Below are positions 1 to 26,812 of a stretch of DNA of 26,812 nt, in pieces. The position numbers and the translations under genes were made by a program. The notes under the pieces are model-generated. The model worked only from the letters and a program-made list of their open reading frames with translations, did not search any database and was not told where the DNA came from. Positions within the stretch are counted from its first letter, which is position 1; every line of letters begins with the position of its first letter. Origin of the DNA: a virus; the IMG/VR virus record IMGVR_UViG_3300027861_000167, positions 1 through 26,812 of that record. One strand, given 5' to 3'.

Positions 1-2
1 CC

Positions 3-86
3 GAGGGCTTCGAGCTCGGCGAGGGCGCCCCGACTCTCGACGAGATGAACCCGACCATCAATGATCGCGGCCGGTGGCCCGAATAG
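3..86 (+). CDS. C-terminal end of an upstream gene (partial)
   Basis: The frame is open from the first bases of the window to TAG at 84-86, giving 27 residues ending in ...NDRGRWPE. Codon choice is G/C-ending like the other genes here, and the frame continues past the left edge. The fragment is too short to recognise. The stop is followed by a 14-bp palindrome and then a strong Shine-Dalgarno sequence for the next small ORF. Confidence 0.5.
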   Translation, partial: EGFELGEGAPTLDEMNPTINDRGRWPE

Positions 87-91
87 AAACA

Positions 92-105
92 CGCGCTGCA
101 GCGCG
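92..105. other. Perfect 14-bp palindrome
   Basis: CGCGCTGCAGCGCG is its own reverse complement. It lies six bases after the stop at 86 and just before the Shine-Dalgarno sequence at 111-119. It could form a hairpin at the end of the upstream message or be a protein-binding site. No T-run follows, so I do not call it a terminator. Confidence 0.4.
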
Positions 106-122
106 GACAGAGGAGAAGGCCC

Positions 123-197
123 GTGGAACGACCGGCACACCCTAGGGTCACTGCCAAACAGATCCGCCCGGCCTTTTCCTCGACTCCCCAAAGCTGA
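123..197 (+). CDS. Tiny hypothetical protein (24 aa)
   Basis: A GTG start is preceded by AGGAGAAGG at 111-119, one of the better ribosome binding sites in the window at normal spacing. The frame runs 24 codons to TGA at 195-197. The peptide is short and basic (ERPAHPRVTAKQ...) with no recognisable motif. The main support is the binding site and its position in an otherwise unexplained gap. It could instead be a leader peptide for the next small ORF, 15 bases downstream. Confidence 0.35.
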   Translation: MERPAHPRVTAKQIRPAFSSTPQS

Positions 198-212
198 AAG
201 CGAGGCCGGTGG

Positions 213-311
213 ATGTCCGCCCCAGTGTGGCGCGGCTGCACCGAGCTCGCGCTGCTCTTCCCCAACTTCTTCACGACCTGGATGTGCGTCGCGTTTTTCG
301 CTCAAGTATGA
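213..311 (+). CDS. Tiny hydrophobic, possibly membrane, protein (32 aa)
   Basis: An ATG with a weak GAGG at 202-205 opens a 32-residue frame whose C-terminal two thirds (ELALLFPNFFTTWMCVAFFA) is continuously hydrophobic, as expected for one membrane-spanning helix. It ends 13 bases before a strong inverted repeat with a short T-run, so it would be the last gene of its transcript. Small single-helix proteins are common in phage early regions. No family is recognised and it may be a chance ORF. Confidence 0.35.
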   Translation: MSAPVWRGCTELALLFPNFFTTWMCVAFFAQV

Positions 312-323
312 GCGGCCCCGAGG

Positions 324-362
324 AACCAGCCCCGTGCACCTGTCGGCAACACGGGGCTGGTT
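324..362 (+). terminator. Rho-independent-like terminator
   Basis: A perfect 13-bp stem (AACCAGCCCCGTG at 324-336 pairing with 350-362) encloses a 13-base loop and leads into TTT at 361-363. The stem is strong and the T-run short. It separates the left-edge transcript from the replication gene. Confidence 0.7.
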
Positions 363-433
363 TGATTCCGTCGCTGGACTCAGGCTAGCAGATCGCCGCG
401 ACAGCCTGGGGGATTATTCTGACCGACCACGTC

Positions 434-1360
434 TTGCGTGATGGTTGCTTCTCGTGGACCCGTGCCGTGAGCTCGAAGCACGGCCCACCGAAGGCAACCA
501 CCCGCCACGTCCTGCTCGCGCTCGCGCTCTACATGAGCCCGAAGGGCGACTCTTGTTTCCCGAGCATCGCGACCCTCGCGAGCGATACCGGGCTGAGCTC
601 GCGCAGCGTTATCACACACCTCCAAGAGGCGGCCGCCCTGGGCTGGGTCTCGAAGCGGCCGCAACCAATGCCGGCCAAGGGCAAGGGATGGAAGCGCATG
701 GCCTACGTCGCCACCGCGCCGAAGGTGGTGAAGGAGGTTCACCACGAAGAGCTCGCTGCTGGTGAACCTGTTGCGGAAGGTGGTGAACCTAACGACCGGA
801 AGGTGGTGAAGGAGGTTCACACGATGCATCCAGTAGATGCAACCAGAGATGCTGCCAGTGCTGCGGCGCAGGATCACGAGTCACTCGAAGACAGAACTGC
901 CCGCGCCCTGGCCTCGGGAAAGCTGAACGCCTGGGAGGAGAAATTCTGCCGCTCGAAGATGTCGCAGCTCGCGGCCGGCCGAGAGCTCAAGGGCGACCAG
1001 CTACCCAAGCTCCTCGAAATTCTTGGGGGCTTGAGCGGGCCGCCGGCCGTGGCCGTCAACGTGCCGAGCGCCGCGACCCAGGCGAAGAAGTCAGCGGCCG
1101 ACCTCGTGCACGACGAAGACCTGCTGCGCGAGCGCGTCGAGTCGAAGGGATACGTGCCGCCCGAGCTCGTCGAGAAGTGCGTGCGCGTCCGAGGTCGGAT
1201 CGGCGAAGAGGTACCGGCCTGGCTCGCCGAGCTCGCGGCGAACGCACCGAAGAAGAAAGAACCGAAACGCCTAAAGCTGACGGCGCGAGCTGTCGAGAAG
1301 AGACTGAAGAACATAGCCGCCCAGAGCAGAGACGCAGGAGACGGCACCGCCGTCGCGTGA
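434..1360 (+). CDS. Winged-helix replication-type protein (HTH_36-like)
   Basis: The N-terminal hundred residues fit the winged helix-turn-helix domain found in phage and plasmid replication initiators: FSWTRAV, then RHVLLALALYMSPKG, then CFPSIATLASDTGLSSRSVITHLQEAAALGWV. In this family the domain binds origin DNA. The rest is a charged linker and a Lys-rich tail (KKKEPKRLK). The start is uncertain. TTG at 434 is the first ordinary start that keeps the conserved FSWTRAV segment, but it has no good ribosome site. The frame is open back to 389, and ATT codons at 413 and 416 follow a TGGGGG. The gene contains DNA-level repeats at 721-821 that could be its own binding sites. It stands first in a run of replication-type genes. 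Confidence 0.75.
   Translation: MRDGCFSWTRAVSSKHGPPKATTRHVLLALALYMSPKGDSCFPSIATLASDTGLSSRSVITHLQEAAALGWVSKRPQPMPAKGKGWKRMAYVATAPKVVKEVHHEELAAGEPVAEGGEPNDRKVVKEVHTMHPVDATRDAASAAAQDHESLEDRTARALASGKLNAWEEKFCRSKMSQLAAGRELKGDQLPKLLEILGGLSGPPAVAVNVPSAATQAKKSAADLVHDEDLLRERVESKGYVPPELVEKCVRVRGRIGEEVPAWLAELAANAPKKKEPKRLKLTARAVEKRLKNIAAQSRDAGDGTAVA
721..821. repeat. Iteron-like repeat cluster, candidate replication origin
   Basis: GAAGGTGGTGAA occurs exactly three times, at 721-732, 776-787 and 799-810. The 9-mer GGTGAACCT lies at 761-769 and 782-790, with its complement AGGTTCACC at 735-743 and a near copy at 813-821. GGTGAA-N5-TTCACC forms a palindrome at 727-743. Copies 1 and 3 encode KVVK while copy 2 is read in another frame as EGGE, so conservation is at DNA level and not due to a protein repeat. 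Iterons inside an initiator gene are the arrangement of lambda O. Confidence 0.55.
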
Positions 1361-1370
1361 CTCTGGGGGC

Positions 1371-1407
1371 TTCACCCTGTCGGAGCAACGTGCTAGCATT
1401 GCTAGCA
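1371..1407 (+). promoter_or_regulatory. Promoter with GCTAGC-N3-GCTAGC operator
   Basis: TTCACC at 1371-1376 and TAGCAT at 1394-1399 are 17 bases apart. The -10 box is embedded in the dyad GCTAGC ATT GCTAGC (1392-1406), so a protein bound there would cover the transcription start. The same dyad recurs at 5246, 12066 and 14550. A leader of about 15 bases with AAGGAGAG leads to the ATG at 1423. Confidence 0.55.
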
Positions 1408-1422
1408 CTCAAGGAGAGAACC

Positions 1423-2739
1423 ATGACCAAACCGAACCCGTTCAAGAAAGCCACCCGAGGGAAGCAAGCTGTGAGCCTGCTGGTCTCGGGCGACAGTGGT
1501 GGGGGCAAGACGCTCACCGCCATCCAGATCGCCTGCCATATGGCGCACGCCCTCGGCCGCCCTGGCAGCGTCGCCGTGATCGACAGCGAAGACGGCAGCG
1601 CCGTGCTCTACGCCTTCGACTCCGTGCTGAACCAGCCCACCTATTGCTCGTGCGAGCAGTGCCAGCGCGGCGACCGGATCCCGCTGGAGTTTGACCACCT
1701 CGACCTGCGCGACCACAACCCCGACAGCTACCGCGAGATGATGCGAGCTGCGTGCGAGATCGGGTACGCCGTCCTGGTGATCGACAGCGCGAGCCACGAG
1801 TGGGTCGGCGTCAATGGTTGCCTTGAGGAAGTGGACCTGCTCAAGGGCGACGGCCGAGGCCGCTCCTCCGACAACGCCTGGAAGGTCGTGACCGCGAAGC
1901 ACAACGCCTTCCTCTCTGACCTCCGCGCGTGCCCCATCCACCTGATCGCAACGGCCAGGATGAAACCGAACCGGAAGGAAGAGGGCGCCGAGCAGATCGT
2001 GCAGCGCGAGAAGGATGGCCCCTTTGAATATGAATTCAAATTCTGGGGAACCATCAGCCGCTCCTCGCCTGGCGGCCTGCACATCAAGAAATCCCGCAGC
2101 GGTCACTTCTCGGGGAAGACCTGGAAGAAGGCCGGCCGGCACGCCGCCGAGCAGCTCCTGCTTTGGGCAGGTCACCTTCACCAAGATCCGCCAGCACCAA
2201 AGGCCGAGGCCGCGCCTGCCAGGGCGAAGCCAGCGCCCAGGCCGAAGCCGAAGCCAGCAGCGCCGGCCGAGGTGGTGGACCAGAAGACGTGCAAGCATCC
2301 AGCCTGGTCGGCGGCCGAGCTCGACGGCGCGACCGGCGCGAGCTGCGCAGCCTGCGGACTCTTCCGCGAAGACGAGCAGCCACCGGCCGAGGAAGACAAC
2401 GGCGAGAACGACCTGCCCGGCAACGCCGAGGAGCCGGCCGACAACCGACTGGCCGAGCTGGTCGAGGCGACGGCCGCGCTGCTGGTCAAGATCCCAGACG
2501 ACATCGCTGCGCCCTATCGCCAGGCGCTCACGAAGGCCGGCGACCATCTGCCGCAGCTCTCAAACGTGATGGCCTGCGTCGAACAGGTCGCGCTGATCGC
2601 CGAGTGCATCGCGCTGGTTGACGACGACACGGCGACGCAGTGGAAGAACCACCTGGTGAACGCCGGCACGGACCTCGCCAAGCTAGAGAAGATGGCCCCG
2701 TGGTGCAGGAGCAAACTGCCTGCACCGACGACGGCCTAG
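1423..2739 (+). CDS. RecA/Sak4-like P-loop ATPase with acidic C-terminal tail
   Basis: The 438-residue product begins with a RecA-fold NTPase of the AAA_24/Sak4 kind seen in phage recombination modules. Walker A is GDSGGGKT (residues 23-30) and Walker B is AVLVIDSA (116-123), followed by SHEW. Sak4 proteins are single-strand annealing or recombination ATPases; that role is inferred here from fold and neighbours. Two features are unusual: a CxCxxC knuckle (74-80) inside the ATPase domain, and a C-terminal extension after residue 255 with a Pro/Lys/Ala linker, a second Cys cluster (CKH...CAAC) and an acidic tail. ATG 1423 is chosen because AAGGAGAG lies seven bases before it and the ATPase sequence begins there; the frame is open further upstream but that stretch overlaps the previous gene. 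Confidence 0.8.
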   Translation: MTKPNPFKKATRGKQAVSLLVSGDSGGGKTLTAIQIACHMAHALGRPGSVAVIDSEDGSAVLYAFDSVLNQPTYCSCEQCQRGDRIPLEFDHLDLRDHNPDSYREMMRAACEIGYAVLVIDSASHEWVGVNGCLEEVDLLKGDGRGRSSDNAWKVVTAKHNAFLSDLRACPIHLIATARMKPNRKEEGAEQIVQREKDGPFEYEFKFWGTISRSSPGGLHIKKSRSGHFSGKTWKKAGRHAAEQLLLWAGHLHQDPPAPKAEAAPARAKPAPRPKPKPAAPAEVVDQKTCKHPAWSAAELDGATGASCAACGLFREDEQPPAEEDNGENDLPGNAEEPADNRLAELVEATAALLVKIPDDIAAPYRQALTKAGDHLPQLSNVMACVEQVALIAECIALVDDDTATQWKNHLVNAGTDLAKLEKMAPWCRSKLPAPTTA

Positions 2740-2754
2740 AAGGAGGCGGCCGCA

Positions 2755-3069
2755 ATGAGCCGCGAGAGTAAAGCCCTGGGCACCCGCATCGAATCGTCCA
2801 TCCTGAAGAGGCTGGACAGTGCGGCGTATGCCCTGCGGCTGTCGAAGGTGAAGCTGGTGACCGAGGCGCTCCACGAGAAGCTCGTGAAGCTCGAAGCGAA
2901 ACACAACAAAGGGCGGCCGTTCCGAGGTCGCCCAAAGGAACGAAGCAATGCAGCAGTGGGGAAGCGGAAAGCTACAAGGGTGGAACCTAAGCCCAAGCCT
3001 AGGAAGAAAGCCGGAACCAACAGCGCGGGCGCTGCTCCTACGCGCTCTCGACGCAGGCGCAAGAAATGA
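2755..3069 (+). CDS. Small ribbon-helix-helix-like DNA-binding protein
   Basis: This 104-residue, very basic protein has an N-terminal segment (GTRIESSILKRLDSAAYALRLSKVKLVTEALHEKL, residues 9-43 in outline) shaped like a ribbon-helix-helix domain: a short strand followed by two amphipathic helices. The remainder is a Lys/Arg/Pro-rich tail ending in RRRRKK, suited to nonspecific DNA contact. AAGGAGG precedes the ATG at good spacing, 15 bases after the ATPase gene, so the two are probably co-transcribed. The last 122 bases are shared with the next gene in another frame. The fold assignment comes from sequence pattern only. Confidence 0.65.
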   Translation: MSRESKALGTRIESSILKRLDSAAYALRLSKVKLVTEALHEKLVKLEAKHNKGRPFRGRPKERSNAAVGKRKATRVEPKPKPRKKAGTNSAGAAPTRSRRRRKK

Positions 3070-4939
3070 CGCGGCCGGCGAGCTCGACGCCTGGCTGGAG
3101 AACGTCAACGGATTCCCAGCTCACAGCCTGATCGTCGGAGCTCTGCAGGTGCACGTCGCCGAGGTGCTCGCGAGAGGATCGGGTTACGAGGTCACGACCG
3201 AGCAGGCGATGCAGCAGGCCAGCGACCGCTTCGAGAAGTTCGGGCAGGTCACGATCCCAGGCCACCCGAGATGCGTGAAGCTGATGTGCGCCTCGACCCA
3301 GTCGGCCATCTACTTCGAGAAGACTGTGCACGTCACCGGACTCCCATGGCCCGCGCTCTGGCGCGAGCTCCCAGGCGATCCGACGAAGAGCGCCCTGCCC
3401 TTCGAGGAGAAGGTGGCGCGGACGTGCGACCGCAGCGACTGCTCCGAGGTCGTCGCGGCCTGCGGCCACGAGCAGATCGAGGAAGCCATGGGCGTCGTCG
3501 GCGACGTGCCCTGGGACCAGCCCGCACCGCCCCCGCCGTGCGAGCACGACTGGGTCGAGACGCCCTGGGCGACCGAGTGCAGCAAGTGCGGCCACGAGCT
3601 GACGCAGCCCGTCGGATCCTTCGAGGGCCTGCCCGTCGGAGAGCAGAAGGTGATCGCGCCGGCCGCGCCGAAGCCGACGCCGAAGAGGTCGGCCCCGCTG
3701 ACTCGCTCGCGCTCGCGGAAGAAGAAGCCGGCGACCGTCGCGTGCGAGGCCGAGGGCTGCGAGAAGAAGCTGCCGCCCGGCGAGATGATCGTGGACGGTA
3801 ACCAGGTGCGGCGCTGCGGCGAGTGCTACCAGGCGACTCTCGCCACGGCCGAGGTCGGCACCGAGGAGAGCGGCCCGCCGAAAGGAGCCGACGCCGCCGA
3901 GCTCCCCTGGGCAGATCCTGCTCCTGGTGATGGGAGCAGTGGCAGCAGCAGCGGAAGCGAGGAAGCGCCGGAAGGGATGAAGCCCTGCCCCGCGTGCACT
4001 CACCCCGAGCCCCGCCTGCCGTGCTCGGTCTCTGGCCCGTGCGGTGGGAGTCGCTGGGTCGAGGTCGGCGGCCTGCCGGCCGAGGTCAAGTGTGGCGCCT
4101 GCGATCACGTCGGGAAGCACCACGACTTCCGAACGAAGAAGTGCGCCGAGTGCGACGCCTGCCCAGGCTTCGAGCTCCCCGAGCTCGGCGGCCCAGTGAT
4201 CGCGAAGCGGTGGGAGGTGAGCTGCCCCGCGTGCCCCTCGAATCGAGTGACGCCAATGGACCCGACCGGAGCCCCGTGCCGAGACTGCGGATACTCAACG
4301 CCGATACACAAGGTGTGCGGCGAGCCCATCACGCAGGCGTTTGACTGGGCTCGCTTCCTCGTGCGCGGTGGCCAGCCCGTGAGCTCAAGCCAGCCGAGGC
4401 GTTGCCGAATCTGCGAGGCCGCCATCGAATTCGGAGCGAGCTGCTGGCAGGCGCCGAACAACAAGACGAGCATCGCACACGATCACTGCGTGGCCGACGA
4501 GCTCGGATACGCCGCCGTGATGATCCGCGAGGGCAAGGTGGTCGAGGCCGAGCTGAACGCTGCGGCCGCAGAGAAGGGCGAGGCAAAGCAAGAGCCGTGC
4601 ATGGTCTGCTCCACTGGGATCGAGCCCGGCGTGATGTGCTACGGCCACGGCGACAAAGGGCAGCGCGTCTTCGCACACTACGAGTGCGTCGAGGGCAAGG
4701 GCGTCGAGCCGCCAGTGAGCGAGGGAGACATCCGCGACCTCTGCCAGTGGAACCCGAAGGAGGAGCGAGCGCCCGAGCCTGGCGACCCGTTCCACGCGCT
4801 GGCCACCTTGGTCGTCGGCGGATCGGCGAAGACTCGCATCCGACTCTGCGCTGGCTGTCGAAAGCTGAAGCCGCACCGCCGGCTGCGCAAGGAGGTCGCC
4901 ATCAAGCCAGCGGGAAAGCTGGCGGCCCTCCCGTTCTAG
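2948..4939 (+). CDS. Large multi-zinc-ribbon protein (663 aa), unknown function
   Basis: About eight Cys/His clusters are strung along the chain, near residues 160-174, 198-216, 266-293, 347-365, 382-405, 426-447, 486-514 and 551-580, with a final CxxC at 634-637. Most are CxxC...CxxC zinc ribbons and several differ in spacing. They are separated by Pro/Ala/Lys or acidic linkers. Residues 40-150 have no Cys cluster of this kind and may form a separate domain. I know no family with this architecture; binding of nucleic acid or of host protein are both possible. The ATG at 2948 has AAAGGAA eight bases upstream and is the only ordinary start before residue-rich coding begins, so the gene overlaps its neighbour by 122 bases. 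The C-terminus is complete, and the next start is eight bases after the stop. Confidence 0.75.
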   Translation: MQQWGSGKLQGWNLSPSLGRKPEPTARALLLRALDAGARNDAAGELDAWLENVNGFPAHSLIVGALQVHVAEVLARGSGYEVTTEQAMQQASDRFEKFGQVTIPGHPRCVKLMCASTQSAIYFEKTVHVTGLPWPALWRELPGDPTKSALPFEEKVARTCDRSDCSEVVAACGHEQIEEAMGVVGDVPWDQPAPPPPCEHDWVETPWATECSKCGHELTQPVGSFEGLPVGEQKVIAPAAPKPTPKRSAPLTRSRSRKKKPATVACEAEGCEKKLPPGEMIVDGNQVRRCGECYQATLATAEVGTEESGPPKGADAAELPWADPAPGDGSSGSSSGSEEAPEGMKPCPACTHPEPRLPCSVSGPCGGSRWVEVGGLPAEVKCGACDHVGKHHDFRTKKCAECDACPGFELPELGGPVIAKRWEVSCPACPSNRVTPMDPTGAPCRDCGYSTPIHKVCGEPITQAFDWARFLVRGGQPVSSSQPRRCRICEAAIEFGASCWQAPNNKTSIAHDHCVADELGYAAVMIREGKVVEAELNAAAAEKGEAKQEPCMVCSTGIEPGVMCYGHGDKGQRVFAHYECVEGKGVEPPVSEGDIRDLCQWNPKEERAPEPGDPFHALATLVVGGSAKTRIRLCAGCRKLKPHRRLRKEVAIKPAGKLAALPF

Positions 4940-4947
4940 GGGAGGGC

Positions 4948-5238
4948 GTGACGGCGAAGCAACTGGCCAGGAGAGGAGACCCCGAGACGAGCAAGCTGGC
5001 GGCCGCGTCGATCCTCGACAGCCTGACCAGTCTGCAGGAGCGGGCGCTGGCGCTGGTCAGGGAGAACCCAGGGAGGATCGCCAGGGAGCTCTCGACCATA
5101 GCGATGGACTCGGACCCCAGGACGGTCAACCGAAGACTCGGAGAGCTGGAGCGGGCCGGCAGGATACGGAAGGGCGAGGCCGCTAGGTGCAGGACGACGA
5201 ACCGTATGTGCTCGACGTGGTGGGTGGCTGGAGAATGA
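4948..5238 (+). CDS. Small winged-helix protein (phage ARRGDPETS family type)
   Basis: The 96-residue product starts ARRGDPETSKLAA, a signature I associate with small phage winged-helix proteins commonly near methyltransferase genes. It continues with a helical segment (LQERALALVRENPGRIARELS), then a recognition-helix-like stretch (DPRTVNRRLGELERAGRI) and a C-terminal wing. It is probably a DNA-binding regulator or accessory protein. The GTG start at 4948 follows GGGGAGGG closely; a longer in-frame reading upstream would overlap the zinc-ribbon gene and has no support. Confidence 0.6.
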   Translation: MTAKQLARRGDPETSKLAAASILDSLTSLQERALALVRENPGRIARELSTIAMDSDPRTVNRRLGELERAGRIRKGEAARCRTTNRMCSTWWVAGE

Positions 5239-5245
5239 TGGCACC

Positions 5246-5260
5246 GCTAGCCTTGCTAGC
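5246..5260 (+). promoter_or_regulatory. GCTAGC-N3-GCTAGC operator/promoter element
   Basis: GCTAGC CTT GCTAGC is identical to the copy at 12066-12080 and contains a TAGCCT -10-like box (5248-5253). It lies eight bases after the stop of the winged-helix gene and 41 bases before the GTG at 5301. No convincing -35 box is visible. Confidence 0.5.
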
Positions 5261-5300
5261 TGTCGGAGCTCCAGGGCATGATGCCCATCGGAGAGATCCC

Positions 5301-5615
5301 GTGCACCTAGTCGAAGAGATACGAGCGCAGGCCGAGCGGTTTGCACAGAGTCACCTGGCCGGCGGCGACGAGCCCGCGCTGGTCACGCGCATCGATCACC
5401 CCGAGCTCCCCGGCCAGTTCACCTGGATCCTTGAGCAGCGCGGCGAGGCCGTCGTGCTGATCGTGGTTGACGCCGACCACGTCCTAGAGGAGACGTCGAA
5501 GGTGAACGTGCGGGCCGACCTTCTCGCCGAGGGGATCCGCCGAGCAGCTCGCTGCGTGTACCTCGACCCGCACCTGGCCGGCCACCTCCGCGCAGCTCTG
5601 GCGAGGTCGAGCTAG
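5301..5615 (+). CDS. Hypothetical protein (104 aa)
   Basis: I choose GTG 5301 because CGGAGAGA precedes it and the operator-like dyad at 5246-5260 would otherwise lie inside the coding region; at its other copies that element sits just upstream of the start. An alternative is ATG 5235, which would add a 22-residue hydrophobic leader (MMAPLALLAV...). The protein alternates helices and hydrophobic strands (AVVLIVVDADHVLEE), suggesting a small alpha/beta fold, and lacks Cys clusters. No family is recognised. The stop is two bases before the methyltransferase start, so the pair is probably co-translated. Confidence 0.6.
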   Translation: MHLVEEIRAQAERFAQSHLAGGDEPALVTRIDHPELPGQFTWILEQRGEAVVLIVVDADHVLEETSKVNVRADLLAEGIRRAARCVYLDPHLAGHLRAALARSS

Positions 5616-5617
5616 GC

Positions 5618-6373
5618 GTGGCCCGAAAGAAGACGCCGGCCAATCCTGACGGCTACCAGTTCGTCAGCGCCGACCCGCCCTGGAAGATGAACAACTACGG
5701 ACTGGCGAAGCACGGCGCAGCTCGCAGCCACTACGCCCTGATGACCCTCGACCAGCTCAAGGCCGTCGAGCTCCAGCCGCTCCTCGCGAAGAACTGCCTG
5801 CTGGGCCTTTGGTCGCTGGGCACGAAGGAAGCCGAGGGTGCGCACCACGAGCTCGCGGCCGCCTGGGGTTTCCGCCTGACGACGCGGCTGCTGGTCTGGA
5901 TCAAGGCGAACAGGAAGTGCACCGGCTGCAAGCACGACTGGGACGCGCACGAGCCCGACCCGTGGAACACTCCCGGCCGCTGCTCCGTGGTCAACCGCAA
6001 GGGCGACCGCTGCCCGTGCCTTTGCCTCGGGCTTAATCCTCACTTCGGGCCTGGCTGCTACACCGGGCAGAACGCCGAGGTGCTCTGGCTCGGAGTGCGC
6101 GGCAGCGGATTCTCCAAGGGCCGAGCTCGGCGGGATGTCCGCTCGGTGCTGATCGCGCCGATGCCGACCTACGCCGGCACCGCGAAGAAGAAGCACAGCG
6201 CCAAGCCCGGCGAAGCCTACCGGCGCATCGAGATCCTCTGGCCAGAGCTGAAGCGCCTGGAGCTCTTCAGGCGAGGCGAGGCGAGGCCGGGCTGGGACGC
6301 TGCCGGCGACCAGGCCGACGGCGGCATCCCGGTGGCTGGACTCAGGGCGCCGACCCAGGGCGCCACCACCTAG
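5618..6373 (+). CDS. MT-A70-family adenine-N6 DNA methyltransferase
   Basis: The 251-residue product opens with YQFVSADPPW. The DPPW motif (residues 19-22) is the catalytic motif of MT-A70 N6-adenine methyltransferases, which use S-adenosylmethionine. Downstream family landmarks are LLGLWSLG, LLVWIKAN, QNAEVLWLGVRG, HSAKPGEAYRRIE and LELFRRGEARPGWDAAGDQ. Between the WIKAN and QNAEVLW blocks there is a Cys-rich insertion (about 101-147: CTGC, then RC, RCPCLC, GC), probably a zinc knuckle that may aid target binding. It likely methylates phage DNA against restriction; target sequence unknown. GTG 5618 starts two bases after the previous stop, behind GAGG. Confidence 0.85.
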   Translation: MARKKTPANPDGYQFVSADPPWKMNNYGLAKHGAARSHYALMTLDQLKAVELQPLLAKNCLLGLWSLGTKEAEGAHHELAAAWGFRLTTRLLVWIKANRKCTGCKHDWDAHEPDPWNTPGRCSVVNRKGDRCPCLCLGLNPHFGPGCYTGQNAEVLWLGVRGSGFSKGRARRDVRSVLIAPMPTYAGTAKKKHSAKPGEAYRRIEILWPELKRLELFRRGEARPGWDAAGDQADGGIPVAGLRAPTQGATT

Positions 6374-6829
6374 CACGACGCTGCCACCAGGTAGCCCTCT
6401 CGCTTCGAGCGAGCGCCCCAGGGCGACGATCTTGGGCCGTGCGCCTAATCAGGCGACCGCGACAGGCCGACGCTCTGGCGAGCTCTGAGGCGCCCGACTT
6501 GCCTGGCCTGCCGGCCTGGGTTTTGAAACTAAAGAAACTTGCCAGCGGAACGAACCGGATGGCCAAGGGATCTAAGGCGCCCGCGATGAGCTCACCTAAC
6601 CCCGGCAATTTTACTGGGTTTAGGCCAAAGCGACTCACAATCGACGGCACGCAGCCAGCCCCACCGCGACGGGGCTGGGGCCGATGAATCGAAAGCGGCC
6701 GATGCACAGTGTGCTTATATGTGCCCCATGTAACCGGGGATCCTAGACTTACGACGCCGGCCTGGTGGAACGGAAAGCGTTCAGATTCTGACAGGCGAGG
6801 GCGGCCCCAAAACAATCTCGCTACTAAAT
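6374..6829. other. Intergenic region with multiple hairpins, no convincing gene
   Basis: Codon usage here is less G/C-biased than in neighbouring genes, and I see no credible coding frame. Structures present: CTCGCT-TCG-AGCGAG (6399-6413), CGCCC-CA-GGGCG (6414-6425), CGCCT-AATC-AGGCG (6442-6455) and an 8-bp stem CCAGCCCC/GGGGCTGG (6655-6678). AT-richer segments lie near 6525-6540 and 6605-6620. TTATAT (about 6714) follows a small GCAC-AGT-GTGC hairpin and TAGACT lies at 6744-6749; either could be a -10 box. The row of hairpins directly after the methyltransferase stop could terminate that transcript. A 5' untranslated RNA or phage attachment/control region is also possible. Confidence 0.45.
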
Positions 6830-6870
6830 AAACTTAGTAATGGACACGAGCGGACCCGGTCGGTTACCTT
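6830..6870 (+). promoter_or_regulatory. Conserved promoter module, copy 1
   Basis: AAACTTAGT (6830-6838), two bases, TGGACA (-35-like, 6841-6846), 18 bases, then TACCTT (TAnnnT -10, 6865-6870). The same arrangement with identical spacings occurs at 8385-8425, and the spacer ends in GTCGGT in both copies. The predicted start of transcription is about 6877. Confidence 0.65.
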
Positions 6871-6909
6871 CCTGAAGTGAAGAGCAACGCGAGCAACCCG
6901 GAGACGACC

Positions 6910-8367
6910 ATGACCAACGCAACGAAGACCGCCACCGTCCGTGGCAACACGATCACCGCCGCCGACGTCGAGGCCGTCATGGACCGCTTCGACGCCGAGG
7001 GCGAAGCCGCCGTGCTGGAGGCCGAGGGCTTCCGCCGCTCGACGACCTACTGGCTGCGCGGCGCCCGCTCGCACCGGGCCTACCCCTCGAAGGCTGTGCT
7101 GTGTATCGCGGCCGGCCTGACCTCGGCGCAATACTTCGGCGGCGCCGACCACACCGTGCGCGTCCTGACGCAGCTCGGCTTCGTTGTGACCAAGGGCAAG
7201 CAGGCCGTGCGCACCGCCGGTATCGACGCGCTCCGCGCCGAGATCGTCGCGGCCGGCAACGCCGACCCCGTGCCCGCCTGGGACGAGGTCGCCAAGGCCG
7301 GCGTCACTCCCACCGCCTACTTCGCCTCGGGCAGCAACAGCCCCAACGTGATCCGCGCCATGGCCGCTCGCCACGTCAACGTCGGCGTGGCCGCCCCCGA
7401 GCTCCGCAGGGTCTGCCGCTTCTGCGGCTCGAAGAAGGGCGGCCGCAAGACGAGCTGCGAGCACACCGCCGAGGCCGCCCTGGTCGCCCTCGCCGGCACC
7501 GACATCCTCGTGTTCTGCGACAGCGGCGCCTTCAGTGAAGTCAAGTTCAACCCGAGCACCTTCGGCTTCGACGTCGTCAAGCCGATCACCGACGCCCGCT
7601 GGAACGAGATCATGGCCCTGTATCTTCGCCTCGCCAACGGCCTCGGCTCGCAGCTCTTCGTTGTGGCGCCCGACCAGGTCGGCTCGCAGGCCGTCACGCT
7701 TGAGCGCCTCGCCCGCTACAGCGAGCAGCTCAACCGGATCGCCGACACTGGCGCCCGCGTCATGGTCGTCGCCCAGAAGGGCGAGCTGTCCCAGGCCGAC
7801 TTCTACGTGGCCGCCGTCGAGGCCGCTGGCCTCACGGGCCGTCAGAACGTCGTGGCCGGCCTGCCCTGCAAGAAGGCAGCGACGTCGGCCGAAGAGGTCG
7901 CCGCCTTCGTGAGCGCCACCGCAGCGCCCCACGTTCACCTCCTGGGAATCGGGCCGGCCTCGAAGAAGGTGGCCGACTACTTGCGCCCCTTCGCCACGAG
8001 CACCGCCAGCGTCAGCCTCGACTCGTGCTGGGTCAAGGGCAACGTCGGCCGCACCAACGGACCCGGCAACGGACCCCGCCGCCACACGAAGAACCAGGAC
8101 GCGGCCGAGGTCGTGCTGCTCGCCGCCGGCCTTATCTCGAAGATCGGCACCAAGGTCGCCAGCGAGATCGCCCTGAAGATCGAGCTGGCCCTGGCCGTCG
8201 CCTTCGGCGCTCCGCTCCCCGCCGCTGAGCTCGCCCGCGTGCAGCTCCGAGGTCTCTGGAAGCGAGCCCGCGCTGGCGCCCAGGTCGCCGTCGAGCTCGT
8301 CGCCGAGCTGCTCCCCTTGGTCCCCGAGGCCCGCCCGCACTTCGTCGCCTTGGGCCTTGCAGCGTAA
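6910..8367 (+). CDS. DpdA-like DNA transglycosylase fused to a ScoMcrA-like N-terminal domain
   Basis: Residues 200-390 carry tRNA-guanine-transglycosylase-like landmarks as in DpdA, which inserts 7-deazaguanine bases into DNA: CDSGAF (203-208), APDQVGSQ (253-260), VVAQKGE (286-292), AGLPCKK (316-322), HLLGIGP (343-349) and SLDSCW (369-374). By analogy D204, D255 and D371 are candidate catalytic residues. A Cys/His cluster (CRFC...CEH, 169-185) lies before the DSGAF motif. Residues 20-95 (YWLRG...YPSKAVLCIA...YFGG...LGF) resemble the head domain of ScoMcrA-type modified-DNA endonucleases. ATG 6910 has CGGAGACGACC upstream, as at 8464. GTG 6877, in frame, sits six bases after TACCTT and could be a leaderless alternative start. 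No preQ0 synthesis genes are in view, so the substrate is unproven. Confidence 0.6.
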   Translation: MTNATKTATVRGNTITAADVEAVMDRFDAEGEAAVLEAEGFRRSTTYWLRGARSHRAYPSKAVLCIAAGLTSAQYFGGADHTVRVLTQLGFVVTKGKQAVRTAGIDALRAEIVAAGNADPVPAWDEVAKAGVTPTAYFASGSNSPNVIRAMAARHVNVGVAAPELRRVCRFCGSKKGGRKTSCEHTAEAALVALAGTDILVFCDSGAFSEVKFNPSTFGFDVVKPITDARWNEIMALYLRLANGLGSQLFVVAPDQVGSQAVTLERLARYSEQLNRIADTGARVMVVAQKGELSQADFYVAAVEAAGLTGRQNVVAGLPCKKAATSAEEVAAFVSATAAPHVHLLGIGPASKKVADYLRPFATSTASVSLDSCWVKGNVGRTNGPGNGPRRHTKNQDAAEVVLLAAGLISKIGTKVASEIALKIELALAVAFGAPLPAAELARVQLRGLWKRARAGAQVAVELVAELLPLVPEARPHFVALGLAA

Positions 8368-8384
8368 GGGCTTGGCTACTTACC

Positions 8385-8425
8385 AAACTTAGTGCTGGAC
8401 AGCGGCCGGCCCCGTCGGTTACTTT
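8385..8425 (+). promoter_or_regulatory. Conserved promoter module, copy 2
   Basis: AAACTTAGT (8385-8393), two bases, TGGACA (8396-8401), 18 bases, TACTTT (8420-8425). Spacing matches copy 1 at 6830-6870 exactly, and the spacers share CCGGnCCC/GTCGGT sequence. The leader of about 30 bases ends in CGGAGACAACC before ATG 8464. Confidence 0.65.
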
Positions 8426-8463
8426 CCAACCTCGAAGCAACGAACAACCCACCGGAGACAACC

Positions 8464-9522
8464 ATGACCAGCATTGAAACGACGACCCGACAGGCGCAGC
8501 GCAGCGGCGACATTGTCGCCGAGACCATGGCCCGCCTCCGCAGCGGCGTCGTCTTCTTCGCCGACCACAGCGCAGAGACCTACTTCGGCGCCATGCTCGC
8601 CGAGCTCCCACGCATGAACAGCCAGACCTTCCCCGAGTTCTTCGCCGAGCTCACCGCGAACTACAACGCCGCGCTCGCAGCTCGCAAGGCGACCGAGGCC
8701 GAGCAGGCTGACTTCGCTCGTCGCCGTCGCCTGTCGGCCGGCGAGTGCACCCGCTGCGCGAACCGTGGCAAGATCACCGTGCACGTCCCCAGCGGTAACG
8801 CCATGATCGACGACGGCATCCGCACCTGCCCGAGCTGCAACGGCAAGGCGCCCGAGGTCACCCTGCCGTTCACCGCCGAGGAGCTCGCCGCCCACGCGCA
8901 GAAGCGCGACCGCTGGGGCAACAGCTTCCGCACCGTGATCGAGGCGGCCGCCCTCGCCGAGGCCCGTGAGCTCTTCGCCGACTGCGTCAGCTCGGCCGAG
9001 GCCCTCGCCCGCAGCACCGGCCGCACGCTCGGCGCATTCACCGACGCGGCCCGCGTCACCAAGGGCGCCCGCGTCCGCTTCGACCGCGTGAAGCGCGCCC
9101 GCTTCGTGACCTTCGACGGGAGCGGCGACCGAGTCGCCGATGGCACCGAGGGCTGCGTGACCTGGGTGAGCGGAGACCGTGACCGCTTCGGCGTCACGAC
9201 CGACGATGGCCTGGTCTTCTTCACCGCCTCGAAGAACCTGGGCGGCGTCGCCCTGAACGGCTGGCAGCGCGTGCTCAAGCTGGACGCCGCGAGCCTCGCC
9301 AAGGTCGAGGCCGTCAAGGTCTACGAGACCACCGCGAGCGTCGAGCGCGGCGACAAGGTGACCGGCGGCACGAGCCGCGAGGGCGTCGAGAACACGAAGA
9401 GCCTGAAGGTCTTCTGGGTCGGCCCCGACCGCAAGAGCGGCCGGCAGCGTTTCGGCTGCGGCAAGACCGCGAAGGGCGGCCCCTTCTGGGGCTACTCCGA
9501 CGAGCTCAAGGGCGGCGCCTAG
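8464..9522 (+). CDS. Hypothetical zinc-ribbon protein (352 aa)
   Basis: No family is recognised. The N-terminal 90 residues are helical. A CxxC...CxxC zinc ribbon follows (C95, C98, C122, C125). Residues about 200-310 are rich in short strands (ARVRFDRVKRARFVTF, GCVTWVSG, RFGVTTDDGLVFF), suggesting one or two SH3-like barrels, and a final Gly/Lys-rich segment contains WVGPDRKSGRQRFGCG. A zinc ribbon with SH3-like strands suggests nucleic-acid contact (inference). It has a near copy of the DpdA-like gene's promoter and start context (CGGAGACAACCATGACC), so the two genes are probably co-regulated. The stop is followed by 82 bases before the next gene. Confidence 0.7.
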   Translation: MTSIETTTRQAQRSGDIVAETMARLRSGVVFFADHSAETYFGAMLAELPRMNSQTFPEFFAELTANYNAALAARKATEAEQADFARRRRLSAGECTRCANRGKITVHVPSGNAMIDDGIRTCPSCNGKAPEVTLPFTAEELAAHAQKRDRWGNSFRTVIEAAALAEARELFADCVSSAEALARSTGRTLGAFTDAARVTKGARVRFDRVKRARFVTFDGSGDRVADGTEGCVTWVSGDRDRFGVTTDDGLVFFTASKNLGGVALNGWQRVLKLDAASLAKVEAVKVYETTASVERGDKVTGGTSREGVENTKSLKVFWVGPDRKSGRQRFGCGKTAKGGPFWGYSDELKGGA

Positions 9523-9554
9523 TGGCCGTCCTGGCCTGGGTCTGCCCTCGCGAG

Positions 9555-9583
9555 TAGGCTAGCCTGGGTGAAGCGTCTCACCC
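9555..9583 (+). promoter_or_regulatory. Candidate -10 box and leader hairpin
   Basis: TAGGCT at 9555-9560 fits the TAnnnT -10 pattern used elsewhere here. Six bases later a hairpin GGGTGA-AGCGTC-TCACCC (9566-9583) lies in the leader before GAAGGA and ATG 9605. A single GCTAGC half-site overlaps the -10 box. No clear -35 box is visible. Confidence 0.35.
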
Positions 9584-9604
9584 CTTCCGAAGGACTAGCA
9601 CCGG

Positions 9605-9916
9605 ATGATCGAGCAAGCCATCGCCGCACTGGCCGCGAGCGGACCCCTGGCAATCCTGATGGCCATCGTCATCAAGGTCTTGTGGTCGAAGCTGACCGCC
9701 GTGCAGAAGCAGTACGAAGGCGACCCTGGAGACGCGAAGAACCCAGCGAAGCCCGGCCGCATCGCCGAGCTCGTGAAGGCCGCGCAGGAGCGCGAGGATG
9801 CGATGCGAAAGAATTACGAGAAGCGGCTGGACGCGGAGCGAGTCGAGCAGCGTAAGGTGATGGATGAACTTCTCAACACGCTCCGAGGTATCAGTGAACC
9901 ACCAGCAGCAGCATAG
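9605..9916 (+). CDS. Small membrane-anchored coiled-coil protein, possible lysis factor
   Basis: Residues 5-26 (AIAALAASGPLAILMAIVIKVL) form one hydrophobic segment. The remaining 75 residues are charged and helical (ELVKAAQEREDAMRKNYEKRLDAERVEQRK), predicting a coiled coil. A short N-terminal anchor followed by a coiled coil is the layout of inner-membrane spanins and some small holins, and a lipoprotein gene lies four genes downstream at 10949. The lysis role is inferred from layout only; no holin or spanin sequence signature is visible. ATG 9605 has GAAGGA about eleven bases upstream, slightly long spacing. It opens a run of seven small genes ending at a strong terminator. Confidence 0.65.
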   Translation: MIEQAIAALAASGPLAILMAIVIKVLWSKLTAVQKQYEGDPGDAKNPAKPGRIAELVKAAQEREDAMRKNYEKRLDAERVEQRKVMDELLNTLRGISEPPAAA

Positions 9917-9926
9917 GAGTAGCGTG

Positions 9927-10220
9927 ATGCTTGCACCAAACCCGGCGGCCGTCCCAGACTTCGATCCTTCGGAGAGCACCGAGCACGTCCGCGAGAAGGT
10001 GCTGGCCAAGCTTGCCGAGATCCGCCAGCGAGCGAGCACCGGCCGCCTCCAAACTGACAGCACGCTCTTCAAGCTGAAGGCGAAGCTGACCGAGATGGGA
10101 AGCACCGACGACGTGAAGCGGCGCAACGGATACCTGCGAGCTGCCGCTGCGCCCGCACCGGCCGAGCTCGACGAGGAGCTGCCCGACGCGATCCCCGACC
10201 CTGTCGCTGGCGAAGGGTAG
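9927..10220 (+). CDS. Hypothetical protein (97 aa)
   Basis: ATG 9927 has GGAG at 9916-9919 at good spacing; GTG 9924 directly before it is an alternative. The product has a Pro-rich start, a central charged helical region (HVREKVLAKLAEIRQRAS...LFKLKAKLTEMGS) and an acidic Pro/Ala tail (ELDEELPDAIPDP). There are no Cys clusters or membrane segments. The family is not recognised. It sits 10 bases after the membrane coiled-coil gene and 25 before the next, probably in one transcript. Confidence 0.6.
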   Translation: MLAPNPAAVPDFDPSESTEHVREKVLAKLAEIRQRASTGRLQTDSTLFKLKAKLTEMGSTDDVKRRNGYLRAAAAPAPAELDEELPDAIPDPVAGEG

Positions 10221-10245
10221 CATCGCCCCTCAACAGGAGAGAAGC

Positions 10246-10662
10246 ATGCCCGACCAAGACCCGGCCACGATCCTCATCAACAAAGCCATCGCCGAGACGA
10301 CCGAGGCCCTGGCCGACGGCATTGGCGTCGCCGACATCGCGCTGCTCGTGAAGAACGGCGTGGAGATCGCCGAGCAGCTCGACGACGTCCCCGGCCCGAA
10401 GAAGCGCGAGCTGGCGCTGGCCTATGCCGGCGAGCTCCTCGACGAGTTCTGGGGCAAGGCGACGCCGGCCATGCTCGAAGGCATCGCCAAGATCGACATC
10501 CCCTGGGTGCCCGAGGGCGTCGAGGCCGCAGTCATCGATCCGCTCATCGCGGCCTACGCGCCCGACCTCCTGCGACACTTCGCGAAGCTGGCGCTGCCCA
10601 GTCTTATCGACCTGGTCATCAGCGCCACGCGCGGCGAGATCAAGGTGAACCAGGCCGAGTGA
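10246..10662 (+). CDS. Hypothetical helical protein (138 aa)
   Basis: CAGGAGAG lies six bases before ATG 10246. The protein appears all-helical with alternating acidic and aliphatic stretches (ATILINKAIAETTEALAD, DIALLVKNGVEIAEQLDD, KKRELALAYAGELLDEF) and a more hydrophobic C-terminal third (FAKLALPSLIDLVISA) that might contact a membrane. It loosely resembles 11499-11966 in composition. No family is recognised; a holin-like or tail-associated role cannot be excluded. Its stop overlaps the next start (GTGA). Confidence 0.65.
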   Translation: MPDQDPATILINKAIAETTEALADGIGVADIALLVKNGVEIAEQLDDVPGPKKRELALAYAGELLDEFWGKATPAMLEGIAKIDIPWVPEGVEAAVIDPLIAAYAPDLLRHFAKLALPSLIDLVISATRGEIKVNQAE

Positions 10663-10952
10663 TCGACCCGCGCGAGCTCAAGGGCGTCGCCACTGCGCAG
10701 CTCGTCGAGGCGCTGCTGCACAGACTCGCCACGCAGCTCGCGGTCGAGGGCGACGTGCTCGTGAGCAAGCCGCTGTCGGAAGCCCTGGCCGCGCTCGCTG
10801 CGCTGCCTGCAGTCCGTTGCGACCGCTGCACGAAACGCTGCGCCCTGGACTTCCTCGACGTCACCGAGATCAAACGCAACCCAGTCACCGCCGAGAAGAC
10901 CGAGCTGCGCTACACTGCCTGCCCGAGCTGCTACAAGGAAGCGAACAAATGA
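10659..10952 (+). CDS. Small zinc-ribbon protein (97 aa)
   Basis: A GTG start overlaps the previous stop as GTGA, indicating coupled translation. The N-terminal half is helical (ATAQLVEALLHRLATQLAVEG). The C-terminal half has CDRCTKRC and, about 38 residues on, CPSC, consistent with one zinc ribbon. A short signature LDFLDVTEIKRNPVT lies between the Cys pairs. The family is unknown. Its stop overlaps the lipoprotein start (ATGA). Confidence 0.65.
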   Translation: MIDPRELKGVATAQLVEALLHRLATQLAVEGDVLVSKPLSEALAALAALPAVRCDRCTKRCALDFLDVTEIKRNPVTAEKTELRYTACPSCYKEANK

Positions 10953-11218
10953 AGAAGCTGCTGCTGCCCCTACTCCTGCTCCTCACCGTCGGCTGCTACA
11001 CAGCTCCCCAGGAAGCCCTCGACCTGGTGAACGACAGCATCGCAGTCACGGCCGGCCACGCTGCCGACCCGAAGAACGAGCTGAGCCCGCTGGCTGAGTC
11101 GGCATTCCTCGCGGACCACGACGCCTGGCAGAAGGTTCGGAAGCTGTGCTGGGGCGTCGAGGTCTCGCCCGAGGTGCAGGCCCGCACCGACGCACGCACA
11201 CCGGCCGGCGACGAGTGA
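10949..11218 (+). CDS. Small lipoprotein (89 aa), possible outer spanin
   Basis: The N-terminus MKKLLLPLLLLLTVGC is a classical lipoprotein signal peptide: two Lys, a Leu-rich core and lipobox TVGC with the lipidated Cys at residue 16. The mature part is about 73 residues, polar, with no repeat or catalytic motif. Small lipoproteins near phage lysis genes are often outer-membrane spanins in phages of Gram-negative hosts, but they can also be superinfection-exclusion proteins. The choice between these is open. The ATGA overlap with the gene before and the GTGA overlap with the gene after indicate one polycistronic message. Confidence 0.75.
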   Translation: MKKLLLPLLLLLTVGCYTAPQEALDLVNDSIAVTAGHAADPKNELSPLAESAFLADHDAWQKVRKLCWGVEVSPEVQARTDARTPAGDE

Positions 11219-11502
11219 GCAGGCTGGAGAAGGCCATCGCCCGACGGATCGCCAGGGCGAACCGCGAGGGCACGAGCTCCTACGCCCAGGGCAACGCGAC
11301 CCAGGCCGGCGCCATGGCTCGACTCCCCTACGTTCAGAAGCTGGCCGACCGTCGAGCAGCGAAGAGCGGCAAGGTCTACGTGCACGGACTCGGCGACATC
11401 AGTCTGCCCGAGGGCGTGACCGTCGAGGAATTCCAGCGCGAGGTCGAGGCCATGCAGGCACGGCTCGCACACGAGGCCCAGGCACAAGGAGCGGAAGCAT
11501 GA
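11215..11502 (+). CDS. Hypothetical basic protein (95 aa)
   Basis: GTG 11215 overlaps the lipoprotein stop as GTGA. The product is basic at the N-terminus (SRLEKAIARRIARANREG), contains a Gly/Asp-rich middle (SGKVYVHGLGDISLPEG) and ends in an acidic helix (VEEFQREVEAMQARLAHEAQAQ). No domain is recognised. The longer frame upstream is inside the lipoprotein gene and is not used. The stop overlaps the next ATG. Confidence 0.65.
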   Translation: MSRLEKAIARRIARANREGTSSYAQGNATQAGAMARLPYVQKLADRRAAKSGKVYVHGLGDISLPEGVTVEEFQREVEAMQARLAHEAQAQGAEA

Positions 11503-11966
11503 GCGTAGGCGAAGCACTCATCACGGCGATCAACACGGCCGGCGACAAGCTGGTGGACGGACCAGGCCGCGACCTCGTGGCCGACCTAATCGAAGACGGC
11601 ACGGCCGCGACGGCGAAGTTGCCCGAGGAGCTCCGCGAACCTGCGAAGGTGGCGCTGCTCGCCCTGGCCGAGCCGGCAGTGATCGACGCGACCGCGAACA
11701 TCACGAAGGTCGCCCTGGGCAAGGTCGTCGGATTCTTCGCCAGCGGAAGCGACGAAGACCTGAAGGACGCCGAGCGGATCTACATGGCGACCGAGGCCGG
11801 CACCCAGGAGCGTATCGACTTCCAGAACGCAAGCGGCGACAGCGCCGAGCTCCTCTATGCGAAGCGGTCGGCCGAGTGGGATGCCCTGGTCGAGGTCTTC
11901 ACCCGCATCGGGAAGGTCGCGCTGTCAGCTCTCGCCACGATGGCGCTCGGAGCTCTCGGCCTCTAA
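11499..11966 (+). CDS. Hypothetical helical protein with hydrophobic C-terminus (155 aa)
   Basis: ATG 11499 overlaps the previous stop (ATGA) with AAGGAGCGGA upstream. The product is helical and alternates charged and aliphatic blocks. The last 18 residues (GKVALSALATMALGALGL) form a hydrophobic segment that could be a C-terminal membrane anchor, and an earlier stretch (ITKVALGKVVGFFASG) is moderately hydrophobic. Such layouts occur among phage membrane-acting proteins, but no family is recognised. It is the last gene before the terminator at 12010-12047. Confidence 0.65.
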   Translation: MSVGEALITAINTAGDKLVDGPGRDLVADLIEDGTAATAKLPEELREPAKVALLALAEPAVIDATANITKVALGKVVGFFASGSDEDLKDAERIYMATEAGTQERIDFQNASGDSAELLYAKRSAEWDALVEVFTRIGKVALSALATMALGALGL

Positions 11967-12009
11967 CGAAACAGTGATGGGCTTTGGTCGGCCTGTCTCT
12001 CCGGGGGCG

Positions 12010-12047
12010 AGCCCCGACTGGCTAACGCTGGTCGGGGCTTTCCTTTT
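12010..12047 (+). terminator. Rho-independent terminator
   Basis: A perfect 9-bp GC-rich stem (AGCCCCGAC at 12010-12018 with GTCGGGGCT at 12031-12039), a 12-base loop and TTTCCTTTT directly after it. It ends the 9605-11966 gene cluster about 45 bases after its last stop. Confidence 0.9.
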
Positions 12048-12062
12048 GTCTGCTCGGCTTGG

Positions 12063-12080
12063 TATGCTAGCCTTGCTAGC
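12063..12080 (+). promoter_or_regulatory. Promoter with GCTAGC-N3-GCTAGC operator
   Basis: The dyad GCTAGC CTT GCTAGC (12066-12080) overlaps two -10-like boxes, TATGCT (12063-12068) and TAGCCT (12068-12073). TTGTCT at 12046-12051 could be a weak -35 box for the latter. The element sits directly after a terminator and 23 bases before ATG 12103, with AAAGGAGAG in between. Confidence 0.6.
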
Positions 12081-12102
12081 ACCGCTAACAAAGGAGAGAC
12101 CC

Positions 12103-12513
12103 ATGACCAACCCGATGAGAGTCACCGACGAGAAGCTGGGCCGGCTGACCCAGAGCAAGCAGCCACTGATGCGTTCTCTGGCCGAGGAGTGCAAGCAGGC
12201 AAGGGAGCGCGGACTGATGCCTACCGTTGACCTCGCGGCGCAGCTCACGACGAACCGCATCCCCGTCGATATGAAGGATGGCACCTACGTCGCGGTGCCC
12301 GAGGGCGGCCTGATCGTTGCGGCCTGGACGCCAGGGGAAGGCGGCCGAGGGAAGACGACACAGGTGCACCTCACGATGCGCGTGCCCGAGCTCGGCGCTA
12401 GCTTCGTTCACCGCATGAAGAGCGGCCCAGGCGTTGACCAGCTCATCCGTCTCCTCGCGGAATACCGTGGCGAGGTCTGGCCCGGCTACCAGGGCGTCGA
12501 GGTCAAAGCATGA
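12103..12513 (+). CDS. Hypothetical protein (136 aa)
   Basis: ATG 12103 follows AAAGGAGAGACCC, the same start context as at 1423 and 16385; the frame upstream runs through the terminator and is not used. The product is basic and helical at the N-terminus (EKLGRLTQSKQPLMRSLAEECKQARERG), then mostly short strands (TYVAVPEGGLIVAAWTPG, TTQVHLTMRVP). The family is unknown. It is the first gene of a new transcript under the dyad operator and overlaps the next start by four bases. Confidence 0.65.
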   Translation: MTNPMRVTDEKLGRLTQSKQPLMRSLAEECKQARERGLMPTVDLAAQLTTNRIPVDMKDGTYVAVPEGGLIVAAWTPGEGGRGKTTQVHLTMRVPELGASFVHRMKSGPGVDQLIRLLAEYRGEVWPGYQGVEVKA

Positions 12514-13076
12514 CCGACAAACCAAGCGCAGCAGCGCGAGCTGCCGACAGTCTCTGGTCAGCGACCAGGCCAATGCACACGGGCGACCTCGGCTACTACC
12601 GCCACGGCTTCGAGGATGGCGTGGCCTGGGCCGAGGAGAACCGACAGGCCGAGGCCGTCGAGCTCGTGGATGAAGTGTGCAGGCAGGCACGCGAGACGGC
12701 CGAGCACGACGCCAGGCCCGAGACGATGCCGGCCGCGTGGCTGGTCGTCAACGCACCCGACCACGTCATCCGATACGTCGCCGAGATGGCGAACGCCGCG
12801 ACAGCTCGCGAGCTCCTGGGTGGCGAGCTCCCCAAGGAGGAAGAGCCGGCCCCGCTGCTGACCAAGCAAGAGGTGAGTGCCATGCGCCACGCGCTCGGAG
12901 CCGACAGCCGCCGCCCAGGCTTCCGCAACTACTACAACGCCGACGAGGGCGACGAGCTCATGCAGGGCATGGTTCGGAAGGGCATGATGTTCCGAGCTGG
13001 TGGAGTGCCTGGGGGCTCCACGAACTTCAGCGTGACCGACCAGTGGCGCCTGATGATCCTCGGCGGAAGAGCATGA
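12510..13076 (+). CDS. Hypothetical protein (188 aa)
   Basis: ATG 12510 overlaps the preceding stop (ATGA). Recognisable segments are YYRHGFEDGVAWAEEN near the N-terminus, common in small phage proteins of unknown role, an acidic helical middle, and a C-terminal block (KQEVSAMRHALGADSRRPGFRNYYN...FSVTDQWRLMILGG) with Tyr/Asn-rich sequence. There are no Cys clusters and no function is assigned. It is translationally coupled to the next gene through an ATGA overlap. Confidence 0.65.
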   Translation: MTDKPSAAARAADSLWSATRPMHTGDLGYYRHGFEDGVAWAEENRQAEAVELVDEVCRQARETAEHDARPETMPAAWLVVNAPDHVIRYVAEMANAATARELLGGELPKEEEPAPLLTKQEVSAMRHALGADSRRPGFRNYYNADEGDELMQGMVRKGMMFRAGGVPGGSTNFSVTDQWRLMILGGRA

Positions 13077-13447
13077 GCAGGGCAGCAGAGGCGACGCGCG
13101 ATCCCATCTGGGTCGTCGAGTCTCGGAAGATCCTGCCGAGGCCCGACTGCTCCTGGGAGTGGTGCACCGAGTGCGAAGGATTCTACCGCCACGCAGAGGA
13201 CACCTGCCCGCACGGCGAAGAGGGTGCGCTGGATGCGGCCGAAGCGCACAGGCGCGACAGCGAAAGCTTCTACGTTACGTGGCGCGGAAGCGGCGCCATC
13301 TTCCTCGACCGCGACACGGCCGAGACGTGGGTGAGTCGGCGGCCGCACCACTACCCCGACGGCGCCCGCGTCTTCTGCTTCGCCCTCGCGATGGAGAGCC
13401 CGCTGCGTGAGATCCTCAACGAGCTCGCGAGCGAGGTGCAGCCGTGA
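13073..13447 (+). CDS. Small Cys-rich hypothetical protein (124 aa)
   Basis: ATG 13073 is in an ATGA overlap with GGCGGAAGAGC upstream. Near residues 26-48 lies CSWEWCTECEG...HAEDTCPHG, a likely zinc-binding cluster. After it a strand-rich segment (FYVTWRGSGAIFLDRDTAETWVSRR) ends in a short helix. No family is known to me. It belongs to a chain of small overlapping genes, several of which carry Cys clusters. Confidence 0.65.
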   Translation: MSRAAEATRDPIWVVESRKILPRPDCSWEWCTECEGFYRHAEDTCPHGEEGALDAAEAHRRDSESFYVTWRGSGAIFLDRDTAETWVSRRPHHYPDGARVFCFALAMESPLREILNELASEVQP

Positions 13448-13716
13448 GCTGGCGCAGCGCCCGCGAGCTCCTGGGGATGGATCCAGACTGGTCGGCCCAT
13501 CCGTGCGTGCCCTACTGCGTGGACTCGTGCCCGAGCCACGACGGCAAGAGGTGCGTGAAGATCGGGCACCGGCCGCCGAGTCTGTGCGAGCCGATGGTGC
13601 AGCGCATGGGCGAGCTCCTCGACGCGGCCGAGGAGCTCGGAGCCAACTGCAGCAACGGGCACGCCGCCTACCATTCTGGATGCACTCCGTGCAGGAAGAG
13701 GGCGACGCGAGAGTGA
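13444..13716 (+). CDS. Small Cys-rich hypothetical protein (90 aa)
   Basis: GTG 13444 overlaps the previous stop (GTGA). Nine Cys residues are spread over the chain: CVPYCVDSC, then RCVKIGH, LCEP, NCSNGH and GCTPC. The spacing suits one or two zinc knuckles rather than disulfides, since there is no signal peptide. The family is not recognised. The stop overlaps the next GTG. Confidence 0.6.
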   Translation: MSWRSARELLGMDPDWSAHPCVPYCVDSCPSHDGKRCVKIGHRPPSLCEPMVQRMGELLDAAEELGANCSNGHAAYHSGCTPCRKRATRE

Positions 13717-13928
13717 TGGCGCCGGCCTACCGCGTGCACGTCGAGCACGTCGGAGTCGCCAGGCACGAGCGCGACGAGCACGGCCGGCTCTTCTTCCCGC
13801 GCTGCGAGAGCACGAAGACCGACTGCCGCGCGAGACCCGACCACGTCGCACGCTTCACGCGCTTCGGCCCGTGCCGCGAAACCTTCACACGAGTCTGCCG
13901 ATACCACGCTGAGGAGCTGACCCAATGA
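13713..13928 (+). CDS. Small Cys/His-containing hypothetical protein (71 aa)
   Basis: GTG 13713 overlaps the previous stop as GTGA; ATG 13716 directly after is equally possible. The product has a strand-rich N-terminus (YRVHVEHVGVARHE) and Cys residues in RCESTKTDC, PCRETF and VCRYH, consistent with one zinc site. The longer frame upstream lies inside two other genes and is not used. The stop overlaps the next ATG. Confidence 0.55.
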   Translation: MMAPAYRVHVEHVGVARHERDEHGRLFFPRCESTKTDCRARPDHVARFTRFGPCRETFTRVCRYHAEELTQ

Positions 13929-14224
13929 GCCGACGATCTTCGTTTGAACAACTGGCCACAGAGGTCGAGATATTCGACAACGACGGCCAGGCCATCACGA
14001 CCACGGTCTGGGACAGTGGCGCCTGTTACGCCATCGTTGTCGATACGTCCGCAAGGTTCACGAGCTCGCACGCTGGCGACCTGCCGAGCGGCCATCCGGT
14101 GGTCAGGATTATCCGCGTGGACGGATCGCAGGGGACGCCCAAGAGCGTCGAGCTAAAGAGCCTCCGAGTCATCGGCCTCGTGCACAAGCTGCTCGGCGAG
14201 ATCCTCGCGCAAGGGGCCGAGTGA
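13925..14224 (+). CDS. Hypothetical protein (99 aa)
   Basis: ATG 13925 is in an ATGA overlap. The protein looks like a small beta-rich fold: EVEIFDNDGQAITTTVWDSG, CYAIVVDTS, PVVRIIRVDGS, followed by a C-terminal helix (LRVIGLVHKLLGEILAQG). No Cys cluster and no family recognised. It is the last complete gene of the coupled chain, followed by a 26-codon GTGA-coupled frame and a decayed gene. Confidence 0.6.
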   Translation: MSRRSSFEQLATEVEIFDNDGQAITTTVWDSGACYAIVVDTSARFTSSHAGDLPSGHPVVRIIRVDGSQGTPKSVELKSLRVIGLVHKLLGEILAQGAE

Positions 14225-14301
14225 TGGCCGACCCCTTCGAGACCGACCGACCACGCTGCAGCTCGCCGGAAATTCCCGCGCAACCTGGTCAGGAGAAGTA
14301 A
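14221..14301 (+). CDS. Tiny ORF, possibly the severed 5' end of a decayed gene
   Basis: GTG 14221 overlaps the previous stop (GTGA). The frame runs 26 codons (MMADPFETDRPRCSS...QEK) to TAA at 14299. The same frame, after this TAA and a TGA at 14335-14337, continues into a conserved phage-type segment at 14338-14481. It may be the broken 5' part of that gene, or a free-standing small peptide. Confidence 0.35.
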   Translation: MMADPFETDRPRCSSPEIPAQPGQEK

Positions 14302-14337
14302 GAAGCTAAGCGCAGCGCATCGTTTTTTTTGAGCTGA

Positions 14338-14481
14338 CGCCCTGGGGCGCTCGGCTTCCATGGCGCGACGGCCGTGGCCAAGCAGACCGTCACCGGCTCG
14401 CGAGGTGGGAACGCTGCACTGGCCAGCATGCTCACGGCGCTCGCGACGCTCGGCCTGATCGTGGATAGTTCGACGGCGTAG
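14338..14481 (+). pseudogene. Decayed phage gene (GFHGATAVAKQTVTGSRGGN family)
   Basis: The frame after TGA 14335 encodes ALGFHGATAVAKQ, VTGSRGGNAALASMLTALA and LGLIVDSSTA, then TAG. I recognise this as the C-terminal part of a short protein family frequent in phage structural regions (G-F-x-G-A-T-P-V-x-K-x-T-V-T-G-S-R-G-x-N-A-A-L). There is no start codon after the TGA and before the conserved block. Upstream in the same frame lie TGA 14335 and TAA 14299 and an eight-T run (14323-14330) unusual for this GC-rich DNA. It is therefore broken, or the sequence contains an error here. Family recognition is from memory. Confidence 0.5.
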
Positions 14482-14517
14482 ACCGTCCGACCTGCTACAC
14501 TCGCAGGCGAAGCGAGA

Positions 14518-14543
14518 GATGCAGAACGATGCAAAAGGATGCA
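14518..14543. repeat. Three GATGCA repeats at exact 10-bp period
   Basis: GATGCA starts at 14518, 14528 and 14538, once per helical turn, immediately before the dyad at 14550-14564 and the terminase start at 14576. Phased repeats next to a terminase gene suggest a packaging-recognition (pac/cos) site or a regulator array. TACACT at 14496-14501 may be a -10 box for the same gene. Confidence 0.5.
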
Positions 14544-14549
14544 AGCACG

Positions 14550-14564
14550 GCTAGCACAGCTAGC
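14550..14564 (+). promoter_or_regulatory. GCTAGC-N3-GCTAGC operator element
   Basis: GCTAGC ACA GCTAGC is the fourth copy of the dyad also found at 1392, 5246 and 12066. It ends 11 bases before the terminase GTG. Unlike two of the other copies, no AGGAG ribosome site lies between element and start. Confidence 0.5.
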
Positions 14565-14575
14565 CGAGTAAGCGA

Positions 14576-16348
14576 GTGAGTGACGCAGGCGAGCAGGCGA
14601 GCATGCTGCCTGCAGGCCCCGCCACGACAGGCCCCACGCCTGTCGTGGTAGCGCGGCTAGCAGAGCTACCAGAGGAGCTCGACCCGCGTGACCGACTGAC
14701 GGCCGTGCAGCTCCAGGCCCTGGCCTACCTGCTGCAAGGGAAGACCAAGGGCGAGACCGCCGAGCTGGTCGGCCGGAAGCGCAACCGGATCACGGTCTGG
14801 TGCAACAGGGATGAGAACTTTAAGGAGGCTTACCGCGAGGCGCTCGCCGACGTACGCGGCGCGACGGTGCCGCTGCTGGTAGACGGCTTCCGCCAGGGCG
14901 TCACCGAGCTCGTGCTGCTGCTCAACAGCGCCGACCCCGAGCTGCGCATGAAGGCGGCCGCGCACCTCACGAAGCTGTACCGGCCCGAGCCCATCAGCGA
15001 GGTCGTCGCCGACGCGGCCGTGGAGGATCACGAGGCCGAGTGGTTGCGCCTCAACACCCAGGCCGGCCAGGCATTCCTTCCTCACGAGATGCAACTGCAG
15101 GCGATCAACTGCCTGGCCCGCTACCTCGTGCTGGTTGCTGGCGTGCAGTCAGGCAAGACCGCGTCGGGCGCTCGAAACTTCTGGCGCCGGATCCTCGCGG
15201 AAGACAACCCGCACGCGACCTACTGGATGGTCGCACCGACGACTGGCATCGGCCGAGTCATGCGCCGGCACTTCGTGAGCGTCGCGCCCAAGGGCTGGCT
15301 ACCGAATCCCGAAGGAGCTGGCGCCGACTTCGAGAAGACCTGGATTCTGAAGAACGGCGCCCGCGTCGAATTCCACAGCGCGAACAAGGCGACGAACCTG
15401 GTGGCCGAGACCGTGAGCGGCGCATGGCTCGACGAGTTCACCATGATGAAGAGCGGCACCTGGCACGTCTCTCTTCGAGCTCGGCTGGCGACGACGAGCG
15501 GCTGGGCAGTCTTCACGGGCACGCCTCGCGGACCTAACTGGGGCTTCGAGGATATTTGGCGGCGCACCCAGGCCGACGACGACCTATACGACACGAAGGG
15601 CGACTGGGTCGGCTTCACCTGGCACAGCTCCGAGAACCCGCTGATTTCCACGCGCGAGGTCGAAGACGCGAAGAGCACGCTGCCCGATGCGTTCTACCGT
15701 CGAGAGTGGGAGGCGAGCTGGGAAGCATTCCACGGGCAGGTATTCCCCGACTTCACCAAGGGGCAGCACGTCTTCAACCTGGAGACAGTGCTGCAGCGGA
15801 AGCACGAGGGCGAGCTGATCGACGCGGGAGTGGACTGGGGATACGGCAAGCCCGGCGCCCTGGTCGTCGGCCGCTACGCAATGAGCGGAGCCTGGGACGT
15901 CTTGCACGAGGTGCACGAGGCGAAGCGGCTGGAGGATTGGTGGGTCGAGAAGTTCAAGGCGGCGCACCTGAAGTTCGGCATCGATACCTTCTGGTGCGAC
16001 TCGGCCGAGCCCGACCGAATCACTGGAGCTCGGCGGAAGCTGCGAGCCTGGGCGCGAGAGCTCGGGATCCCCGTGCCCCGAGTGAAGTCAGCGAAGAAGC
16101 AACGCTGGGAAGGGATACGCCACTGCGCCAAGCTCTTCAAGGCCGAGGAGATGGTGCGCGTGCACCGAACCTGCGAGGTGCTGACGGCGCAGCTCCAGGG
16201 ATACAAATTCAAAGAAGACCGCCAGGGCGACGACCTCGACGAGATCGAGAAGGGCAACGATCACACGGTGGATGCATTCCGTTACATGGTCTTCACCCGA
16301 CACAAGGCCGGCCGGCAGCAGGGCGGCGTCGTCATGGGATCCGCCTGA
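14576..16348 (+). CDS. terL: Terminase large subunit with N-terminal HTH extension
   Basis: The 590-residue packaging motor has an ATPase with Walker A AGVQSGKT (residues 188-195) and Walker B AWLDEF (283-288), plus the coupling segment FTGTPRGP (313-320). A C-terminal RNase-H-like nuclease begins at AGVDWGYGKPGALVVG (Asp 420) and includes FWCDSAEPD and NDHTVDAFRY near the end as further acidic residues. Before the ATPase, residues 42-90 (TAVQLQALAYLLQGKTKGETAELVGRKRNRITVWC) look like the helix-turn-helix of small terminase or recombinase proteins, so DNA recognition may be built in. No separate small subunit gene is visible nearby. GTG 14576 is used; ATG 14603 is an alternative. Phased repeats and a dyad precede it. 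Confidence 0.92.
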   Translation: MSDAGEQASMLPAGPATTGPTPVVVARLAELPEELDPRDRLTAVQLQALAYLLQGKTKGETAELVGRKRNRITVWCNRDENFKEAYREALADVRGATVPLLVDGFRQGVTELVLLLNSADPELRMKAAAHLTKLYRPEPISEVVADAAVEDHEAEWLRLNTQAGQAFLPHEMQLQAINCLARYLVLVAGVQSGKTASGARNFWRRILAEDNPHATYWMVAPTTGIGRVMRRHFVSVAPKGWLPNPEGAGADFEKTWILKNGARVEFHSANKATNLVAETVSGAWLDEFTMMKSGTWHVSLRARLATTSGWAVFTGTPRGPNWGFEDIWRRTQADDDLYDTKGDWVGFTWHSSENPLISTREVEDAKSTLPDAFYRREWEASWEAFHGQVFPDFTKGQHVFNLETVLQRKHEGELIDAGVDWGYGKPGALVVGRYAMSGAWDVLHEVHEAKRLEDWWVEKFKAAHLKFGIDTFWCDSAEPDRITGARRKLRAWARELGIPVPRVKSAKKQRWEGIRHCAKLFKAEEMVRVHRTCEVLTAQLQGYKFKEDRQGDDLDEIEKGNDHTVDAFRYMVFTRHKAGRQQGGVVMGSA

Positions 16349-16361
16349 CCGACGCGGCGAG

Positions 16362-16367
16362 TAGACT
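16362..16367 (+). promoter_or_regulatory. TAGACT -10 box
   Basis: GTAGACT also occurs at 19331, 20243 and 22074, each time just before a gene or candidate RNA. Here the predicted transcript would start near 16374, leaving an 11-base leader containing GAGGAGAG before ATG 16385. No -35 consensus is visible. Confidence 0.4.
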
Positions 16368-16384
16368 GGCGCGAGGAGAGAACC

Positions 16385-16921
16385 ATGACCAACAGCATCC
16401 ACGAGCTCAAGACCTGGCCCGGCCCCTTCGCCGCAGCGAAGAGCGGCGCGAAGACCTACGAGATACGAGTGGCCGACCGACGCTACGCCACCGGGAACTT
16501 CCTGGTGCTGCGCGAGTGGACGCCGGCCGCCGACCCGACCGAGGCCGGCAGCTACACCGGCAGCTTCTCGGTCTACCTCGTGACGCATATGACCGAGGGC
16601 GGCGCCTGGGGGCTCCCGGCCCAGCTCGTGGTTCTCGGGATAAAGAACATCCCCATCCTTCAGATCCTCGCCGGCAGTCCGCTCGGCGAGGTCGTCGGGA
16701 GGATCGCCCACCTGGCCCTCGCCCACCTCGACGCGGCCGAGCTCGACCGCTACATGAAGCGCGGCCGCGAGCTCCTCAGCCTGGAGCCCGAGGCCGAGGC
16801 CGAGCCTGGCGACGAGGAGCTGGAGCTGATCCAGGCCGAGGGCTGCGCAGGGTGCCCAGTCTGCACGAGCTCGGGCGACGGCCGCCCTGGCATGCCTCAC
16901 GGGCGGATTCGTTTTAACTGA
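16385..16921 (+). CDS. DUF3850/ASCH-like protein
   Basis: Residues 5-80 follow the DUF3850 pattern, a small ASCH/PUA-type barrel thought to bind RNA or modified bases: IHELKTWPGPFAAAKSG, KTYEIRVADRRYATGNFLVLREWTP, YTG...VYLVTHM, GLPAQLVVLGI. The C-terminal 90 residues are an additional helical acidic region ending in CAGCPVC, a possible zinc knuckle not usual for this family. ATG 16385 follows GAGGAGAGAACC, identical to the start context of the ATPase gene at 1423. It lies between terminase and portal, where phages often carry small cargo genes. The target is unknown. Confidence 0.75.
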   Translation: MTNSIHELKTWPGPFAAAKSGAKTYEIRVADRRYATGNFLVLREWTPAADPTEAGSYTGSFSVYLVTHMTEGGAWGLPAQLVVLGIKNIPILQILAGSPLGEVVGRIAHLALAHLDAAELDRYMKRGRELLSLEPEAEAEPGDEELELIQAEGCAGCPVCTSSGDGRPGMPHGRIRFN

Positions 16922-16930
16922 CGCCCGCCT

Positions 16931-16940
16931 CGTGTATGCT
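16931..16940 (+). promoter_or_regulatory. CGTGTATGCT promoter module, copy 1
   Basis: TATGCT fits a -10 box. The same ten bases occur at 24088-24097, and in both places exactly 29 bases separate the element from the ATG, with AGGAGG in between. TTTTAA, 17 bases upstream, is a weak -35 candidate here. Confidence 0.5.
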
Positions 16941-16969
16941 GCCGAGACAACCCAAGCCAGGAGGAACCC

Positions 16970-17278
16970 ATGGCACTCGACGGAACCATCACCACGGTCA
17001 GCTCTCAAGACGTCGGCGACGGCGAGCTGAAGGTGCTAGACATCCAAGGCCCGAGCAGCTACACCATCGGCGGCGAACTGCTCGGCCGCGACCTCACGCG
17101 CCTGCGCGTCGGCGCGAGGATCGACCTGGCCGAGGGCAAAGCACTCGACCCGGCGAACGGCTACGCGAAGTGGGACGAGGCCACGGCCACGCTCAAGTTC
17201 TACACGGCGGCCGACGTCGAGCAGGGCGCCATCGATCTTAGCGCCGACGTCTACCGCGTCGCGCTCCAAGGTCGCTAA
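16970..17278 (+). CDS. Probable small structural (decoration-type) protein (102 aa)
   Basis: The product is strand-rich: GTITTVSSQDVGDGELKVLDI, SYTIGGELLG, then YAKWDEATATLKFYTA, and finally LSADVYRVALQGR. The pattern of K-W-D-x-A-T-x-x-L-K-x-Y followed by D-L-S and a final G-R is one I associate with small capsid or tail decoration proteins encoded next to portals and heads. This is a resemblance, not a firm family call. It has a strong AGGAGG site and its own promoter-like module, fitting high expression. A hairpin follows before the portal gene. Confidence 0.6.
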   Translation: MALDGTITTVSSQDVGDGELKVLDIQGPSSYTIGGELLGRDLTRLRVGARIDLAEGKALDPANGYAKWDEATATLKFYTAADVEQGAIDLSADVYRVALQGR

Positions 17279-17293
17279 GAAATTCTGAGATTG

Positions 17294-17339
17294 TCGTGAC
17301 ACACGAAGGGGCACCGCTATCCCCCGGCCTCTTCGTGTG
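17294..17339 (+). other. Hairpin with alternative pairing before the portal gene
   Basis: CACACGAAG (17300-17308) pairs perfectly with CTTCGTGTG (17331-17339) around a 22-base loop. A competing short hairpin TCGTG-ACA-CACGA (17294-17306) uses the same CACGA. No T-run follows, so it is a weak terminator at best. It may stabilise the upstream message or modulate portal expression. Confidence 0.5.
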
Positions 17340-17361
17340 CGCGGCTTTGAGGTGAGGCGCG

Positions 17362-19140
17362 ATGGCTCTGGTTCTGGAAATAGATAACGACTTCCACGCC
17401 CGCCTCCTTGAGGTGGCCGGCGGCGACAAGGTCGAGGCGAAGCTGCTGCTGCGCTCCGCGCACCGTGCGACGAGGTCGGCCGCCCAGCTCGGCGGCAGCT
17501 ATGACTTCGACAACTTCACGCTGAACCATTTCCGCAGCAGCCTCAGCGGAAACTACGGCGACCTGTTCCGCGACGCGCAGAAGCTGAACGACCAGGAGCT
17601 GGCGCTGGAGCCGAGGCGCATGGCCTTCCAAGGTGTGCCCGACTCAGTGCGCGAGGAGCACTCTGCGTTCTGTCTGCTCATGTACCAAGGCAAGCAGATC
17701 CGCTTCCTCGACAGGCACCCAGGCGAGACGCCCGAGGCATTCGCGAACCGGCCGCGCAAGACGGCGGTGAACATCACCCGCGTCATCGTCAACGCCCTCA
17801 GCAGACTCTACGCAGCTCGGCCAGCTCGCAAGCTGGCCGAGACGACGGCCGACGAGATTAAGACCGCGCTGGTCGGCGACAAAGAGCTGGGCGTGCCCGG
17901 CATCTGGTCTGACGATTACGATATGGAGCTGCTCGAAGCCGACCGATACACGCGCCTCGAAGGCACGACATCGGTGCGGCCCTTCTACGACGACGAGACG
18001 CCAGGCAGTATCAAGCTGGTCGTGTTCCACAGCCACCAGCTCCGAATCATTCCGAACCCCGCGAAGCCCTGGAAGCCCAAGGCAGTCATTGAACGGCACA
18101 GCCCCTTCGAGGGAGAAGGCCAGATCATCATCTGGACAGAGAAGAGTTTCCTGCAGCTCGACGCGGACGGAAGCGTAGACCCGAGCAGCGGCCCGCACAG
18201 CATGGGCAGGATCCCGCACACGTTCTTCCGCGACAGCAAGGCGCCCACCGGCAGCTTCTTCGTCGAGGGCCGAGGCCGTGGACTGTGTGACGCGAACGCC
18301 GTGGTGAACGCGAAGCTGACCGACCTAAACGAGGTGTATCAGTACCAAGGTTTCGCCGTGCCCGTGGTCACCAACTACGACGGCGCCGACGAGCTCATGC
18401 TGGGACCACGCCGGCCGATTGAATTCAAAGACATCGAGAACGGCCAGCCTCACGGCGTCGAGTTCGTGGCACCGCCCTCGAAGCTGGGCGAGCTCCGCGC
18501 CGAGGTCAACGCCGACATCGATATGCAGTTTAAGGTGAACGGCGTGCCGCCGGCCGCGACGGGCGCACCGATCAACCAGCGCAGCTTGAGCGGCACGAGC
18601 ATCCAGCAGAGCATGCGGCCGCTCCTTGAAGACTTCGAGGAGCGTGCGCGGCTCTTCACCCCTTACGACTTGGACCTGGCCGACAACGCGCTGAGCGTTC
18701 GCGCCGAGCATGACAACGGCTTCGAGTACGACCGAGCGTCACAGCGGCCGGCCTACCAGGTGGACTATCAAGAGCCCACCTTCCCGCTCGACACGGACAG
18801 CCGCATCAAGGGCGAGTCGCACGACATCGGGAACGGCATGCGAACGCAGCCCGAGATTATGATGGAGCAAGACCCCGACCGCTTCCCCACAATCGAAGAC
18901 GCCATCCTGCAGTGGAAGAAGAACCTGGAGCTGCAACGGAACAACACGCTGCCCGAGGAGACGGCCGGCGCCGAAGAGGTCGAGGGCGAAGACCTCACCG
19001 AGTCGCTGACCTCGCCGGCCGCGCTGACCGAGGGCGCGACCGACTGGGTGGATGCCGAGCTCGCCGAGCTGCGCGAAGGAAGGGACGGCCCCGCCGTTGA
19101 CTTCCTCGCGGCCTTCGCTCGCGGCAAGATCCAGGCGTGA
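17362..19140 (+). CDS. Phage portal protein
   Basis: This 592-residue protein, just downstream of terminase, has portal-type features. An N-terminal segment contains NRPRKTAVNITRVIVNALSRLYAARPAR. A wing region of strands follows (VVFHSHQLRIIPNP, GQIIIWTEKSFLQL). Next comes the stem/clip signature RGLCDANAVVNAKLTDLNEVYQYQGFAVPVV, and then LSGTSIQQSMRPLLEDFEERARL. The C-terminal part is helical and acidic. Portals form the dodecameric ring through which terminase pumps DNA. Length fits SPP1/HK97-type portals with extensions. ATG 17362 has GAGGTGAGG upstream. The stop overlaps the next GTG by four bases. Confidence 0.8.
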   Translation: MALVLEIDNDFHARLLEVAGGDKVEAKLLLRSAHRATRSAAQLGGSYDFDNFTLNHFRSSLSGNYGDLFRDAQKLNDQELALEPRRMAFQGVPDSVREEHSAFCLLMYQGKQIRFLDRHPGETPEAFANRPRKTAVNITRVIVNALSRLYAARPARKLAETTADEIKTALVGDKELGVPGIWSDDYDMELLEADRYTRLEGTTSVRPFYDDETPGSIKLVVFHSHQLRIIPNPAKPWKPKAVIERHSPFEGEGQIIIWTEKSFLQLDADGSVDPSSGPHSMGRIPHTFFRDSKAPTGSFFVEGRGRGLCDANAVVNAKLTDLNEVYQYQGFAVPVVTNYDGADELMLGPRRPIEFKDIENGQPHGVEFVAPPSKLGELRAEVNADIDMQFKVNGVPPAATGAPINQRSLSGTSIQQSMRPLLEDFEERARLFTPYDLDLADNALSVRAEHDNGFEYDRASQRPAYQVDYQEPTFPLDTDSRIKGESHDIGNGMRTQPEIMMEQDPDRFPTIEDAILQWKKNLELQRNNTLPEETAGAEEVEGEDLTESLTSPAALTEGATDWVDAELAELREGRDGPAVDFLAAFARGKIQA

Positions 19141-19334
19141 ACGTGGAGGAGCAGACACCCCTCGACGGCACCGACCTCGTGCAGCACTTCGAGAAGATCC
19201 TGGCCGCAGGCAGCGGCCTCGCCCGAGCTCGACGAGCTGCGCCACCGAAGACCGACGCGCAACGCACCGCGACCTCGAAGCGGCGAGCCGACCGGCGACG
19301 GAAGAAGCTGGCGCGGCGACGCAACCGCAGGTAG
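19137..19334 (+). CDS. Small basic hypothetical protein (65 aa)
   Basis: GTG 19137 overlaps the portal stop (GTGA). After an acidic start (VEEQTPLDGTDLVQHFEKIL) the last 40 residues are Arg/Lys-rich (RRADRRRKKLARRRNRR), suggesting nucleic-acid or acidic-protein binding. The stop codon TAG at 19332 is also the first half of a TAGACT promoter box. The family is unknown. Confidence 0.55.
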   Translation: MNVEEQTPLDGTDLVQHFEKILAAGSGLARARRAAPPKTDAQRTATSKRRADRRRKKLARRRNRR

Positions 19335-19337
19335 ACT
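19332..19337 (+). promoter_or_regulatory. TAGACT -10 box overlapping a stop codon
   Basis: GTAGACT as at 16361, 20243 and 22074. The TAG is the stop of the gene ending at 19334. The predicted transcript would begin near 19344 and run into a structured noncoding stretch ending at a strong terminator. Confidence 0.4.
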
Positions 19338-19343
19338 CCCCGA

Positions 19344-19520
19344 GCTATTGGCGACCAGCAAGACGTGCACGGCCTCGGCCGCCGCAGTCTTCAGTCAAGC
19401 GCCCGCTTCGAGCTGGTCAGAGAAGGCGAGGGTGTGCGGCCTAGTGTAAGTTCCCGAAGCTCACGGGAACCCAACCGCACGAAGAGCTAGAGAAGCCCAG
19501 GCTTAACCGCCTGGGCTTTT
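19344..19520 (+). ncRNA. Candidate structured small RNA
   Basis: The stretch between the gene ending at 19334 and the start at 19573 has no plausible coding frame. It holds a nested structure: outer stem GTGCGG (19434-19439) with CCGCAC (19475-19480), enclosing a perfect 7-bp hairpin GTTCCCG-AAGCTCA-CGGGAAC (19450-19470). It ends at a strong terminator. With a TAGACT box at its 5' side it has promoter, folded body and terminator. It does not fit a tRNA. A simple terminator leader is the alternative. Confidence 0.4.
19493..19520 (+). terminator. Rho-independent terminator
   Basis: A perfect 10-bp stem AAGCCCAGGC (19493-19502) with GCCTGGGCTT (19509-19518), a 6-base loop and TTTT directly after, then TTTCC. 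It is the strongest terminator in the right half and ends the portal or small-RNA transcript. Confidence 0.9.
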
Positions 19521-19572
19521 CGCTTTCCTTGTCGGAGCTCGCCGGCATCATGGCCCTCGAAGCGAGGAACCC

Positions 19573-20172
19573 ATGCGAGCTCTGTTTGTAACTGCCGAAG
19601 GATACGACGGCCCCGAGCCGACGCTGGAGCTGGAGCTGCACGACGGCGTGCTGCGCCTGGCCCTGGGCGAAGACGGCAAGAGGATCGGCCGCCTGGAGCT
19701 CGGCTACCATGACGCCGGCAGTCTGCTCCGCTGGCTGCGCATGGCCTTCCCGAACGCCGAGGCGAACGTGACCGGCCTGCGCTGCCAGGTGTGCGGCCAG
19801 CTCGCGACGGTCAACCTGCACCTGCTCGGCGCCGAGGGCAGCGGCCACTGGTGCGCCTCGTGTGCGCCGGCCGAGAAGCGAGCCGAGCACGAAGCGAACG
19901 CAGCCCGAGGAGCTCGGCCGCACGAGCAGCTCGCGCACGTTGACGGCGTGAGCTACTACCTGCGCTCGGCCTACGGCATGAAGCCCGACGAGATCGCCGA
20001 GGCGCTGCGGCTCCACCCCTACACGGTGGCCACGGCCGCGAGCTCGGGCATGACGGTCGAGGCCGTCGCCGTCGCCGTTCACGAGCGGATCACCAGCGCG
20101 AGCGCCCGCCTGCGCCTGGAGCAGGCGGCCGCCCAGGACGGCAGCGCCCTGGCGGGAGACCCTCCACGGTAA
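19573..20172 (+). CDS. Zinc-ribbon protein with C-terminal HTH-like segment (199 aa)
   Basis: The N-terminal 60 residues are strand-rich (TLELELHDGVLRLALGED). A zinc ribbon follows, C71, C74, C94 and C97. The C-terminal third (YGMKPDEIAEALRLHPYTVATAASSGMTVEAV) reads as a helix-turn-helix of the kind that recognises DNA. A small regulator is a reasonable guess; no family is recognised. ATG 19573 has GCGAGGAA upstream, and the gene begins 50 bases after a terminator, so a promoter must lie in that gap or transcription reads through. Confidence 0.6.
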   Translation: MRALFVTAEGYDGPEPTLELELHDGVLRLALGEDGKRIGRLELGYHDAGSLLRWLRMAFPNAEANVTGLRCQVCGQLATVNLHLLGAEGSGHWCASCAPAEKRAEHEANAARGARPHEQLAHVDGVSYYLRSAYGMKPDEIAEALRLHPYTVATAASSGMTVEAVAVAVHERITSASARLRLEQAAAQDGSALAGDPPR

Positions 20173-20198
20173 GGACTTAGGAACTTCCTGCCTGCTGG

Positions 20199-20249
20199 AA
20201 ACTTAGTGCAGGATTTAGTTCTGGAAGCGGCCGCATCCTGCTGTAGACT
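20199..20249 (+). promoter_or_regulatory. AAACTTAGT/TAGACT promoter positioned for a leaderless transcript
   Basis: AAACTTAGT (20199-20207), then TTTAGTTCTGGAAG (20214-20227, echoing TTAGTnnTGGACA of the modules at 6830 and 8385), and TAGACT at 20244-20249. The -10 box ends six bases before ATG 20256, so the expected transcription start is the A of the ATG. No ribosome site precedes that ATG. Confidence 0.55.
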
Positions 20250-20255
20250 CTGGGT

Positions 20256-20723
20256 ATGAAGAGCACAGCAAAGAACACGAAACTGACCAAGACCATGCAG
20301 GCCGCCCTGGCTTCGATCTACGAAGGCACCGGCCACGGCGTCGGCTCGAAGGGCCTGACCAAGAGCACCGCCAACGCCCTCGCGCGTCGCGGCCTGGTCA
20401 CTCTCGGCTACATGATGCAGCCTGGCTTCGAGCGGAAGATTCGCTGGGCAATGCTCGCCGACTCCTACGTGGCCGACTACATTGCGCCGTACTTCACGAG
20501 CGACGCCGAGGCGAGCGCGGCCTGGGCGCAGTTCGCGATTGACAACGCGAAGCACCAAGCCGAGCAGACCACGCGCGTCGTCGAGCGTGCCCGCGCGTCG
20601 CGCGTCGCCGCCGGCAAGGTCACCGACGCCGCCTGGGAGATCACCGCCCGCGAGCTCGTCGCCGAGCACGGCTGGCTGAAGATCGACCGCGCCATGGACG
20701 CCAAGGGCGTCGCCAAGTACTAA
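20256..20723 (+). CDS. Hypothetical protein (155 aa), probably leaderless
   Basis: The basic N-terminus (KSTAKNTKLTKTMQAALASIYEG) leads into a segment that could be a winged helix (GLTKSTANALARRGLVTLGYM). A helical region with a likely coiled coil (AIDNAKHQAEQTTRVVERARASR) follows, and the C-terminus is basic. There are no Cys clusters. It may be a small DNA-binding protein. There is no Shine-Dalgarno sequence; a TAGACT box six bases before the ATG implies a leaderless message. No family is recognised. Confidence 0.65.
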   Translation: MKSTAKNTKLTKTMQAALASIYEGTGHGVGSKGLTKSTANALARRGLVTLGYMMQPGFERKIRWAMLADSYVADYIAPYFTSDAEASAAWAQFAIDNAKHQAEQTTRVVERARASRVAAGKVTDAAWEITARELVAEHGWLKIDRAMDAKGVAKY

Positions 20724-20743
20724 CCCACCACCACCCACCACCA
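20724..20743. repeat. Two tandem CCCACCACCA units
   Basis: CCCACCACCA is repeated directly after the stop of the preceding gene, followed by CCCCGGAGAAGACC and ATG 20758. The C/A-only strand would leave the leader of the next message unstructured and could act as a Rho-loading or translation-enhancing segment. Confidence 0.5.
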
Positions 20744-20757
20744 CCCCGGAGAAGACC

Positions 20758-21468
20758 ATGACCGACCAGAACCGCACCGCCCACGACTTCAGCAACCTCG
20801 ACGCCGACGAGGCCGAGTACGCTGCCCGCGCCCTGGAGCGCGGCGAGCTGACCAGCCCCGAGCTCACGGCGACGGCGCCCTGCGCGTACCCCGCCGACGC
20901 CGAGGGCGAGCACGACCACGACGCATGCGCCGACGCGGCCGAGGAGATCGAGGCCGCCGAGCTCGCGGAGAAGGCCGAGGCGCACCGACGTATCGCGGCC
21001 GAGCACGACCAGGCCGCCCGCGACAGCTTCGAGCGGAGCGACACGGGCGGCGCCCTCAGCCAGTGGGGCTCGGGCCTCAACGCGCAGCTTGAGCGCACCC
21101 GCGCCGAGATCGCCGAGGCCGGCGGCACCTCCACCTTCCTCGGCCTCTTCGTTGCCGCGACCGGCGAGCGCGTCCGCGCCAAGCTGATCGAGCAGGCCGA
21201 CCGCTTCGCCGGCTACGGCACCAAGCTCACCTGGTTCGTGCTCGACGCCGAGGGCAAGACGGTCGGCTACGTGCCGCACAGCAAGGGCACCAAGCGGTCG
21301 AAGATGGGCAAGCTGGGCCTGGAGACGCGAGAGGAGCAAGCGCCCGCAGCGGCCTGCCACAAGGGCAGCGGCACCGGCCTCGCTGGCGCGTGCTCGGTCT
21401 ACGTCAAGGTCTTCCGCACCGACGACGGCTACCCCGCCGAGGCCATTGACTTCGACGTGAGGGGATAA
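20758..21468 (+). CDS. Hypothetical protein (236 aa)
   Basis: An acidic helical N-terminal half contains HRRIAAEHDQAARDSFERSDTGGALSQW. I recall the D-S-F-x-R-x-D-T-x-G-x-L-S-Q-W signature from phage proteins of unknown role. A beta-rich second half follows (STFLGLFVAATGERVRAKLIE, LTWFVLDAEGKTVGYVPH). His/Asp/Cys-rich patches (GEHDHDACAD; AACHKGSG) might bind metal. The start context CGGAGAAGACCATGACC resembles those at 6910 and 8464. It is probably transcribed with the preceding leaderless gene. Function unknown. Confidence 0.65.
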   Translation: MTDQNRTAHDFSNLDADEAEYAARALERGELTSPELTATAPCAYPADAEGEHDHDACADAAEEIEAAELAEKAEAHRRIAAEHDQAARDSFERSDTGGALSQWGSGLNAQLERTRAEIAEAGGTSTFLGLFVAATGERVRAKLIEQADRFAGYGTKLTWFVLDAEGKTVGYVPHSKGTKRSKMGKLGLETREEQAPAAACHKGSGTGLAGACSVYVKVFRTDDGYPAEAIDFDVRG

Positions 21469-21472
21469 GGCC

Positions 21473-21946
21473 ATGCCCTGCCCGAACGACCCAGACCAGA
21501 CGAGCTCGGAGAAGGCCGCGTACCACTGCTGCCACCTGTGCCACGGAGGATGGTGCGAGGTGCACCGCGAGAGCTACGACGTCTGCCCGTGCGACGCCGA
21601 GCCGACGCCGGCCGACCCGAGGCCCGACCCCAGGAAGGGATCGGTGCGGGAGTGGCGCGAGAATATGCGCGAGGTCCGCGAAGCCTCGGCCGACGTGAAG
21701 CGCCTGGAGCGCGAGCTGTCCGCAGCGAAGGCGGCGCTGGCGGCGCTGCCCATCTTCTACACGGCGGCCAGCAGCCTCGACCCGACAGGCCAGCCCTACA
21801 CCTGGGCCGAGCTGGTCGAGCTCGCAGAGCACCACAGCCTCGGCGAGCTGCGCGAGCTGAACGACGGCCGCGTGGTGAGCGCGAGCTGGGATCCAAACTA
21901 CGACCCCGACCCCGAGGTGCTCGCGACCAGAAGGAGCTCGAAGTGA
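21473..21946 (+). CDS. Cys-rich N-terminus plus coiled coil, hypothetical (157 aa)
   Basis: Residues 17-40 carry YHCCHLCHGGWCEVHRE...DVCPCD, a dense Cys/His cluster resembling a small B-box or RING-like zinc site. A Pro-rich linker follows, then a charged coiled coil (WRENMREVREASADVKRLERELSAAKAALAAL). The C-terminal third is unremarkable. The combination suggests a multimeric zinc-binding adaptor, but no family is recognised. GAGGGGATAAGG precedes ATG 21473, and the stop overlaps the next GTG. Confidence 0.6.
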   Translation: MPCPNDPDQTSSEKAAYHCCHLCHGGWCEVHRESYDVCPCDAEPTPADPRPDPRKGSVREWRENMREVREASADVKRLERELSAAKAALAALPIFYTAASSLDPTGQPYTWAELVELAEHHSLGELRELNDGRVVSASWDPNYDPDPEVLATRRSSK

Positions 21947-22077
21947 GCGGCCCGCTGCGCCATCGGAGCTGGCGCGAGATCCAGAGGGCGAAGCTGCGGA
22001 AGGAAGACACGAGGAAGCGGGCGGCGCGTCGAGCTGCTCGGAAAGCAAAGCGGGAAGCCGACGGCGGCGAAGGGTAG
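21943..22077 (+). CDS. Very basic small protein (44 aa)
   Basis: GTG 21943 overlaps the previous stop (GTGA) with GAAGGAGC upstream. About half the residues are Arg or Lys (KLRKEDTRKRAARRAARKAKRE), giving a helical basic peptide likely to bind nucleic acid. Its TAG stop (22075-22077) forms the first half of the TAGACT box for the next gene, so the two genes are arranged with no spare DNA. Confidence 0.5.
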   Translation: MSGPLRHRSWREIQRAKLRKEDTRKRAARRAARKAKREADGGEG

Positions 22078-22080
22078 ACT
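22075..22080 (+). promoter_or_regulatory. TAGACT -10 box for a leaderless transcript
   Basis: TAGACT ends six bases before ATG 22087, the same spacing as at 20244-20256, so transcription should start at the A of the ATG. There is no usable ribosome site for ATG 22087. No -35 consensus is visible. Confidence 0.5.
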
Positions 22081-22086
22081 GGCGGC

Positions 22087-23130
22087 ATGGCGAAGAAGAA
22101 ACGCAAGCCCGGCCAGATCAAGGCCGACGAGTACCTGGAGGCGGCCGACAATCTGCTGGCCGACTTCGAGGGAAGCATGGCCACCTCGCGCGACGAGGTG
22201 GCGCCGATCCGCCTGCAGCTCGCGGCCGCAGTTCGCGAGGCCGGCGCGGCCGCGCTCGCGAAGATGCAGACGGCGAAGGTCGGGCGCACCCGGATCCTCA
22301 TCCCGACCTCGAAGAACGCGAAGGCCGCCCTGGGATCCAGCGAGCGGATAAAGGAACGCTTCAGCAAGTTCGAGCTGAAGTGGCTGAGCAAGAGCGACGT
22401 GAAGCGCCTGGTGACTGACGGCTTGACCAAGGCCGAGGCCGGCCAGTTCTTCCGGCACAGCCAGCGGCTCGCTCGAAACTCGCGCATGTTTCTAGAGCGC
22501 CTCGGCGAGCTGGAGCCGAGTCTGCAGGAGGAGATCGACGCGACGCTGCGGCAGCTCGAAGATAACAAGCTGGACATCACGAAGCTCAACGTGAAGAGCT
22601 GGACGAATATGCAAGAGACGCTGATGCGAAACGTCAACGGCCGGCAGACCAGGGCGGCGACTGGCGACGCCGTGCAGACGTTCGACATCAACCGCAACCT
22701 GTTTAACCTCTCGCTGCTGGAGCACCCGAAGGGCGTGGCCCGAGAGATCCTGGCAAACTCTGCATCGCGCATGGCCGCCCGCTCGAAGAAGTCGAAGAGC
22801 AACCTGAAGAAGCAGGCCCTGGTCTTCGTCGGAGCTGGGCCTGACGCGGTCAGCAAGATGACCCCCGACAGCAGGACGGCCCGCGTGGTCTTCCGGCTCT
22901 TCACAGCCAAGCAGCTCGATGACCAGTTCGCGAAGCTGAACACCGGCCGGCAGAATACGAGCTCATGGCGCGGCCTCGGCCTGGGGCACAACAGCCCCGA
23001 GTGGTACATCCCCGTGCCGCCCGAGATCGAAGACGAGGTGCGCACCGAGATGCGCAAGCGCCGCTCTGACTTCCTCGCACGGCAGCGCGTCGGCGAGGAG
23101 AGCGTGAGCCGAAGCGAGGGCACCCGATGA
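22087..23130 (+). CDS. Hypothetical helical protein (347 aa), possible head-associated
   Basis: The protein is basic and mostly helical: N-terminal KKKRKPGQIKADEYLEAADNLLADFEG, central WLSKSDVKRLVTDGLTKAEAGQFFRHSQRLARNS, then a long acidic helix (LEPSLQEEIDATLRQLEDN). Later come LNVKSWTNMQETLMRNVNGR and a C-terminal block LGHNSPEWYIPVPPEIEDEVRTEMRKRR. Its place between portal and protease and its size recall minor head (MuF-like) proteins, but I see no MuF Cys/His signature. The name should stay hypothetical. Its start has a leaderless-type promoter. The stop overlaps the DUF4326 gene start (ATGA). Confidence 0.6.
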   Translation: MAKKKRKPGQIKADEYLEAADNLLADFEGSMATSRDEVAPIRLQLAAAVREAGAAALAKMQTAKVGRTRILIPTSKNAKAALGSSERIKERFSKFELKWLSKSDVKRLVTDGLTKAEAGQFFRHSQRLARNSRMFLERLGELEPSLQEEIDATLRQLEDNKLDITKLNVKSWTNMQETLMRNVNGRQTRAATGDAVQTFDINRNLFNLSLLEHPKGVAREILANSASRMAARSKKSKSNLKKQALVFVGAGPDAVSKMTPDSRTARVVFRLFTAKQLDDQFAKLNTGRQNTSSWRGLGLGHNSPEWYIPVPPEIEDEVRTEMRKRRSDFLARQRVGEESVSRSEGTR

Positions 23131-23483
23131 GGGCGACAGTGGTGAGCGTCAAGGCGAGCACGCTGGCCTCGGTCTACGTCGGCAGCGGCGCCGACGCCTT
23201 CGGCCGCCGACTCAGCGGCGCGAGGTGGGGCAACCCGTTCAGCCTCGAAGGGCACCCGCCGACCGAGGCGGCCCGCCTCTACTTCGAGCGCCTGCGCAGC
23301 TCGCCCGAGCTGGTCGAGCGCGTGCGCACCGAGCTCGCCGGCAAGCAGCTCGCGTGCGGCTGCGCTGGTCCATGCCACGGCCTGATCCTCGCGGCCCTGG
23401 CGAACGGCCGCGAGCTCGAAGAGATCGAGCACGAGTGGCGCGAGGCCGGCCTGCTCGCCGAGCAGCAGGAGCTCTTCGCGTGA
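23127..23483 (+). CDS. DUF4326-family protein (118 aa)
   Basis: Family landmarks are an N-terminal strand (TVVSVK...ASVYVGSG), SGARWGNPFSLEG (the conserved W-G-N-P-F), a helix (EAARLYFERL), and LACGCAGPCHGLILAALAN, matching the usual C-x-C-x-x-x-C-H-G-D/x-x-L segment. DUF4326 proteins are small cargo proteins frequent in phages; their function is unknown to me, and the Cys/His set may bind metal. ATG 23127 overlaps the preceding stop. The stop overlaps the HNH gene start (GTGA). Confidence 0.8.
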   Translation: MRATVVSVKASTLASVYVGSGADAFGRRLSGARWGNPFSLEGHPPTEAARLYFERLRSSPELVERVRTELAGKQLACGCAGPCHGLILAALANGRELEEIEHEWREAGLLAEQQELFA

Positions 23484-23860
23484 AGCGCACCGAGCTCAAG
23501 AGAACCGGCGGCCTGAAGAGAACCGGACAGCTCAAGAGGAAGACGCGGCTGAACCCCGTGAACCGCGAGCGGCGAGCGAGGCGAAGGGCCGAGCAGTTCA
23601 GCCACCAAGCGGCGAGGTGCAGGACGATGGACTGCTGCGCCTGCGGCCGGCCTGGACCGAGCGACCCGGCGCACGTCCGAAGCCGAGGAGCTGGCGGCCG
23701 AGACAAGGGCAACATCGTCCCGCTCTGTCGGCCCTGCCACAACCTGCAGCACGCGAAGGGCATGAAGACATTCGAGGCCGGGCTGAAGGGCGTTAGCCTG
23801 CTGGCCGTCGCGTGGTCTATCGCGGCGCAGCTCGAAGCCGAGGGCGTGACGTGGGAGTAG
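23480..23860 (+). CDS. HNH endonuclease-like protein (126 aa)
   Basis: The N-terminal 45 residues are Lys/Arg-rich with LKRTGxLKR repeats, typical of small phage HNH proteins. Then come CCACGRPGPSDPAHVRSRGAGG and NIVPLCRPCHNLQHAKG: two zinc-binding CxxC pairs and the H...N...H core of the fold (AH as general-base region, N and H in CHNLQH). Such nucleases can nick or cut DNA in packaging, recombination or homing; here it is small, single-domain and sits in an accessory cluster. GTG 23480 overlaps the DUF4326 stop. Confidence 0.8.
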   Translation: MKRTELKRTGGLKRTGQLKRKTRLNPVNRERRARRRAEQFSHQAARCRTMDCCACGRPGPSDPAHVRSRGAGGRDKGNIVPLCRPCHNLQHAKGMKTFEAGLKGVSLLAVAWSIAAQLEAEGVTWE

Positions 23861-24069
23861 TCCGCGCGGCCCGAGCCTACGGCTGCGTGCACCGTGGCCC
23901 TGTCATCGCGAGAGTCGAGTGCACCCGCCCAGGCTGACGCGGCCGGAAGATTCGGGTGAAGGTCTTCACCTGCGGCAAGCTCCTCACCTCGTGCACGTTC
24001 AAGCCCCAGGCCGGGCACTCGACCTGCGAGAGCTGCCCTCACCAAGAGGCACCGAGCTCGGCGAAGTGA
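23851..24069 (+). CDS. Small zinc-ribbon protein interrupted by an in-frame TGA (broken or recoded)
   Basis: From GTG 23851, which overlaps the HNH gene end, the frame reads YGCVHRGPVIARVECTRPG, TGA (23935-23937), RGRKIRVKVFTCGKLLTSC, then HSTCESCPHQ to TGA 24067-24069; 72 residues counting the TGA. I recognise the layout C-x-H-R-G...C-x(n)-C-x-G...V-K-V-F-x-C...C-x-x-C from a small Cys-rich phage protein family. The TGA falls where that pattern expects the second Cys of the first pair. Sequence on both sides keeps coding character. Explanations: a TGC-to-TGA nonsense mutation, a sequencing error, or decoding as selenocysteine, for which a SECIS-like hairpin lies at 23953-23972. I cannot choose between them from sequence alone. 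Confidence 0.5.
23953..23972 (+). other. SECIS-like hairpin downstream of an in-frame TGA
   Basis: CGGGTGA (23953-23959) pairs with TCACCTG (23966-23972, one G-U) around loop AGGTCT. The loop begins 22 bases after TGA 23935-23937. E. coli fdhF SECIS, as I recall it, has the same AGGUCU loop on a G/C stem 17 bases after its UGA. The bulged U of the fdhF stem is absent here. The hairpin could be an accident of codons for V-K-V-F-T. Confidence 0.35.
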
Positions 24070-24087
24070 GGTAGATGGTCGGCCCGT

Positions 24088-24097
24088 CGTGTATGCT
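24088..24097 (+). promoter_or_regulatory. CGTGTATGCT promoter module, copy 2
   Basis: Identical ten bases to 16931-16940, again exactly 29 bases before an ATG and with AGGAGG in the leader. TATGCT is the likely -10 box. No -35 consensus is visible. Confidence 0.5.
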
Positions 24098-24126
24098 CCC
24101 AGGGGACAAACCCCAGGAGGGCACCC

Positions 24127-24495
24127 ATGGGAACGATCACCTACGCACGCGATAAGAACCCAGCCACCAACAGCACCGGCATCGCTACGAGCGGCGAGGC
24201 GCGTGAGGATCCGAACGCCCTGGTGGCAATCGCGGCCGGCGCCGGCAGCTTCTACGAGCTGGCCATCAGCGGCGACGCCGACCCATCTGGTGGCGCCGCC
24301 ATCGTGGAGCTCTTCAGGATCAAGGCGACGCCGACCCTTGGCGCAACCGACCCAGGCCCCATCGGCCTCACCCTTGAGATCACACCCGTCCTTGGCGACG
24401 GAAGCGACGGCACCCCCTTCACCGTCCAGCAGCTCGTGCACCCGCAGACCATGAGCGCCTGGCAGACGGCCGCCGGCTTCCCCCCGGTCGCTTAG
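24127..24495 (+). CDS. Probable small structural protein (122 aa)
   Basis: The product is strand-rich and Gly/Ala/Thr-heavy: GTITYARDKNPATNSTG, ALVAIAAGAGSFYELAISGD, AAIVELFRIKATPTLG, IGLTLEITPVLGDG, PFTVQQLVH, with no Cys or long helices. A beta-sandwich decoration or fiber-type subunit is plausible. It shares its promoter module and leader spacing with the probable structural gene at 16970, suggesting both are made late and abundantly. There is no direct family recognition. CAGGAGGG lies upstream of ATG 24127. Confidence 0.6.
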   Translation: MGTITYARDKNPATNSTGIATSGEAREDPNALVAIAAGAGSFYELAISGDADPSGGAAIVELFRIKATPTLGATDPGPIGLTLEITPVLGDGSDGTPFTVQQLVHPQTMSAWQTAAGFPPVA

Positions 24496-24502
24496 TTCCT
24501 CC

Positions 24503-26056
24503 GTGCCGCTCGCGGTCAGATTCAGAAAAGGCAAGCACCGCCTGGTCGAGCTCGGCACGGGCGGCGTTGCACTGGGCGCGAACGGCAAGCCGCTCGACCA
24601 GGGCGGCGGCAAGGGCGAAGGCGAGCGGAAGCGCCTGGCTAAGCAGGCGACGGCTGTGAACCTCAGCAAGATGGAAGAGGAGCAGCGCATCGTCGAGGCG
24701 CAGCGCGAGCACGCGAAGAACGTGCGGGCTGTGCTCGGCAGGAGCTCGAAGAGGGCAAGCATGAAGGAAGACGCGCTGCCAGTCCTGAAGCTGGCCGGGA
24801 TCGGCTACGGCATCCAGCTCGCCGAGGCCGGCATGCCTGCGGCCCTCGTGGTCGAGAAGCCAGACGACTACGCCGGCAAGGAGTTCCGCTACGCCTCTGG
24901 CGACGGCTTCCGCTCGGTGAGGCTGGGCGAGGCGGCCGGCCCATACCGGAACCTGATGAGCCTGCCGCCTCACGTACTCCACGGCCTCGACTCGGCCAGG
25001 CTGCGCGAGCTCGGCGAGTCTCGCGAGCTCTACCTGGTGGAGCTCACCGAGTCGGCGCTGCTCAAGGAAGACGACGACGGCCCGGTGGTCGAGGTCGCCG
25101 AGCGGCTTCGCGGCCGAGGGATCGGGAAGCGCATGGGCGCGAAGCTATACGTGCACTTCAGCGCACTCACCGAGGCCGACACCCAGGCGCTCAATCCGAT
25201 CATGCCCGAGGGCTTCGAGTGGAACGTGGTGAAGCTGCACGAAGACACGGGCGCGGCGACGTTCATCAACAGCCCCGACTTCGACACGGCCGACGAGCCG
25301 GTGGTGGGCGACTCCATCCTGGTCAAGCCAGGCGGCGAGCTCCGCGAGATGAAGGCCGGCGATGATCCGATGATCTACCACCATAAATGGCAGTTCGTCG
25401 AGGAGACCTACGAGGGCTTTAGCGTCGAGGAGAGCAAGGCGAGGTCGGCGAAGTGGGAGGCCCTCGAAGACGTTGACCGCAGCCGGATCGGCAAGCGATC
25501 CTTCTGGCGCGAGACCGTCGTGCCTCGACTGCGCGAGGCCGTCGAGGTGCTCACCGACGCCGACCGCGAGCTGGTCGCGAAGGCCATGGGTCACCGCACC
25601 GCCATCGCCAGGAAGGGGCCGAGCGTCCCGCTGAGGTTTTACCAGGAGCACGGGCTGCTCGAAGGCGAGGTGCTCGACTACGGTGGCGGCCAAGACGTGC
25701 ACGACTTCGCGCGGTGGGATCCTCACTATGCGCCCGACCCTGCCCCGCTGCTCAAACGATACGACACCGTGATGTGCAACTACGTGCTGAACGTCACACC
25801 CATCGAGAGCCTGCGCAGCCAGGTGCTCTCGGCGCTGCGCGGCCTGCTGAAGGACGGCGGCCGCTGTCTCGTGAGCTGCTGGCAAAAGCAGAAGGAAGAC
25901 GTGCAGACCAGCTCAAGCTTCCAGTCCGGATGGGACGCTGCACGGTGGCAGGAGTTCTTCAAGGCGAACGGCTGGGAGGCCGAGCGGCTGAAGACGAGCG
26001 CCGTGATGGCCTGGTCACTGCGGCCGGCCGGTGAGGAAGCGGTGAGGGCAAAGTGA
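24503..26056 (+). CDS. Fusion protein with C-terminal phosphorothioation-type SAM methyltransferase domain
   Basis: Residues about 365-505 form a methyltransferase: GPSVPLRFYQEHGLL, motif I VLDYGGGQD (390-398), RWDPHYAPDP (404-413), motif IV-like YDTVMCNYVLNV (420-431) and GGRCLVSCW. The order matches the methyltransferase family associated with DNA phosphorothioation (dnd) loci. Residues about 215-335 (YVHFSALTEA, EGFEWNVVKL, FINSPDFDTADEPVVGDS, IYHHKWQFV, EESKARS) form a second conserved block that I recall accompanying this domain in phages. Residues 1-210 include a charged coiled coil. GTG 24503 follows the previous stop by seven bases but lacks a ribosome site; ATG 24671 or 24761 are alternatives. 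Substrate unknown: DNA, protein or RNA. Confidence 0.65.
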   Translation: MPLAVRFRKGKHRLVELGTGGVALGANGKPLDQGGGKGEGERKRLAKQATAVNLSKMEEEQRIVEAQREHAKNVRAVLGRSSKRASMKEDALPVLKLAGIGYGIQLAEAGMPAALVVEKPDDYAGKEFRYASGDGFRSVRLGEAAGPYRNLMSLPPHVLHGLDSARLRELGESRELYLVELTESALLKEDDDGPVVEVAERLRGRGIGKRMGAKLYVHFSALTEADTQALNPIMPEGFEWNVVKLHEDTGAATFINSPDFDTADEPVVGDSILVKPGGELREMKAGDDPMIYHHKWQFVEETYEGFSVEESKARSAKWEALEDVDRSRIGKRSFWRETVVPRLREAVEVLTDADRELVAKAMGHRTAIARKGPSVPLRFYQEHGLLEGEVLDYGGGQDVHDFARWDPHYAPDPAPLLKRYDTVMCNYVLNVTPIESLRSQVLSALRGLLKDGGRCLVSCWQKQKEDVQTSSSFQSGWDAARWQEFFKANGWEAERLKTSAVMAWSLRPAGEEAVRAK

Positions 26057-26066
26057 GTGGAGATGC

Positions 26067-26095
26067 TTGCAGGCGTCGGTCCTGTCGAGTAGCGT
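26067..26095 (+). promoter_or_regulatory. Candidate promoter for the protease gene
   Basis: TTGCAG (26067-26072), 17 bases, TAGCGT (26090-26095). The predicted start, about 26102, leaves a 24-base leader containing GGGCGGGAG before ATG 26126. Confidence 0.45.
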
Positions 26096-26125
26096 TCGGT
26101 CAGAGGGCGGGAGCTCCGAGAGCTG

Positions 26126-26812
26126 ATGGTTAGTACCACGACGCGAAAACGAACTAATGAAATCGCTTCACTCCGAGCTGGGGGTGAGGGCAACCAAGTC
26201 CCCGGCTCGGCGTTTAGTGCCGGCGAGCGCATCAAGCTCTCTCAAATCCCCGGCGTCTTCGACGGCTTCCGCGAGAACAGCGGAGACGAGAAGACCGGCA
26301 AGCTGGTCGAGGTCACAATCATCAAGGCCGGCGTCAGCCTCAACGGCCTCGACTACCTGCCCGCGACGCTGAAGGAAGCGGCGCCCCTCTTCGAGGGCGT
26401 GCCCATCTACAGCTTCAAGTTCGGCAAGGCCCCAGGCGACGACGAGAAGGAAAGCCACCTGCCCGAAGACGCGAAGAGCGGCAAGGGCAACGTCGGCAAC
26501 ATGGTCGCCCAGATCAAGGAGAGCTGGTGGGATGAAGACTCCCAGGCGATCCGCGCCCTGGTCGCAGTCTTCGACGACACGACCAGGACCAAGCTTAAAA
26601 ACGCATTCGACCAGAGCCTGATCGGAGCCGGCGTTAAGCAGCCGGCCTTCGGCCTGAGCATCGATGCGGCAGGACTCAAAGAGGGAGCTGGCGTCACCAA
26701 GATCGTCAGGCCCGAATCAGTGGACATCGTCAAGAAGGCCGCCGCAGGTGGTGGTTTCGACAGACTGGTGGCGGAAGCCGCAGAGGAGCACAACATGAAG
26801 CCCGAAGAAATC
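26126..26812 (+). CDS. Head maturation protease, N-terminal part (partial, runs off the window)
   Basis: ATG 26126 begins a frame open to the window end (229 codons). Residues about 60-190 resemble phage prohead proteases/scaffolds of the Mu gpI / T4 gp21 kind: LVEVTIIKAGVSLNGLDYLP, LKEAAPLFEGVPIYSFKFG, GNVGNMVAQIKESWWDED, AIRALVAVFD and FGLSIDAAG. These enzymes cleave the scaffold during capsid assembly. The segment where the family's catalytic His is expected (ESHLPEDAKSG) contains one His; the Ser or Asp partner is not clear to me. The tail VDIVKKAAAGGGFDRLVAEA is the usual link to a scaffold region beyond the edge. Start supported by GGGAG upstream. Confidence 0.6.
   Translation, partial: MVSTTTRKRTNEIASLRAGGEGNQVPGSAFSAGERIKLSQIPGVFDGFRENSGDEKTGKLVEVTIIKAGVSLNGLDYLPATLKEAAPLFEGVPIYSFKFGKAPGDDEKESHLPEDAKSGKGNVGNMVAQIKESWWDEDSQAIRALVAVFDDTTRTKLKNAFDQSLIGAGVKQPAFGLSIDAAGLKEGAGVTKIVRPESVDIVKKAAAGGGFDRLVAEAAEEHNMKPEEI

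Follow-up and report, generated by a model that had tools for sequence, protein, structure and literature searches.

A small Cys-rich gene interrupted by TGA

The window, that is, the whole 26,812-base stretch of DNA analysed here, is a virus record. At positions 23851–24069 of its plus strand lies a small gene for a Cys-rich protein, which starts with GTG 7 nt downstream of a Shine-Dalgarno-like GAGG (23840–23843, plus strand) within CGAGGGCGTGACGTGG. Translation bore out the preliminary description of this DNA in that the frame from GTG 23851 to 24069 is open except at one codon, the sole internal stop being a TGA at 23935–23937 (plus strand). The translation reads VGVVRAARAYGCVHRGPVIARVECTRPG up to this TGA and RGRKIRVKVFTCGKLLTSCTFKPQAGHSTCESCPHQEAPSSAK from there to the terminal stop, also TGA, and amounts to 72 aa when the TGA is read through. 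The protein had no family match in the libraries searched.

The start of the Cys-rich gene is overlapped by the 3′ end of an HNH-nuclease-like gene (23483–23860, plus strand; PF01844, E 0.00086, and PF16784, E 0.0006, both below the Pfam cut-off). Two genes upstream of the TGA-containing gene, positions 23127–23483 encode a DUF4326 protein (PF14216, E 8e-10). On the other side lies a plus-strand gene of 122 aa with no assigned function (24127–24495), and then a 517-aa gene (24503–26056) with a weak C-terminal methyltransferase match (PF08242, below cut-off).

Much of this gene order is common to a related phage contig of 86.7 kb, IMGVR_UViG_3300005663_000003 (hereafter the relative), whose terminase, portal and major capsid proteins are 62%, about 70% and 76% identical to those of the window. 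A homolog of the HNH-nuclease-like gene lies upstream in the relative, and the 122-aa gene has a counterpart of 42% identity in the same order. A second copy of this last gene, 36% identical, is found on the minus strand of the relative far from the head genes (G011:C1:80009-80356). The match to the relative's counterpart of the 517-aa gene covers only residues 64–192, within an open frame of 254 aa, and this gene appears mosaic. Between the Cys-rich gene and its downstream neighbor, a promoter-like intergenic stretch is strongly conserved (window 24060–24126; about 1674–1740 of L019 in the relative), with the pattern AAGTGAGG.AGATGG..GGCCCGT..TGTATGCTCCC. It is followed, just before the ribosome-binding site, by a short stem with the arms GGGG/CCCC in the window and GGAGA/TCTCC in the relative, a difference that resembles compensatory change.

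Conservation of the TGA and of coding on both sides

Two IMG/VR contigs from other metagenome assemblies overlap the window at 99.8–99.9% identity, with mismatches at 13 of 7962 and 4 of 6906 bases. Both are identical to the window over the whole Cys-rich gene, TGA included (contigs L002 and L003). Since these near-identical contigs from other assemblies carry the same TGA, a sequencing error is unlikely.

The Cys-rich homolog of the relative is far more diverged, at 42% (local) to 48% (global) amino acid identity to the window protein, with third codon positions differing at 34 of 66 sites. It contains a single interruption, a TGA, at exactly the same codon. The context is CTRPG-TGA-RGRKIRVKVFTCGKL in the window and CSKPG-TGA-RRGFQVKVFACTKL in the relative; farther downstream the two proteins read VKVFTC and VKVFAC, respectively. 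Both homologs have kept PG before the TGA, R after it, and VKVF, CPH and SSAK, and the conserved positions of the protein are C12, C24, U29 (the TGA), C41, C59 and C62. At the nucleotide level CCAGGC-TGA-CG is identical, as is CGAGGGCGTGACGTGG at the start of the gene, with GAGG 7 nt before GTG, though the upstream genes differ there. A check proposed at the outset was to look for this TGA in related phages, and the diverged relative has retained it without decay, along with an open frame before and after it, the pattern of Cys residues and a downstream hairpin; the TGA is thereby conserved between two independent lineages, the full extent of this comparison. A second check, the identity of this codon in homologs, was answered in part: the relative has TGA, but no homolog with TGC or TGT was found.

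To score coding potential, we used codon usage trained on each phage's own genes (standard deviation for real genes about 0.25). Downstream of the TGA, frame 0 was the highest-scoring plus-strand frame in both phages, at 0.33 bits/codon in the window and 0.16 in the relative, compared with 0.49 and 0.47 for real genes and −0.2 to −0.9 for the other plus-strand frames at the site. In the relative, one minus-strand frame scored slightly above frame 0 after the TGA (0.22). GC3 after the TGA was 0.91 in the window and 0.85 in the relative. Differences between the two sequences fell on codon positions 1, 2 and 3 in 27, 23 and 34 of 66 codons (0.41/0.35/0.52), similar to the distribution in a neighboring gene that has diverged equally far (0.41/0.41/0.55). 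When every TGA of the window was screened without bias for coding in the same frame before and after it, this site and one pair in which a stop is followed by a new start were the only results. The TGA of the relative fell below the cut-off of that scan, the 26 codons before it scoring only −0.1.

Elsewhere in these phages TGA is an ordinary stop, ending 10 of 22 genes in the window and 8 of 15 in the relative. Because so many genes terminate in TGA, the code is not reassigned, and a reading of TGA as Trp throughout was ruled out.

We found no Cys-containing homolog in viral contigs, species genomes, phage and plasmid records, Pfam, PHROGs or NCBIfam, and no homolog of any kind in those collections beyond the two TGA lineages, within the limited reach of such searches for a 72-aa protein. 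A DNA-pattern scan of 2.9 million viral contigs, which allowed TGA, TGC or TGT at the codon, returned the same two lineages only, all other matches being judged chance. Weak tblastn matches in Klebsiella, Streptomyces and Sinorhizobium records (E about 1–10) were likewise judged chance. Among 85k species genomes, no prophage copy with the Cys-rich pair or the portal pair was detected. Terminase, portal and major capsid protein pointed to two further contigs as kin; one (L034) ends before the Cys-rich gene, and in the other (L036) no Cys-rich homolog was found. An AlphaFold model built from the two sequences had a pLDDT of 49.7, too poor for use.

A hairpin downstream of the TGA

A SECIS-like hairpin was confirmed at 23953–23972 (plus strand), where a perfect 8-bp stem encloses the loop GGUC, or AGGUCU if the closing A-U pair is counted as open. 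In the window it reads CGGGUGAA-GGUC-UUCACCUG, with the first loop base 24 nt after the TGA and a local ΔG of about −9.3 kcal/mol; the relative folds the equivalent CAGGUGAA-GGUC-UUCGCCUG, with the loop starting 21 nt after the TGA. The preliminary description had likened the AGGTCT loop to that of E. coli fdhF (formate dehydrogenase H), and we verified and refolded the fdhF element, which has the same GGUC. The resemblance includes an in-frame UGA-C followed by a hairpin in the coding region with the loop A-GGUC-U, and GGUC starts 19 nt after the UGA in fdhF compared to 24 nt in the window and 21 nt in the relative. In contrast, the fdhF stem has a bulged U, and folding placed no such bulge in either phage stem, as had been noted for the window. 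Compared with an fdhF-type SECIS, defined by bulged U plus GGUC loop, the phage hairpins thus have the identical loop and lack the bulge. The phage-encoded protein also differs from the fdhF product in being 72 aa long, of no known family and no formate dehydrogenase. Rfam yielded no relevant match for the phage sequences.

Published constraints on bacterial SECIS (bSECIS) elements are a loop of 3–9 nt with G in the first two loop bases, a stem of 4–16 bp and a spacing of 16–37 nt (PMC13188914, Fig. 2), with an MFE at or below −7.5 (PMC13188914). The hairpin lies within every one of these constraints in both phages. The minimal bSECIS model discriminates poorly in these GC-rich phages, fitting 69% of all TGAs. 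A stem of at least 8 bp with GG at the loop start is found at 1.1% of the 2890 TGA triplets of the two phage sequences, and such a stem with a GGT loop at 0.24%. The hairpin is also the best-conserved 20-nt stretch of the Cys-rich gene, 18 of 20 nt being identical between window and relative; with shuffled codons, the gene contained a 20-nt stretch conserved this well in a quarter of cases.

The overlap of the hairpin with the codons for V-K-V-F-T had been raised as an objection, and it carries weight. Given the encoded protein and the codon usage of the phage, an 8-bp hairpin with a GG loop is expected with P of about 0.14 in the window and 0.12 in the relative, i.e., the VKVF[TA]C codons by themselves go far toward producing it. 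Because of these values the hairpin counts for much less than the conserved TGA, which is strong evidence; the hairpin supports selenocysteine without deciding for it.

Selenocysteine and the competing explanations

The preliminary description had taken a nonsense mutation or read error as the simpler reading. It is the simplest a priori, and the gene is without known function, but the TGA occurs in three assemblies and in a relative of about 45% amino acid identity, and the sequence after it is open, codon-biased and free of any other lesion in both phages. A nonsense mutation, pseudogene or sequencing error is therefore largely refuted by the relative, and we give it very little credence; the conserved TGA, the downstream coding and the use of TGA as an ordinary stop elsewhere speak against a nonsense mutation as well as against a reassigned code. 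We consider it similarly improbable that the true coding sequence lies on the minus strand or uses a different frame, which would make the TGA irrelevant. In the same codon register, the minus strand too has an open frame in each phage (507 and 137 codons), with 47% identity on alignment, but the codon score of that frame is negative in both, substitutions concentrate at plus-strand third positions as in the neighboring plus-strand genes, the start with its ribosome-binding site is on the plus strand, and so are all neighbors.

Two explanations that accept the coding on both sides of the TGA deserve more attention. The TGA could be the true stop of a 28-aa peptide, with reinitiation at GTG 23956 producing a 37-aa protein beginning MKVFTC. 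A GTG is located at the homologous place in both phages, the short distance from stop to start favors coupling, and GGAAG precedes GTG 23956 in the window. The relative's GTG has no SD-like sequence upstream (CGGCTTCCAG-GTG), however, and in both phages the GTG is buried in the stable stem of the hairpin. Moreover, the phase across the TGA is maintained although a codon has been gained or lost between TGA and GTG, and the conserved Cys pattern extends across the TGA. We hold a split gene to be a possible but less likely reading. We regard as slightly less likely still a programmed readthrough without selenocysteine, in which a near-cognate tRNA (e.g., that for Trp) at a leaky UGA-C would produce a minor extended protein. 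In E. coli a UGA is a weak stop when C comes next, the CCAGGC-TGA-CG context is identical in both phages, and the downstream coding is conserved. On the other hand, the placement of the site among conserved Cys residues and the bSECIS-matching hairpin are explained more specifically by selenocysteine. We therefore rank selenocysteine ahead of a split gene, followed by readthrough with another amino acid, a decayed gene or error and a different frame both being unlikely.

Selenocysteine is, by a modest preference, our best explanation of the conserved TGA. The suggestion of a phage selenoprotein draws strength from the conserved TGA, the frame, the Cys pattern and the hairpin; selenium incorporation is something we infer from these patterns. 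According to this explanation, UGA 23935 would be decoded as selenocysteine (Sec) instead of stop, host SelB with Sec-tRNASec being recruited by the hairpin and its loop 24 nt past the UGA; some ribosomes would terminate at the UGA to release a 28-aa peptide. The predicted product has 72 aa, is rich in Cys, probably binds metal and would carry selenocysteine as residue 29. The preliminary description had expected a zinc-binding Cys at the TGA, and a single feature, the C-x4-U spacing, is what suggests one. Sec29 may form a C-x4-U knuckle with Cys24, replacing a knuckle Cys, with C12, C41, C59 and C62 as the other conserved Cys residues. Its role could be that of a metal ligand or of a redox-active selenol. 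We put at about even the chance that these genes represent a new phage-specific selenoprotein family, small, Cys/Sec-rich and possibly zinc-ribbon-like, encoded in tailed phages amid genes for head and packaging functions and relying on host SelB and tRNA-Sec through a SECIS in the coding region.

Bacteria, archaea, eukaryotes and a small number of animal viruses are known to have selenoproteins. Sec proteins that are small and Cys-rich or have Sec as a metal ligand have been predicted in bacteria, namely, the UXX-star family, SaoB and SaoC; compared by description, they resemble the candidate in being small proteins for which Sec has been suggested as a possible ligand for metal (PMC13188914). 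The text of that review names no phage or virus. Some huge phages carry tRNA-Sec genes, and some phages have been suggested to be able to make Sec proteins (PMC10747093). In searchable open-access papers, whose coverage is incomplete, we found these tRNA-Sec genes of huge phages and no description of a phage selenoprotein gene. In the passages of PMC10747093 consulted, tRNA genes and no selenoprotein gene are reported, whereas the phages studied here have a candidate gene and no convincing tRNA-Sec. If the selenocysteine reading is correct, phages exploit the 21st amino acid and standard annotation truncates such genes, so that a Sec-aware search would be needed for phage genomes. It would also suggest that this uncultured phage group has a Sec-decoding host, and would tie phage gene expression to the selenium status of the host.

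In the phage contigs, which may be incomplete, we found no selB and no selC/tRNA-Sec match over the cut-off. Sec decoding would for this reason depend on the host. From the conserved TGA, with coding sequence and a hairpin right behind it, both phages probably use host selenocysteine machinery. A match to tRNA-Sec of 18.1 bits in the relative (8979–9062) was rejected, as it does not fold as tRNA-Sec. Positions 8979–9120 of L020 in the relative contain two stretches resembling the 3′ halves of tRNAs (GGGTTCGACTCCCG and CGGGTTCGAGTCCCGGGCGTCCGC). They lie just upstream of an intact tRNA-Met (9198–9272) and are possibly tRNA-gene remnants or an attachment site.
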